From Sedimentisphaerales bacterium (GTDB lineage: Bacteria; Planctomycetota; Phycisphaerae; Sedimentisphaerales; Anaerohalosphaeraceae): a DNA stretch of 52,383 nucleotides. The notes beneath the pieces are model-generated. The model saw only the letters and a list, made by a program, of their open reading frames with translations. It ran no database searches and had not been told where the DNA came from. Positions 1-52,383 of this stretch are shown one piece after another (the stretch's first letter is position 1; each line of letters starts with the position of its first letter). The stretch spans positions 1-52,383 of the forward strand of contig JAFGPC010000158.1 of assembly GCA_016926155.1 (NCBI GenBank), written 5' to 3'. The translations under genes were made by a program, and so were the position numbers.

Positions 1-64
1 AAATGGAGATGCGTAAATCCTTTATCTGCCATGACTTGCTGCCATCCTCACAAAGATTCCATCC

Positions 65-331
65 GTGGATCGTTCATATCCACAGGATTATACTCTCTGG
101 TCGTTGTCATTTCAAACCTGTGAGTTTCTTTTCCAGGTTCCTGAAAACATTCAGTATCTGACCTATCCGGATGGAACCGAGGTCCAGGATCTGTTCTATC
201 TGGCGGAGCGATGGCTGAATTCCGGGGATGCAACAATTCTCGGCGCTGCGGATGTCAACGGCGACGGGAAAGTTTCGCTAGTGGATTTGCGTATTCTGAG
301 TGAGAATTGGCAAACACTGCCCTCCCCATAG
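65..331 (+). pseudogene. C-terminal remnant of a dockerin-like exported protein
   Basis: The last ~45 residues carry two Ca-binding half-repeats of the planctomycete dockerin-like type: a degenerate one (E-V-Q-D-L-F-Y-L-A-E-R-W-L) and a good one (D-V-N-G-D-G-K-V-S-L-V-D-L-R-I-L-S-E-N-W). Such pairs close large secreted proteins in this group. The ~24 residues before them match nothing I recognise. The frame is closed upstream by stops at 14-16 and 32-34, and the GTG at 65 has no Shine-Dalgarno, so there is no parent protein in frame. Either a frameshift has cut it from an upstream gene or this is a decayed end. It stops immediately before a REP-like element. The domain assignment is fairly safe; calling it a pseudogene is an inference. 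Confidence 0.5.
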
Positions 332-456
332 CATGCCCACGCAAGCGTGGGCATGGCACCCAATACCTCGAAAATAGCTTGTCGCTGGAAAAAGGGGACA
401 GGTACAACCGTCCTGACGGACGAACGTACCAGTCCCTCTTTTTCTTCTTTGTCATG
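332..456 (-). repeat. REP-like palindromic element, copy A (inverted relative to copy B)
   Basis: A perfect hairpin (CATGCCCACG / CGTGGGCATG, loop CAAG) at 332-355 is followed by an imperfect palindrome whose outer arms are GGGACAGGTAC (395-405) and GTACCAGTCCC (426-436). The loop contains a smaller GTCC-TGAC-GGAC hairpin. Read on the minus strand, the tract GAAAAAGAGGGACTGGTAC, then GTTCG, a 12-nt diverged loop, GGTTGTACCTGTCCC and a T-run match copy B near 48941-49029. It sits directly after a stop codon, as REP elements usually do. No RAYT transposase is in the window. Confidence 0.75.
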
Positions 457-491
457 CCGGGATCCAAGCCGGCTTTCGGTTTTCCGGCAGA

Positions 492-1088
492 TCAACCGGA
501 CAGGCCGGGGAAAATCCCGTATATACCCTTTCGCAGCAACATCACGGCGATCGCGGCCAGGAGCAGGCTGGCCACTTTTGACACGGCATGGGAACCGTCG
601 CTGCCCAGTATCCGGCGCCAGAAATCGGCACTGAGAAGCACTGCCCCGGCAATGATGATATTGACCGCTATCGCCGCCAGGGTAATGCCGTATCCGTGCA
701 CGCCCACGAGCATCAGGCCGGTCGTCAGTACGGCCGGGCCGGCAATCAACGGGATGCCCAGCGGGACCACACTGATCGCCTCGATCCGGCGGGCAATCTT
801 GACGCCGCTGATCAGATCCAGCGTAGCGATGATAAACAGAAGGACGCCGCCGGCGACCATGAAATCGTACATGGTGATTCCCAGCATGCGAAACAAGCCC
901 CGACCCACAAATACGAAGACAACAGCGACGGCCATGGCCGTCAGCACTGACTGCCACACGGTCCGCTTACGCGTCGCATGTTCCATATTTTCAGTCAGGC
1001 TCAAAAAAATGGGCAAGATGCCGATAGCGTCCACCGCCACGAACATCGGCACAAACGCCAGCCCAAACTCTCGCAGTACATCGACCAT
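492..1088 (-). CDS. MarC family integral membrane protein
   Basis: A 198-residue protein with about six hydrophobic helices and the family's usual opening (F-V-P-M-F-V-A-V-D-A-I-G-I-L-P-I-F) and core (G-I-P-L-I-A-G-P-A-V-L-T-T). MarC/UPF0056 proteins sit in the inner membrane and are suspected small-molecule transporters or permeases; their substrate is unknown, and the old link to antibiotic resistance was withdrawn. The start at 1088 was chosen because GGAGGT lies 4 bases upstream and the protein then begins M-V-D-V-L-R, as homologues do; longer reading frames upstream lack a site. It is followed by no clear terminator. The family call is secure, the role unknown. Confidence 0.88.
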   Translation of the reverse strand: MVDVLREFGLAFVPMFVAVDAIGILPIFLSLTENMEHATRKRTVWQSVLTAMAVAVVFVFVGRGLFRMLGITMYDFMVAGGVLLFIIATLDLISGVKIARRIEAISVVPLGIPLIAGPAVLTTGLMLVGVHGYGITLAAIAVNIIIAGAVLLSADFWRRILGSDGSHAVSKVASLLLAAIAVMLLRKGIYGIFPGLSG

Positions 1089-1181
1089 AGGACCTCCGTC
1101 AATCCACCATCCGGCACATTTACCATTTGTCTTTCTTTTCATCCCGGTCCGGAAACAGGCGGGATCCACCGGATCGACGGA

Positions 1182-1697
1182 TTATTTTTTCTCCTCTTTT
1201 TCCGTATTCTTTTGTACCGGTTTTGGAGCTGTAGTCGGTTTTGTTTCGGTCTTTTGGGTAGTCGTTTGTCGGCGTTTCATCAATGCTTCGGAGCGTTTTT
1301 TAAGCTGTTCCTGCATCTGTTCCTGGCGCTTTTGATAGGATTGAATCTGATCATCCAGCTCTTTTTGCTTGCGGTCAATGATTTTCTGGAGGGCTTCGAC
1401 GGTTTTGGCGGCTTTTTCCGACTTGGCCAGAGCCAGGACTTTTCTTAGTTCATCAATCTCTGCGCCAAATTCTTGTTTCTTCTGCTCGATCATTTTTTCC
1501 ATCTGCTGCAATTGCGTATTCATTATCCGGGCCGTATCCATACTTCGTGAATTTCGTGACCGGGCAGGCAATGCCGCTCTGACAGGCGCTGAGGACCGTC
1601 GTACGGTCTGAGGTTGTGTTGATTTGTCCTGAGCTGGAACGAGAACGGTTAAAGATAGGATGAAAAACACAATAATAAATAACATGACTCGTTTCAT
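1182..1697 (-). CDS. exported coiled-coil protein, unknown function
   Basis: A 171-residue protein with an N-terminal signal peptide (hydrophobic residues ~4-20, cleavage likely after V-P-A-Q). A long heptad-rich, charged helix follows at about residues 55-140 (many E, K, Q with regularly spaced L, I and M), then a Lys/Thr/Pro/Glu tail. The overall look is of a periplasmic coiled-coil spacer protein, loosely OmpH/Skp-like, but I see no diagnostic motif and do not assign a family. GGAG stands about 8 bases before the ATG. It is upstream of and co-oriented with marC, 93 bases apart, so the two may share a transcript. Confidence 0.7.
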   Translation of the reverse strand: MKRVMLFIIVFFILSLTVLVPAQDKSTQPQTVRRSSAPVRAALPARSRNSRSMDTARIMNTQLQQMEKMIEQKKQEFGAEIDELRKVLALAKSEKAAKTVEALQKIIDRKQKELDDQIQSYQKRQEQMQEQLKKRSEALMKRRQTTTQKTETKPTTAPKPVQKNTEKEEKK

Positions 1698-1938
1698 ATT
1701 TGATCTCCAGTTCTGTTTTTTCTTACCCTATACGTTTCACTATATATACGACAAATTCCGCGTACGTCTTACACAATTTAGCCTCCCGTGATTCATATAT
1801 CTACTGAAAACCTATCATAATTCTTCTTTACGTGCACCCTTTGCCTACAGAACCTGAGACAGTTTTTTCTGGAAAGATGCCAGATGAAAGAGTACATAGA
1901 ACCGAATTCTGAATAAGCATGCTAAGGAAGTAACAGGC

Positions 1939-2556
1939 ATGAGAGCCAAAAAATCAACAGAAGCCGTGATTTTTGACCTGGGGCGAGTACTGGTGGATGT
2001 AGATATTCACAAGCTCAGTCGGAATGTGCTGGCCCGGCTGCCGGAGGAAGATCCGGAGCAGGTAGTGGAACAGATCATGAAGGATGATCTGATGGTTCGG
2101 TATAATACCGGTCGTATCAGTTCGGAGAAATTTCATACCTCACTGTGCGAGAAGTTCGGTCTTACCGTCGGATTTGAGGAATTCGCCCGGCTCTGGTGCG
2201 GGATTTTTAGCCCAATGAACGGTATGGAAGAGATCGTGCGTCGGCTGGAACGCAATGTCAGGTTGGGTCTTTTATCCGATACTGATCCGTTACACTGGGA
2301 TTACCTCTCCGGCAATTTTCCCTTTTTATCCGTCTTTTCCCAACCCACCCTCAGTTATCAGGTTGGTGTAATGAAACCGCACAAGGAAATTTATCTCCAG
2401 GCAAGCCGGCATGTCGATACGCCTGTGGAAAAATGCCTCTATATAGACGATCTTTCCCACAACGTATTTGGCGCGAAGGCCGTCGGAATGCAGGCCGTGC
2501 AATTTACCGGGCCGGACCGGCTTGACATCTTATTACAGGAATTAGACCTGCTGTAA
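1939..2556 (+). CDS. HAD-IA family phosphatase (YihX-like)
   Basis: A 205-residue haloacid-dehalogenase hydrolase. Motif I is I-F-D-L-G-R-V-L-V-D-V-D (nucleophile Asp13; the usual second Asp is Gly, as in E. coli YihX, whose motif is F-D-L-G-N-V-I-V-D-I-D). Motif II is L-L-S-D-T, motif III the Lys of V-M-K-P-H-K-E-I-Y, and motif IV Y-I-D-D-L-S-H-N. A helical cap lies between motifs I and II. YihX hydrolyses alpha-glucose-1-phosphate and other sugar phosphates, so a cytoplasmic sugar-phosphate phosphatase is likely, but the substrate cannot be read from sequence. The ATG is preceded by AAGGAAG about 10 bases upstream. It is a stand-alone gene, convergent with the next one. Confidence 0.85.
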   Translation: MRAKKSTEAVIFDLGRVLVDVDIHKLSRNVLARLPEEDPEQVVEQIMKDDLMVRYNTGRISSEKFHTSLCEKFGLTVGFEEFARLWCGIFSPMNGMEEIVRRLERNVRLGLLSDTDPLHWDYLSGNFPFLSVFSQPTLSYQVGVMKPHKEIYLQASRHVDTPVEKCLYIDDLSHNVFGAKAVGMQAVQFTGPDRLDILLQELDLL

Positions 2557-2578
2557 AAGGGCGAAACTACTCATACCC

Positions 2579-3601
2579 TTACGCCAGATATTCTTTCATC
2601 ATGGCCAGATATCGTATGCAGGTTTCTTCCATATCGCCGGGATACTTATCCTGCTCGATGGACAGGAATCCCTCAAATTGAATCGCCTTGAGCGAATCGC
2701 AGATCGCCTTGAAGTCCATCACGCCATGACCGATATGCACAAATTGCCGCATTGCCCCGTCGATATCCCGCATATGCAGATTCATCAGGCGGGGGCCGGC
2801 TTTGTGTACGGCCACAGGGGGATATTCCCGCTGCAGGAGGGTCCAGCCTACATCGAGATTGAGCCCGAGAGCCGGATCGCGGATCGCATCCCACAAGCGC
2901 AGGAAGGCAGTCGTATCCGGGATAATGGTATGGGTGTGGTGCTCGATGCTCATTTTCATTTTCTGAGCTTTGGCCCGTTCCAGGCAGGCTTTGGTCGTAT
3001 CGATATATTGGGCCCAGATCCGGTCCCAGTCGAAATCGGCGGTCATATTGATATGATATTTCTGATCCGGCTGCGGATTGGGCATTTCATAATACCGTGG
3101 GATGTAGCCCTGGCCCTGGCCCAACTCGCGGGGCCAGGGTGCAACGATATTGACGACGGGAGCGTTGAATTTTCTGCCGATTTTGCAGCCGGTTTCAAAA
3201 TAGTCCAGGTTTCTTTTACGCTCGTCCGGATTGAGACTGGAAAGGCCTTCCACAACCGGTTGAAAGAGAACAAATTGCGAGACCTGCAGTTTCCATCGGT
3301 CTAACTGCTTCTGGATCCGGTTAATGGTCGGCCCGGTCCAATAGTTCGTGATATCGTCCCGTCCCAGCAGGATCAGCTCGATACCGTCAAAGCCAATCCG
3401 GCCGATGAGTTCGATCGCTTCTTCCGGGTTTGTACCCGCGGCAAAGCTGTGAAAACACCAGCTTGTACAGCCAATTTTAGGACCGCTTCTTTCTTTGGAT
3501 TCGACGGCAAACAAGCTGGGAGCAAGTCCGGACGAGGTTACTGCAGCCAATACACCTGCGGTCTTTATAAAGTCACGTCTATAAAACGAACTGTTTTTCA
3601 T
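2579..3601 (-). CDS. Tat-exported sugar phosphate isomerase/epimerase-like TIM-barrel protein
   Basis: A 340-residue protein of the xylose-isomerase-like TIM-barrel (AP endonuclease 2) superfamily. A twin-arginine signal (R-R-D-F-I-K-T-A-G-V-L-A-A) occupies residues ~8-32, so it is exported folded. Barrel landmarks are I-G-C-T-S-W-C-F at the first strand, G-F-D-G-I-E-L-I, S-I-E-H-H (metal-binding Glu/His), L-D-V-G-W-T, L-H-M-R-D-I-D and L-S-I-E-Q-D near the end. Planctomycetes encode many of these; they act on sugars or inositols and need a divalent metal. AGGAGGG lies 8 bases before the ATG. The neighbour at 3626 is co-oriented, 24 bases upstream, also exported and perhaps in the same operon. 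The exact substrate is unknown. Confidence 0.85.
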   Translation of the reverse strand: MKNSSFYRRDFIKTAGVLAAVTSSGLAPSLFAVESKERSGPKIGCTSWCFHSFAAGTNPEEAIELIGRIGFDGIELILLGRDDITNYWTGPTINRIQKQLDRWKLQVSQFVLFQPVVEGLSSLNPDERKRNLDYFETGCKIGRKFNAPVVNIVAPWPRELGQGQGYIPRYYEMPNPQPDQKYHINMTADFDWDRIWAQYIDTTKACLERAKAQKMKMSIEHHTHTIIPDTTAFLRLWDAIRDPALGLNLDVGWTLLQREYPPVAVHKAGPRLMNLHMRDIDGAMRQFVHIGHGVMDFKAICDSLKAIQFEGFLSIEQDKYPGDMEETCIRYLAMMKEYLA

Positions 3602-3625
3602 TTCAATACCCTCCTGTACTACGGA

Positions 3626-4678
3626 CTATTCTTCTAACGGGATCACGGATAGTGTATATGGTTTGTCAAATGTGGTATTTACAATGCCGGGAAAGGGCCA
3701 GTCCATGTTTGAGACAATTACCTCGTTGTCGCGTACAATCGCTTCACAGGGTTGATCGAGGCTTCCCCCGATCCCATCGGTATCGCCATTTCTGGCCAAT
3801 GTTTTGACTTTGCCGTCCAGGGTAACCACTTGAATGGCATTCTGGATCATATCCGCCACATAGATGGCGTTCGTACCTTTATCATAAAACAGGCCGTCGG
3901 CGCATTTCATTTTCGGATCGTTCACCCAAATGCTATTGGAAATGACATTACCTTGGTTATCGAATTGGAGCTTATGAATCGTGCCGTCAGAGAAATTTCC
4001 GATGTAGAGGTTGCCGCTCGGATCGAAACACAAGCCGTCCGCACCATATCCAATATCGATGTTATGTGATTCTATCGTAGCGATTAGATGCGGATCCTCT
4101 CGAACCGGGCTTTTTAGTGTAATACCCTCCTCACCGATCCGAAATCGCAGTACCCCGCTGACCAACGGCTCAGACCCGGGAACCATAACAGAATCACTGA
4201 TATATAAATAACCATTACGTATAACAACAGCGTTAGCAACATTCAGACCAGATGCCACGACTTGGGCCTGAATAGGCTTGCCGTTTTTGATCTCGATTCG
4301 CATAACGCGTGATTTTTCATGGCTGTTATCGCCAAACTGATTATCGGCATAATATACATCCCCCGAAGGCGCCAGGCAGATTCCCATCGGACCGGCCCTG
4401 CCGGAGTCGGGATGAGCGGGAGGAGTGAAGAATCGTGTCACTTTATTATCCGCTGAGACCTTCATGATTTCGGCAGGTACGGAGATGTCGTTATAGTTCG
4501 GTACCGACAACAGAAAACTGCCGTCGGCAAACATCGCCATGGCATCCGGCGTGTTGCAGTAGTCCGGCAGTTCCACCAGTAATTCGGTCTTTGCCAGCCC
4601 CCGAGAACCGCACCCCGTTATGGCACAAAGTCCAAAACCGACAAGACTCACGTACAGAGTAACTTTCTGCCTTCTCAT
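3626..4678 (-). CDS. exported SMP-30/NHL-type beta-propeller lipoprotein
   Basis: A 350-residue protein with a lipoprotein signal (M-R-R-Q-K-V, hydrophobic stretch, A-I-T-G-C with Cys23) and then a six-bladed propeller of SMP-30/gluconolactonase/NHL type. Repeated blade signatures are G-I-C-L-A-P-S-G-D-V-Y-Y-A-D, G-L-C-F-D-P-S-G-N-L-Y-I-G-N and G-L-F-Y-D-K-G-T-N-A-I-Y-V-A-D. Family members are Ca-dependent lactonases or ligand-binding propellers; here a membrane-anchored sugar lactonase is plausible. The ATG at 4678 was preferred over 4717 because AGGAG lies ~9 bases before it and the signal peptide then has normal length. It probably forms an operon with the isomerase downstream. Confidence 0.8.
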   Translation of the reverse strand: MRRQKVTLYVSLVGFGLCAITGCGSRGLAKTELLVELPDYCNTPDAMAMFADGSFLLSVPNYNDISVPAEIMKVSADNKVTRFFTPPAHPDSGRAGPMGICLAPSGDVYYADNQFGDNSHEKSRVMRIEIKNGKPIQAQVVASGLNVANAVVIRNGYLYISDSVMVPGSEPLVSGVLRFRIGEEGITLKSPVREDPHLIATIESHNIDIGYGADGLCFDPSGNLYIGNFSDGTIHKLQFDNQGNVISNSIWVNDPKMKCADGLFYDKGTNAIYVADMIQNAIQVVTLDGKVKTLARNGDTDGIGGSLDQPCEAIVRDNEVIVSNMDWPFPGIVNTTFDKPYTLSVIPLEE

Positions 4679-4784
4679 AGCATCTTCTCCTATTGAAATA
4701 CTGTTTGTAACTGGCATCCTAGTGTAGAATGAGTGCTAAACAGAATCAATAGAATTCCGAATTGTCGGTACAGGGAGATTCCAT

Positions 4785-4976
4785 ATGAAATGGGAATATA
4801 AGGTTTTAAAGTTGGAAGCGACCGGGTTTTTCGGCGGAAAAGTGGATGCGGAAGCGTTCGAGGGTTATATGAACAATCTGGGGCGGAATGGCTGGGAACT
4901 GGTAACGGCGTTCGATACGAACCAGTCGTACGGCCAGACTCGTGATGTGGTTGCTGTCTTTAAACGGCAAAGGTGA
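4785..4976 (+). CDS. DUF4177 small protein
   Basis: A 63-residue protein matching the DUF4177 pattern: M-K-W-E-Y-K-V at the start, a central L-N-x-L-G-x-x-G-W-E-L-V, and a final beta strand (V-V-A-V-F-K-R). Members are tiny cytoplasmic alpha/beta proteins of unknown function found in many phyla. GGGAG stands ~7 bases before the ATG. Divergent from the beta-propeller gene upstream and convergent with the membrane protein gene downstream, which starts its stop codon 5 bases later. Confidence 0.8.
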   Translation: MKWEYKVLKLEATGFFGGKVDAEAFEGYMNNLGRNGWELVTAFDTNQSYGQTRDVVAVFKRQR

Positions 4977-4981
4977 TCATT

Positions 4982-5611
4982 CTATCCGACATGCAGCCAA
5001 TCGGGCAAGGGAATGAGATTCTGCCGTAGTAACAGGATGATCAGGATAATGGCGGCTACAGCAAAGATCGACCACTTGATAACCAAAGGCAGCAATCGCT
5101 TCTGGCGGCAGTGAGGCCCGCCGGTGGCCTGCGCCAGCATACCGCCGGCATCGATACGTTCGGGAGAAATCTTACGGAATAGACGATAAAGGCTTCGAAT
5201 CAACATGAACGCGATCAGGGTAAGGATCCAGCAAACACTCCAGAACAAAACGTATCCCAGCGTGGCGCCTACTCCTACAGCACCGATTGAGATTGCCATC
5301 AAACCCCACAAAGGCAGACGTGCCCAGAATCCTTCCTCCATCTCATAAACACGAGCCCGGCGCTCCATGAGCTCGACTTTGGTGGCGCTTAGAATTTCAC
5401 TGGAAACCTGTTTGTCCCCGGACTTGACTTCCGAATCACTCAAGGCCAACAGCGGGGCATGCTCCTTGACGTATTGCCGTTCCTCTTCCAACTGGACCAG
5501 AGCGTTGGCCCGCTCGGTGAACACGGCCAACAGGGCGATAATAATGCCCGAAACCGCCCCCACCAGGGCCAGATACTGAATCACCCTCTTGTCTTCAATA
5601 CGTACCCGCAT
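4982..5611 (-). CDS. multi-pass membrane protein, unknown function
   Basis: A 209-residue protein with four likely transmembrane segments: about residues 12-32, 98-120, 122-145 and 178-198. A charged, probably coiled loop (E-E-E-R-Q-Y-V-K-E-H ... E-L-M-E-R-R-A-R-V) lies between the first and second. No motif I recognise. The start codon lacks a strong Shine-Dalgarno (GAAAG only). Shares its 3' end region with the DUF4177 gene in a tail-to-tail arrangement and has no co-oriented partner. I give no function. Confidence 0.65.
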   Translation of the reverse strand: MRVRIEDKRVIQYLALVGAVSGIIIALLAVFTERANALVQLEEERQYVKEHAPLLALSDSEVKSGDKQVSSEILSATKVELMERRARVYEMEEGFWARLPLWGLMAISIGAVGVGATLGYVLFWSVCWILTLIAFMLIRSLYRLFRKISPERIDAGGMLAQATGGPHCRQKRLLPLVIKWSIFAVAAIILIILLLRQNLIPLPDWLHVG

Positions 5612-5876
5612 TTATTTCTTTCGTCCTTATCTTATCATCCACCCTATATCAGGCGCACCGTCCCGATATGGTTATCCAAAGAAAGCATAAGAAACATTCC
5701 CAGGGGATGACAAATAAAATGATGCAAAGGTAAAAGATTATTCAATCCAACAATCCTTGGTCTTATAAAATCTTAAAATCCATCCCATTTCCCATGATGA
5801 AAGAAAATCGATCTCTTGGTTGCACCTTTCTCTCGATATCGATAGACTCTGAGACAATTACAGGAAAGGATTGGTT

Positions 5877-6194
5877 ATGTTGATTGTGCATGTGTTTGTA
5901 GAAGTCAAGTCGGATCAGGTCGAGGCGTTCAAACTGGCCACGCTGGAAAATGCTCAGAATAGTATCAAGGAACCGGGAATTGCCCGTTTTGATGTGGTAC
6001 AGCAACAGGATGATCCAACCCGGTTTGTGCTTGTGGAAGTGTATCGTACGGCAGAGGATCCGGCCAGACACAAAGAAACGAACCATTATCAGAAATGGCG
6101 CACCACTGTTACTGACATGATGGCTTCACCCAGAAGCAGCATCAAATACAACAACATCTTTCCCGACGAAAATAGTTGGGATATAAGCCAATAG
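5877..6194 (+). CDS. antibiotic biosynthesis monooxygenase (ABM) domain protein
   Basis: A 105-residue ferredoxin-like fold protein of the ABM/quinol monooxygenase family (LsrG and YgiN are relatives). Signs are the strand [11 protein letters not shown], then [20 protein letters not shown] and [10 protein letters not shown]. These cofactor-free dimers oxidise quinols or isomerise small oxo-compounds. The ATG at 5877 has AGGAAAGG about 7 bases upstream; an in-frame TTG two codons earlier is less likely. The iron-alcohol-dehydrogenase gene starts 8 bases after the stop, so the two form an operon and probably act on the same small aldehyde, ketone or quinone. Confidence 0.8.
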
Positions 6195-6202
6195 AGAGCA
6201 AT

Positions 6203-7354
6203 ATGCGGTTTGAATTCGCTACGGCAAATCGGATTCTTTTCGGCGTCGATAGTATTCGTCAGCTCGGAGATATTGCTTTCAAATACGGCAATACTGCACT
6301 CGTATTGACCGGTCCCAACCCACAGCGGATTCAGCATGTTCTCGATGATATCACTAGTCAGAACCTGAAACATACCCTTGTACATATCTCCACCGAGCCT
6401 ACAATCGATATGATTATCCGGGTAACCGAAACGGCTCGGAAGAAGCCGTTTCAAATCGTGATCGGTATCGGCGGGGGCAGTGTGCTTGATGCGGGAAAAG
6501 CGGTCGCGGCCTTACTGACCAATCCGGGCGATCTAATGGATTACTTGGAGGTCATAGGAAAAGGCAAACCACTGGTGCATATTCCGCTACCCTATATTGC
6601 GATCCCAACAACGGCCGGCACCGGGGCGGAAGTAACGCGCAATGCCGTGCTCAAAGCCACCGACCAGAAGGTTAAGGTCTCGATGCGCAGCCCCCTGATG
6701 CTGCCGAAAATCGCCCTGATCGATCCGACATTAACCTACTCCATGCCGCCACTGGTCACTGCAAGTACCGGGTTGGACGCGCTCACGCAGCTCATGGAAT
6801 CCTTTGTATCCGCGAGGGCCAATCCGCTTACAGACGCTATCTGCAGGGAAGGATTAACCAGAGCGTCACAGGCTTTATTGAAAGCATATAAAAATAGCAA
6901 TGATACGGCTGCCCGAGAAGACATGGCCTTGGCCGGTCTTTTCGGAGGTTTGGCTCTGGCCAACGCCGGGCTTGGCGCCGTACACGGCTTTGCCGGGCCT
7001 CTGGGAGGAATGATTGATGCGCCGCACGGGGTGATCTGTGCCCGATTGCTGCCGCATGTGATGGCAGCTAATGTGGCGGCACTGCTTTCGCAAACCGGTC
7101 CGGAATCGGCACGCCGGTTTGAAGAAATCGCTCACATTGTAACAGGCAATTCATCGGCAAGAGCTATTGATGCCGTAGAATGGATCGGGGCACTGTGTGA
7201 ACAGCTCCAGGTTCCGTCTCTACGCGAGTTTGGTCTGACTAAACAGGATATTTCTGCCGTCGTATCAAAGGCTCAACAAACCAGCAGCATGAAAGGCAAT
7301 CCCATCGCTTTGACCGAACAGGAGTTGACCGCTATTCTCACAGCAAGCCTGTAA
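6203..7354 (+). CDS. iron-containing alcohol dehydrogenase family protein with altered metal site
   Basis: A 383-residue group III alcohol dehydrogenase: an N-terminal NAD-binding domain (G-I-G-G-G-S-V-L-D-A-G-K at ~residues 90-101; I-A-I-P-T-T-A-G-T-G-A-E) and a C-terminal helical metal domain. In FucO the iron ligands are Asp196, His200, His263 and His277. Here the matching positions read D192 (G-L-D-A-L-T-Q), Q196, H261 (G-A-V-H-G-F-A-G) and H275 (A-P-H-G), so one ligand His is Gln, and the nearby His267 equivalent is Gly265. The whole G-L-A-L-A-N-A-G-L-G-A-V-H stretch suggests a distinct subfamily rather than random decay. It follows the ABM gene by 8 bases. Substrate unknown. Confidence 0.82.
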   Translation: MRFEFATANRILFGVDSIRQLGDIAFKYGNTALVLTGPNPQRIQHVLDDITSQNLKHTLVHISTEPTIDMIIRVTETARKKPFQIVIGIGGGSVLDAGKAVAALLTNPGDLMDYLEVIGKGKPLVHIPLPYIAIPTTAGTGAEVTRNAVLKATDQKVKVSMRSPLMLPKIALIDPTLTYSMPPLVTASTGLDALTQLMESFVSARANPLTDAICREGLTRASQALLKAYKNSNDTAAREDMALAGLFGGLALANAGLGAVHGFAGPLGGMIDAPHGVICARLLPHVMAANVAALLSQTGPESARRFEEIAHIVTGNSSARAIDAVEWIGALCEQLQVPSLREFGLTKQDISAVVSKAQQTSSMKGNPIALTEQELTAILTASL

Positions 7355-7377
7355 CTTTTTTCTGACATTCATTCTGC

Positions 7378-8766
7378 TCACACAGTGGCCCGTTTGCTCT
7401 TTCGTTGAAATACGGATTCTTTTTCCCGTTTGAACTCCACCCCTCTACCGGTGACGATTTCCTTTTCATCCATGACGAATTCGACATGCTGGATCAGGGC
7501 CCAGGCGCTGTTGTCCCACCGCATCTGATGGCCTCTCTGGTGTGCCTGCTTTTCCATCCGCAGGCGTTTGGATTTGTTGAAAGCCAGATAATCCAGAGCT
7601 TGTGCGATCTGCTCGATCGACGGCTCGCCCGGGTCGACCAGAATACCGCGAGCGAACCGGCCTATGATCAATCCCGGAGGGCAACTCTTGTTTGAATGAA
7701 TCAGCTCACAGGCATACCGGAATTTGGTGGCGATTGCGGCCCGCCCCGAACCCACCGTATCGGCGAGAATGCCGCTGGACATCTGTTCCATATTCAGATA
7801 GGGTAGAACCATCACGTTCGTTGCCGAATACAATTTAAGCAGCGCCGCCTCATCCAGAAACGTATCCAGAAAGACAATGTCATTATCAAAAATATCGACC
7901 TGTGCCAGATCGGCGACACGACACCACCGCACATTCGCCTTCTGCAGGGCGGTCTCAATTTCGGCCATAAACTGACGATAAGGCACTCTTCCTTCGGTTT
8001 TGACAAATTCCGGATGGCATTGGCCCGCAATCAGATAGAGCGACTGTCGGCGTTGTTTTTCCGTCAAGGATTCGTTTATAAACTTCCCATATCCACGAAT
8101 TCCATAAGGTATCCCCTTGCCGGGCGATAGAAGACCGAGGGTGGTGGCCAGAAAGGTGTCCTTAAGCCCCAATTCAGTTTTAATCGCCAGCCGGTCATAC
8201 TGAGAAGAGTGGCTCATCCGAATACCATGATCAATATGCTTAAGCTTAACATGCTCAATCCCATAGAGATCGGATTCAAGGATGTCGATGGCACATTCGG
8301 TAGTTACAATCAGACCGTCGCTATAGCGGGCCAGATCGATAATCGTTTGCCGTTGATACTCATCCGGCTGATCTAGCACGGTATGCAGATAGACCAGACT
8401 GGTGATCCCCTTGTCACGAAAGGCCCGGGTCATATTGACAAAATTGGTTCCACGACAATCGTTTCCATTCTCATCTGGGTCCAGGCCATACTCATGCTGA
8501 AGCAGCACCACTGTCGGATTGGTTCCCTCGCGGGCTCGGGCGATGATATCCCGAATCGCGTACTGCCAGGAAGTCGGTTCATATTGCCGAATGACCAGAT
8601 CGACGGGAATATGATACGGGCCATGATGATTATCAATGGCTGCTACTCGAATATGACCGATTTCGCCGGTAAAAAGTTCCAGGGCGTTGGCCAGATCGCG
8701 GCTGAACGTCCCGATACCACAGCGCCGAGGCGGATAGGTACTGACAATTCGTATATTAAAGGCCAC
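7378..8766 (-). CDS. glycosyltransferase family 4-like protein
   Basis: A 462-residue GT-B glycosyltransferase. The N-terminal domain opens with the donor/acceptor loop I-V-S-T-Y-P-P-R-R-C-G-I-G-T-F-S-R-D-L, typical of GT4 mannosyl- or glucosyltransferases. The C-terminal Rossmann domain has L-G-L-L-S-P-G-K-G-I-P-Y-G and the sugar-nucleotide-binding patch V-M-V-L-P-Y-L-N-M-E-Q-M-S-S-G-I-L-A-D-T-V-G-S-G. GT4 enzymes retain anomeric configuration and work at the cytoplasmic face. The GTG start has GAGGAG 8 bases upstream. The last ~25 residues are basic and low-complexity. It is a single gene facing the ADH gene. Donor and acceptor are unknown; trehalose-synthase-like or mannan-type roles are possible. 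Confidence 0.8.
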   Translation of the reverse strand: MAFNIRIVSTYPPRRCGIGTFSRDLANALELFTGEIGHIRVAAIDNHHGPYHIPVDLVIRQYEPTSWQYAIRDIIARAREGTNPTVVLLQHEYGLDPDENGNDCRGTNFVNMTRAFRDKGITSLVYLHTVLDQPDEYQRQTIIDLARYSDGLIVTTECAIDILESDLYGIEHVKLKHIDHGIRMSHSSQYDRLAIKTELGLKDTFLATTLGLLSPGKGIPYGIRGYGKFINESLTEKQRRQSLYLIAGQCHPEFVKTEGRVPYRQFMAEIETALQKANVRWCRVADLAQVDIFDNDIVFLDTFLDEAALLKLYSATNVMVLPYLNMEQMSSGILADTVGSGRAAIATKFRYACELIHSNKSCPPGLIIGRFARGILVDPGEPSIEQIAQALDYLAFNKSKRLRMEKQAHQRGHQMRWDNSAWALIQHVEFVMDEKEIVTGRGVEFKREKESVFQRKSKRATV

Positions 8767-8944
8767 TCTGTTTCTCCTCTTTTAAGTTTCCGGTCCTATT
8801 TCCCACTGTTCAATCCATCGCCCTTTTCACCTCGTTGAATAGAACTGAAATTTTATTGTACCCGATTTTTCTGTGAATCGCCATTGTTCTTCCCGGTTCA
8901 CATGTTATCTCTTTCTATCTTTTACTGGAAAAATGGCTTGGGAG

Positions 8945-8973
8945 TTGCGTCCAAGCTATCCCGATGGTATACT
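8945..8973 (+). promoter_or_regulatory. putative promoter of pyrR-pyrB
   Basis: TTGCGT (8945-8950), 17-base spacer, TATACT (8968-8973). Transcription would begin near 8980, only ~23 bases before the pyrR ATG. A 6-bp inverted repeat (GCTTGG / CCAAGC) overlaps the -35 region and could be an operator. The short leader leaves no room for a PyrR-type attenuator. Confidence 0.5.
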
Positions 8974-9002
8974 TTTTCTCAAAGTTCAAGAAGGTATGCC
9001 GA

Positions 9003-9530
9003 ATGGATGTGATTCTGGACGCAAAACAGATTGAGGCAAAGCTGGGACAACTGGCCCGGACAGTAGCTGGAGATTGCGCCAATGCTGATGAATTGGCCGT
9101 AATCGGGATTCGCAGCCGGGGTGAAGTACTGGCTCAGCGTCTGGCCGAAATGTTGGCCAGGGAGTTGGGCCGGACGATTCTCTGCGGGACGTTGGATATC
9201 ACATTGTATCGGGACGATCTGAACGATCCACAGGGCGACCAGCCGCCGACGGTGCGAAGCACAGATATCGATTTTGACGTCACTGGAAAATTAGTGCTAT
9301 TGGTCGATGATGTGCTGCATACCGGCAGAAGCGTCCGTTCGGCAATGGATGCACTGATTGATCTGGGACGGCCGCAGGCAATCCGATTGGCGGTACTGAT
9401 TGATCGGGGGCACCATGAATTGCCTATCCAGGCCGACTATGCCGGGATTAAGGTGGAAGTACCGGAAGACAAGTCTGTCCTAGTGCAGCTTTGGGACACG
9501 GATGAAATGGAGCAGGTCGTAATAGAATAA
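9003..9530 (+). CDS. pyrR: PyrR, pyrimidine regulator / uracil phosphoribosyltransferase
   Basis: A 175-residue type I phosphoribosyltransferase of the PyrR family. The PRPP-binding motif V-L-L-V-D-D-V-L-H-T-G-R-S-V-R-S lies at ~residues 98-113; I-G-I-R-S-R-G near residue 35 and L-V-D-R/I-D-R-G-H-H-E-L-P also fit. PyrR binds pyr mRNA leaders in Bacillus and can convert uracil plus PRPP to UMP. The start at 9003 rather than 8964 is supported by AAGGT upstream and by the promoter overlapping the longer start. It is coupled to pyrB, whose GTG begins one base after the pyrR stop, the standard pyrRB arrangement. No attenuator is visible before the gene, so the enzyme role or an autonomous regulatory mode is possible. 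Confidence 0.9.
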   Translation: MDVILDAKQIEAKLGQLARTVAGDCANADELAVIGIRSRGEVLAQRLAEMLARELGRTILCGTLDITLYRDDLNDPQGDQPPTVRSTDIDFDVTGKLVLLVDDVLHTGRSVRSAMDALIDLGRPQAIRLAVLIDRGHHELPIQADYAGIKVEVPEDKSVLVQLWDTDEMEQVVIE

Positions 9531-9531
9531 C

Positions 9532-10500
9532 GTGGCGAGACGAAGGACCGACAAATTTCGATGGCATCGCAAACACCTGTTAGGCCTGCGTGATCTGAGC
9601 CGACAGGAGATTGAGCATATTCTTGATACTGCCCACGGATTTGAACAAATCAGCACTCGCAGCATCAAAAAGGCGCCTGCCCTGCGCGGCAAGGTAGTAG
9701 TGAATATGTTCTTCGAAGACAGCACACGCACCCGCAACAGTTTTACTCTGGCGGCTAACCGACTCAGTGCCGACGTGATCGAATTCACCAAGAAATCCAG
9801 CTCGGTCAGTAAAGGCGAAACGCTAATCGACACAGCCCGCAACCTGGAGGCGATGGGGATCGATATTGTGGTGATCCGGCACAATGCCGGCGGCGCGGCC
9901 AAACTCCTGAGCCGGACGATTAACGCCTGTGTGGTCAACGCCGGCGACGGATTCAACGAACACCCAACCCAGGCACTGCTGGATGCCTATACGATTCGCC
10001 GGGTGCGAGGTAGCCTGGAGGGGCTTAAGGTCGGCATTGTGGGCGATATCGCTCATTCCCGTGTGGCGCGGAGCAACGTATGGGCCCTGACCAAACTCGG
10101 CGCCGAAGTCGTCCTGATCGGACCGCCGACCCTGATGCCCGGCAAGGTCGAGCAGCTACCTGTCCGTGTCAGCTACAGCCTCGACGATGTCATCGAAGAA
10201 CTGGATGTGATCAATATGCTGCGGATCCAGTTCGAACGGCTTGGCGGTAATCCATTCCCCTCCGTGCGGGAATATTCTCATTTCTTCGGATTGACCGTCG
10301 ACCGGATGAAGCGGGCTAAGGAGAATATCACTGTGATGCACCCGGGGCCGATCAACCGGGGACTGGAGATTGAATCGGAAGTGGCCGACGGGCCCAACAG
10401 CGTCATCCTGCAGCAGGTTGCTAATGGTCTGGCGGTCCGGATGGCTGTCCTGTTCCTTGTCCACCAGGCCGCCATCGAAGAGCAGCGTGGAAAGGTCTAA
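9532..10500 (+). CDS. pyrB: aspartate carbamoyltransferase, catalytic subunit
   Basis: A 322-residue ATCase catalytic chain that condenses carbamoyl phosphate with aspartate in UMP synthesis. The carbamoyl-phosphate loop F-E-D-S-T-R-T-R is at ~residues 62-69, the S-V-S-K-G-E-T loop at ~92-98, H-N-A-G-G-A-A-K at ~116, E-H-P-T-Q-A-L-L-D at ~144, and H-P-G-P-I-N-R-G near residue 272. Length is normal. The start is GTG one base after pyrR's stop, giving tight translational coupling. No pyrI regulatory gene is nearby, and pyrC is 5 kb downstream instead of adjacent. Confidence 0.95.
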   Translation: MARRRTDKFRWHRKHLLGLRDLSRQEIEHILDTAHGFEQISTRSIKKAPALRGKVVVNMFFEDSTRTRNSFTLAANRLSADVIEFTKKSSSVSKGETLIDTARNLEAMGIDIVVIRHNAGGAAKLLSRTINACVVNAGDGFNEHPTQALLDAYTIRRVRGSLEGLKVGIVGDIAHSRVARSNVWALTKLGAEVVLIGPPTLMPGKVEQLPVRVSYSLDDVIEELDVINMLRIQFERLGGNPFPSVREYSHFFGLTVDRMKRAKENITVMHPGPINRGLEIESEVADGPNSVILQQVANGLAVRMAVLFLVHQAAIEEQRGKV

Positions 10501-10633
10501 AGCCTCCAAGAAAACATGTCTGCAATTTTAGAACCTTAAATCCCTCTATTGTATTACCTGCATGACATTTACTTATACTTCGCCCTGTATTATATTCTCG
10601 TTATACGAGTATTGATTATACGTCATCATAAGA

Positions 10634-10855
10634 TTATCCAACCTTGATGAACGGAGTACAGGAAGGATTTCTCATAGAGAGTTCAATACGCCGGGTAATT
10701 TGTTCTCCAGTGGATAGAACCGCACATCGCAGGGATTTATTGGCAAGACCATGACGGGCGCCGAGGGAACGGATTCGATCCCGCAAGGAGGAAGTCATTA
10801 ACATGAAATACAGCTCTTCGCTGAATTGTTCGGTTTTTAAAGTTCGCGTTTCCAT
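10634..10855 (-). CDS. small hypothetical protein (73 aa)
   Basis: A 73-residue frame with a good Shine-Dalgarno (AGAGGA about 8 bases before the ATG at 10855). The longer in-frame starts up to 10984 run through an AT-rich spacer without ribosome sites and look untranslated. The peptide is basic and probably helical (S-S-L-R-D-R-I-R-S-L-G-A-R-H-G-L-A-N-K-S-L-R), Cys-poor and without a signal. I recognise no family. It lies between pyrB and a PQQ-propeller gene, tail to tail with pyrB. Confidence 0.5.
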   Translation of the reverse strand: METRTLKTEQFSEELYFMLMTSSLRDRIRSLGARHGLANKSLRCAVLSTGEQITRRIELSMRNPSCTPFIKVG

Positions 10856-11028
10856 TATTCTATCCTCTGACTGAACATCCCTGATACTTCTCTTTGACAT
10901 GTATGTGTGCGCAAATTCATCCTGGTCACAAAAAAAATGAAATTTTTCGGTTTCAGAGCAGGATACGCCAACCACACAATCCAAGTAGATTGGATTTCCG
11001 AAGGCTACATAAAAACGAATATTAATGT

Positions 11029-12342
11029 TTACTTTTTTCCGACACAGAAAAGCGTTGTTGTGGTGCGGATAAACAATTGGCCCTGTGCAGCGCTGATCGA
11101 TGCCCGCACGACATTACCGCCGGTCGGACTGTCCATGGAGGTCCGGTGCAGGACCTTGCCGTCGGCCGCATCGATGACGGCGGCATCCCCTTCGTGATTG
11201 ATGATATACACCTTGTCGTCAACCGCCAGGGGAGAGGCCTCATACTTGGCGCTGTCGGGCGTTTCGATGCTCCATTTGACTTCGCCGGTGGCGGCATCAA
11301 CTCGCATCAGGGCACGCCGCAGGTCGCTGAGCACAAAGAAATCGCCGTCATAATACGCAGGTGTCGGCACATCCGTGGTCATATCTCGCACATCGTCGCT
11401 TGACCATTTTATAGCACTGTCGTCCAGGTTTCCCTTGCCGTTGGGCTCAATCGCAAAGATCGGGGCGTTCTTCGGACCGCAGGCCAGAATAACGCCATCG
11501 CCGACCACGGGAGAGGGGACCAATCGAAAATGCGGAATACGACCTGGATTCCATGTGCCCCACCGCCACAATTCTTCACCGGTCCCGGGATCATGACCGG
11601 TCAGGACATCCCCGCCGGCCAGGAGAAGTTGCGGCGTTCCCTTGAGAATCGCCGGAATCGGCGAGCTGAAGGCTTCGCGGGATTCGGCGACAGCCGGACT
11701 TGAACGGAAATGCCGCCAGAGCGTCTTGCCGGTCATCGGATCCATCGCTAACAGAAATGATTGGATTGGCTCCTCGGATTGTCTGGAGCCTCGCACCGGT
11801 ACATCCCGCTGGAGAACCTGCAGGTACAGCTTACCTTCGTAGAGCAGAGGACTGCTGCTGAACGTCCAGAGAAATGCAAATTCTCCAAAATCTTCCTGAA
11901 TGTTCCGTGCCCATAGACGCCGTCCCTGCAGTGTAAAGCCGAGAAGCTGGCCGCTACTGTAGAAAAAGATAACAATTTTACCGTCTGTGGTCGGGGAAGG
12001 TGCGGCAAAATTACTCCGACGGTCCCGACGGATTTCTTTGCCGACCATTTCCTGCCAGATCTGCCTGCCATCGTGACGGTCAAAGCACATCGCCAGCAAT
12101 GTTTCTTTGCCGGAGTCCACGCTGGAAATAAAGATATAGTCTTCCCAGAGGACCGGTGTTGCCGCCGAAGGCCCGGGGAGATCGGTTTTCCAGGCAATAT
12201 TGTCGGTCTGGCTCCATTTTAACGGAAGATCGGTCTCCTCAGTCGATCCATTAAAATACGGCCCCCGCCAATGAGGCCAATTGCCCCCCCAACCTATCGA
12301 CAATACAGCCATCATTATGATTAATGGAATGTGATACTTCAT
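11029..12342 (-). CDS. exported PQQ-like beta-propeller protein
   Basis: A 437-residue exported propeller with PQQ-like (quinoprotein dehydrogenase/BamB-type) blades. After a signal peptide (M-K-Y-H-I-P-L-I-I-M-M-A-V-L-S-I-G) comes N-W-P-H-W-R-G-P, the classic opening of planctomycete PQQ-binding-like proteins, and then blade signatures such as R-H-D-G-R-Q-I-W-Q, M-T-G-K-T-L-W-R, G-T-G-E-E-L-W-R-W, A-T-G-E-V-K-W-S and A-D-G-K-V-L-H-R. These act in the periplasm; most have no proven enzyme activity. The start at 12342 was chosen over 12384 because AGGGGA precedes it by 8 bases and the signal peptide is then normal. Confidence 0.82.
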   Translation of the reverse strand: MKYHIPLIIMMAVLSIGWGGNWPHWRGPYFNGSTEETDLPLKWSQTDNIAWKTDLPGPSAATPVLWEDYIFISSVDSGKETLLAMCFDRHDGRQIWQEMVGKEIRRDRRSNFAAPSPTTDGKIVIFFYSSGQLLGFTLQGRRLWARNIQEDFGEFAFLWTFSSSPLLYEGKLYLQVLQRDVPVRGSRQSEEPIQSFLLAMDPMTGKTLWRHFRSSPAVAESREAFSSPIPAILKGTPQLLLAGGDVLTGHDPGTGEELWRWGTWNPGRIPHFRLVPSPVVGDGVILACGPKNAPIFAIEPNGKGNLDDSAIKWSSDDVRDMTTDVPTPAYYDGDFFVLSDLRRALMRVDAATGEVKWSIETPDSAKYEASPLAVDDKVYIINHEGDAAVIDAADGKVLHRTSMDSPTGGNVVRASISAAQGQLFIRTTTTLFCVGKK

Positions 12343-12627
12343 AATACGATCCCCTGAACAGTGTCCTGATCTCCGAAAAAGCAAATGTTTCCGTATTCTA
12401 TAAGAATTTTACTATGACAGAATGAACAACTTTCGTCAATCTCGTAGACACAATGAAATGAGACTGATTTTCAGAGTGAGATGTTGCAAAAGATATAAAA
12501 CTTTAAGCTGGGATACACTCGAACATAGAAATAAGATTTTAGTTTTTTTTCGGATATCCAATTGCAGAATTTGCATCCCTCCGCTAGGCTATGCTGAGAG
12601 GAGGTGTGTTTCAAAGGGGAGAAACAC

Positions 12628-13065
12628 ATGGAAGTACGGATACTGATGAGCAGCGACAGCGGGCATCAGCCGTATTGCGTGTCGCTGGAATTTGAGGATT
12701 CACTGGTTCGTTGCAACTGCGATTGTCCCGATGGGATTGTGGGTCGATTGTGTAAACACGCCTTACGGGCGATGGGAAACAACAAAGAAGCAGGATTCGA
12801 TTCCAGCAGTCGGACGAGGATCGAGGAATTCCAACAATCCATCCAGGGCACGCAACTGCAAACCCTGGCGCGGGAATGGGTCGAGCTGGAACAGACCGCC
12901 CAAACCACGAAGAAACGAGCCGATCTGATTCGACGGGAAATCAAGGCCTCCCATGTTCGTATCGGACGCAGCGGGACGGGGAGACAATCCATTTATGTCG
13001 TTCCCCATCCTCCCGAATCGACGAAAGATATAAGCGTCGAAGATGTAAGCGAGGATTTTCCGTAA
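12628..13065 (+). CDS. small SWIM zinc-finger protein with coiled coil
   Basis: A 145-residue protein. Residues ~30-48 fit the SWIM zinc finger C-x-C-x(n)-C-x-H (C-D-C-P-D-G-I-V-G-R-L-C-K-H); SWIM modules bind DNA or proteins and usually sit inside large helicases or transposases. Here the module stands alone. A central helix (about residues 70-115; W-V-E-L-E-Q-T-A-Q-T-T-K-K-R-A-D-L-I) and an acidic tail follow. GGGGAG precedes the ATG by ~6 bases; the GTG eight codons upstream is less likely. It is isolated between two minus-strand genes. Nucleic-acid or protein binding is likely; the target is unknown. Confidence 0.7.
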   Translation: MEVRILMSSDSGHQPYCVSLEFEDSLVRCNCDCPDGIVGRLCKHALRAMGNNKEAGFDSSSRTRIEEFQQSIQGTQLQTLAREWVELEQTAQTTKKRADLIRREIKASHVRIGRSGTGRQSIYVVPHPPESTKDISVEDVSEDFP

Positions 13066-13066
13066 T

Positions 13067-15319
13067 TTACCTGTAATGTGTTTCCTGGCGAATCGGCTTG
13101 ATAAATCGGCCAACGATTGCGCGAATCCGTTCTGACTGGGGATCTAACTGCAGGGCTCGTTTAAATTCTTTTCGCGCTTCTTCCATGCGGCCTGTCGTGG
13201 CCAGTAACAGCCCCAAATTGCAATGCAGGATTGCATCCTCAGGCTGAAATTCAAGCCCCTGTCGGCAGACGGCGATTGCCTCATCATACCGTTTGCAGCC
13301 ATATAATACTTCCCCAAGCGGATTGTATACAGGCGTATAATCTGTCTGACAACGAAGTGCTGCATAATAGCAGGATGCCGCTTCTTCCAATTTGCCCAGA
13401 ACACGATACGCCTGGCCAAGATGAAAATGGGCTTCCGGTCTAGCGGGTCTCATTTGAGTAGCCTGTTGCAGATATTTCAGGGCTTCCAGTGGGCGATTGT
13501 CGGACAAGAGGGTTTGGCCCATTGCCAGGTACCCTCGATGGAAATGCGGCATTAATTCCTGAACACGGGAATATTCCTGCATAGCGGCAGGATAATCCTG
13601 CAGTTCTTCGGTCAACAGAATTCCCAGCTTCCAGTGCAAATACCAGTCGTCAGGGCGGGCGTCCAAAGCTTGTCGATACGCCTTAACGGCCTGCGCCAGA
13701 TACGGTTCCGCACTGAATGGCTTGAGTTGATCGATCCGTTCCTGCAAGCGGATTTTCTGGACAGCATTGTTGAACTGATTGGTAAAGGGAGGTTTCCGGA
13801 TGTAGTTATTGAGTATATCTTTCCAGATCCTATACCGATCCAGATCCGTATAGGCTAGCCGGGCAGCGCAGATATCCAGCGCCGGTGCTTCTCGTCCCTG
13901 TACGGTTACATTCATGCGTTGAGCAAGAATCGGCTGTAATTGCATAAACAGCAATCTGGCAACCTGAAAGTTGCCCTCAAATGTCAGATGTACATGCTCA
14001 TAAAACCATTTGTCCCCGGGAAGGTTGTTTTCGCTATTCTCCGTTAACATCCGGTCCACATCGGCCAGGATAATCGGCTTCGGCTGCAACTGCCCGGCTA
14101 CCTTTCGGATCGTCGTATTGATCATTTCATCGGCACGGAAACGGATCGTATCGTATTGCATAGCCGCCAGATAGGCCGTGCGTGCTTCGATAAAACGCCC
14201 TTTTTGTTCCAGACAAAGTGCCATGCGAAAATGGAGGTCGGCATATTGATTGTCGATCATCCGGGCCTGCTCATAGGCTTCCAGCGCTTCGTCGATCTGC
14301 CCCTGTTCGTCAGCTTTCATCGCCTGTCGATAGAACATCTCCCATTGCTCTTGCCGGGCTTCTGTAAGATTGGGGCGGTGCTGCGAGGCAAAGGGTGCAC
14401 AGTCTTTCAGATTCGCTCCCATTGTACAAAGCACTACCGCCGCTCCGGCATCGAGCCCTGTCCGACAGATATCCCGAAGATTCCTCTCATAATGCCTATA
14501 TACTGTCTGCAATGCCGGGTCTGTAGCATGAACCTGATGATCGAGGTACATCTGCATGCCGCCCCAGCCGCGCAGGACTTCCTGTGCATCCTGGGCTGCT
14601 CGTTCCGCAATCCACTGCCCCAGGCGCAGAGTGCGAAGCTCTATTCCGGCACGAAGAAGCCATAAGTGTTTCTGGAGCGGCGCAAAGGCTGTGCCGGCGC
14701 CATAAGGCCCCACCACTTCATTGTTGCCCAGATATACGATAAAGATGTCCGGCTGATAACGGGCCAGATCCCGCGCAATCGGCAGAACGACATGCGAATT
14801 AATCGCTGTCATACTTGCGTTAACAACCTCAAACGAAATTTCAGGATAGGCCTGTTGGAGCATGATCTCCAGAATCCGTGAAAAGGAATAGGCCCCGTCG
14901 GGGATGCCCTGCGCCGCCGAAGCGCCCAGGACAAAGATACGACAGGTCTGCGGCTTTTTTACCTCGAAAAAACGAAATGTATTGAATTCGCGAGCCATCT
15001 GGGGCGGAAAGAACCGATGCGAGAAGAACAGATTGTCGGCGATAAATGGTTCACCGTCAATTTCGTACCGGATTGTGGGAGAAGGATCAAAACCGTATCC
15101 AATACTCCGCAAAAAAAGTTCCCCTCCGCCCATCAGAATCGCCACGAGGACCAAAGGCATCAGGGTCACGGCAAACAAACGATACAGCCATAACCGTCGA
15201 TGAGGAATAGCTATAGCGCAAACCTTCTCCGCCCTTTGTTTACCGTCGGAAGAATGCCTGCCTCTCTGGGGAGAAACAGCAGATTTCCGTCCTCTCTTCC
15301 GTCCCGTTCTGGAAGTCAT
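13067..15319 (-). CDS. membrane-anchored SGNH-like domain fused to TPR repeats
   Basis: A 750-residue protein. A basic N-terminus and one transmembrane segment (about residues 44-68) are followed by an extracytoplasmic SGNH-hydrolase-like domain: F-V-L-G-A-S-A-A-Q-G (block I Ser), Y-L-G-N-N-E-V (block III Asn) and F-Y-E-H-V-H-L-T (block V His), the last placed ~290 residues after block III because a TPR-containing insert (about 340-410) interrupts the fold. At least six further TPR units fill residues ~510-745 (D-W-Y-L-H-W-K-L-G, A-H-F-H-L-G-Q-A-Y, L-H-C-N-L-G-L-L-L). Such proteins could be esterases acting on cell-surface glycans with TPR partners. Start Shine-Dalgarno is weak. The stop is 1 base beyond the convergent SWIM gene's stop. 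Confidence 0.78.
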   Translation of the reverse strand: MTSRTGRKRGRKSAVSPQRGRHSSDGKQRAEKVCAIAIPHRRLWLYRLFAVTLMPLVLVAILMGGGELFLRSIGYGFDPSPTIRYEIDGEPFIADNLFFSHRFFPPQMAREFNTFRFFEVKKPQTCRIFVLGASAAQGIPDGAYSFSRILEIMLQQAYPEISFEVVNASMTAINSHVVLPIARDLARYQPDIFIVYLGNNEVVGPYGAGTAFAPLQKHLWLLRAGIELRTLRLGQWIAERAAQDAQEVLRGWGGMQMYLDHQVHATDPALQTVYRHYERNLRDICRTGLDAGAAVVLCTMGANLKDCAPFASQHRPNLTEARQEQWEMFYRQAMKADEQGQIDEALEAYEQARMIDNQYADLHFRMALCLEQKGRFIEARTAYLAAMQYDTIRFRADEMINTTIRKVAGQLQPKPIILADVDRMLTENSENNLPGDKWFYEHVHLTFEGNFQVARLLFMQLQPILAQRMNVTVQGREAPALDICAARLAYTDLDRYRIWKDILNNYIRKPPFTNQFNNAVQKIRLQERIDQLKPFSAEPYLAQAVKAYRQALDARPDDWYLHWKLGILLTEELQDYPAAMQEYSRVQELMPHFHRGYLAMGQTLLSDNRPLEALKYLQQATQMRPARPEAHFHLGQAYRVLGKLEEAASCYYAALRCQTDYTPVYNPLGEVLYGCKRYDEAIAVCRQGLEFQPEDAILHCNLGLLLATTGRMEEARKEFKRALQLDPQSERIRAIVGRFIKPIRQETHYR

Positions 15320-15565
15320 GGCTCAACTCACGTTCCCAACCCGAACCTTCATTGAAGCACAACAGAATAAAACTATCCTGCCCGGAAAAGATTGATATGT
15401 CAAGTCTCCGGTTTTCTTTCAATCCTTTATTTATATACGAAATCAATCCCGTCTAAAAGGTGGAAAGACCAGATTGGGCTTGCAAAAGAGAGTCATTTGA
15501 AGTACGTTTCTTCTGTATTATGAATCCCCAGGAGCAATGGATATTTGGATGGGATATGGAATCGT

Positions 15566-16864
15566 ATGAGCGAGACGGCAGACATATTGATCCGTGGAGG
15601 TCGGGTAATCGATCCGGCCAATGGCGTAGACAAACAGGCGGATGTACTGGTGGCCGACGGACAGATGGTCCAGATCGGCTCATCGATTTCGGTCCCGGCC
15701 CAGACGGTAATCGACGCGACCGATAAGCTGGTTGTTCCTGGCCTGATCGACCTGCATGTCCATTTCCGCGAACCGGGTGACGAGGAGGAAGAGACCATCG
15801 CCAGCGGTTCAGCGGCCGCCCTGGCCGGGGGTTTTACCTCGGTCGTCTGCATGCCGAATACCAAGCCGGCTATTGATGAAGCGACGCGGGTAGAATACAT
15901 CCACCGCATGGGGCGACAGGCCAGAAAAACCTTTATCTATGTCATGGGATCGATCACTCAGAATCGGAGCGGTAAGGAACTGTCCGAGATGGGACTGATG
16001 GCCCAGGCCGGGGCTGTCGGATTTACGGATGACGGAGACGGTGTGCAAGACACCTCCGTGATGCTGCGGGCCCTCAAATACGCTAAAATGCTGGACACAC
16101 TCCTTGCACAACACGCCCAGGACAATTCCCTGGCAAAAAACGGTGTTATGAACGCCGGATATAACGCGACAACACTGGGGCTGCCGGGTATCGATCCGCT
16201 TGCGGAGGAATTGATGCTCTGGCGAGATATACAGCTTGTCAGGAAGACGGGAACACGATATCACGCCCAGCATATTTCCACTATGGGATCAGTGGAGATT
16301 GTACGGCAGGCTAAGGCCCAAGGGCTTCCGGTGACATGCGAAGTGACGCCACATCATCTGCTTCTGACCGACAATGCGGTTGTGGACTACGATACAAACT
16401 TCAAGGTTAATCCCCCGCTTCGGACCAGTAAGGACATCGAAGCTCTTAAGGAAGCCATTCAGGAGGGAATAATTGATGCGCTGGCAACCGATCATGCTCC
16501 ACACCTCAAGAGCGAAAAGGAGTTGGAGTTTTTAACGGCCCCGTTCGGAATCGCCAGCCTGGAATGCGCCCTGGGCTTATATGTCAAGGCCCTCGTGGAG
16601 CCTGGCGTGATTGGCTGGCCGGAATTGATCGCCATGATGACACACCGTCCAGCGGGAGTGGTCCGCATCACCAGGGGAACAATAGCCGAAGGCGACCGCG
16701 CGGATATCACCATTATTAATCCGGACATCGAATATGTCATTGACGCCGACAAATTCCTGTCCAAGAGCCGTAACTGCCCCTACAACGGCTGGCTGGCGAA
16801 AAGCAAGGTGGAACATACTATTCTCGGCGGTGAACTTCGTTACTCCGCCCAGGTAAATCACTGA
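15566..16864 (+). CDS. pyrC: dihydroorotase
   Basis: A 432-residue class I dihydroorotase that closes carbamoyl aspartate to dihydroorotate. Metal ligands are visible in D-L-H-V-H-F-R-E-P-G (~residues 59-68), the F-T-D-D-G aspartate (~152), A-Q-H-I-S-T (~237), T-P-H-H-L-L-L and L-A-T-D-H-A-P-H (~308-315). The substrate loop M-P-N-T-K-P-A is intact. This is the type with an Asp in place of the carboxylated Lys. The ATG at 15566 was chosen because homologues start with a strand like A-D-I-L-I-R-G-G-R-V; no strong ribosome site precedes it. It stands away from pyrRB and leads directly into an NYN-domain gene. Confidence 0.93.
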   Translation: MSETADILIRGGRVIDPANGVDKQADVLVADGQMVQIGSSISVPAQTVIDATDKLVVPGLIDLHVHFREPGDEEEETIASGSAAALAGGFTSVVCMPNTKPAIDEATRVEYIHRMGRQARKTFIYVMGSITQNRSGKELSEMGLMAQAGAVGFTDDGDGVQDTSVMLRALKYAKMLDTLLAQHAQDNSLAKNGVMNAGYNATTLGLPGIDPLAEELMLWRDIQLVRKTGTRYHAQHISTMGSVEIVRQAKAQGLPVTCEVTPHHLLLTDNAVVDYDTNFKVNPPLRTSKDIEALKEAIQEGIIDALATDHAPHLKSEKELEFLTAPFGIASLECALGLYVKALVEPGVIGWPELIAMMTHRPAGVVRITRGTIAEGDRADITIINPDIEYVIDADKFLSKSRNCPYNGWLAKSKVEHTILGGELRYSAQVNH

Positions 16865-16872
16865 CGATTCCC

Positions 16873-17349
16873 ATGCCGCTGATTATTGACGGATACAACC
16901 TGTTGCGAACCATTCAGAAAACCGACGAAGAATTTGAACACCTCGATGAGACGGGATTGTGTCGTTTTCTGTCACAGTACCTTACACGTATCCGGGATCA
17001 CGGGCACATCTTTTTCGACGGACTGGGGCCGCCGGATAAATCCGGGATGGCTGAGTTATCCGGGCTGGAAGTGTATTTTTCCGGACAGGATCGAGAAGCA
17101 GACGAATTGATTGAGCAAAAAATTGAAGACAATACGGCACCCCGGCGACTGGTTGTTATCAGCACCGACAGACGAGTCCGGGAAGCGGCTTCGAAGAAAA
17201 AGGCAACAGCCATGCGATGTGATGTGTTCTGGATCGAGCTGCAGCGTCGTTTGGCTCAGCAACAGGTGGTATACGAACCGAAAGAAAAACGGAATGGAAT
17301 CACCGAACTGGAGACTGATCAATGGCTGGATGCCTTCGGTATTGATTGA
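16873..17349 (+). CDS. YacP-like NYN domain nuclease
   Basis: A 158-residue PIN-like protein of the NYN_YacP (Rae1) family. The N-terminus P-L-I-I-D-G-Y-N-L-L supplies the first acidic residue, F-F-D-G-L the second, and V-V-I-S-T-D-R-R-V-R-E-A-A the third (Asp in S-T-D). Bacillus Rae1/YacP is a ribosome-associated endoribonuclease that cuts mRNA in the A site; this protein has the length of that family's core. It starts 8 bases after the pyrC stop, so is likely co-transcribed with it. Biochemical role inferred only from the family. Confidence 0.82.
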   Translation: MPLIIDGYNLLRTIQKTDEEFEHLDETGLCRFLSQYLTRIRDHGHIFFDGLGPPDKSGMAELSGLEVYFSGQDREADELIEQKIEDNTAPRRLVVISTDRRVREAASKKKATAMRCDVFWIELQRRLAQQQVVYEPKEKRNGITELETDQWLDAFGID

Positions 17350-17546
17350 AAAGTAGGGAAACGAAGGAGGAAAGGCGGATAGACAGGTTCGCAGATTGGT
17401 GATTTTTCTTCGGAAATTGGCGTTTTCTCACAGCATTTCTTTCCTTATACTTCGTAATTAATAGCAACAGGACTGAATTTACTTTCATACGACATTCGCA
17501 ATGTAAAAGGAAAAGGAATTGGGACTTACGACAGGAGAGCAGAAAC

Positions 17547-19229
17547 ATGGCATATACCATCGGTCTTGATTATGGAACCAACTCAGTTCGGTGCCTCATC
17601 GTCGATACGGCAACGGGCGAAGAACTGGGCACAGCAGTGTATGAATACGAGACGGGCGAGGTGGGAATCATTCTCGATCCACAAGATCACAACCTGGCCA
17701 GGCAGAATCCTGCCGATTACCTCAAGGGAATCGAAATCACGGTCAAGGAGGCTGTCGAGCAGGCCAGAAACGTCAAACGTTTTGATCCGGCCAAAATCGT
17801 AGGAATCGGGGTGGATACGACCGGCTCGACCCCCCTGCCGGTGGATAAGAATGGCATTCCGCTGGGACTCCTGGACGAATTCAAAAATAATCCGAATGCG
17901 ATGGCTTGGCTATGGAAGGATCACACGGGTTATGAGGAAGCCGCCAAAATTACCGAACAGGCAGCTAAAGACCGACCCCAATACCTTGCCAAGTGCGGCG
18001 GGACGTATTCATCAGAGTGGTTTTTCAGCAAAATATGGCATTGTCTCAAGGCAGATCCAAAAGTGTTCGATGCCGCCTTTACATGGGTTGAGCACAGTGA
18101 CTGGATCCCCGCGGTTTTGACCGGAACGGACAAGCCGAAAGACCTCAAAAGGGATCGTTGTGCCGCAGGACACAAGGCTATGTTCAATGATGACTGGGGC
18201 GGGTATCCGGACGCCGAGTTTCTCTCAAAACTTGACCCAAAGCTGGGCAGTCTGCGAAAAAGCCTGAGCGATACAACACAGGCGGTCGACAAAGCCGCGG
18301 GTAATTTGACGGCTGAATGGGCCACGAAACTGGGGCTGACAGCAGGAATCCCCGTGGCGATGGGAGCGTTCGATGCGCACCTTGGTGCGGTCGGTTCGGG
18401 AATCAAAGAAGGAGTCCTGGTCAAAATCATCGGCACCAGTACATGTGATATGGTCGTCGCACCAACCAGTGCAAAACTGCCGGATATCCCGGGGATCTGC
18501 GGGATCGTGGATAGTTCGATTCTGCCGGGCTTCTATGGCCTGGAAGCGGGACAATCGGCCGTCGGCGATATTTTTAACTGGTTTGTAAATTATATTCAGG
18601 CCGGGGGCAAGGAAGCCGGATCACACCAGTCTCTGACACAAAAAGCGGAAAAACTCAAACCGGGCCAGTCGGGTTTACTGGCTCTGGATTGGAACAATGG
18701 CAACCGAACGATTCTGGTAGATCAGCGTCTCACAGGAATGCTCCTGGGACAGACGCTGCACACCCGTCCCGAGGAAATCTATCGGGCCCTGGTGGAGGCA
18801 ACGGCATTCGGAGCACTCACCATCATCAATCGCTTCCAGGAATATGGTGTCCGTATCGATGAAGTAGTCAACTGCGGAGGAATCAGTGAAAAGAATGCGA
18901 TGTTGATGCAGATTTATGCAGATGTAACCGGTCGCGAGATGAAGGTCTCACGATCGGCTCAGACATGTGCCTTGGGAGCGGCCATCTGTGGTACGGTTGT
19001 CGCCGGTAAGAAGGCGGGAGGCCATGACAATTTTGCTGAGGCACAGAAAGCCATGTGCGGGATCAAATCGGTGTCTTTCAAGCCGATCCCGGCCAACCAG
19101 AAGGTCTACACCGAGCTGTATAAACTATATAAGCAATTGCATGATGCATTCGGCATAGCAGGGCATTCGGGTGTTTTGTCCAACGTGATGAAAGACCTGC
19201 TAGCCATCAAAGAGGGAGTCAACGGATGA
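17547..19229 (+). CDS. araB: ribulokinase
   Basis: A 560-residue FGGY-family kinase phosphorylating L-ribulose. The phosphate loop is G-L-D-Y-G-T-N-S-V-R (~residues 5-14). The ribulokinase-specific segment G-I-G-V-D-T-T-G-S-T-P-L-P-V-D lies at ~90-104, then G-T-S-T-C-D-M-V and the FGGY ATP-binding C-G-G-I-S-E-K-N near residue 447. AGGAGAG precedes the ATG by 7 bases. It overlaps araD by 4 bases (ATGA), so translation is coupled. No araA isomerase and no araC/araR regulator are in the window; the arabinose-to-ribulose step would have to be encoded elsewhere, or L-ribulose comes from another source. Confidence 0.95.
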   Translation: MAYTIGLDYGTNSVRCLIVDTATGEELGTAVYEYETGEVGIILDPQDHNLARQNPADYLKGIEITVKEAVEQARNVKRFDPAKIVGIGVDTTGSTPLPVDKNGIPLGLLDEFKNNPNAMAWLWKDHTGYEEAAKITEQAAKDRPQYLAKCGGTYSSEWFFSKIWHCLKADPKVFDAAFTWVEHSDWIPAVLTGTDKPKDLKRDRCAAGHKAMFNDDWGGYPDAEFLSKLDPKLGSLRKSLSDTTQAVDKAAGNLTAEWATKLGLTAGIPVAMGAFDAHLGAVGSGIKEGVLVKIIGTSTCDMVVAPTSAKLPDIPGICGIVDSSILPGFYGLEAGQSAVGDIFNWFVNYIQAGGKEAGSHQSLTQKAEKLKPGQSGLLALDWNNGNRTILVDQRLTGMLLGQTLHTRPEEIYRALVEATAFGALTIINRFQEYGVRIDEVVNCGGISEKNAMLMQIYADVTGREMKVSRSAQTCALGAAICGTVVAGKKAGGHDNFAEAQKAMCGIKSVSFKPIPANQKVYTELYKLYKQLHDAFGIAGHSGVLSNVMKDLLAIKEGVNG

Positions 19230-19924
19230 AATCCCCCGAACTGAGAGAGAGTGTTTACCAGGCCAATATGGAACTGGATCGACGGAAACTGGTCATCTAT
19301 AGCTGGGGCAATGTCAGCGCCTTCGATCGAGAGGCAGGTGTGATCGCCATCAAACCCAGCGGGGTGGCATATAAAGATCTGCATCCAGACAAAATGGTCC
19401 TTCTCAATATCGACGGTAATGTGCTTGAGGGGGACTTAAATCCTTCTTCCGACACCCAAACCCATCTCGAGCTGTATCGAAATTTTAAGACCATCGGCGC
19501 TGTCTGCCATACACATTCCGTCCATGCAGTGATGTGGGCACAGGCCTGCCAGGAGATTCCCTGTTTCGGTACCACCCATGCCGATTTCTATTACGGACCG
19601 ATTCCTGTAACAGATCCGATGCGAACCGAAGAAATCAAATCCGAGTATGAACGGAATACGGGCAAAGTAATCGTACGGCGGTTTATGAAGGGCCATATCG
19701 ATCCGGAGCAGATGCCCGCGGTACTGGTGGCCGGACATGGACCGTTTACCTGGGGCTCCACAGCAGCCAAAGCCGTCGAAGCAATGGTGGTATTGGAAGA
19801 AGTGGCGCAGATGGCGATGGGAACCCTACAAATTCATACCGGACAGGAGCCGATTTCGCAGGCCTTACTGGACAAACATTATTTAAGAAAACACGGTAAA
19901 ACCGCCTATTACGGGCAGCGATAA
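19226..19924 (+). CDS. araD: L-ribulose-5-phosphate 4-epimerase
   Basis: A 232-residue class II aldolase/epimerase converting L-ribulose-5-P to D-xylulose-5-P. Recognisable are S-W-G-N-V-S-A near residue 30, K-P-S-G-V-A-Y-K-D-L, the zinc His pair in C-H-T-H-S-V-H-A (~residues 93-100), T-T-H-A-D-F-Y-Y-G and the C-terminal V-A-G-H-G-P-F-T-W-G. Length matches E. coli AraD (231). Its ATG overlaps araB's TGA, so the two enzymes act consecutively and are made together. Confidence 0.95.
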   Translation: MKSPELRESVYQANMELDRRKLVIYSWGNVSAFDREAGVIAIKPSGVAYKDLHPDKMVLLNIDGNVLEGDLNPSSDTQTHLELYRNFKTIGAVCHTHSVHAVMWAQACQEIPCFGTTHADFYYGPIPVTDPMRTEEIKSEYERNTGKVIVRRFMKGHIDPEQMPAVLVAGHGPFTWGSTAAKAVEAMVVLEEVAQMAMGTLQIHTGQEPISQALLDKHYLRKHGKTAYYGQR

Positions 19925-19995
19925 GAAACGATGTATGAGCAAAACGTTTCCGAAGATCACACAAGAGAGGTAACTTATCCTTGATGGGAGTGGGC

Positions 19996-20454
19996 ATGAG
20001 GACGTTAAAAATCGGGGACAAAGCGCCTTCTTTTACATTGGCGGATCAGGAAGGAAAAACCATCTCCTTGAAAGATTTTCCAAGTAAGAAAGTGCTTGTA
20101 TACTTCTATCCCAAAGCGATGACGCCGGGATGCACTACCCAGTCCTGCAGTGTGAGGGATGCGACAACAAAACTGGCCAAGGCTAAAGTCGTTGCATTGG
20201 GAATCAGCCCGGACGAACCCAACCAGCTTAAGAAATTTGACGAGAAATATACACTGGGATTTCATCTGCTCAGCGATCCCGACCACAAAGTCGCCGAACA
20301 ATATGGGGCCTGGGGAGAGAAAAACCTGTACGGCAAAAAAGGGAAGGGAATCATTCGTTCCTCGTTTTTAATTGATGAAAACGGACGCATTTTAGGTGTC
20401 TGGTACAAAGTCAAGCCCGATGATACAGTTCCCAGGGCGATGGAACTCGTATGA
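19996..20454 (+). CDS. bcp: thioredoxin-dependent peroxiredoxin (Bcp/PrxQ)
   Basis: A 152-residue PrxQ-type peroxiredoxin that reduces hydroperoxides with thioredoxin. The peroxidatic motif P-K-A-M-T-P-G-C-T-T-Q-S-C contains both cysteines of the Bcp subfamily (peroxidatic Cys and a second Cys five residues on), with the catalytic Arg later (I-I-R-S-S-F-L-I-D). The preferred start is the ATG at 19996, which has GGGAG about 6 bases upstream; an in-frame ATG at 19984 lies 14 bases from its nearest purine-rich site. It follows araD by 71 bases and may be in the same transcript. Confidence 0.9.
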   Translation: MRTLKIGDKAPSFTLADQEGKTISLKDFPSKKVLVYFYPKAMTPGCTTQSCSVRDATTKLAKAKVVALGISPDEPNQLKKFDEKYTLGFHLLSDPDHKVAEQYGAWGEKNLYGKKGKGIIRSSFLIDENGRILGVWYKVKPDDTVPRAMELV

Positions 20455-20647
20455 GAGTCGCTTTTGGCTTTATCGTTACAGAAATTCCGAAATCCGTTAC
20501 AACGAACCCACCCGGAACCGGTCATCATAGCTGTCGTACTACTGCATAGGAAGCGGAGTTGCAAGTAATCTATTGCATCTTAGGAAAACACTGTTAGAAT
20601 ACCCCTCCAAGTCCCGGAATAAGAACACAGGAACTCCCTGCCGACGG

Positions 20648-21340
20648 ATGATGGAAACCCCGAACAATCGAATAGCGTTGACGCGGATACAACGGCTGAT
20701 CGGCCATCTGATGATGGAATCCAAGCAGACTAGCCCTGCTTTCTACCTGGAATCGGCCGCCGATCTGACCGAACTGACCGCCATGCGCAAACCCTTCTCT
20801 AAAGAGATTGGGATTCGCGTTACGACCAATGACTTTTTCTTTTGCGCCTTGGCCCGGGCGATTCCTCAATACCCACTGATGGCGGGCAAACTGGATGAAA
20901 CCGGTCAATTCATCGAGATTAGTCCACAAATCGGAGTAGGCTTTGCCGTTTCTGCGCCGCAGGGATTGGTAGTGCCTGTAATCAAGGACGTCGAGGGCAA
21001 AAGCCTTCTCCAAATCGCCGCCGAGAGCAATACTCTGTTGAAAAAAGCCCGCTCCAACAAACTCATGCCCGATGATCTTTATGGAGAAAATGTTGTCCTG
21101 AGCGGACTGGGAATGTATGGAGTAACCTCTTTTTTCGCTATAGCGCCGCCTTGTGCGGCCGCGATTATGTCTTTGGGCAATTTACACGAAACGATTAAAC
21201 CTAGAGAAGAAGGTTTTGTGGTTCGAAAGAAAATGTGTATCGGCCTGGCTGTCAACAGTCGTTACATCAATGAAGTGTACGCCGCTCAATTTCTACGCGG
21301 TGTGATCGAGCAGCTTGAAAACCCAACATCCCTTACATAA
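20648..21340 (+). CDS. E2-type acyltransferase catalytic-domain protein lacking catalytic residues
   Basis: A 230-residue protein matching only the catalytic domain of 2-oxoacid dehydrogenase E2 (lipoamide acyltransferase) and CAT-like enzymes: R-I-A-L-T-R-I-Q-R-L-I-G at the start, S-P-A-F-Y-L-E-S-A-A-D-L-T-E-L, N-D-F-F-F-C-A-L-A-R-A-I, V-G-F-A-V-S-A-P-Q-G-L-V-V-P-V-I-K-D and V-V-L-S-G-L-G-M-Y-G. The active-site block that should read D-H-R-x-x-D-G is N-S-R-Y-I-N-E (residues ~203-209): the catalytic His is Ser and the Asp is Asn. There is no lipoyl or subunit-binding domain and no E1/E3 nearby. It is probably a structural or binding pseudoenzyme; the start is uncertain (ATG 20648, weak ribosome site). 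Confidence 0.72.
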   Translation: MMETPNNRIALTRIQRLIGHLMMESKQTSPAFYLESAADLTELTAMRKPFSKEIGIRVTTNDFFFCALARAIPQYPLMAGKLDETGQFIEISPQIGVGFAVSAPQGLVVPVIKDVEGKSLLQIAAESNTLLKKARSNKLMPDDLYGENVVLSGLGMYGVTSFFAIAPPCAAAIMSLGNLHETIKPREEGFVVRKKMCIGLAVNSRYINEVYAAQFLRGVIEQLENPTSLT

Positions 21341-21391
21341 TTTACAAACCGATGATATGAAAAAAAAATTCCTGCAGAAGAAAATTTCCTG

Positions 21392-21421
21392 TTGACAACA
21401 AACTTCCAACAGGCATACAAT
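21392..21421 (+). promoter_or_regulatory. strong sigma70-type promoter in the 3' spacer of parA
   Basis: Perfect TTGACA (21392-21397), 18-base spacer, TACAAT (21416-21421), preceded by an A-tract (from ~21359) that could act as an UP element. It points away from the E2 gene and towards the parA 3' end; the only thing it can drive is a ~70-nt RNA ending at the terminator at 21462-21497. Confidence 0.7.
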
Positions 21422-21427
21422 ACGCGC

Positions 21428-21497
21428 AGTGAGTTAATACGACATTGGTCGTTTCAATACAGGTTGCTTCTCATCATCCACGAAGCAACCTTTTTTT
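21428..21497 (+). ncRNA. candidate small RNA, ~70 nt
   Basis: From the predicted start (7 bases after the -10) to the T-run is ~70 nt with no start codon in a useful context. The RNA would fold as two hairpins: ACGAC-ATTG-GTCGT (21440-21453) and the terminator stem GGTTGCTTC / GAAGCAACC with an unpaired pyrimidine-rich loop (TCATCATCCAC) that could be a target-pairing seed. It overlaps the last bases of the opposing parA gene, so an antisense effect on parA mRNA is also possible. No family recognised. Confidence 0.55.
21462..21497 (+). terminator. intrinsic terminator of the candidate sRNA
   Basis: A perfect 9-bp stem GGTTGCTTC (21462-21470) / GAAGCAACC (21482-21490) with an 11-base loop and seven T directly after it (21491-21497). 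The T-run overlaps the parA stop codon on the other strand, and no T-run follows the stem in that direction, so it terminates rightward transcription. Confidence 0.85.
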
Positions 21498-22878
21498 ATG
21501 CTTTCGCTTCTTGTGGTTTGGGCAAGCAGGGAACAACCGGTGGGATTTCCAGAATTGTTATTTTGGGTTTGGTCGATTCTTTCGATAAAAGTTTCTCCGA
21601 CATTGCCTCGGAGGAGAGTTCGTCTTTATTATCCCGGCCGGTTTGTGTTTCGGTGGTTTTGGAAAGATCCGATGCAATCGGCTCCGTTTTCATTTGGTTT
21701 TCAGATTCTTTTCCGCTTTCTTCGACAGATTGCGAATTCACAGACGATGACGCCGACGGATCGGATTGGGTCTGCAGATCCTCTTTCGTAACTTCCTTTA
21801 AATCTTCCTTTTCAGATGGTTTCTGCTGTGTTTCAGGCGTCTCACATTCATTGGCGTCTTCTGAGTTTTTTGGCAAGACATGAATCTCAGTATACGTTTT
21901 TTTGCCCGATGATATCATCGCCGGATCGGATACGGCTTGTGTAACCGGTTCTGGTTCCTGTTTTTCCAGATCGACAGACTGAACCTCGGAATCCTCTTCC
22001 TGATCGGATGTGTCCGTATCCTGAGACTCGGCGGGCTTTACAGAGGCAATACATTGTTCGCTTTCCAGGGTCCAGACTCCCTCGTGGCTCATTTGCGTAT
22101 GCACAAATCGGGCGATCGCCAGATAATCCCTTGCCCCGTTACAGTCCGGCTCGTATTCAAAAATCGTCTTTCCATAACTGGGCGCTTCGGCCAGCTTGAT
22201 ATTGCGTCGGACATGCACGGGGATGATCCTGGCTCCGGACCATGGATTCTGGCTATCTCGGGCACTGTCCAGAAACTTTTCGATATCCGCCTTCACCTCT
22301 CCCGACAAGGTCGTCCGTTTATCGAACATACACAACAGAATCGCTGTGATGCGTAATTTCGGATTGATCCGTCGATTGACCAGCGTCACTGTTTCCAACA
22401 GTTTACCCAGTCCCTGCAACGCCAGAAAATGCGGCAACAGAGGGATAAATACCTCCGTCACCGCCGTCAACGCATTCAACGTCAACAGCCCCAGTGATGG
22501 AGGGCAATCGATCATCAGGTAATCAAACCGGTCTGTCACCGAATCCAGCGCTTCGCGAAGCACAATTTCACGTCCTACGACGCTGACCAATTCACTCTCA
22601 GCCCCGACCAGATCGATATTGGCGCCGAGCAGCCAGAGATTGCTGCGAATCTCGTCGATGGCCTCACTCATTGGGGTTCCGCGTGTAAGCACTGCATACG
22701 CTCTGCGCCGGTGATACTCCTTGTCGCCCCCTAGGTGAATCGTCAAATGGGCCTGCGGATCCAGGTCGGCCACCAGCACCCTCTGTCCATTCATGGCCAG
22801 GGCTGAAGCGACATTGGCCACGGTTGTTGTCTTTCCCACCCCGCCTTTCTGGTTGAGTACGGCTATGGTTCTCAACAT
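21496..22878 (-). CDS. ParA/Soj-type ATPase with long acidic tail
   Basis: A 460-residue ParA-family ATPase. The deviant Walker A is L-N-Q-K-G-G-V-G-K-T-T-T (residues ~8-19), Walker A' V-A-D-L-D-P-Q-A-H-L, Walker B Y-L-M-I-D-C-P-P-S-L-G. The ATPase core ends near residue 260. The last ~190 residues are low-complexity, rich in E, S, T, K and Q, ending in I-L-E-I-P-P-V-V-P-C-L-P-K-P, which looks like a disordered tether with a short binding motif. Chromosomal ParA normally pairs with an adjacent parB; none is here, so a cargo-positioning ParA is possible. It starts 15 bases after nusB and is probably in that operon. Confidence 0.85.
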   Translation of the reverse strand: MLRTIAVLNQKGGVGKTTTVANVASALAMNGQRVLVADLDPQAHLTIHLGGDKEYHRRRAYAVLTRGTPMSEAIDEIRSNLWLLGANIDLVGAESELVSVVGREIVLREALDSVTDRFDYLMIDCPPSLGLLTLNALTAVTEVFIPLLPHFLALQGLGKLLETVTLVNRRINPKLRITAILLCMFDKRTTLSGEVKADIEKFLDSARDSQNPWSGARIIPVHVRRNIKLAEAPSYGKTIFEYEPDCNGARDYLAIARFVHTQMSHEGVWTLESEQCIASVKPAESQDTDTSDQEEDSEVQSVDLEKQEPEPVTQAVSDPAMISSGKKTYTEIHVLPKNSEDANECETPETQQKPSEKEDLKEVTKEDLQTQSDPSASSSVNSQSVEESGKESENQMKTEPIASDLSKTTETQTGRDNKDELSSEAMSEKLLSKESTKPKITILEIPPVVPCLPKPQEAKA

Positions 22879-22893
22879 CTACCTCCAATGTAA

Positions 22894-23313
22894 TTACCGC
22901 CGTCCATCCGCCTTGAGCCGGCGAAGGACAGCATCCAATACTCCATTTACAAACCGAGGCGATTGCTGACCGCTGTATTTTTTGGCAATCTCAATCGCCT
23001 CATTGATCACAACCTTGCCCGGAATGTCCGAACAAAAACAAAGCTGATAGACACCCAGTCGAAGAACGCTGCGATCCACACCGCTCAGACGAGACAATTC
23101 CCATTTGATCGCAGCTTCGGCTATTAGTTTATCACAATCGACCAGATGATTCCAGGCGCCGCGTGTCCATTCATCCGCCAATTGAAGAACCAGCCCATCT
23201 TCGTCGGATTCGGCCAAGAAAAGCCTCACCTGATCCAGATAGTCGTCCCCCTGGACATCCAACTGATACAATGCCTGCATCGCTAGCTCTCTGGCCCTGG
23301 TTCGTTTGTCCAC
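22894..23313 (-). CDS. nusB: transcription antitermination factor NusB
   Basis: A 139-residue NusB protein, normal length. The opening R-A-R-E-L-A-M-Q-A-L-Y-Q-L-D is diagnostic, as are V-D-R-S-V-L-R-L-G-V-Y-Q-L and the end V-I-N-E-A-I-E-I-A-K-K-Y-S ... F-V-N-G-V-L-D-A. NusB with NusE (S10) loads on boxA of rRNA leaders and prevents Rho termination. GTG start with AGGG about 7 bases upstream. Normally it follows ribH directly; here a GH43-like gene sits between them, 8 bases upstream of nusB. Confidence 0.92.
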   Translation of the reverse strand: MDKRTRARELAMQALYQLDVQGDDYLDQVRLFLAESDEDGLVLQLADEWTRGAWNHLVDCDKLIAEAAIKWELSRLSGVDRSVLRLGVYQLCFCSDIPGKVVINEAIEIAKKYSGQQSPRFVNGVLDAVLRRLKADGRR

Positions 23314-23321
23314 TCGTTTCC

Positions 23322-24299
23322 CTACGATTCTTCCTTCGCTGCATCCATAGAGACCTTTTGCAGCCTGTTCAGTACATCAGTCGTTACTTCAAAGATTGTT
23401 CCGTGACGCATCCCCTGCGGCATGGATAACTCATCGCTCCGGTCGGACCAGTGCTTCAGGTCCGCACTGGTCGCTAATCCATACCGATGATCTTGGTATT
23501 TGTCAAAATATACATACCATGTATCACCCCGTTTAATCGCGGCAGGACCTTCGGCCCAATACGGCCCGGTAATCGGCTTGGACGGCGGGCCATAAGGACC
23601 GACAGCCTTTTTGGCCAGGGAGATCCGAATGTTTTTTTGCGGGGGATATCTTGTCTCATCCTTGAGAAACATAATGTATCGGTTTCCGTCTGTAACAACC
23701 GTCGAGTCGATTACATTGAAACCGTGATCATAAAACAGTCGGGTCGGACTAAAGGACTTGAAATCTTGTGTCGTTACATAATACATCCGATGATTGAGTC
23801 CGCCATCGCCGCTCTTATCTGTCTGCGGAAATCGATCGGGAATCGTCGTAGCCCAGAAAATCAGGTACTGTCGGCCGGCCTTGTCATAAAAAACTTCCGG
23901 CGCCCAGCAGTTCCGCGCATCAGGCTCATGTTCCATCACCGGAATGCATTTCTGCTGAGCCCAGTGGATCAGATCTTTACTGGACGCATATCCAATCCCC
24001 TTCTCTTTCCAGCTTACGGTCCAGACCATATGAAACAGGCCGTCAGACCCAATACAGATACACGGATCACGCATCAATTTATCCCCACCTGCAGTGGGCG
24101 TCAAAAAGCTCTTTCCATCTTTGAGGGCATGAAATTTCAAACCGTCCCTGCTGTAGGCCAGATGCAGACCATCCTCACCGTTTCCTACAAAATAGGAAAA
24201 AATCAGGACTCGCTCGGAAGATTCCTTATCGGAGGTTGCCCCATATAGGATCGTCGAGACGACAAGAACCAGACAAAACAAAACGATCCTTCGCATCAT
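23322..24299 (-). CDS. exported GH43-like five-bladed propeller protein
   Basis: A ~325-residue protein with a signal peptide (I-V-L-F-C-L-V-L-V-V-S-T-I-L-Y-G-A) and a glycosidase-type five-bladed propeller of the GH43/GH32/GH62 clan. Landmarks are M-R-D-P-C-I-C (acidic Asp of the second blade), H-M-V-W-T-V-S-W, N-C-W-A-P-E-V-F-Y-D (the W-A-P-E motif common in GH43), N-V-I-D-S-T-V-V (third-blade Asp) and W-A-E-G-P-A-A (candidate acid Glu). It is likely to attack arabinose- or xylose-containing glycans outside the cytoplasm, fitting the araBD genes in the window. The start is unsure: an AAGGGG site lies very close to two consecutive ATGs at 24299 and 24296. Confidence 0.8.
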   Translation of the reverse strand: MMRRIVLFCLVLVVSTILYGATSDKESSERVLIFSYFVGNGEDGLHLAYSRDGLKFHALKDGKSFLTPTAGGDKLMRDPCICIGSDGLFHMVWTVSWKEKGIGYASSKDLIHWAQQKCIPVMEHEPDARNCWAPEVFYDKAGRQYLIFWATTIPDRFPQTDKSGDGGLNHRMYYVTTQDFKSFSPTRLFYDHGFNVIDSTVVTDGNRYIMFLKDETRYPPQKNIRISLAKKAVGPYGPPSKPITGPYWAEGPAAIKRGDTWYVYFDKYQDHRYGLATSADLKHWSDRSDELSMPQGMRHGTIFEVTTDVLNRLQKVSMDAAKEES

Positions 24300-24309
24300 C
24301 CCCTTCAAT

Positions 24310-24774
24310 CTAGATTTGTTCCATCAAATTAGCCATTTCCATTGCAGAGATTGCTGCATTGGCGCCTGCATTACCCAGTTTGGTACCGGCCCGTTCCACC
24401 GCCTGTTCTATCGTATCACAGGTCAGCACACCAAAGATGGTCGGCACCCCCGTCTCGTAATTCACTTGACCGATCCCGCGCGAGACCTGCTGGCACACGG
24501 CATCGTAATGACCCGTCTGCCCGCGAATGACAGCCCCCAAGCAGATGACGGCTTGATAGGTTCCGCTCTGGGCTAACTTCCTGGCGGCTACTGTAATCTC
24601 AATCGAGCCGGGCACCCATACCACCGTGATCTGTTCATCGGATGCTCCATGACGCTGGAGGCAATCAATGGCCCCCCCCAGCAGTTTGCTGGTAATGAAC
24701 TCATTAAACCGACTGATCACAATCGCATACCGGGCCTTGCCGGCCGTCAACTGTCCCTTGATTTCCTTGATCAT
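24310..24774 (-). CDS. ribH: 6,7-dimethyl-8-ribityllumazine synthase
   Basis: A 154-residue lumazine synthase joining the ribityl-aminopyrimidine to dihydroxybutanone phosphate; it forms pentamers or 60-mer shells. Signs are [10 protein letters not shown] near residue 20, [11 protein letters not shown], the catalytic loop [14 protein letters not shown] with the key His, and [11 protein letters not shown]. The start at 24774 has GGAG ~9 bases upstream; the 12 residues of a longer frame are not typical. It heads the minus-strand run ribH - GH43 - nusB - parA; ribBA, the enzyme making its second substrate, is at 28.3 kb. Confidence 0.93.
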
Positions 24775-25117
24775 AGCGTTTGCTCCAAAAGCCTTCGCTT
24801 TCTCGCACATCCGGCCGGATTGTTATCAAAGTTATCGGAACTGAAAAGGACATCCCCAATCCATCTCGGTTCCGATCCGACCATACAAGATTATACTACC
24901 TCTTAACTTATGCGATTATAAGGGCTTAGACCATCAATTTCCAGTAAAAAACGGATTCCCGCCGCAAATGCACCGATCCCGGTGAAAACTCCCCAAGCCC
25001 CCCCTCCCGGTTGCCGATACTGGCTACGGCAAAAGGCAACCAGGGCTCAATCGTGCGCCGCACCGACGCTTTGTTCGATTAGGCCTTTGATAATAACGAC
25101 TTACGCAAAGGGACCGC
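24775..25117. other. divergent spacer between ribH and the TPR gene
   Basis: A 343-base head-to-head spacer. I see no reading frame with a ribosome site, no convincing -35/-10 pair and no FMN riboswitch fold, although riboflavin genes are often riboswitch-controlled. The segment 24990-25060 is GC-rich with C-runs and contains an imperfect inverted repeat (GGTTGCC / GGCAACC). Promoters for both flanking genes must lie here. Confidence 0.4.
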
Positions 25118-26584
25118 ATGTTTGACGCGATGGAATATAACTCGTGGGATCAGGCCGACCAGGCTGCCGGGATGGCCTTCGAACTCTATGAAAATGGGGA
25201 TATGGACATGGCTCTGACTCAGATCCAGGAGGCCATAGATATCAATCCCAATAACGCCGCGTGGCATTTTAATAAGGGCTTAACCCTGGATGCCATGGAA
25301 CGTTTTGAAGAGGCCGTCCGGACGTATGAACGGGCCCTGGAGATCAGCCCGGACGATCCGGAAATCATGAACTCGCTCGCCGTCGATTATACACGCAACG
25401 GCCAATATGACCTGGCCCTGGCTACCTTTGAGCGCATCCAGCAGATCGATCCGTCTTTTGAACCGTGTTTTTGCAACCGGATCATCACCTACACCGAGAT
25501 TGACCAGCATGACAAGGCTGAGGAGATGTTTTATCTGGCACAGCAAATCAATCCCGACTGCCCCATCTGTTTTTACAACATCGGCAACAGTTTATTCAGC
25601 CGCCAGCAGTTCGAACGGGCAATCTGGTGCTGGCAGCGAACCGCCATGCTCGAACCGACGCATCCACAGATCAATTACCGCATTGCCCAGGCCTATTGGG
25701 CCGGCGGGGATATTGAGGAAGCCCGATATTATTTTCTGGAAGAATTGCGGAATAATCCCGGAGATGTCGATGTCATCCTTGATTTCGGCATCTTTCTTCT
25801 CAAACAAAACCAGCACGATGCCGCTAGAGAAAAATTCAACCGCATCGCAGAATTGATGCCTGGTTTTGCTCTGGCACAATTTTATCTTGGAGAATTGGAA
25901 CACCTGCAGGACCACGACGAGGAGGCTGAGAAATATTATCGGCAAGCGATCAAACGCGAGTCCGGCCTCGTCGGTCCCCGGTTCCGGCTAGCGCAACTGG
26001 CCGTTAAATATGAACAACCGCACCGTGCACTGGAACTACTCCAGGAAGAATACGAGCTGGACATCACGGATGTGGACGTTCTCATGTCGATGGGCTTGTT
26101 GTTCATGGAACTGGAGGAAACCGACTGTGCAGCCGACTGCTTTCTTCGGATTGTCGACGAGCATAAAGATCATGCCGACGCATTTTACGGATTGGGCAAG
26201 ACCCTGCAAACCCGCGGCGAGTACGAAGGAGCTCTCCAGTTTTTCGAACACGCTGTCACCCTGGGCAAAAAAGATATCGATACATTGCTTGACACCGCGC
26301 ATATGTATCTGGCAGTGGGGAAAAAGGCTATGGCTCTCAAAACGATCATGGTCGCCCGTATGCTTGAGCCCAAACGCAAAGACATCCGTCGTTTCTGGTA
26401 CCATATAAAAATGGTTACACTTACCACAAAAATCCGCACATGGCTGGAAACAACCCGTTTTTATCACAAGCTCACTCTTCTCTTTGCAGGGTATAAGTGC
26501 CGTTTTCGGAGGGTGATCAATAGCCGGCGTAAGGGGCCGAAAGAGCGCCGGGAATTGCAAACCGATTCCACCGATACAGAATAA
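25118..26584 (+). CDS. tetratricopeptide repeat protein
   Basis: A 488-residue protein built of about ten to twelve TPR units from residue ~10 to ~430. Clear ones are A-W-H-F-N-K-G-L-T-L-D-A-M-E-R-F-E-E-A, A-L-E-I-S-P-D-D-P-E-I, F-Y-N-I-G-N-S-L-F-S-R-Q-Q-F-E-R-A and A-F-Y-G-L-G-K-T-L-Q-T-R. The last 60 residues are basic and non-repeat (F-A-G-Y-K-C-R-F-R-R). No signal peptide or membrane segment, so a cytoplasmic scaffold is likely. AAGGGA precedes the ATG by ~6 bases. It leads a co-oriented series (metallophosphoesterase, pgsA, ribBA). Confidence 0.85.
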   Translation: MFDAMEYNSWDQADQAAGMAFELYENGDMDMALTQIQEAIDINPNNAAWHFNKGLTLDAMERFEEAVRTYERALEISPDDPEIMNSLAVDYTRNGQYDLALATFERIQQIDPSFEPCFCNRIITYTEIDQHDKAEEMFYLAQQINPDCPICFYNIGNSLFSRQQFERAIWCWQRTAMLEPTHPQINYRIAQAYWAGGDIEEARYYFLEELRNNPGDVDVILDFGIFLLKQNQHDAAREKFNRIAELMPGFALAQFYLGELEHLQDHDEEAEKYYRQAIKRESGLVGPRFRLAQLAVKYEQPHRALELLQEEYELDITDVDVLMSMGLLFMELEETDCAADCFLRIVDEHKDHADAFYGLGKTLQTRGEYEGALQFFEHAVTLGKKDIDTLLDTAHMYLAVGKKAMALKTIMVARMLEPKRKDIRRFWYHIKMVTLTTKIRTWLETTRFYHKLTLLFAGYKCRFRRVINSRRKGPKERRELQTDSTDTE

Positions 26585-26634
26585 TTTATCTCTCAGTCCT
26601 TGCTAATCCCTCATTAATTCCGTATCGTTATGAC

Positions 26635-27510
26635 ATGGTAACTGGTACAAAAATTGCGCGTAAAGTCCGTCACTGGCATGGGGTAGCCTTGGGCAAGCTG
26701 GGTTTTTGCACGGCCATGGCCATCGCCCGTCACGAGAAGGATTCCGAATGGCTTGAGATCGTCGAGATTGACCTGCATATCCCCGACCTGCCTGCACCCC
26801 TTCACGGCACGCGTATCATCCACCTGAGCGATTTCCATTTCAGCCGGACCGTCAGTGCCCGCTTCCTGAATCGCTGTATCGAACGCGTCAATGACCTCGG
26901 CCCCGATATCATCCTGCTGACTGGAGACTATATTACCCACGACACCTTCGGTCGCTTTCGCCGCCGCCTTTTCGATATGCTGAGAAAGCTGAACAGTCGC
27001 TATGGCGTCTTCGCTTGCCTGGGCAACCATGACTACGGCATGAACGGCCCCCTAGGCACCCAATGTGATTTCCAGGCGGCGGGAATCGTTAACGGATTGG
27101 CCCAGCAAGGTATTATCGTTTTACGAAATCAAGCCCACCCGGTTACCATCAAAGACAGCGACCTCTGGCTGGTCGGCATGGGTGATCTATGGGCAGGTGA
27201 CATGCACCCGGATCGTGCTTTTGCAGCCATCCCACAAAAAGCCCATTCGATTGTCTTGGCCCACAATCCCCGTGCTGTCGATTTCCTCCACGATTACTCA
27301 TACGACATCGCCGTCAGCGGGCACACCCACGGCAAACAGATCAAATGGGCCTCCAGCCCATCCGGAAGGCTCACGATTAAAAATCGACGGTTCCATGCCG
27401 GTCTCTACGACCTGGGCCGATCCAAGCTGTACGTCAACCGGGGCCTGGGTCGACTCGGCTCGCTCAGCTTCTGCGCCGCACCCGAAATCACGGTCCTGAC
27501 CCTCCGGTAG
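26635..27510 (+). CDS. metallophosphoesterase (YkuE/LpxG-like)
   Basis: A 291-residue calcineurin-like phosphoesterase. All metal motifs are present: I-I-H-L-S-D-F-H (D-x-H), L-L-T-G-D-Y-I (G-D), C-L-G-N-H-D-Y-G (G-N-H-D), L-A-H-N-P (H) and V-S-G-H-T-H-G (G-H-x-H). The T-H-G-K-Q-I end and the overall order resemble YkuE and the LpxG-type UDP-diacylglucosamine hydrolases, but there is no N-terminal membrane helix, only a basic N-terminus. It could act in lipid A or phospholipid metabolism; being followed by pgsA fits a lipid link. The TPR gene ends 50 bases upstream. Confidence 0.85.
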   Translation: MVTGTKIARKVRHWHGVALGKLGFCTAMAIARHEKDSEWLEIVEIDLHIPDLPAPLHGTRIIHLSDFHFSRTVSARFLNRCIERVNDLGPDIILLTGDYITHDTFGRFRRRLFDMLRKLNSRYGVFACLGNHDYGMNGPLGTQCDFQAAGIVNGLAQQGIIVLRNQAHPVTIKDSDLWLVGMGDLWAGDMHPDRAFAAIPQKAHSIVLAHNPRAVDFLHDYSYDIAVSGHTHGKQIKWASSPSGRLTIKNRRFHAGLYDLGRSKLYVNRGLGRLGSLSFCAAPEITVLTLR

Positions 27511-27639
27511 AGTTCATCCACTGCTCAGCCAGGACGGTCAGATCCAGCAGATTTATGCCATCTCAATAGGAAGATCCAAAATCCGAAAATTAAAGATGAA
27601 AATTGATAATCGCCCAACTTTATGCATACACTATCGCCC

Positions 27640-28275
27640 ATGAACCTGACACGAGCCAATCAGATCACGATTTTGCGGATCCTGCTGATCCTGCCGTTCA
27701 TTCTCTGTATGCTCCACCGTCCGGAATCGGCCTATCCCGTGGCCTTGCGGTACGTCGCCTTTGCGATCTTCCTGTTTATGGCCGCCAGCGACGCCCTGGA
27801 CGGCTACCTGGCCCGGACCCGGCATCAGGCGACCACGCTGGGAGCCTTCCTCGATCCCTTGGCCGACAAGCTTCTGATCACGGCTGCCTGCATTCTGCTG
27901 ACCATACCGGCAACGGCTGTCCCAGGCTTTCGGCTGCCGCTGTGGCTCGTAGTGCTGATCATCGGCAAGGATCTGCTTCTGCTGCTGGGCTTTCTCGTGG
28001 TCTATTTCGTCACCGGCCGAATTCACATACGGACCGTTGCCCCCGGCAAGCTGGCGACCATCCTGCAGCTTACCCTGGTTGGCGCAATACTGATCAGACC
28101 TGAATTTGTCACATGGCTGCCCGCCTGGGCCGCTTTCATTCGTCTTCTGATATGGGCCGTCGCAATTCTGGCTGTTCTGGTCATGCTGGTTTACATTCGC
28201 GGCGGAATTCGCTATATTGAGGAGTTTTCCGAGAACGGGACAGGCATGGAAAACGATAAAACCAAGAATGGATAA
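27640..28275 (+). CDS. pgsA: CDP-diacylglycerol-glycerol-3-phosphate 3-phosphatidyltransferase
   Basis: A 211-residue CDP-alcohol phosphotransferase with about six membrane helices. The signature D-x2-D-G-x2-A-R-x8-G-x3-D-x3-D is complete (S-D-A-L-D-G-Y-L-A-R ... G-A-F-L-D-P-L-A-D-K, residues ~50-75). The opening N-L-T-R-A-N-Q-I-T-I-L-R is that of PgsA, which makes phosphatidylglycerol phosphate; a phosphatidylserine or cardiolipin-type alcohol acceptor cannot be excluded. The start is placed at 27640 by alignment with the family; the ATG at 27622 is possible and neither has a clear Shine-Dalgarno. It runs into ribBA 17 bases later. Confidence 0.85.
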   Translation: MNLTRANQITILRILLILPFILCMLHRPESAYPVALRYVAFAIFLFMAASDALDGYLARTRHQATTLGAFLDPLADKLLITAACILLTIPATAVPGFRLPLWLVVLIIGKDLLLLLGFLVVYFVTGRIHIRTVAPGKLATILQLTLVGAILIRPEFVTWLPAWAAFIRLLIWAVAILAVLVMLVYIRGGIRYIEEFSENGTGMENDKTKNG

Positions 28276-28292
28276 CAGAGATAAGGGCTCGA

Positions 28293-29531
28293 ATGACCCA
28301 GTTCAGTGAAATTCCGGAGGTTCTGGAAGACCTCAAACAGGGCAAAATGATCGTCCTGGTCGACGATGAGGACCGCGAAAATGAAGGTGACCTGGTCGCT
28401 GCTGCTGAATTCGTTACGCCCGATACTATAAACTTCATGGCAACACACGGCCGGGGACTGATTTGTCTGGCCCTGACAGCCGAGCGATGCGATCAGCTTG
28501 CTCTGCACGCCCAGACCCTGCACAACACGACCCGCCTGGGAACGGCCTTTACCGTCAGCATTGACGCACGCGAGGGTATCACCACCGGCATCAGCGCTGC
28601 CGATCGGGCCCGCACAATTCAGGTTGCGATGGATGAAACCACCCGTCCTGCCGACCTGGCCCGGCCGGGACATGTTTTCCCGCTCCGCGCCCGCGATGGG
28701 GGTGTGCTCGTACGTGCCGGGCAGACTGAAGGGGCCGTCGATCTGATGCGGATCGCCGGCCTGAAACCTGCCGGAATTATCTGCGAAGTGATGAATCCGG
28801 ATGGGACGATGGCCCGGGTACCCAACCTGCTGCCCTTCTGCAAGAAACATGGGCTCAGGATCACCTCCATCGCCAAGCTGATTGAATACCGCCTGCAGAG
28901 CGAAAGCCAGGTTCGCCGCGTGCAGAGCGTCCGCATGCCCACCGACTTCGGTGAGTTCCACATGATCGGTTATGAAAGCCCCGGCTCGACCGAGCCGCAC
29001 CTGGCTCTCTGTAAAGGCGGTATAGGTGAACTCGACGAGGAAGGGAATGTGCATGTAGAAACCGAACCGGTCCTTGTTCGTGTTCACTCTGAATGCATGA
29101 CCGGAGACCTCTTCCATTCGCAACGTTGCGAATGCGGCACGCAGCTTACTACAGCGATGCAGTTGATCGAAACCGAAGGTAAGGGTGCTTTGATCTACCT
29201 TCGTCAGGAAGGCCGCGGTATCGGGCTTCTCAACAAGCTGCATGCCTACAAGCTACAGGAACAGGGTATCGATACCTACGACGCCAATGTCAAGCTGGGT
29301 TTTATGCCCGACAAACGGGATTACGGCATTGGCGCGCAGATCCTGCGGGACCTGGGCATTACAAAGGTGCGCATCCTGACCAACAATCCGAAAAAGATCA
29401 GCCGGCTCGAAGTGTACGGGATTACGGTTGTAGAACAAATTCCCTTGCAGATCGAACCGGGCGCCCATAACATTGATTATTTAAGGACCAAGAAACACCG
29501 TTTCGGGCACATGCTCGACGAGGACATCTAG
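28293..29531 (+). CDS. ribBA: bifunctional DHBP synthase / GTP cyclohydrolase II
   Basis: A 412-residue fusion for riboflavin synthesis. The N-terminal RibB domain (residues ~1-205) has D-D-E-D-R-E-N-E-G-D and H-G-R-G-L-I-C-L; it makes dihydroxybutanone phosphate from ribulose 5-phosphate. The C-terminal RibA domain opens GTP; its zinc Cys are in H-S-E-C-M-T-G-D-L-F-H-S-Q-R-C-E-C-G, followed by L-R-Q-E-G-R-G-I-G-L and N-N-P-K-K. AAGGG precedes the ATG by 7 bases. Both halves look active, so it feeds ribH at 24.3 kb. Confidence 0.95.
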   Translation: MTQFSEIPEVLEDLKQGKMIVLVDDEDRENEGDLVAAAEFVTPDTINFMATHGRGLICLALTAERCDQLALHAQTLHNTTRLGTAFTVSIDAREGITTGISAADRARTIQVAMDETTRPADLARPGHVFPLRARDGGVLVRAGQTEGAVDLMRIAGLKPAGIICEVMNPDGTMARVPNLLPFCKKHGLRITSIAKLIEYRLQSESQVRRVQSVRMPTDFGEFHMIGYESPGSTEPHLALCKGGIGELDEEGNVHVETEPVLVRVHSECMTGDLFHSQRCECGTQLTTAMQLIETEGKGALIYLRQEGRGIGLLNKLHAYKLQEQGIDTYDANVKLGFMPDKRDYGIGAQILRDLGITKVRILTNNPKKISRLEVYGITVVEQIPLQIEPGAHNIDYLRTKKHRFGHMLDEDI

Positions 29532-29550
29532 GCAAATCGAGGGAACGACA

Positions 29551-30180
29551 TTGCCCAACAGGAAAACACAACATTACGGACGAAATCGTATCGAAATTCT
29601 AAACTCATCAAGCGAGTATCCGAAACGCTTTTCTAGTATCGAACCTCTTAAAATGATTTTGCCATTTATAATGGCTGCAATAATGCCTCTATTCTACTCG
29701 GGTTGCGACTCGTTTCCCTTCCCGCCGGCTTCGTCCCGCACACCGCCAAACGTTCCGAAACAACTGGATGTATCACAGGGATACCTGCCAACGCATATCC
29801 GCATCATGGGCTTGACCGGCTTCAAGCATGGGGAATACGGTGCGGATACGGCCGCCCTGGAAGTGTATATCGACATGCTCGACCATTTTGACTGCCGGAT
29901 CAAGGCACCCGGGATTTTTCGCCTTGAGCTGTACGAATATGTACCGCGTTCTTCCAATCCACGCGGAAAACGGATCATGATCTGGGATGACATTGACCTG
30001 ACCGACGCCGGCGCAAACAATGAATTCTGGCGCGACTTTTTACGTTGCTACCAGTTCAACCTTCCGATCGTGAATATGCCCCCTTCGGCCGACCCATACA
30101 TCCTTGAGGCCACCTGTATCACCCTCGAAGGAAAGCAACTGACCACGATGTTTCACCTCACCGGTAATCAGGAGCCCTGA
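29551..30180 (+). CDS. putative lipoprotein, unknown function
   Basis: A protein of 209 residues if it starts at TTG 29551 (GAGGG 7 bases upstream), or 175 if it starts at ATG 29653 (no ribosome site). A hydrophobic segment and lipobox-like Y-S-G-C (residues ~50-53 of the long form) suggest a lipoprotein; the unusually long N-terminal region in the TTG version is odd. The mature part has conserved-looking L-R-L-E-L-Y-E-Y-V and L-E-A-T-C-I-T-L-E-G-K-Q strands, as in a small beta-sandwich. No family recognised. It starts 19 bases after ribBA's stop and probably shares its transcript. Confidence 0.6.
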   Translation: MPNRKTQHYGRNRIEILNSSSEYPKRFSSIEPLKMILPFIMAAIMPLFYSGCDSFPFPPASSRTPPNVPKQLDVSQGYLPTHIRIMGLTGFKHGEYGADTAALEVYIDMLDHFDCRIKAPGIFRLELYEYVPRSSNPRGKRIMIWDDIDLTDAGANNEFWRDFLRCYQFNLPIVNMPPSADPYILEATCITLEGKQLTTMFHLTGNQEP

Positions 30181-30305
30181 TCTTTAGGTAACCTCCTGCA
30201 TTGCCCTCTTGTCCTATCTATCGTTATCCGGTACAATAGTGTATCATGTGGAACGAAAGCGTATTATCAACCGGGGCTGCGGCCCCTAGTATGGGAGGTA
30301 TCGTG

Positions 30306-31583
30306 ATGGGTAATCGAACATGGGTAATTTTAACAATCCTGCTGGCCTTGGCCGCCGGCGCGATCGCCGCCGAAAAGGTCACCATCTTCAACGACGAGAA
30401 GGGCTTTGAGACGATTTTCAACGGCAAGGACCTGACCGGCTGGGAAGGCGATATGCGTCTGTGGTCGGTCGTCGATGGTATGATCCGTGGACAGACCACA
30501 CCGGAAAACAGGGCCAGCCACAACACATTTCTCGTCTGGCGCGGCGGCACATTGAAGAACTTCGTGCTCAAGATCAAGTTTCGCATCGAAAACGGCAACA
30601 GCGGCATCCAGTACCGCAGCCGGGAATTTCCCGATTATGTCATCGGCGGTTATCAGGCCGAGGTCGAGAACGCACAAGGCAAGGTGGGCTTTCTTTATCA
30701 CGAGCGAGGCCGCGGCTGGATGGTCAACGTTGGTGATATCATGGTCGTCGATGAAAACGGCGGCAAAAATGTAGTCGGCAAGATCGGCGATGTCAAGCAG
30801 ATGATCTCCGACGGCTATTACAAGGAAAAGGACTGGAACGAGTATACTATCATCTGCCGGGGTAACCACCTGGTGCATTATCTCAACGGCGTCCAGACCA
30901 TCGAGCTGATTGATAACGATCCCAAGGGCAGGCTCATGGAAGGCAAGCTGGCCCTGCAGATCCACGTCGGCCCGCCTATGATCGTCGATTTCAAGGATAT
31001 TCGCATCAAACCTCTCAAGGAGAATTTCGAGGATGCGGTCCTGCTTTTCAACACCAAAGACCTGAGCGGTTGGACGTTTTCCAGCGAGCAGAACAAACAG
31101 GCCTGGGGCGTCAAGGACGGCGTGCTGACCGACACCGGTAATCCCGTTGGCTATCTGCGGACGGAAAAAGACTACACGAATTACGTGCTTCGTTTGCAGA
31201 TGCGGCATCTCGGGCGGGGCAACTGCGGCGTCCTGCTGCGTATGGTCGGCGAGGATAAGGTCTGGCCCCGTTCCATCGAGGCGCAGGGCCAGTTCCGTTC
31301 CATGGGCGATATCTGGAATATCGACCAGTTCCCGATGAAGGTCGATCCGGCCCGTACCAACGGCCGGCACACACGCAAGATGCATGAGAGCAATGAGAAG
31401 GATGTCGGCGGGTGGAACGAGTATGAGATCTACCTGAACAAGGGCGATCTGAAGCTCTATGTCAACGGGCTTCTGCAGAACTCGGCCACGGATTGCTGGG
31501 AAACGCCCGGCAAGATCTGCCTGCAGGCCGAGGGCTCTCCGGTTGAGTTCCGCAATATCGTCCTGCTGCCGATCAAGAACTGA
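30306..31583 (+). CDS. exported double DUF1080 (3-keto-disaccharide hydrolase-like) protein
   Basis: A 425-residue exported protein. A signal peptide (W-V-I-L-T-I-L-L-A-L-A-A-G-A-I-A-A) is followed by two DUF1080 jelly-roll domains: one at ~residues 35-235 (F-N-G-K-D-L-T-G-W-E, N-S-G-I-Q-Y-R-S-R, W-N-E-Y-T-I-I-C-R-G-N) and a second at ~245-420 (F-N-T-K-D-L-S-G-W-T, N-C-G-V-L-L-R, W-N-E-Y-E-I-Y). Characterised DUF1080 proteins hydrolyse 3-keto-sugar glycosides in Bacteroidota and are abundant in planctomycetes; the duplication inside one chain is less usual. The ATG 30306 has GGGAGGT ~6 bases upstream; earlier starts are unlikely. Confidence 0.88.
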   Translation: MGNRTWVILTILLALAAGAIAAEKVTIFNDEKGFETIFNGKDLTGWEGDMRLWSVVDGMIRGQTTPENRASHNTFLVWRGGTLKNFVLKIKFRIENGNSGIQYRSREFPDYVIGGYQAEVENAQGKVGFLYHERGRGWMVNVGDIMVVDENGGKNVVGKIGDVKQMISDGYYKEKDWNEYTIICRGNHLVHYLNGVQTIELIDNDPKGRLMEGKLALQIHVGPPMIVDFKDIRIKPLKENFEDAVLLFNTKDLSGWTFSSEQNKQAWGVKDGVLTDTGNPVGYLRTEKDYTNYVLRLQMRHLGRGNCGVLLRMVGEDKVWPRSIEAQGQFRSMGDIWNIDQFPMKVDPARTNGRHTRKMHESNEKDVGGWNEYEIYLNKGDLKLYVNGLLQNSATDCWETPGKICLQAEGSPVEFRNIVLLPIKN

Positions 31584-31640
31584 GAAAAACAAAGGAAGTA
31601 CAATTACTGTCTACTCAAAATTAAATCAGCAAACCATAAG

Positions 31641-31672
31641 GGGCGATCCATTCTTTGGATCGCCCTTTTTTT
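31641..31672 (+). terminator. intrinsic terminator after DUF1080 gene
   Basis: GGGCGATCC (31641-31649) / GGATCGCCC (31657-31665) with a 7-base loop and a run of seven T. It ends the rightward transcript of the TPR-to-DUF1080 series. Confidence 0.92.
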
Positions 31673-31730
31673 ATGCCTACTTCTTGCCATTCTTTTCTTG
31701 TTTAAATTTCATAAATGATACTGATCGGTC

Positions 31731-31760
31731 TTGAATATAAGACTTGTGCCAGCGTATATT
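31731..31760 (+). promoter_or_regulatory. putative promoter of the AT-rich membrane protein gene
   Basis: TTGAAT (31731-31736), 18-base spacer, TATATT (31755-31760), lying just after the terminator and ~46 bases before the likely ATG at 31807. Confidence 0.5.
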
Positions 31761-31806
31761 ATTGTAGAGAAGGCTGAATTTATGGATGCTTTTGGACGGT
31801 ATAGGC

Positions 31807-32655
31807 ATGGCAAAACATTCTACTACTCTCTACAAGTGGGAGCCGCCTACAAAAGTAATACAATACGAATATGCACAAGCCTGGAGGGTGATAAATAAAA
31901 TCGTTCTTCGTGGTTTTATCTTCACCCTGGTTATTGCCTTGATAGTCTATCTATATTTCAAATTCATGATACCTCCAGAAGTTGATTTTGACTTAACTCG
32001 CTTATTTCTGGGCTTTATTTCAGTTGCTTGTCTTCTTCTTTTGACAACAGTACTAGAGATGTTCATTTTTCGCTTTTGTAAGATATCTTATGAATTAAGC
32101 GAATCTGGCATTTCTTGGCAATATACATTGATGGATGATAAATTCTTAGAATGGAATGAAATCGAAGGTTACTGGCTGGATGAATCTCCACATTTCCCTA
32201 AGTTAACCAAGATAGTTATTAAGACCAAAGATCATAAAAGAACACTCGTCTTGCCGGATACTATACAAGCCTCGGAAATCCTGAAAATACTAAATGGACA
32301 TATAACTCAGACTCCACCATCATTATCAGATGTGGAGATATCTGAAAAACCTCCATTATCTAGCAGAGAACTTTTATGTTTTCTTTTAAGTACGATTATC
32401 TACAGTGCAGGAATAGCTTATTGTTTTCGCTTCCTGCTCAATTCATCTCGTTCTTTTGCATTACTTGTACTATTACTCTTGCTGGTACCTGGACCAATCG
32501 GAATTCTTGTGTTAAGGGGATTCCGCTTTTTACGAGATAAAACAATGAGAGTTTATTTGATTGCCTTTACTATGGTAGCTTTTGTTTTCTTTTTCCTCTT
32601 TATAGTCCTGCTGGAATTCCATGAGTTGATACGATCTATTAAGCAAGCATCATAA
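31807..32655 (+). CDS. AT-rich multi-pass membrane protein, unknown function
   Basis: A 282-residue protein with about five transmembrane helices in two groups: residues ~35-55 and ~70-95, then a soluble beta-rich segment (~100-195: Y-E-L-S-E-S-G-I-S-W, W-N-E-I-E-G-Y-W, L-V-L-P-D-T) resembling a PH-like or YcxB-like domain, then three helices at ~200-275. The codons are visibly richer in A and T than those of the neighbours, and the gene is bounded by a terminator on the left and a broken gene on the right, which suggests recent acquisition. The start is uncertain (weak ribosome site at 31807). No family assigned with confidence. Confidence 0.6.
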   Translation: MAKHSTTLYKWEPPTKVIQYEYAQAWRVINKIVLRGFIFTLVIALIVYLYFKFMIPPEVDFDLTRLFLGFISVACLLLLTTVLEMFIFRFCKISYELSESGISWQYTLMDDKFLEWNEIEGYWLDESPHFPKLTKIVIKTKDHKRTLVLPDTIQASEILKILNGHITQTPPSLSDVEISEKPPLSSRELLCFLLSTIIYSAGIAYCFRFLLNSSRSFALLVLLLLLVPGPIGILVLRGFRFLRDKTMRVYLIAFTMVAFVFFFLFIVLLEFHELIRSIKQAS

Positions 32656-32672
32656 GGAATTCACTATGAGGA

Positions 32673-32882
32673 TCACATACCCTTCATTATTTCTGAAAAA
32701 TCTAACGTATCCCCGAGACCCTTGACGGTCCAGAACCGGCCTTGAAAGCCACGGTCCTTCAATTCTTTGTCGATTCGGTTGAGGTAGCCGTAGTAGCCGC
32801 GCAGGTGTAGTGGAATCAGCAGCCTGGGCTGGAAGGAGAGCGCAAAGGCGCCGATTCCGCCGTCATGTCCATCCACAGTCAT
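32673..32882 (-). pseudogene. C-terminal fragment of an MBL-fold (UlaG-like) hydrolase
   Basis: The 69 residues read like the tail of a metallo-beta-lactamase-fold hydrolase: F-Q-P-R-L-L-I-P-L-H-L-R-G-Y-Y corresponds to the family's 'P-x-x-x-I-P-x-H-Y' strand with the last metal His, and the end G-R-F-W-T-V-K-G-L-G-D-T-L-D-F-S to its final strand. There is an in-frame stop just before the ATG (TAA TGT ATG) and no metal-binding H-x-H-x-D-H motif upstream on this strand, so the catalytic part is gone. The fragment lies antisense within the leader of the NIPSNAP gene. Confidence 0.5.
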
Positions 32883-33017
32883 ACATTATGCCAGCCGCTT
32901 CCAATGTACGCCCTGGAGAGCAAAAAAACAATTAGACTTTTCCTGCCTGTGTCACTATCATACGTCATTGATGTGAATGGAAACAAAGGAATGAACTCAA
33001 ATTCAGGAGGGTCCGGA

Positions 33018-33803
33018 ATGGACAGACGCAACTTTATCGCGGCCTCATCGTTTGCCGCCGGCGGGATTATGGCCTCTCAATCCCTGGCCGCCGAAAACGT
33101 TTCTTATGCTAACAAACAATTTCTGGAACTGCGGCACTATCAGGTCGCCGACGAAGCCCAGCAAAAACTCCTGGGCGCATTTCTGCGGGATGTGGCGATC
33201 CCCGCCATGAACCGTATCGGCATCAAGCCCATCGGAGCCTTCATCCCGCTGGAGGATGCCAATGACCTGGCGATTACTCTGCTCATGCCTCATCCCTCAC
33301 TCGAATCGGTGGTCACCTGTACGAGCAAGCTCCTGGCTGATGAATTGTTCATGAAAGACGGCAAGGCGTTTCTGGAACTGTCTTCCAAGGATAAAGGCTA
33401 TGAGCGGATCGAAAGCTCGCTGCTGCTGTCGTTTGACGCCGTGCCGAAAGTGGAAGTGCCCAAGCGCATCCCGGAGCGTGTCTTCCAGCTTCGCTGTTAT
33501 GAAAGCCACAGCATTCTGGCCGGACAAAAGAAGATCGAAATGTTCAATACCGGCGGCGAGATCGACATCTTCCGTCGCACCGGCCTGCCCCCGGTCTTTT
33601 TCGGTCAAATGATCATCGGCAAGAATGTGCCGAATCTGACCTATATGGTGGGCTTTGAAAACATCGAAGCCCAGAAGGAAGGCTGGAAAAAATTCGTCGC
33701 CGATCCGGCTTGGGAGACATTGAAAAATGATCCCCGGTATGCCGACACGGTTTCCAAGATTCACAACATCTTGTTACGACCTCTGCCCTGTTCGCAACTG
33801 TAA
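33018..33803 (+). CDS. Tat-exported NIPSNAP domain protein
   Basis: A 261-residue protein with a twin-arginine signal (D-R-R-N-F-I-A-A-S-S-F-A-A-G-G) and two NIPSNAP ferredoxin-like units: F-L-E-L-R-H-Y-Q-V at ~residue 40 and V-F-Q-L-R-C-Y-E-S at ~155, with F-F-G-Q-M-I-I-G-K and Y-M-V-G-F-E-N. Planctomycetes and Bacteroidota carry many exported NIPSNAP proteins; activity unknown. The ATG at 33018 has AGGAGGG ~7 bases upstream; the 51 extra residues of the longer frame overlap the antisense MBL remnant and are not typical. A strong terminator follows. Confidence 0.85.
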   Translation: MDRRNFIAASSFAAGGIMASQSLAAENVSYANKQFLELRHYQVADEAQQKLLGAFLRDVAIPAMNRIGIKPIGAFIPLEDANDLAITLLMPHPSLESVVTCTSKLLADELFMKDGKAFLELSSKDKGYERIESSLLLSFDAVPKVEVPKRIPERVFQLRCYESHSILAGQKKIEMFNTGGEIDIFRRTGLPPVFFGQMIIGKNVPNLTYMVGFENIEAQKEGWKKFVADPAWETLKNDPRYADTVSKIHNILLRPLPCSQL

Positions 33804-33827
33804 AGTTTTTTCATGCGATGCATTCAC

Positions 33828-33860
33828 GGCAAGGTCTTACAAAGACCTTGCCATTTTTTT
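33828..33860 (+). terminator. intrinsic terminator after NIPSNAP gene
   Basis: GGCAAGGTCTT (33828-33838) pairs with AAGACCTTGCC (33842-33852) over a 3-base loop, followed by ATTTTTTT. Confidence 0.92.
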
Positions 33861-33991
33861 ATCGGACATATTTGCTGCCCCATAAAAAAACAAAATATCC
33901 CATCTGCACTCCACTCCCGGATTTTGTACGTTTTAATAGAACGGGTTTGTACCGGCCGACCGGCCGGATGGTTCTGTACAAGGAGCGTAGT

Positions 33992-34234
33992 ATGCGTAGA
34001 GCAGTATTCATGATCATGTTGTGTGTGATGGCTGTCAGTTTATGTGGCTGTCAGACAGTGGATGGAGTGGGACAGGCTGTACAGGGGCTCGGACGGGATA
34101 TCTGCTGGCTCAGCAAACAGCGGATGTCGTTTTACAGTGCGGATGAAGATCCTTTGTACTACAGCGAAATCGGAGGTCGCCGGGTTTATTACCGCAAGGT
34201 CGACGGCGAATACGTTACCGTGGCCATGCAATAA
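33992..34234 (+). CDS. small entericidin-like lipoprotein
   Basis: An 80-residue protein with a lipoprotein signal (M-R-R-A-V-F-M-I-M-L-C-V-M-A-V-S-L-C-G-C, lipobox Cys20). The mature start T-V-D-G-V-G-Q-A-V-Q-G-L-G-R-D resembles the entericidin EcnA/EcnB pattern, but the protein is longer and ends in a hydrophilic Tyr-rich tail (Y-Y-S-E-I-G-G-R-R-V-Y-Y-R-K). AAGGAG is 8 bases before the ATG. In enterobacteria these are small envelope-stress lipoproteins; that role is only suggestive here. It faces the histidine kinase gene tail to tail. Confidence 0.72.
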   Translation: MRRAVFMIMLCVMAVSLCGCQTVDGVGQAVQGLGRDICWLSKQRMSFYSADEDPLYYSEIGGRRVYYRKVDGEYVTVAMQ

Positions 34235-34285
34235 ACATAACCTGCAAGCGAGCCTGTTATCCTGATCTCCGCTGCCCCGGAACGG

Positions 34286-35542
34286 TTATTCGCTGTTCTG
34301 GAGGGGTAATGCGACCGTAAACGTCGTCCCTTTACCGGTTTCAGTCTCGATCTGGATCGACCCGCCGTGTTGATCGATAACCTGCTTGGCGATAGCCATC
34401 CCCAAACCCGTCCCGAACTTGTTCTTGTCCGATTCAAACGGTGTGAAAATCTTCTCTTTCATCGCCTCGGTAATGCCCGGACCATTATCCGCCACACTTA
34501 ATCGCAAAGTCCGGTCATCCAGTTGGAACCAGGTTGAGACACGAACTTTTCCTCCCCGCTCCTGGACGGCGTCGATCGCATTGACAATTAGATTCAGTGC
34601 CATTTCATGAATCCGTTCGCCATCCATCCGGGCGGCAGGTATCTTCTTGCCCGTCTGGAGCGATAGCTTGACCTTGCATTTCTGTAACTGATAACGAAGC
34701 TGAGATTGAACGGTCTCAACGGCGCCCTGGATCACACGGTTAAAGTCACAATCCTCAATCTCCAGCCGCCGTTCTTTGCTATAATCCAGCATATCCAAAA
34801 CAAGCCGCTTCATCCGATCTACGTTCGGTTTCAGGATTTGCCAACTGCATTTGACCCGGTCAATCTGATTGGTCTGTAAACCATAATCCACCACCTCAGC
34901 CGCTCCCCCGATCATCTGCAAAACATTTTTCACAGAATGCGACAGCTTTAAAGTAGCCTTTCCCGCCATGGCAAGGCGTTCCATTTCCCGGGCGTTGCAT
35001 CGAGAGGCTTCCGCCGAGAATCGCAATCCGATCAACCTGGCGGCAAGAACCATCTGCCCTATCCATTCTTCACTCCAGACCGAATCCGAAACACTGTCCA
35101 GATACACCACTCCGAAACAATCCGAATCGTAAACGATGGGCGTACAGAACGCCTTGCGGACGTTAAATCGCTGAATCTGGGGATCCATGGCATAGTCTGA
35201 ATTATCCATGGCGTCGCGGAGCAGAAGAGGTTTGCCGTTTCGTATCACCTGGGAGACCAGGGCCTGGCTAAAGGTGGTCAGGTCGCCGGTATTACTGTCG
35301 CGATGAGCCGACAGGACACAATCCAACTCCGGCTGCGATGAGGTCAACAGGATATACCCATGATCGGCATCACTATAGGACCGAAGCTTCTCGGCAAGGC
35401 ACTGCCCGGACTGGGGAATGGATTCCCACTGAAAATTAAGATCCAGAATAAAATCCGGAAATGACCCAGTAAAAGCAGTGATCTGCCGGTTTTCATTTAT
35501 TGGAAAGGTTTGTCCATCCATTTCTGTCAGTTTACATCCCAA
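34286..35542 (-). CDS. GAF-domain sensor histidine kinase
   Basis: A cytoplasmic kinase of up to 418 residues (TTG 35542; ATG 35521 gives 411). Residues ~30-185 form a GAF sensor (Y-I-L-L-T-S, F-C-T-P-I-V-Y-D-S-D-C-F-G-V-V-Y-L-D-S), and the dimerisation helix carries the phospho-acceptor His in L-K-L-S-H-S-V-K-N-V-L. The HATPase domain has the N box (N-L-I-V-N-A-I-D-A-V), D-N-G-P-G-I and G-T-G-L-G-M-A-I. There is no transmembrane segment and no response regulator beside it, so it is an orphan sensor, perhaps for redox or a small ligand bound by GAF. Confidence 0.85.
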   Translation of the reverse strand: MGCKLTEMDGQTFPINENRQITAFTGSFPDFILDLNFQWESIPQSGQCLAEKLRSYSDADHGYILLTSSQPELDCVLSAHRDSNTGDLTTFSQALVSQVIRNGKPLLLRDAMDNSDYAMDPQIQRFNVRKAFCTPIVYDSDCFGVVYLDSVSDSVWSEEWIGQMVLAARLIGLRFSAEASRCNAREMERLAMAGKATLKLSHSVKNVLQMIGGAAEVVDYGLQTNQIDRVKCSWQILKPNVDRMKRLVLDMLDYSKERRLEIEDCDFNRVIQGAVETVQSQLRYQLQKCKVKLSLQTGKKIPAARMDGERIHEMALNLIVNAIDAVQERGGKVRVSTWFQLDDRTLRLSVADNGPGITEAMKEKIFTPFESDKNKFGTGLGMAIAKQVIDQHGGSIQIETETGKGTTFTVALPLQNSE

Positions 35543-35782
35543 GTTGATTGCGCACCGTTTTAAATCCCGTACTTAATACGTATCGATATTTTATTCCGTC
35601 GGCTTAATTGACAAATTACGGTAACAACGCTTTTCAAACACCCGGTACTATAAAGGCCGGCTATAATCCCCAATTTTCCCCCACAGAATTTGTACTTGGG
35701 GCCGAAAAAACGTCGAAAGTCACGTCAGTCACCGGACGATACATAAGGACAAGACGCCTAAGGCGTACGAGGTACGATAAAC

Positions 35783-36118
35783 ATGATCCAGTTGCGACAT
35801 AATAAGGGTGTTACATTAACAGAATTGTTGATCGTGATTGTATTGCTGGCTGTACTCGGGATGATCGCTGTTCCCCGCATATCTCGAAGCGCCCAGAACG
35901 CCAGGCAGAACACCTGTGACACCAACGTCAGTGTCGTCAACGCCGCCGTAGAAATGTACGCCCGAGAACATGACGGGCAATATCCCGCCGACACGAATGA
36001 TCTTACTCGGAAGGTCCTCAATAATTCGGAATACTTCCCCGAGGGGGTTCCCACCTGTCCCCTGGGAGGAACCTACCTGATGGACCCTGACACGCGACGG
36101 GTTATTTGCAGCCACTGA
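35783..36118 (+). CDS. type IV pilin-like / pseudopilin protein
   Basis: A 111-residue protein with a class III prepilin signal: N-K-G, cleavage, then V-T-L-T-E-L-L-I-V-I-V-L-L-A-V-L-G-M-I-A-V-P-R-I, with Glu at position +5. The short globular part (Y-P-A-D-T-N-D-L, P-T-C-P-L-G-G-T-Y) resembles GspG/ComGC-type major pseudopilins with their C-P-x-G-G-x-Y element. It would be cleaved by PilD and assembled into a type II secretion or type IV pilus-like fibre; no other pilus gene is adjacent. It lies 240 bases downstream of the divergent histidine kinase gene. Confidence 0.8.
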   Translation: MIQLRHNKGVTLTELLIVIVLLAVLGMIAVPRISRSAQNARQNTCDTNVSVVNAAVEMYAREHDGQYPADTNDLTRKVLNNSEYFPEGVPTCPLGGTYLMDPDTRRVICSH

Positions 36119-36443
36119 CTCTCAAATGACTTAATCCATTCCTGAAACATTGAACCTTACCCACATCGTCCGATATAATTGTATTGTCTATATGTAAGAA
36201 GACTACCATCAGACTCGGTTGCACCGATTTGAATCGAACCATCATATTAGAAGCTATGGCTAACACCATCAGGATTATGGCCAAGACTCCTGATTCGGCC
36301 CATTCCTGATACAGCCGTCGGCACATGCTTTGGAATATATGCCCTTCGGATAATCCGCTCCAATAGGACCAAACTCATGAAACGAAATCGTAAATATCTC
36401 GAAAAACAAAAGATTCAATCAGGGATTGGCCGGGATGCGCATG
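36119..36443. other. intergenic stretch after pilin gene
   Basis: About 325 bases with no confident gene. A 48-codon plus-strand frame from ATG 36377 to TAA 36523 is basic, lacks a ribosome site and runs across the terminator of the opposing sRNA candidate, so I do not call it. Nothing else recognised. Confidence 0.4.
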
Positions 36444-36479
36444 AAAAAAGCCAGATCCCCATACTAATCAGAATCTGGC
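36444..36479 (-). terminator. intrinsic terminator of minus-strand sRNA candidate
   Basis: On the minus strand GCCAGAT (36479-36473) pairs with ATCTGGC (36456-36450), a 16-base loop between, followed by six T (plus-strand A-run 36444-36449). Confidence 0.7.
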
Positions 36480-36594
36480 TTCGGAGGAGGGTGATGAAAA
36501 GCCTGAATAATTGCAGTCAGTAAATACCCCTCTTCGTTTTTATATATTGTACTTAGTATATCGTACTGACGCCACCCATACTTTAACCAAAGTT
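36444..36594 (-). ncRNA. candidate small RNA, ~150 nt
   Basis: A minus-strand RNA defined by a promoter (36630-36601) and an intrinsic terminator (36479-36444). Its 5' end can form ACTTT-GGTT-AAAGT; farther on CTGA ... TCAG pair; directly before the terminator stem is the unpaired tract TCACCCTCCTCCGA, complementary to Shine-Dalgarno sequences. That layout (structured 5' part, C-rich single-stranded seed, terminator) is like trans-acting sRNAs that block ribosome sites. It has no open frame with a ribosome site. It is not a family I recognise, and lies 190 bases upstream of panB on the other strand. Confidence 0.55.
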
Positions 36595-36600
36595 TTGAGA

Positions 36601-36630
36601 ATAATAGAAGTTTTTTTTCGGACTAGTCAA
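36601..36630 (-). promoter_or_regulatory. putative promoter of the minus-strand sRNA
   Basis: Read on the minus strand: TTGACT (36630-36625), 18-base A-rich spacer, TATTAT (36606-36601). Start expected near 36594. No protein gene lies downstream on this strand until the terminator 115 bases later. Confidence 0.55.
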
Positions 36631-36782
36631 GCGATTTCCAAAAATATTCTAATTTTTCCTACGAAAATAACACGCATAAGGTTTTCGTGGCCCGGTATCT
36701 CGAAAAAAATCTTCTTGAACAATGGCTCTTCCTGCCATACGCTATGGCGATTAATACATTGTAGAAAGGGGCGAAAGTCCTT

Positions 36783-37640
36783 ATGTCAAAAAAGGTTACA
36801 ATTTATGATCTCGTAGAGGCCAAACGGGAAAACCGGAAAATCACAGCCGTAAGTTGCTATGATTACACTACCGCTCGCCTTGTGGCCGAGGCGGGATTGG
36901 AAATGATTCTGGTTGGGGATTCTGCCGCCCAGATTATACTGGGACACGACTCCACTCTACCTGTCACAATGGATTTCATGACTACAATAACCGCAGCGGT
37001 AGCTCGGGCCGCACCAAACGTATATCTGGTGGGAGATATGCCATTTTTATCCTATCACACAGGGATTCATGAAGCTGTGCGAAATGCAGGAAGGTTTATT
37101 CAGCAGGGCGGCGCCCAGATGATTAAAATTGAAGTCACAGAAGCGCAACTTGATGTCGTTAAAGCAGTTAGCGATTCTGGAATGGCAGTCATGGCCCACA
37201 TTGGAATCCGGCCTCAATCCATCACCAAGCTGGGTAAACTCAAGGCCGAAGGCACAACGGCGGAATTGGCTTATGACCTGATCTGCCTGGCAGATAAAAT
37301 GGTTCGGGCCGGTGCAAGTGCCCTGCTCATCGAAGGCACCGCCCGCGAAGTAGCCCGGCTTATCACTGAACGGTCCCCTGTCCCCGTAATCAGTTGTGGT
37401 TCCGGCCCGGACTGCGATGGGCAAATCCTGATTATCAATGATATCCTGGGGCTCTCTATCGGCGTAACTCCAAAATTTTCAAAGAGTTATACCAATCTTT
37501 CCGAATCGATTACCCGCTCCCTTCTTACCTATGTTGACGAAATCCGATCCGGCCGTTTTCCCGATGACGACCATTGTTATCATGTCAAAGCCGGTCAACT
37601 CGACAAATTGGAGCAAATGCTTCGAACGATTGGCGGATAA
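36783..37640 (+). CDS. panB: 3-methyl-2-oxobutanoate hydroxymethyltransferase
   Basis: A 285-residue ketopantoate hydroxymethyltransferase, first step of pantothenate (vitamin B5) synthesis, transferring hydroxymethyl from methylene-THF to ketoisovalerate. Family landmarks: V-S-C-Y-D-Y-T-T-A, L-V-G-D-S-A-A (metal Asp), V-G-D-M-P-F-L-S-Y (second Asp), I-K-I-E at the fourth strand, H-I-G-I-R-P-Q-S-I and V-I-S-C-G-S-G-P-D-C-D-G-Q-I-L-I-I-N-D. Here I-S-C-G-S-G replaces the usual I-G-I-G-A-G but the fold is intact. GGGG lies ~11 bases before the ATG. panC is not in the window. Confidence 0.93.
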   Translation: MSKKVTIYDLVEAKRENRKITAVSCYDYTTARLVAEAGLEMILVGDSAAQIILGHDSTLPVTMDFMTTITAAVARAAPNVYLVGDMPFLSYHTGIHEAVRNAGRFIQQGGAQMIKIEVTEAQLDVVKAVSDSGMAVMAHIGIRPQSITKLGKLKAEGTTAELAYDLICLADKMVRAGASALLIEGTAREVARLITERSPVPVISCGSGPDCDGQILIINDILGLSIGVTPKFSKSYTNLSESITRSLLTYVDEIRSGRFPDDDHCYHVKAGQLDKLEQMLRTIGG

Positions 37641-37885
37641 TGGCCTAAAAAACTTGGATTTTATTCGAAAATTGCCCCTCTTTTTCACAGAGACATGTGA
37701 TTTACTCCCAGATAGAAAGGGGGATTTGACCTTTTCCAATATTGGAATGAATGAATGGATCATCCGATTTATAGTAAACACAACAACTCCGGTGGTCTTT
37801 GGACCGATACAAAGACTGGTAAATGGGATACGAGAGCATGACTGGGAATCCAACACCGACAACCTCGCGGGCCGCAGGAAGACAG

Positions 37886-38974
37886 ATGAGACCGGCCTTG
37901 TTCGTGGATACGGCCACAACCAACCGCTATGCTCATTCCCTGCGCCGATTGATGGTGGGATTTGCTTCGGAGGGGTGCCAGCCGGCTCTGATCTGTCCAC
38001 CCGGATATGAAGCCGGTTCGGTACTGGGACCCTCTGTAGAGGTGATCCCGTATCCATTATTTAAAATTCCTCTGTTCTACTGGCGAAATAAACTCATCCT
38101 CCTCGAACGACTGGCCGCATTCAAACCGACGGTTTTACATTGTTTTGCCCCTTCCCGCGCCGGATTGACTCGCAAACTGGCAATAGAATTGGGATTGCCA
38201 TATGTCCTAACGTTTCATTCCCAACCGAACAGTCTTTGCAAACCTTCCGTATCTGCCTCTCATTGCGCCGCACTGGTCGCTTCTTCAACACCTATCGGAG
38301 ATCGATTGCGGAAATTATATCGCCTTATGGCCGACAGCGTCATGCAAGTCAACATAGGCACCTTTGTGGATGATCATTGTGCCTGCTTCAACGAACCGGA
38401 CCGAATCACCAGTCTGGTCCTGGTACAATCCCTTGATCGGATCAATGATTTTGAGCCCTTACTGAATGCCCTGCGCCATTTGATGCTTGACGGTCGTGAA
38501 TTTGTCATGGCTATCATGGGAAGAGGACGTGCGGACCGTCGTCTTCATCAGCGAATCAAGGAACTCGGCTTGAACGAGCTCGTGACCGTTGTAGGTCCGA
38601 TGCGTCCTTTGCGAAATATCCTGGCCGGAGCCGATATCTTTGTCCAGCTTCAGCCCGTGACCGACGCCTTTACCAATGTACTCGACGCCATGAGTGTCGG
38701 AATGGCCATCGCTTCCTGTCGACAAGGAACCGAGGGTATTCTGACCGAGAATAAGACCGCCCTGTTCTTCGATCCGCACGACGAATTGAGCCTGTATGCG
38801 ACCTTGCAGAAGTTGCTGGACGAAAGAGAAAATACCAGGCGGATTGCCCTGGCATCACAAGAGTATATTCGACGAGAACACTCCGTCAGTCGAATGGTCG
38901 AGGAACTGATTGCCGTTTACAGCATGGCACAAGACTGGTTTAAAAAATCCGTCGAATCCCCCGAACCGGAATAA
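37886..38974 (+). CDS. glycosyltransferase (group 1, GT4-like)
   Basis: A ~362-residue GT-B transferase. The N-terminal domain has V-L-H-C-F-A-P-S-R-A-G and P-Y-V-L-T-F-H-S-Q. The C-terminal domain holds V-M-A-I-M-G-R-G-R-A-D, V-T-V-V-G-P-M-R-P-L-R-N-I-L-A-G-A-D-I-F-V-Q-L and the E-x7-E-like patch around M-S-V-G-M-A-I-A-S-C-R-Q-G-T-E-G. Donor sugar unknown. The start is unsure: ATG 37886 has AGGAAG 6 bases upstream; the frame is open back to 37823 with an ATG at 37838. It starts ~245 bases after panB; that spacer carries no gene I can support. Confidence 0.8.
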   Translation: MRPALFVDTATTNRYAHSLRRLMVGFASEGCQPALICPPGYEAGSVLGPSVEVIPYPLFKIPLFYWRNKLILLERLAAFKPTVLHCFAPSRAGLTRKLAIELGLPYVLTFHSQPNSLCKPSVSASHCAALVASSTPIGDRLRKLYRLMADSVMQVNIGTFVDDHCACFNEPDRITSLVLVQSLDRINDFEPLLNALRHLMLDGREFVMAIMGRGRADRRLHQRIKELGLNELVTVVGPMRPLRNILAGADIFVQLQPVTDAFTNVLDAMSVGMAIASCRQGTEGILTENKTALFFDPHDELSLYATLQKLLDERENTRRIALASQEYIRREHSVSRMVEELIAVYSMAQDWFKKSVESPEPE

Positions 38975-38995
38975 TACACCCGATGCCGGGTGTAT
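38974..38995. other. intergenic hairpin between convergent genes
   Basis: Perfect 9-bp inverted repeat ATACACCCG / CGGGTGTAT with a 4-base loop, placed exactly between the stop of the glycosyltransferase gene and the end of dapA. No T-run on either side, so it may be a Rho-assisted or mRNA 3'-stabilising structure. Confidence 0.6.
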
Positions 38996-39010
38996 GTCAA
39001 AATATCTCCC

Positions 39011-39886
39011 CTATGTCAACAGACCGTAATCCGTCAATGTTTTGCGCAACTGGGTGTTTTTTACTTCATCCAGTGGCGTCAGCGGCAGACGCAACTCATC
39101 GGAGGCCATATCCAGCATTGCCATCGCCGATTTGATCGGGATCGGATTGGTTGCCAGGCTGAGCAGGTTTTTAGCCAATGCAAACAGCTTGCGATGCCAG
39201 CGGCGGGCACTGACAAAATCACCTTCCAGAATCAAATCCGTCATGGCCTTGACATCGGCAGGCACGATATTGGCCACGACGCTGATCACACCCTTGGCTC
39301 CGATGGACGCCAGCGGCAACGTCAGGGAATCATCCCCGGACAGAATCGTGATATCACAACGCATGGCGATCTCGCTGGCCTGATCCATACTTCCGGTCGC
39401 CTCCTTGACCGCGACGATGTTCTCGATTTCGTTGAGCCGGGCGATGGTTTCCGGCATCAGGCCCGACCCCCCGCATCGGCCGGGAATATTGTACAGCACC
39501 AGGGGAATATCCACTTCTTCGGCAATCGCCTTGAAATGTTCGTAAAAACCTTCCTGAGTGGGTTTGTTGTAATACGGCGCCACCTGCAGCGAGCCGTCGG
39601 CGCCGACCTTTTTCGCGGCCGCCGTTAATTCGATTGCCTCGGCAGTGCTGTTGGAACCGGTCCCGGCAATGACCGGGATCTGACCATTGGCCGATCGCAC
39701 AACCCATTCAATCACACGTTTATGCTCCTCATGTGTCAAGGTCGGCGATTCACCCGTCGTTCCCACCGGGACAAGCGCATCGGTGCCGCTTTCGATATGA
39801 AACTCTACCAACTCGTCCAGCGTTTCATAATTCACCTCGCCGTCGTGAAACGGCGTGATCAACGCCACCATACTGCCACTGAACAT
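39011..39886 (-). CDS. dapA: 4-hydroxy-tetrahydrodipicolinate synthase
   Basis: A 291-residue class I aldolase condensing pyruvate and aspartate semialdehyde in lysine/diaminopimelate synthesis. Markers are [10 protein letters not shown] (substrate loop), [17 protein letters not shown] (catalytic Tyr), and V-K-E-A-T-G with the Schiff-base Lys. The start at 39886 has GGGAG ~7 bases upstream and gives the usual [13 protein letters not shown]. It lies 22 bases downstream of pdxJ and is probably co-transcribed. Confidence 0.93.
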
Positions 39887-39908
39887 TGCATTCTCCCAAG
39901 AAAAGGGG

Positions 39909-40643
39909 TCAGACACCTTTTTTACTGAATTGCTCGATCAGCCGAATCATCTCTTCGGTCGCCCGCCGCATCCCGACAAGCACCGCCCGCGAGACAATAC
40001 TGTGACCGATGTTGAACTCACACAGTCCCTCAATACTCGCTACCGGAGCGATATTACGATAGGTCAGTCCATGTCCGGCATGTACAATCAATCCCGCACT
40101 GATCCCCGTATCACGCGCGTCGGCCAACGCATTTAAACACTGTTCCATGACCGTATCCTTTTTCGCATTGGCGTATGCCCCGGTATGCAGTTCCACCGCA
40201 TCACAGCCGGTTTCGGCCGAGGCCAGAATCTGCTCGGTATCGGGGGTGATAAACGTGCTGACTAGAATGCCTTTCTTGTGCATCCGTTTGACCACCTGTG
40301 CCAGTCGTTGTTTATGCTTGACACAGTCCAGGCCGCCCTCCGTGGTCAGTTCCTGTCGCCGTTCGGGTACGAGCGTAACCTGATCGGGCACAATCCGCTC
40401 GGCTATCCGCACAATAGGCTCGGCCAGACCCATCTCCAGATTGAACTTAGACGCGACGGTCTGCTTGAGCACCTCCACATCGCGGTCGCTGATATGCCTC
40501 CGGTCCTGACGCAGGTGCACCGTGATCCCGTTGGCCCCGGCCAGCTCGCACTGCACGGCGGCCCAGACCGGATCCGGCTCATCGGTCCGACGGGCCTGAC
40601 GGATCGTCGCCACATGATCGATATTGACATTCAATACGGCCAT
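39909..40643 (-). CDS. pdxJ: pyridoxine 5'-phosphate synthase
   Basis: A 244-residue PdxJ, joining deoxyxylulose 5-phosphate and aminoacetone phosphate into pyridoxine phosphate. Diagnostic segments: [55 protein letters not shown] and [10 protein letters not shown]. Length is normal. It is upstream of dapA in a two-gene minus-strand operon. Confidence 0.95.
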
Positions 40644-40752
40644 ATACTCGCCTCTAAAATCCGCAAATCAAACGGATTATAAGCCAAAACCGCTATCTGG
40701 CAAGGATTATCTCTTCAACGAATCTCCTCCGGAAGGAATAGCGTTCTAATAC

Positions 40753-40789
40753 AAAAAAACGACGAAGCCGATTTCAACTTCGTCGTTTT
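40753..40789 (-). terminator. intrinsic terminator of the prepilin-like gene
   Basis: ACGACGAAG / CTTCGTCGT stem with a 10-base loop, flanked by an A-run (40753-40759) and T-run, so it can stop both directions; minus strand has the longer T-run (7) and the adjacent minus-strand gene end. Confidence 0.88.
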
Positions 40790-40860
40790 CTTTGGTTCAG
40801 CTTTTCCAAATCTGTTACGATCTTGTTGATGTCAACAGTCAGAATGTTCCGAATGTTTGG

Positions 40861-41697
40861 TTACTCAGTATACGGTTTTGTCGCGGAAAACTTGTTCCGC
40901 AAGGGCCAGGCCAGACGAAAGTTACCCGAGATTTCCCCCCAGGTTGTTTCCATCTTGTTATAAGGATCCACTACATCCGCATGCCCATCAACAAAAACCG
41001 CGTTCCCTAAACCTTCATTTTTACGTTCGACCGGAGTAAAGTGATATGTTGCAATATGATCTCCTAGCCCTGTACTATCCTGGGGATGTCGGGTGAAAAA
41101 GCAGGTATCGTTCAATACCCACCGATTTACACTCTCTGGCGGAACTAACCAGATTGTCTCTTCCACCCAGACCAGTACATTGGCCGGATCGACCACCTCC
41201 GATTCCCGAAGAACCGCCAGGGGTTGTCCATTGCTTTTCATCCTTCCCAAGAATACATTCTGGCTGTAGGCATATTGTGGCTCAATCGGAATACTGGAAT
41301 CATGTCCGGGATGGTCAGGACCGTATACCATAGCAAATTTTTTGAAGGTCGGACACATGCTGGTTTCTTGTGTTTCCAGGTAGGACCAGACCGGACCGGC
41401 ATACTCAGGATTTAAATCTGGGCTGATTCTTCTGTCATGCCATTGGCAACTGACGGGGATACCCGATGATCTTCCATCATACACACTCCAGGAACATTCG
41501 GGATATTTATCTTCGTTGTCCGCCGTGTATAATTTCATAGCCATTCCATAAGACTTGAGTCCCGATTTGCACTTGAGGTACCACATCTGCTCCTTAGCTT
41601 TCCGTAAGGCTGGGGTCATTATTGCCAGCAGAATTCCGATAATCGCGATGACCACTAATAGTTCAATCAGGGTAAAGGCTCTTTTTCTTACATCCAT
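40861..41697 (-). CDS. exported prepilin-type N-methylation protein (DUF1559-like)
   Basis: A 278-residue protein with the planctomycete prepilin-type leader: R-K-R-A, cleavage, F-T-L-I-E-L-L-V-V-I-A-I-I-G-I-L-L-A-I-M-T-P-A-L, Glu +5. The secreted part has Cys pairs, the F-V-D-G-H-A-D-V motif near its end, and the general look of the type II secretion pseudopilin proteins that are multi-copy in this phylum. ATG 41697 was chosen because GGGAGGT is ~9 bases upstream; the frame runs on to 41991 but without homology or a ribosome site. Role: surface or matrix fibre subunits, function unknown. Confidence 0.85.
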   Translation of the reverse strand: MDVRKRAFTLIELLVVIAIIGILLAIMTPALRKAKEQMWYLKCKSGLKSYGMAMKLYTADNEDKYPECSWSVYDGRSSGIPVSCQWHDRRISPDLNPEYAGPVWSYLETQETSMCPTFKKFAMVYGPDHPGHDSSIPIEPQYAYSQNVFLGRMKSNGQPLAVLRESEVVDPANVLVWVEETIWLVPPESVNRWVLNDTCFFTRHPQDSTGLGDHIATYHFTPVERKNEGLGNAVFVDGHADVVDPYNKMETTWGEISGNFRLAWPLRNKFSATKPYTE

Positions 41698-42035
41698 CGT
41701 TTGGCTACCTCCCATAAAACATTTCGTTCTGGGTGTTCGTACCAAGGGACTGTTCTCTGGAAATGAATGCAGATCAACTCCACAACCATCCTGCTTGGCC
41801 TGTCTCCCCCCAGACCAATCGCGTATGAACCATCGCCCTGAATCACTCTCACCCACAGTCTTTCCCAAGGCCCTATAATTGACCTGTTTTTGATTATACA
41901 AAAACGCCGACCACCCGTCAACCCCGAATCCGGCAGGTCCGGAAAAACTTCCCGAGTAAAGAAGCGCCTCCGATCCTGTCCCCTGCAGCATGGGAATCGT
42001 ACATGTAGGGACCAGAAGTACTTAAGAGGGTTTCA

Positions 42036-42149
42036 TGATAACCTTGATATTCTTGATAACCAGGCGAAAAACCAAGATTATCATGAAGCTTTTTGATAAC
42101 CTTGATAATCTGCATTTTTGCTCTGAATATCAAGGTTATCAGGTTATCA
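42036..42149. repeat. 9-bp iteron-like array (TGATAACCT units, two orientations)
   Basis: Nine units of TGATAACCT or a near variant. Forward at 42036, 42045 and 42054 (contiguous, period 9) and at 42094 and 42103 (contiguous); reverse at 42075-42083, 42124-42132, 42133-42141 and 42141-42149. The outer clusters form a large inverted repeat (CATGATAACC ... GGTTATCATG). The 538-base spacer 41698-42235 in which it lies, between the prepilin-like gene and the anti-sigma gene, holds no other gene I can support. Confidence 0.8.
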
Positions 42150-42235
42150 TGGTATTTTCCCCGACCGGCATGCCTTGTCAGCGCGCCCGGCATGAAAAGG
42201 AACGCATTTCAGAAGTGACAATTGACTGATTACTC

Positions 42236-43231
42236 TTACAGTCGCCGGATGGTGATTACCAGCGACACATTCGGCTCATCAGCGTCTGCCCGTCCCTGTT
42301 GTCGGAGGTACCTGGAAGGACCGACCAGAGCAGGCATCACCGGCTCCAGAGGGGAATTCGGACGGGATTGAGGACCGGGCAAAAGCATGGATTTTTCCAG
42401 CAAATTGGCCCGGGCGTATCGCTCGGCGGCCCACATTCGCTGTTGATCGCTCGGTTGATTCAGGATCGTGATGACCTGCGCGACCGTTACATCCTCAACG
42501 ACCGCCGCCCGTGTGGCGTCCGGCCCGTGGACGGTCAACGTCGCCTGTTCACATCGCACCCAAATGCCTCGCAATTCCTCCAGCAATCCAGCCACCTGTT
42601 CGGCTGTTCCGCGGATCGGATAAATCATCGCGTTGTCTTCCATATGAGGCGGCGCCGAGGTATCCCGCAGGCCGTTGCGAAAGATCGCCTGGGGTAGTTG
42701 ATTCTGCATATCCGCGGCGGCCTGGGTAGACAGTTCCAGTGAACCGCTGAATGCCATATAGATCGGATTGGCGGGTGGTATTTCGTTCCCTCCGTTGGCG
42801 GGATCAACAGGAGATGGATGTGTCGTTTTGTTATTTACCGCCCACGGCATTGGAATGGAGACCGGTCCCAGGATCTGCCAGAGCACGACCGCCAGCACAC
42901 CCAGCGGCAGCAGCATGGCCGCTATCGCCAGGATCCGTCTTGTAAACAACTGCCGGGCGCCGGCCGAGGTGCCGGTGATCTTGGGATACTCATCCAGGAT
43001 GAACCGCCGCTCCAGATTCGCCAGAATGTCCTGGGCCATAGTGGCCGGCGCCTTTTCCACGGGTAACGCCCCCAGCAGGTCTCGCTGCCGCTGCAGGGCC
43101 TTAAACCGGGCGGCGATTTCCGGATCATGCCGAATCATCCGCTTGAGCTCGTTGCTCGGTCGGTCGGATAATTGCCCGTCCAGGTAGGCACTGAGCATCT
43201 CATCCAGATTGGGCGTTTTTTCCCTGCTCAT
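42236..43231 (-). CDS. transmembrane anti-sigma factor
   Basis: A 331-residue protein. The N-terminal ~75 residues (L-D-E-M-L-S-A-Y-L-D-G-Q-L-S, R-M-I-R-H-D-P-E-I-A-A-R-F-K-A-L-Q) match the anti-sigma N-terminal domain without a zinc motif. A transmembrane helix follows at ~98-118 (I-L-A-I-A-A-M-L-L-P-L-G-V-L-A-V-V-L-W). The remaining ~210 residues are periplasmic and unfamiliar. The ATG overlaps the sigma gene's TGA by 4 bases, so the two proteins are made in step. It would hold the ECF sigma at the membrane until the periplasmic domain senses something, presumably envelope or carbohydrate cues. Confidence 0.85.
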   Translation of the reverse strand: MSREKTPNLDEMLSAYLDGQLSDRPSNELKRMIRHDPEIAARFKALQRQRDLLGALPVEKAPATMAQDILANLERRFILDEYPKITGTSAGARQLFTRRILAIAAMLLPLGVLAVVLWQILGPVSIPMPWAVNNKTTHPSPVDPANGGNEIPPANPIYMAFSGSLELSTQAAADMQNQLPQAIFRNGLRDTSAPPHMEDNAMIYPIRGTAEQVAGLLEELRGIWVRCEQATLTVHGPDATRAAVVEDVTVAQVITILNQPSDQQRMWAAERYARANLLEKSMLLPGPQSRPNSPLEPVMPALVGPSRYLRQQGRADADEPNVSLVITIRRL

Positions 43232-43848
43232 GGCAATAGAGTTTCCAAAATCTCTCGTAAATGCATTCTAGCCCGACTGAGACGGCTCTTGACCGTGCCC
43301 AGCTCCAATTCGAGCGCTTCGCCGATCTCGGTGTAGCTCATTCCTTCCATATCCCGCAGGACGATCACGATCCTTTGATCGTCGTCCAGGCTTGCCAGCG
43401 CCCGGACCAGAATCTCGGCCACTTCCTTGTTCTGGGCGACCACAACCGGATCGAGCTGCCGCTCATCGGCAAGATACGCCCCAAGCTGGCGGGCCGCTCC
43501 CGATTGTTCCGGTCCGACCAGGGCGTTCATCGAGGCTACCGGCAATTTCACCCTCCGGCGGCAATAATTATAGGTCAGATTTACCGCAATCCGGAATAGC
43601 CAGGTGTAAAACGTGCTCTGGCCCCGGAACGTATCGACCTTCTCTATGAATTTGACAAACGTCTCCTGCGTAAGTTCCGCCGCATCGTCCGGATTTTGGC
43701 AGATTTTCAGGATCACATTATAGATGCGGTCCTGATACTTCACGATCAGGCGGTGCATGGCCGATGAATCTCCACTCTGGCACTGACGCACCAGAACGGC
43801 ATCATCGACGACAATGTTCTCCAGTTGTTTATGCACCTGTGTTACCAT
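43228..43848 (-). CDS. ECF-type RNA polymerase sigma factor
   Basis: A 206-residue sigma-70 family member. Region 2 (D-A-A-E-L-T-Q-E-T-F-V-K-F, then F-Y-T-W-L-F-R-I-A-V-N-L) at ~residues 55-95 binds the -10; region 4 (L-D-D-D-Q-R-I-V-I-V-L-R-D-M-E-G-M-S-Y-T-E-I, L-G-T-V-K-S-R-L-S-R-A-R) at ~150-200 binds the -35. It lacks regions 1.1 and 3. It overlaps the anti-sigma gene (ATGA) and forms a standard sigma/anti-sigma pair. The acidic insert between regions 2 and 4 (~100-135) is somewhat long. Confidence 0.92.
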   Translation of the reverse strand: MVTQVHKQLENIVVDDAVLVRQCQSGDSSAMHRLIVKYQDRIYNVILKICQNPDDAAELTQETFVKFIEKVDTFRGQSTFYTWLFRIAVNLTYNYCRRRVKLPVASMNALVGPEQSGAARQLGAYLADERQLDPVVVAQNKEVAEILVRALASLDDDQRIVIVLRDMEGMSYTEIGEALELELGTVKSRLSRARMHLREILETLLP

Positions 43849-43958
43849 GATCTTAGACTACCGACTCACCCAAAAGTTCCCTCCAAATACGAATGATTTC
43901 GCATGATCCAATAAAATACCCCGAAAGTCAACGAGAATCGCCGCTGAAGAAATGCAAT

Positions 43959-45473
43959 TTAGGGCCGTTGGTTTTTTGCAAAATAGCGCATCAATAATTG
44001 CTGCCGCTCGGTCGGTTCCTTGCTTGGCTGGTGGTCATTCCGGTCACCAGTATGTTCCACGGACCAACCATCCCATTCGCGAAACGCGTGATAAGACCAG
44101 TCCCATTTGTATTCTTCGAACAGCTCGATGCAGTCGCGCAGATACGCAAAGGCGCTGCGGCCCGGCGCCCAGCGAATCGCGCTGAATTCGCCTACATAGA
44201 TCTGCACATTGAATTCCTTCTGAAATTCAATCGCAGGCACCATGGCCAGGCGTAATCGCTCCTTGTCCCACGGCTCGCCGTTGATTACGCCCGGATAGGC
44301 CAGAGTTTGCTTATCTTCATAAACGCCCTGATGTGTGAACTGGTGGGGTTGATACATGTGAAAGCTATAGATGACACGTTCCAGTTCCAGCGGGGAAAGG
44401 GTATCGAATCCATCGGCGCTGCCCCAGGGACTGGGCTCAAAAACAACCGGCTTATCCAGATCGATACAACGAATAACTTTGGCTGCCTCGGTCGCCAGGT
44501 CCCGCCAATTAAGACAATCGGGCGAGACAGCACCTTCAACCGCTTCATTGAGCAAGTCGTAAGCATAAACGACCGAGCGGTCTTTGTATCGCGTGGCAAT
44601 TTTGTCCCAAACCTGCAGAAGCTTGTCCTGGTAGCGTTTATTCTGGAACATCCGGCACACCCCGCCTTCGGTCCGGCCACCCGGCGGACAGTGCAGATCG
44701 ACCAAAACTTTGATATGGTGTTTCTCACAGGCCGCCAGAGCCTTATCACATTCAGTCAATGCCCCATCAAGCCACTTGTCATAGGCCTCAAGATCTTTGG
44801 CCCAATCCTCTGCCGCCTTCATCGGCACCCAGTTGAGCTGCCAGCGTATTTGGTTGGCGTTCCAGTCGGCCAGATCCCGGATGTCCTCTTCCTTAAACGT
44901 CGGCCCATGCATGACCCCGCGAAGGCGTGGCAGATTGTGGCCAGTAAACTTGGACTGGTAGCGCTTTCCGGATCGTGAGGGGCGGCCCCGATGAATTTCC
45001 AGATTGTCGAACCAGACCTTGCCGCTGACTTCTTCCAGTCCCACAACCAACGTTACACGTTTGATGCGCGAAGGCAGGCGAATCGTCTCGGTAAAGTCCC
45101 GCCAGTCAAAATCACCTTCCGGGATGTAAATCTGCGGCCAGTGATATCCTCCTTCGGTCTCCAGCATGAGCATCACCTTGATGCCATTCCAGGGATTGGG
45201 CTTTTTGGAAATCCCTTCCGCCTTGACGGTCGCTTTCATCGTCAAAGTCGAATCGCTCAGCAGGACCGGATCGATCGTGTATCGCCGGTTTGTGTGGCCC
45301 GGATCGGACCGCTCAATCAGGAGTGATTGGCTGTTTTTATATCCTGTTTCAATCTGTCCTTCGCCTGAGCCCGGGAGATTGTCCTTGTCAAAATCGCAGA
45401 AAAAAATCGTCCGGTTCTGGGCCCAGAGTAACGAGGTACAAAGTAGTAAAACCAAAATCGGGATGCGTTTCAT
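43959..45473 (-). CDS. exported GH5-like cellulase/mannanase
   Basis: A 504-residue secreted glycoside hydrolase. After a signal peptide (I-P-I-L-V-L-L-L-C-T-S-L-L-W-A), residues ~22-170 form a beta-sandwich carbohydrate-binding-like domain (V-W-F-D-N-L-E-I-H at its end). A GH5-type TIM barrel follows from ~185. Catalytic acid Glu310 is in Y-D-L-L-N-E, nucleophile Glu429 in Y-V-G-E-F-S, and V-L-V-D-L-H-C-P-P-G-G is strand 3. Endo-glucanase or mannanase activity is likely. The ATG 45473 has GAGGAG ~8 bases upstream. It is a single gene, divergent from the SGNH hydrolase. Confidence 0.87.
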   Translation of the reverse strand: MKRIPILVLLLCTSLLWAQNRTIFFCDFDKDNLPGSGEGQIETGYKNSQSLLIERSDPGHTNRRYTIDPVLLSDSTLTMKATVKAEGISKKPNPWNGIKVMLMLETEGGYHWPQIYIPEGDFDWRDFTETIRLPSRIKRVTLVVGLEEVSGKVWFDNLEIHRGRPSRSGKRYQSKFTGHNLPRLRGVMHGPTFKEEDIRDLADWNANQIRWQLNWVPMKAAEDWAKDLEAYDKWLDGALTECDKALAACEKHHIKVLVDLHCPPGGRTEGGVCRMFQNKRYQDKLLQVWDKIATRYKDRSVVYAYDLLNEAVEGAVSPDCLNWRDLATEAAKVIRCIDLDKPVVFEPSPWGSADGFDTLSPLELERVIYSFHMYQPHQFTHQGVYEDKQTLAYPGVINGEPWDKERLRLAMVPAIEFQKEFNVQIYVGEFSAIRWAPGRSAFAYLRDCIELFEEYKWDWSYHAFREWDGWSVEHTGDRNDHQPSKEPTERQQLLMRYFAKNQRP

Positions 45474-45604
45474 GACACAACTCCTCATCATAGGTTGCAA
45501 TCCATTCCATTACATGCCGGACGGCTTATTCCCTATAGTACAAACAAATCACCGATGAAGCAATTGCAATACACGAGCAAATTCGGTAAGCTGATGGAAT
45601 GATC

Positions 45605-45610
45605 TATAAT
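45605..45610 (+). promoter_or_regulatory. putative -10 element of the SGNH hydrolase gene
   Basis: Consensus TATAAT; the -35 at the expected distance is poor. Start would be near 45617, placing the longer reading frame's start upstream of transcription and supporting the ATG at 45638. Confidence 0.35.
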
Positions 45611-45637
45611 GCTATTTATGAACGCGGAGGTTGTGCA

Positions 45638-46345
45638 ATGGTATTGAAACGATGTCTAACAGGGATTTTGGCGATCGCATTTCTATTCGGGATGATAAAC
45701 GGAATCGGAGCCCAGGAACCAGCCGAAAAAGAGAATCCGGCCCTTCGCTGGGAAGAGGATATACGGAAGTTCGAGGCATGGGATGACCAGAATGCCTGGC
45801 CGAGAAACCCGGTGTTGTTTGTCGGCAGTTCCAGCATTCGCCTATGGAAAACCCGTGAAAGCTTTCCCGATCTACCCGTGATTAATCGCGGTTTTGGCGG
45901 CTCGCAGACGTCGGATGTTCTTTACTACACGGAACGGATCGTGCTCAAGTATCGTCCTCGGTTGATCGTTCTCTATTGCGGCGATAATGATATCGCCTCC
46001 GGTAAAGAGCCCGATCAGGTTTTCCAGGACTATCGTACGTTCGTCTCGCGGGTACATAAGGCTCTGCCACGTACCCGTATTATCTATATCAGCATCAAAG
46101 CCAGTGGCGCGCGATGGAACCTCTGGCCGAAGATGAAACAGGCCAATGAGATGATTGCCGAGCTTTCAAAGAAGGACAGCCGACTGTTTTATGCCGACTG
46201 TGCCACCTGTCTACTCAAGGACGGCACGCCCGACGACAGCCTGTTTGTCAAGGACCGCCTGCATCTGAATCCCGATGGTTACAAGGTCTGGACTGGCGTC
46301 ATCAAACCCATTATTGAAAAGGCAAATCCAAATAACCGTCGGTGA
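45638..46345 (+). CDS. exported SGNH/GDSL hydrolase
   Basis: A 235-residue hydrolase with a signal peptide (L-K-R-C-L-T-G-I-L-A-I-A-F-L-F-G-M). All four SGNH blocks are present: V-G-S-S-S-I (Ser nucleophile), G-F-G-G-S-Q (Gly), C-G-D-N-D-I (Asn), and D-R-L-H-L-N-P-D-G (Asp, His). This lineage includes esterases that remove acyl groups from glycans, and a partner for the GH5 next door is plausible. ATG 45638 has GGAGGT ~6 bases upstream. Confidence 0.9.
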   Translation: MVLKRCLTGILAIAFLFGMINGIGAQEPAEKENPALRWEEDIRKFEAWDDQNAWPRNPVLFVGSSSIRLWKTRESFPDLPVINRGFGGSQTSDVLYYTERIVLKYRPRLIVLYCGDNDIASGKEPDQVFQDYRTFVSRVHKALPRTRIIYISIKASGARWNLWPKMKQANEMIAELSKKDSRLFYADCATCLLKDGTPDDSLFVKDRLHLNPDGYKVWTGVIKPIIEKANPNNRR

Positions 46346-46479
46346 TTTTACATCATCAAAATAAATATCTCACCACCGTTCAATAGAAATGCTGCGGGGT
46401 TTAAAATGCACTAACAATCCCAGGAGTTCCCGAATATCTTGAAAGGAGATTTTTTTATTCCTCAAAACGGGTGAATAGC

Positions 46480-46508
46480 TTGATTGAAATCACTCTTTCT
46501 GGTATACT
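46480..46508 (+). promoter_or_regulatory. putative promoter of the Kazal-repeat gene
   Basis: TTGATT (46480-46485), 17-base spacer, TATACT (46503-46508). Start near 46515, ~40 bases before the ATG at 46556. Confidence 0.6.
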
Positions 46509-46555
46509 TTAGATCGTGAGTGGGGGCACCCTTTGGAAGCGAGGAATACTGTAAC

Positions 46556-48097
46556 ATGAAAAGCAAGCGTATCTTTTCCTTCTGTTTGTTCGTCCTGCTC
46601 GCCTGGCTGATCAGTAACGCACAATCCCAATCATGTCAGTCCAATGACGATTGTCCGAAAGGTTATTATTGTGCCAAGGAGATCGGCGACTGTGACGGCA
46701 AGGGCGAATGCACAGAACGTCCAAAAACCTGCCCGGACATCTGGGATCCCGTCTGCGGCTGTGACAATCAATCCTATACCAATGCCTGTGAAGCCGCGGC
46801 GGCTGGAGTGAATATCGCCTATGAAGGACTGTGCCAGATTCCATGCACGACCGGGCGGGATTGCGGTGAGAACTATTTCTGTTACTTTGTAAACTGCTCC
46901 GACACGGAAGGATTCTGCGCCTATCGTCCGGAGGAATGTGAGCCGATATGGGATCCGGTCTGCGGCTGTGACGGCGTAACTTATTCCAACTCATGTTATG
47001 CCGCCATGGTCGGCGTCAGTGTGGATTATAGGGGCGAATGTGTGCCCACTTCATGCACCTCCAACCTGGATTGCGGATCGAGCCACTATTGTCGCAGAGA
47101 AAATTGCAGCGACCTCGAAGGCGAATGCGAACCGATTCCTCTGGCCTGTCCCGATGTGTGGGCCCCGGTCTGCGGATGCGACGAGATCACCTACGGCAAC
47201 GCCTGCGAAGCGGCCATGGCGGGAATGAGCATTGCCTATGAAGGTGAATGTATTATTGTTCCCTGCAGTTCCAATGCTGACTGCGATTCGCAACATTACT
47301 GCTTCAAGGAAAACTGTGATGACACCGAAGGTGTTTGCCGCCTGCGCCCGGTAACGTGCTCGCGGATTTGGGATCCGGTCTGCGGCTGCGATGGCCAGAC
47401 GTATGCCAACGCCTGTGAAGCGGCACGACATGGCATCAACGTTGCGTACCAAGGTGAATGTCTCCCTCCCTGCACATCCAACGGCGATTGCGATCCGGAT
47501 CATTACTGTTATTTTGAGAACTGCCAGGATCCGTCGGGCTTATGCATGCCGCGACCGGAAGTCTGTCCCGACATCTACGATCCCGTATGCGGCTGTGACG
47601 GTATCACATACGACAACGACTGTTATGCGGCTATGGCGGGGATAAGCGTAGCGTATGATGGCCCCTGTGAGCCTAGAGGTCCCCAGCCAATCATGAAGGA
47701 ACCCTGGGTAATTTCGGATGATGTGCATTCCGGTCCGTCCGGTGTACCGCAACTGCGGATCCTCTGGAGCGAGCCGGTGCTGTTTGTACCGAGCGATGTC
47801 GTCGTGGCCAATGAAGAGGATGAGTTTCTTTCCATTACGGTTTTGGGCAACGACAGTGATATTATGACCATCCGTTTCAATGAACCGCTGATCCATGATC
47901 GATACCGCATTAATATCAGGGACACCGTCGTCAGCGCTCTCACGGGACACGCCATTGACGGGGATTTGGACGGTATCGCCGGCGGAAAAGTGGGTATCGC
48001 CATGGAACATCGCAAGCGGGCCGATATGGACAACAATAATCTGGTCAGCCTGGATGACCTAGTCCGCTTCGCCGAGGCATGGCTCTGGCAGCCGTAA
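46556..48097 (+). CDS. exported five-repeat Kazal-like protein with dockerin-like tail
   Basis: A 513-residue secreted protein. After a signal peptide (residues 1-25) come five tandem units of ~70 residues (about 27-377), each with 10 cysteines. The first half is C-x-S-N-x-D-C ... H-Y-C ... N-C-x-D-x-E-G-x-C, a knottin/EGF-like piece. The second half is a Kazal-type inhibitor core (I-W-D-P-V-C-G-C-D-G-x-T-Y-x-N-x-C). Residues ~378-485 look like a beta-sandwich (L-R-I-L-W-S-E-P-V ... I-T-V-L-G-N-D) and the end (A-D-M-D-N-N-N-L-V-S-L-D-D-L-V-R-F-A-E-A-W-L) is one dockerin-like half-repeat. Kazal modules inhibit serine proteases in eukaryotes; protection from predators or foreign proteases is a guess. 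GAGGAA precedes the ATG by ~9 bases. Confidence 0.88.
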   Translation: MKSKRIFSFCLFVLLAWLISNAQSQSCQSNDDCPKGYYCAKEIGDCDGKGECTERPKTCPDIWDPVCGCDNQSYTNACEAAAAGVNIAYEGLCQIPCTTGRDCGENYFCYFVNCSDTEGFCAYRPEECEPIWDPVCGCDGVTYSNSCYAAMVGVSVDYRGECVPTSCTSNLDCGSSHYCRRENCSDLEGECEPIPLACPDVWAPVCGCDEITYGNACEAAMAGMSIAYEGECIIVPCSSNADCDSQHYCFKENCDDTEGVCRLRPVTCSRIWDPVCGCDGQTYANACEAARHGINVAYQGECLPPCTSNGDCDPDHYCYFENCQDPSGLCMPRPEVCPDIYDPVCGCDGITYDNDCYAAMAGISVAYDGPCEPRGPQPIMKEPWVISDDVHSGPSGVPQLRILWSEPVLFVPSDVVVANEEDEFLSITVLGNDSDIMTIRFNEPLIHDRYRINIRDTVVSALTGHAIDGDLDGIAGGKVGIAMEHRKRADMDNNNLVSLDDLVRFAEAWLWQP

Positions 48098-48120
48098 ACC
48101 AGAAAGCTACAGAGGTATAT

Positions 48121-48912
48121 ATGAAATCACGGAAGATTTTTCGTATCGTCATTCGCAACGTTGTTCTAATCTGCATTGTCCTGTTTGCCGGCTGCAACAG
48201 ATCGATTCAATCAATCGCCGAACCTCCTCAACTTAGGGTGTTGACCTACAACATCCATCACGGCGAGGCTATGGACGGTCAGTTTGACTATACTCGTCTG
48301 GCCAAAGTCATCACCGATCTGCACCCGGACATAGTGGCCCTGCAGGAAGTGGACAACGCCACACAAAGAGCCGGCGGTGTGGATCAGGCCCGACGGCTGG
48401 GCAAGGTATGCAAAATGAACTACGCCTTCGGCCAGGCGATGCCGTATCAGGGCGGCCAATACGGCGAAGCGATCCTGTCGCGGTTCGCCATGGACAATGT
48501 GACCGTACACCCCTTGCCCTACCACCCCGGCCAGGAACCGCGTGCCGCCCTTGCCGCCGCCATCCGGCCCGGAAACGGCCTGCCCGACTTTGTCTTTGTC
48601 GGAACGCACCTGTGCCACCAGAACAACGATACCCGCACTGAACAGACCACACGCCTGAGCCAACTGTTTCCCGCATCCGGAGGCATGCCCATTCTCATGG
48701 CAGGCGATTTCAACGCCCGCCCCGATAGCGATCCGATGAAGGTCCTGTTTGACAAGGGCTGGATCGATACTGTCGCCCCCCGCTCGAAAATCGACTACGT
48801 CCTGCTGCGCCCCGACGATCCATGGAAGGTGATCGAGGTGACTATCGTCGATGAGCCGGTCGTCTCCGACCATGATCCTATCCTGGTCATCCTCCAGTGG
48901 CAGGGAAAATAA
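48121..48912 (+). CDS. endonuclease/exonuclease/phosphatase family lipoprotein
   Basis: A 263-residue protein with a lipoprotein signal (V-V-L-I-C-I-V-L-F-A-G-C) and an EEP (DNase I-like) domain. All family motifs appear: L-T-Y-N-I-H-H-G, A-L-Q-E-V-D, F-V-G-T-H-L, M-A-G-D-F-N-A-R-P and I-D-Y-V-L-L / V-S-D-H-D-P-I. Outside the cytoplasm it may hydrolyse phosphodiesters in nucleic acids or inositol phosphates, or phosphosphingolipids. AGAGGT is 6 bases before the ATG at 48121; the longer frame overlaps the Kazal gene. The REP-like copy B follows its stop. Confidence 0.88.
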   Translation: MKSRKIFRIVIRNVVLICIVLFAGCNRSIQSIAEPPQLRVLTYNIHHGEAMDGQFDYTRLAKVITDLHPDIVALQEVDNATQRAGGVDQARRLGKVCKMNYAFGQAMPYQGGQYGEAILSRFAMDNVTVHPLPYHPGQEPRAALAAAIRPGNGLPDFVFVGTHLCHQNNDTRTEQTTRLSQLFPASGGMPILMAGDFNARPDSDPMKVLFDKGWIDTVAPRSKIDYVLLRPDDPWKVIEVTIVDEPVVSDHDPILVILQWQGK

Positions 48913-48940
48913 GACCCAATATAAAAAAATCGCCGGGTGC

Positions 48941-49029
48941 CATGCCCACGCAAGCGTGGGCATGACAAGGGAGAAAAAGAGGGACTGGTACGTTCGCTCG
49001 CTAGAATGGTTGTACCTGTCCCTTTTTCC
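48941..49029 (+). repeat. REP-like palindromic element, copy B
   Basis: Hairpin CATGCCCACG / CGTGGGCATG (48941-48964), then a purine tract and the imperfect palindrome GGGACTGGTAC (48981-48991) ... GTACCTGTCCC (49012-49022), followed by five T. Same words as copy A at 332-456 but in the opposite orientation, 48.5 kb apart, with a diverged 12-base loop. Confidence 0.75.
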
Positions 49030-49054
49030 TGTTTCCCTGTCCGATTAGACCACC

Positions 49055-49091
49055 GGTATGGATTCGAAAACAATACCAAACCCATCCTACT
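49055..49091 (+). repeat. 37-bp hairpin-type repeat, copy T1
   Basis: Begins GGTATGGATTCG and ends CCAAACCCATCCTACT. It aligns without gaps to 51034-51070; I count 29 of 37 identical, with all internal differences transitions (A/G or C/T). The ends tend to pair (ATGGATT / AACCCAT), better so in copy T2. Confidence 0.65.
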
Positions 49092-49144
49092 GGATGGAAA
49101 GACCTGCTATGACTCCATTGTCGATACTTTGGGGCAAAATAGTC

Positions 49145-49174
49145 TTGCCTCTGCCATGGGCGTTGTGGTAGAAT
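49145..49174 (+). promoter_or_regulatory. putative promoter of the FGE-like gene
   Basis: TTGCCT (49145-49150), 18-base spacer, TAGAAT (49169-49174). Transcription would start ~70 bases before the ATG at 49253, which carries a strong GGAGG. Confidence 0.4.
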
Positions 49175-49252
49175 GGTTGATACATCAGGGAGGCAGCCGC
49201 ATGGGAACTGTGCAGAGGGAAACGGTCAGCCTTACCTCCGGAGGAATGGAAC

Positions 49253-50413
49253 ATGAAGACGGTTATAGGATGGGTTATTGCCTGGTCTGTGCTGGGGGGA
49301 ATTTCTGTCTTCGCGGACTGTCCTTCGGCCGATCTTACGAGAGACTGCTACGTCGATCTGGCGGATCTGGCTGTTCTGTCCCAATGCTGGCTACAGACTT
49401 ATGAACCGAATAGTCTTTGCGAGAGAGCCGATCTGTTTACCTCCGGCTCTGTGGACCTCGACGACCTGGATGTGTTGGCCTCAGCATGGCAGACGGGAAA
49501 CCGCCTGCCTGCCGATTTGATCATTATTCCCGCCGGCACGTTCCAGATGGGCGATAATTTCAATGAAGGAGATTCAGACGAACTTCCCGTTCATACGGTG
49601 ATCCTGGATTCTTTTGCCATGGGCAAATACGAGATCACCAATGGGCAGTTCCGGGATTTCCTCAATTCCGCCAAGTCTCAGGGTCTGATTACCGTTACAA
49701 ACGGTGTAGTGTATAAATCCGGTTCCGGGACCAGCTACCCCTATTGCGATACCCATACTTGGAGTTTCTATAGCCAGATCGACTATGCAGGGGGCAGTTT
49801 TTCTGTCCGCACCAAGGGAGGCCGGAGCATGGTTAATGACCCGATCGTATATGTAAGCTGGTACGGGGCGGCGGCCTACTGCAACTGGCGAAGCCAGGAG
49901 GAGGGCAAGCCAACCTGTTACAATCTCTCCACTTGGACCTGTGATTTCAGCAAGAAGGGCTATCGGCTTGCCACGGAAGCCGAATGGGAGTATGCCGCAC
50001 GTGGCGGACGATCTGGAAGCCGATTCCCCTGGGGGGATACGATCTCCCACAGCCAAGCGAATTACTATAGTTCAAGCTCTTACAGCTATGATACCAGTAC
50101 AACCCATGGTTATCACCCAACCTGGAACGATGGGATATATCCTTATACCTGCCCCGTAGACAGTTTTGCCCCGAATGGGTATGGTTTGTATAACATGGCG
50201 GGCAATGTCTGGGAATGGTGCCACGACTGGTATGGAAAGTACAGTTCCGGTTCACAAACCAATCCAATCGGACCCGGAACAGGTAGATATCGTGTGCTTC
50301 GCGGCGGCGGCTGGTTCTACGGCGCCGACGTCTGCCGGGTGGCGTACCACGGCAGCAGCTTCCCGGACGGCCGGTACAGCTACTACGGATTTCGTGTTGT
50401 CCTGTCCGATTAG
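49253..50413 (+). CDS. exported dockerin-like + formylglycine-enzyme-fold (SUMF) protein
   Basis: A 386-residue protein. A signal peptide (residues 1-21) is followed by two dockerin-like half-repeats (~28-48 and ~59-80: D-L-A-D-L-A-V-L-S-Q-C-W, D-L-D-D-L-D-V-L-A-S-A-W) and then an FGE/SUMF C-type-lectin fold (~87-386). Landmarks: I-P-A-G-T-F-Q-M-G, Y-E-I-T-N-G-Q-F, V-S-W-Y-G-A-A-A-Y-C-N-W-R, Y-R-L-A-T-E-A-E-W-E-Y-A-A-R-G-G, N-V-W-E-W-C-H-D-W and R-V-L-R-G-G-G-W. GGAGG lies 9 bases before the ATG. Such proteins in planctomycetes are mostly non-enzymatic binding proteins. The C-terminal patch (residues 350-379) has a codon pattern like a diversity-generating retroelement variable region; see that feature. 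Confidence 0.87.
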   Translation: MKTVIGWVIAWSVLGGISVFADCPSADLTRDCYVDLADLAVLSQCWLQTYEPNSLCERADLFTSGSVDLDDLDVLASAWQTGNRLPADLIIIPAGTFQMGDNFNEGDSDELPVHTVILDSFAMGKYEITNGQFRDFLNSAKSQGLITVTNGVVYKSGSGTSYPYCDTHTWSFYSQIDYAGGSFSVRTKGGRSMVNDPIVYVSWYGAAAYCNWRSQEEGKPTCYNLSTWTCDFSKKGYRLATEAEWEYAARGGRSGSRFPWGDTISHSQANYYSSSSYSYDTSTTHGYHPTWNDGIYPYTCPVDSFAPNGYGLYNMAGNVWEWCHDWYGKYSSGSQTNPIGPGTGRYRVLRGGGWFYGADVCRVAYHGSSFPDGRYSYYGFRVVLSD

Positions 50414-50425
50414 AAGCGTTGCTTC
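50300..50425 (+). other. candidate DGR-type variable region with 3' hairpin
   Basis: Codons for residues 350-379 of the FGE-like protein. The scaffold R-G-G-x-W ... C-R-V-A ... P-D-x-R ... G-F-R is that of DGR variable regions such as TvpA's. All 24 codons from 355 to 378 end in C or G: 19 are NNC (TTC, TAC, GGC, GCC, GAC, GTC, TGC, TAC, CAC, GGC, AGC, AGC, TTC, GAC, GGC, TAC, AGC, TAC, TAC) and none is NNT. In the ~60 codons before, pyrimidine endings split about evenly between T and C. NNC at most of the surface positions is what adenine-mutagenised AAC codons look like. A 5-bp hairpin GAAGC-GTT-GCTTC sits at the stop codon (50413-50425), where DGR cassettes carry an inverted repeat. No template or reverse transcriptase in the window. 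Confidence 0.5.
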
Positions 50426-50472
50426 CAACGGATAAAAAATGAACCACGAAGAACACAAAGAACGCGAAGAAC

Positions 50473-50523
50473 AGAAATTAAGAATTAAAACTTCAGTACC
50501 TTCATGGTCTTCATGGTAGAAAA
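50473..50523 (+). repeat. 51-bp direct repeat, left copy
   Basis: Begins AGAAATTAAGAA and ends CTTCATGGTAGAAAA. Differs from the right copy (50974-51024) at only two of 51 positions. The A/G-rich tract before it (GAACCACGAAGAACACAAAG) belongs to the GAAGAAC-type leader often found before GxxExxY genes. Confidence 0.9.
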
Positions 50524-50546
50524 AACAAAAACAATGGAAGCCATAT

Positions 50547-50930
50547 ATGGACGAAAAACGTAAGTTTAGTGAATTGTCCAATAAGGTCATTGGCTGTGCG
50601 ATCGAAGTGCATAAGACGCTGGGACCGGGTCTTCTGGAGTCGGCCTATCAGCAGTGCCTGTGTCATGAACTGCGACTCAATAACCTCTCCTTCGAGATGG
50701 AGAAACCGCAGCCTGTCCGCTACAAGGGCTGTCGGTTGGATTGCGGGTATCGAATTGATATCCTCATCGAAGAGGAGATCATTGTTGAACTCAAGAGCGT
50801 CGAGAAGATCAAACCCATTCATGAAGCCCAGATTCTGTCTTATATGAAGCTGGCAGAGATAAAGTATGGGTTTCTGATCAATTTTAATGTGCCATTGTTA
50901 AAAGAGGGCCTGAAAAGTTTTGTTTTGTAA
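50547..50930 (+). CDS. GxxExxY protein (PD-(D/E)xK nuclease-like fold)
   Basis: A 127-residue protein with the namesake motif G-P-G-L-L-E-S-A-Y (Gly28, Glu31, Tyr34) and a PD-(D/E)xK core: Asp71 in Y-R-I-D-I-L, Glu81 and Lys83 in V-E-L-K. The fold family includes nucleases, but no activity is proven for GxxExxY proteins, which are common in planctomycetes, Bacteroidota and other phyla in multi-copy, patchily distributed genes. Length and motifs are complete. GGAAG lies ~8 bases before the ATG. It is flanked by 51-bp direct repeats and follows the FGE-like gene by 133 bases, which suggests a mobile or recently copied unit. Confidence 0.9.
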   Translation: MDEKRKFSELSNKVIGCAIEVHKTLGPGLLESAYQQCLCHELRLNNLSFEMEKPQPVRYKGCRLDCGYRIDILIEEEIIVELKSVEKIKPIHEAQILSYMKLAEIKYGFLINFNVPLLKEGLKSFVL

Positions 50931-50973
50931 TACTTCTATTTGTACCATGAAGGACAGGAAGAATAGAAAGAAA

Positions 50974-51024
50974 AGAAATTAAGAAGTAAAACTTCAGTAC
51001 CTTCATGGGCTTCATGGTAGAAAA
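50974..51024 (+). repeat. 51-bp direct repeat, right copy
   Basis: Second copy of the repeat at 50473-50523, 501 bases downstream, 49 of 51 bases identical. It starts 43 bases after the GxxExxY stop. Confidence 0.9.
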
Positions 51025-51033
51025 TAAATCAAC

Positions 51034-51070
51034 GGCATGGGTTCGGAAACAACACCGAATCCATTCTACA
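51034..51070 (+). repeat. 37-bp hairpin-type repeat, copy T2
   Basis: Same unit as 49055-49091. Here the stem ATGGGTTCGG / CCGAATCCAT pairs with a single mismatch (G-T in RNA) across a 7-base loop. It ends 3 bases before the cysM stop codon on the minus strand and may also serve as that gene's 3' structure. Confidence 0.65.
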
Positions 51071-51073
51071 GGT

Positions 51074-51982
51074 CTACGGCGGGCATTTGGCGCAGGTCGA
51101 GCGGAACAGAGCCGTGCTCAGGTAGCGGTCGCCCCGGTCGCAGATGATGGTCACGACGGTTCCGCCGGTAAGCCGGCCGGCGATCCGGATCGCTCCGGCG
51201 ACCGCCGCCCCGGAGCTGATCCCCGCAAAAATCCCCTCCTGCGAGGCAAGCCGACGTGTGGTCTCAAAGGCCGGCTCGTCATCCATTCGGATTACCTCAT
51301 CCAGACCGGCCCGATCATAAATCTCCGGCACCATCGACTCGGTCATGTTCTTGAGCCCCTGAATAGCATGGCCGCGATTGGGTTCGACACCCACAATCCG
51401 AACCGAAGTAAGCTTTTCGCGCAGGTATCGCGACACACCCATTAATGTACCGGTCGTGCCCATACCCGCTACAAAGATATCCACCTGACCCGCCGCCTGG
51501 GTAAAGATCTCCGGCCCGGTCGTCTCGTAATGCGCCAGCGGATTATTCTCATTGGCAAACTGATTGGGCATGTAATACTTCTCCGGGTGCTCATCGACCA
51601 TCTTGTGCGCCAGTCGGATCGCTCCGTCGGTCCCCTGGCATCCGGGCGTTAGAACAACCTCGGCGCCGAACGCCTCCAGCACAAGCCGGCGCTCGGTGCT
51701 CACGCATTCGGGCAACGTCAGGATAACGCGATATCCCTTGGCCGCCCCGATCATCGCCAGGGCAATACCCGTATTGCCGCTGGTCGGTTCCAAGATGATT
51801 TTGTCCGACGTCAACTGGCCGGACTGCTCGGCCTTTTCGATCATATACAGGGCCGGACGGTCCTTGATCGAGCCGCCGGGATTATTGCCTTCCAGCTTGG
51901 CCAGGAGTCGCACGCGCGGATTGGGATTGAGCCGTTTGAGTTCGACCAGAGGCGTGTTGCCGATTGCCGACTGAATCGTCAT
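51074..51982 (-). CDS. cysM: cysteine synthase (CysM-type)
   Basis: A 302-residue PLP enzyme of the O-acetylserine sulfhydrylase family, making cysteine. The cofactor Lys is in N-N-P-G-G-S-I-K-D-R-P-A; the substrate loop is P-T-S-G-N-T-G, the phosphate loop G-T-T-G-T. The end V-T-I-I-C-D-R-G-D-R-Y-L-S-T matches CysM (cysteine synthase B) better than CysK. A short C-A-K-C-P-P tail follows. The start at ATG 51982 is supported by AAGGA upstream, though the spacing is long; the TTG at 52003 is unlikely. It is a single gene with a hairpin repeat at its 3' end. Confidence 0.9.
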   Translation of the reverse strand: MTIQSAIGNTPLVELKRLNPNPRVRLLAKLEGNNPGGSIKDRPALYMIEKAEQSGQLTSDKIILEPTSGNTGIALAMIGAAKGYRVILTLPECVSTERRLVLEAFGAEVVLTPGCQGTDGAIRLAHKMVDEHPEKYYMPNQFANENNPLAHYETTGPEIFTQAAGQVDIFVAGMGTTGTLMGVSRYLREKLTSVRIVGVEPNRGHAIQGLKNMTESMVPEIYDRAGLDEVIRMDDEPAFETTRRLASQEGIFAGISSGAAVAGAIRIAGRLTGGTVVTIICDRGDRYLSTALFRSTCAKCPP

Positions 51983-52148
51983 AGGCGTAACGAATCCTTC
52001 CAAAGTTTCGTTTATGTATCCATGAAACCAGAACCGACATGATTACTATAGTGTTTTCGTAGCCTTTGAGCAAACAGATTTCCGGCTCAGACGCCGAATG
52101 AACCAACCTCCGACATCTTCTTCAGATGGCCCGTTGAAGCCCCTTGCC

Positions 52149-52383
52149 TTATTGTCCCGGCTGGGGCTGGGCACTCGTCCAGTTGGTGGGGTCGTTGCCG
52201 TACAGCAACGTCGGATCGGTCGCGGCCGGATGGGCATGCTGCAGGCTCGCGCCCGTCCCGTCGGCCTCGACCGGCCAGGGGGCCTGGTCTTCATACTCCA
52301 CCGAAGCAACCCGGATATAATACCGCTCCTTCTGCCACTCCTTGTCCCCCGGACGCGACAACGTCACCCGTTCGCCGTCATTG
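52149..52383 (-). CDS. C-terminal end of a large exported protein (lamin-tail-like), partial
   Basis: The minus-strand frame is open to the window edge, so only the last ~77 residues are seen. They read like the final strands of a lamin-tail-domain (LTD) module: G-E-R-V-T-L-S-R-P, Y-I-R-V-A-S-V-E-Y-E-D-Q-A-P-W-P, E-A-D-G-T-G-A-S-L-Q, D-P-T-N-W-T-S-A. 'A-P-W-P x x A-D-G-x-G-x-S-L' is the hallmark of that tail. LTD modules close long secreted planctomycete and Verrucomicrobia proteins (CotH-like, DUF1573, etc.). The start lies beyond the window. Confidence 0.7.
   Translation of the reverse strand, partial: NDGERVTLSRPGDKEWQKERYYIRVASVEYEDQAPWPVEADGTGASLQHAHPAATDPTLLYGNDPTNWTSAQPQPGQ

Follow-up and report, generated by a model that had tools for sequence, protein, structure and literature searches.

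A probable orphan variable region of a diversity-generating retroelement in a planctomycete gene encoding an FGE-fold protein

Introduction

Can the target of a diversity-generating retroelement (DGR) be recognized when the retroelement itself is nowhere nearby? The question is raised by a gene on contig C218 of the planctomycete assembly G000 (5.0 Mb, 222 contigs, 95.9% complete). The whole stretch of DNA analyzed, 52,383 nucleotides of this contig, is called here the window. According to the original prediction, the gene encodes an FGE-fold dockerin protein ending in a DGR-like variable region (VR) and may be a remote DGR target. By the mechanism proposed for such targets, a DGR reverse transcriptase (RT) and its Avd partner would copy a template repeat (TR) whose variable codons are AAC. 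Adenines would be misread during the copying, and the resulting cDNA would be written into the target gene in place of its 3' end; the change from AAC to NNC on a fixed scaffold could then provide a new binding surface.

Targets that stand apart from a DGR have been described. Strains of Treponema denticola that carry neither RT nor TR keep leftover FGE targets (PMC4891356), and trans-acting DGRs have been documented in Thiohalocapsa (PMC10907252). A survey of DGRs states its own inability to detect remote targets (PMC8144416).

Results and Discussion

The gene and its product

The gene (Table 1) encodes a protein of 386 amino acids, of which residues 87-383 match the FGE-sulfatase family PF03781 (E 1.7e-59). 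This much of the description as an FGE-fold dockerin protein is secure, but the match to Dockerin_1 at residues 26-75 lies below threshold (E 0.059), and the N-terminus is best called weakly dockerin-like. An AF2 model of the protein (pLDDT 88) matches TvpA of T. denticola (2y3c, rmsd 3.5) and FGE enzymes, including human FGE (matches to 2q17 and 1y1e). With TvpA, matched in sequence as well as fold, the protein shares the FGE/CLec fold of a DGR target and a C-terminal VR. TvpA comes from another phylum, however, and its relatives are lipoproteins, whereas the protein described here has the weak dockerin-like N-terminus. With the formylglycine-generating enzyme (SUMF1) it shares the overall fold but retains a single Cys counterpart in the active-site segment LCHDSYC, the first cysteine being missing in the alignment with 6muj and 2q17. 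Because the active-site cysteine pair (LC....C) is not conserved, catalysis of the FGE type is unlikely, and an enzymatic function was rejected in favor of a predicted role in binding. Elsewhere in the window, 46520-48097 encodes a protein with five Kazal domains and a dockerin-like C-terminus (RADMDNNNLVSLDDLVRFAEAWLW).

Table 1. Positions of the features discussed, in the window unless a locus is given
Feature	Position	Strand	Basis
Target gene: secreted protein, weak dockerin-like N-terminus and FGE-sulfatase (C-type-lectin-fold) domain	49253..50413	+	ORF, Pfam, AF2 model
FGE/CLec-fold domain	49511..50401	+	PF03781
Predicted variable region: codons 355-378, 15 NNC template positions, conserved scaffold W...AD.CRVA......PD.R....GFR	50315..50386	+	Codon counts, comparison with templates and homologues
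Stretch homologous to DGR template repeats (CGTGTGCTTCGC ... GTTGTCCTG)	50291..50404	+	Gap-free against the G008 and G032 templates
Short, weak hairpin TCCGATTAGAAGCGTTGCTTCCAACGGA across the stop codon, at another position than the post-VR hairpin of relatives	50405..50432	+	Folding z-scores
G008 template repeat	L082:2621-2745	-	Gap-free match to 50291..50404
G032 template repeat	L101:1480-1625	+	Gap-free match to 50291..50404

Codon signature of the tail

Codons 355-378 read TTC TAC GGC GCC GAC GTC TGC CGG GTG GCG TAC CAC GGC AGC AGC TTC CCG GAC GGC CGG TAC AGC TAC TAC. Their third bases are C in 19 cases and G in 5, with A and T absent, while the 60 codons that precede them (295-354) end in C 20 times, T 18 times, and A and G 11 times each. 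The two counts on which the prediction was built, no T ending among 24 codons and a nearly even split of T and C endings upstream, are thus both correct. The T-free run in fact extends over 30 codons (350-379), the longest in the gene. The pattern is beyond chance, since only 0.6% of third-base permutations reach a run of 30 and none of 50,000 within-gene shuffles of synonymous codons leaves codons 355-378 devoid of T (P < 2e-5). By the same shuffle, 19 or more C endings in these codons have P = 2.4e-4.

The endings are also distributed as a DGR would leave them. All 15 predicted template positions, those that are AAC in DGR templates of FGE-type targets, are NNC, and all five G-ending codons fall at backbone positions (hypergeometric P = 0.003). 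One codon fits poorly: residue 366 is encoded by CAC, where every template seen has CGC, and adenine mutagenesis alone cannot turn CGC into CAC.

One might suppose instead that no DGR took part and that recombination with a high-GC relative gave the gene a G+C-rich FGE tail of the ordinary kind. The G+C content of the tail, 0.68 compared with about 0.5 upstream of it, is what this supposition would predict, and ordinary FGE tails of high-GC members of the class are indeed rich in NNC (for example L061 and L062 of genome G380). High G+C content, however, leaves unexplained why endings other than C are confined to the backbone, and the G380 tails contain AGT, CAT, GCA and CCT codons. Matches to the NNC pattern across the class were dropped as candidate VRs: they had no BLAST-detectable RT nearby, G380 had NNT and NNA codons, and they were taken to be GC-rich ordinary FGE tails. 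Nor does an imported gene end account for the scrambling of first and second codon positions, with conservation of the third, in comparisons with VRs of the same family (see below). We consider such an origin improbable.

Comparison with templates and targets of related DGRs

A DGR with a similar target occurs in a sister genus of the same family. Contig C311 of genome G008 (L082, 4.9 kb) carries a DGR RT (motifs IGNLTSQ and YCDD), a bAvd gene (PF22296, E 2e-19), a template repeat (RGGNWNNNANNCRVANRNNNRPDNRNNNIGFR) and an FGE-fold target. The core of this template differs from its own VR at 13 of 31 adenines and at none of 80 other bases. The target is 60% identical to the C218 protein outside the tail and has the same CRVA...PD.R...GFR scaffold.

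The C218 tail aligns with the G008 template without gaps. Over 99 nucleotides, mismatches affect 22 of 31 adenines but only 12 of 68 other bases (Fisher 5e-7), so that 56 of the 68 non-A template bases match. A preference for mismatch at adenine against a foreign template was dropped as stand-alone evidence, as it is not specific: FGE tails with little NNC signature also mismatch the G008 template more at A than at non-A (Fisher about 0.03-0.005). More discriminating is the fate of the third base. The C218 tail keeps the C of all 12 AAC codons of the G008 template, as against 1 of 12 in L038 and L271, conserved DRP-type FGE tails of the same family. Two paralogues within G000 keep it at 10 of 12 (C155, L032) and 7 of 12 (C200, L033).

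Phycisphaerae MAG24 (G032), of the same order, has two cassettes. One of its VRs encodes W...ADVCRVA, as does the tail, in a target 57% identical to the C218 protein; the template on contig C80 (JAEIOG010000129.1) reads TGG(AAC)3GCC(AAC)2TGCCGGGTTGCC. This cassette differs from the C218 locus in being complete in cis, and the synonymous codons of the backbone differ. More cassettes with the same type of target were found in Phycisphaerae OFTM285, Planctomycetaceae PLM2.Bin2, fen_1346 and Gemmataceae palsa_1347. The best foreign template mismatches the tail at 18 of 90 non-A positions, and none of the collections searched yielded a cognate template.

The relatives searched included no second genome of the genus. 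Outside the tail, the closest homologue, 75% identical over the FGE domain, is again in the DGR-carrying genome G008. The confirmed targets L082 and L092 (60% and 57% identical) fall with the C218 gene in one clade of 17 rows; the homologue tree is star-like and usable only for this clade as a whole. Across the body of the gene, codon positions 1, 2 and 3 are identical to those of homologues at frequencies of about 0.76, 0.80 and 0.47. At the template codons of the tail, compared with VRs that are confirmed or that bear the 3' homing site (IMH), positions 1 and 2 match at only 8-13 of 30 sites and position 3 at 13-14 of 15. Codon conservation is therefore inverted in the tail, where the third position is the one kept and the first two are scrambled. 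Such a pattern is not a product of ordinary protein evolution, but it does result when AAC codons undergo adenine mutagenesis.

The tail among FGE tails of the family

How unusual is the tail? The null set consisted of 55 ungapped FGE tails, drawn from 39 genomes belonging to the family. With 15 of 15 template positions NNC, the C218 tail ties for the top score with that of G011:C68, and confirmed VRs score 10-14. An independent validation of the codon score comes from the IMH core (TGGAC/TT within 75 nucleotides), which accompanies 6 of 15 high-C tails but 3 of 62 others (77 genes, Fisher 0.0013).

Genomes G011 and G015, both 99% complete, have IMH-bearing NNC tails, and a DGR-type RT was detected in neither. 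Their tails (L283 on G011:C68 and L260 on G015:C18) and that of L267 (G003:C350), which combine NNC codons with an IMH of the CCTGGACTTT type in genomes where no DGR RT was detected, are probably orphan VRs. The G003 tail had been classed as an ordinary FGE tail, a judgment reversed by its score of 13 of 15, its IMH and its hairpin.

A search for the cassette

No template repeat was found in G000 by blastn with the tail DNA, by a tail-specific pattern allowing up to 3 mismatches, or by a generic FGE-template pattern. The last can be said to work, since it recovers the templates of G008 and G032. A pattern scan of viral contigs likewise gave no match. No DGR-type RT (IGxxxSQ) was found in G000 by Pfam, by PHROG, with the G008 RT protein, or with a profile of four DGR RTs, for which, at E values up to 1, a group II RT was the sole match. 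The only RTs of the assembly, that of a group II intron (C69) and a retron-like enzyme (C98), were rejected as DGR RTs, both having QGxxxSP, which is not the DGR motif. The retron-like gene (L026:6129-7136, minus strand) matches retron_St85_RT with E 2e-63, below the cut-off. No Avd protein was seen among the window ORFs reviewed. The statement that the window holds neither RT nor template was therefore accurate and can be extended to the rest of the assembly; the proposed search for an AAC-type repeat beside a DGR RT elsewhere in the genome found neither in this 96%-complete assembly.

Unlike the target in the G008 cassette, then, the C218 gene has no adjacent RT, Avd or TR. It also lacks the IMH of related cassettes (CCTGGACTTT in the VR and CCTGCACTTT in the TR), the tail reading CCTGTCCGATT / CCTGTCCGATTAG there, and there is no GAGCGAAGCGAG-type post-VR hairpin after the gene. 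The short hairpin noted earlier at the stop codon does exist, with z = -1.8 as a 61-mer and -2.8 as a 28-mer chosen post hoc. A DGR-like role for it did not hold up, and it was rejected as DGR evidence because it is weak and lies elsewhere than the hairpins of relatives.

An exact 14-nucleotide direct repeat, CCTGTCCGATTAGA, is found at 49036-49049, upstream of the gene, and at 50401-50414, across the stop codon. The upstream copy, which lies 1.4 kb away and repeats the end of the VR, was considered as the remnant of a template and rejected, there being no AAC-rich sequence just ahead of it.

Origin and present state of the tail

Taken together, the homologous target in a sister genus, the match to its template, the inverted codon conservation and the FGE-tail controls argue for a DGR origin. 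Very likely, 50315-50386 is a DGR-type VR on an FGE-fold secreted protein, orphaned because its cassette was recently lost or is unassembled or unbinned. That the tail would have been made by adenine-directed mutagenic homing is well supported by these sequence comparisons, and the cassette that made it was, we infer, related to that of G008.

Which of the two fates befell the cassette is a separate matter. Both are sub-cases of the orphaned VR, and confidence in each adds to confidence in that explanation rather than competing with it. Perhaps the cassette was lost and the VR has since been passed on like the end of any other gene, a reading to which we would give nearly an even chance. It is in keeping with a genome that offers no RT or template and a tail that offers no IMH, and with the graded series of third-C retention in that one genome, where C155 and C200 may represent later stages of decay. 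The leftover targets of T. denticola provide the precedent. Any such loss must have been recent, however, since no NNC position has decayed at 15 sites, and a cassette could still hide in the missing 4% of the genome. It is also plausible, if somewhat less probable, that a cassette on a chromosome, plasmid or phage contig missing from the bin continues to diversify the gene, as the undecayed 15 of 15 NNC positions would suggest and the trans-acting DGRs of Thiohalocapsa would allow. In related MAGs, most of the contigs that carry cassettes measure 3.3-19 kb (4.9 kb in G008), and contigs so short easily drop out of bins. The RT clade of G008 is moreover found on two IMG/VR contigs classed as viral (L178 and L179), whose DGR (66% identity to the G008 RT) comes with an FGE target and a TR/VR pair. 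Such a hidden cassette must nonetheless be reconciled with a 96%-complete assembly lacking RT and template, with the absence of the IMH of related cassettes, and with the near-complete genomes G011 and G015, where NNC tails likewise occur and no DGR RT was detected. Recent loss comes out slightly ahead because the IMH is missing and such relatives lack an RT; undecayed NNC codons and short, easily lost contigs pull the other way.

The description of the gene as a remote DGR target thus survives in part. A DGR-made tail is favored by template match, inverted conservation and controls, but a live remote target is no more than a possibility, RT and template being absent from the assembly and the IMH from the tail, and an orphan or leftover target fits at least as well. 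The gene is homologous to cassette-borne targets, has the CLec/FGE fold and a C-terminal VR, and differs from the G008 template mostly at adenines; it would be a further case of the orphan DGR target, a kind already known from T. denticola.

If this is true, a DGR target may be recognizable by codon composition alone where cassette-based mining finds nothing. One may speculate, tentatively, that this planctomycete family as a whole maintains a stock of FGE-fold surface proteins with tails derived from transient DGRs, the cassettes coming and going (perhaps with mobile elements) and the tails staying, slowly to decay; in that case even genomes that lack an RT would preserve legible traces of earlier DGR action. 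Should the pattern prove family-wide, orphan VRs could serve to date the loss of DGRs and, where metagenome-derived genomes are fragmented, to tally former targets.

Other observations

In the planctomycete DGRs of L082, L091, L092, L102, L103 and L105, the same single base distinguishes the 3' end of the VR (CCTGGACT, IMH) from that of the template (CCTGCACT, IMH*), and most have a GAGCGAAGCGAG-type hairpin about 45 nucleotides past the stop. G032 contains an additional template-like sequence (L359, G032:C169:18586-18630) ending CCTGCACTT, possibly from a third, partly decayed DGR. In G080:C29 (L060), three FGE-type tails of the form RGG.W...GFR occupy one frame of 1017 codons, with 99%-identical 300-nucleotide repeats between the tails. 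Finally, downstream of the C218 gene, near-identical AT-rich intergenic repeats (cttcagtaccttcatggtcttcatggtagaaaa) lie at about 50470-50530 and 50970-51030, and between them, as if in a cassette, is a small PDDEXK_3 (PF13366) gene at 50547-50930.
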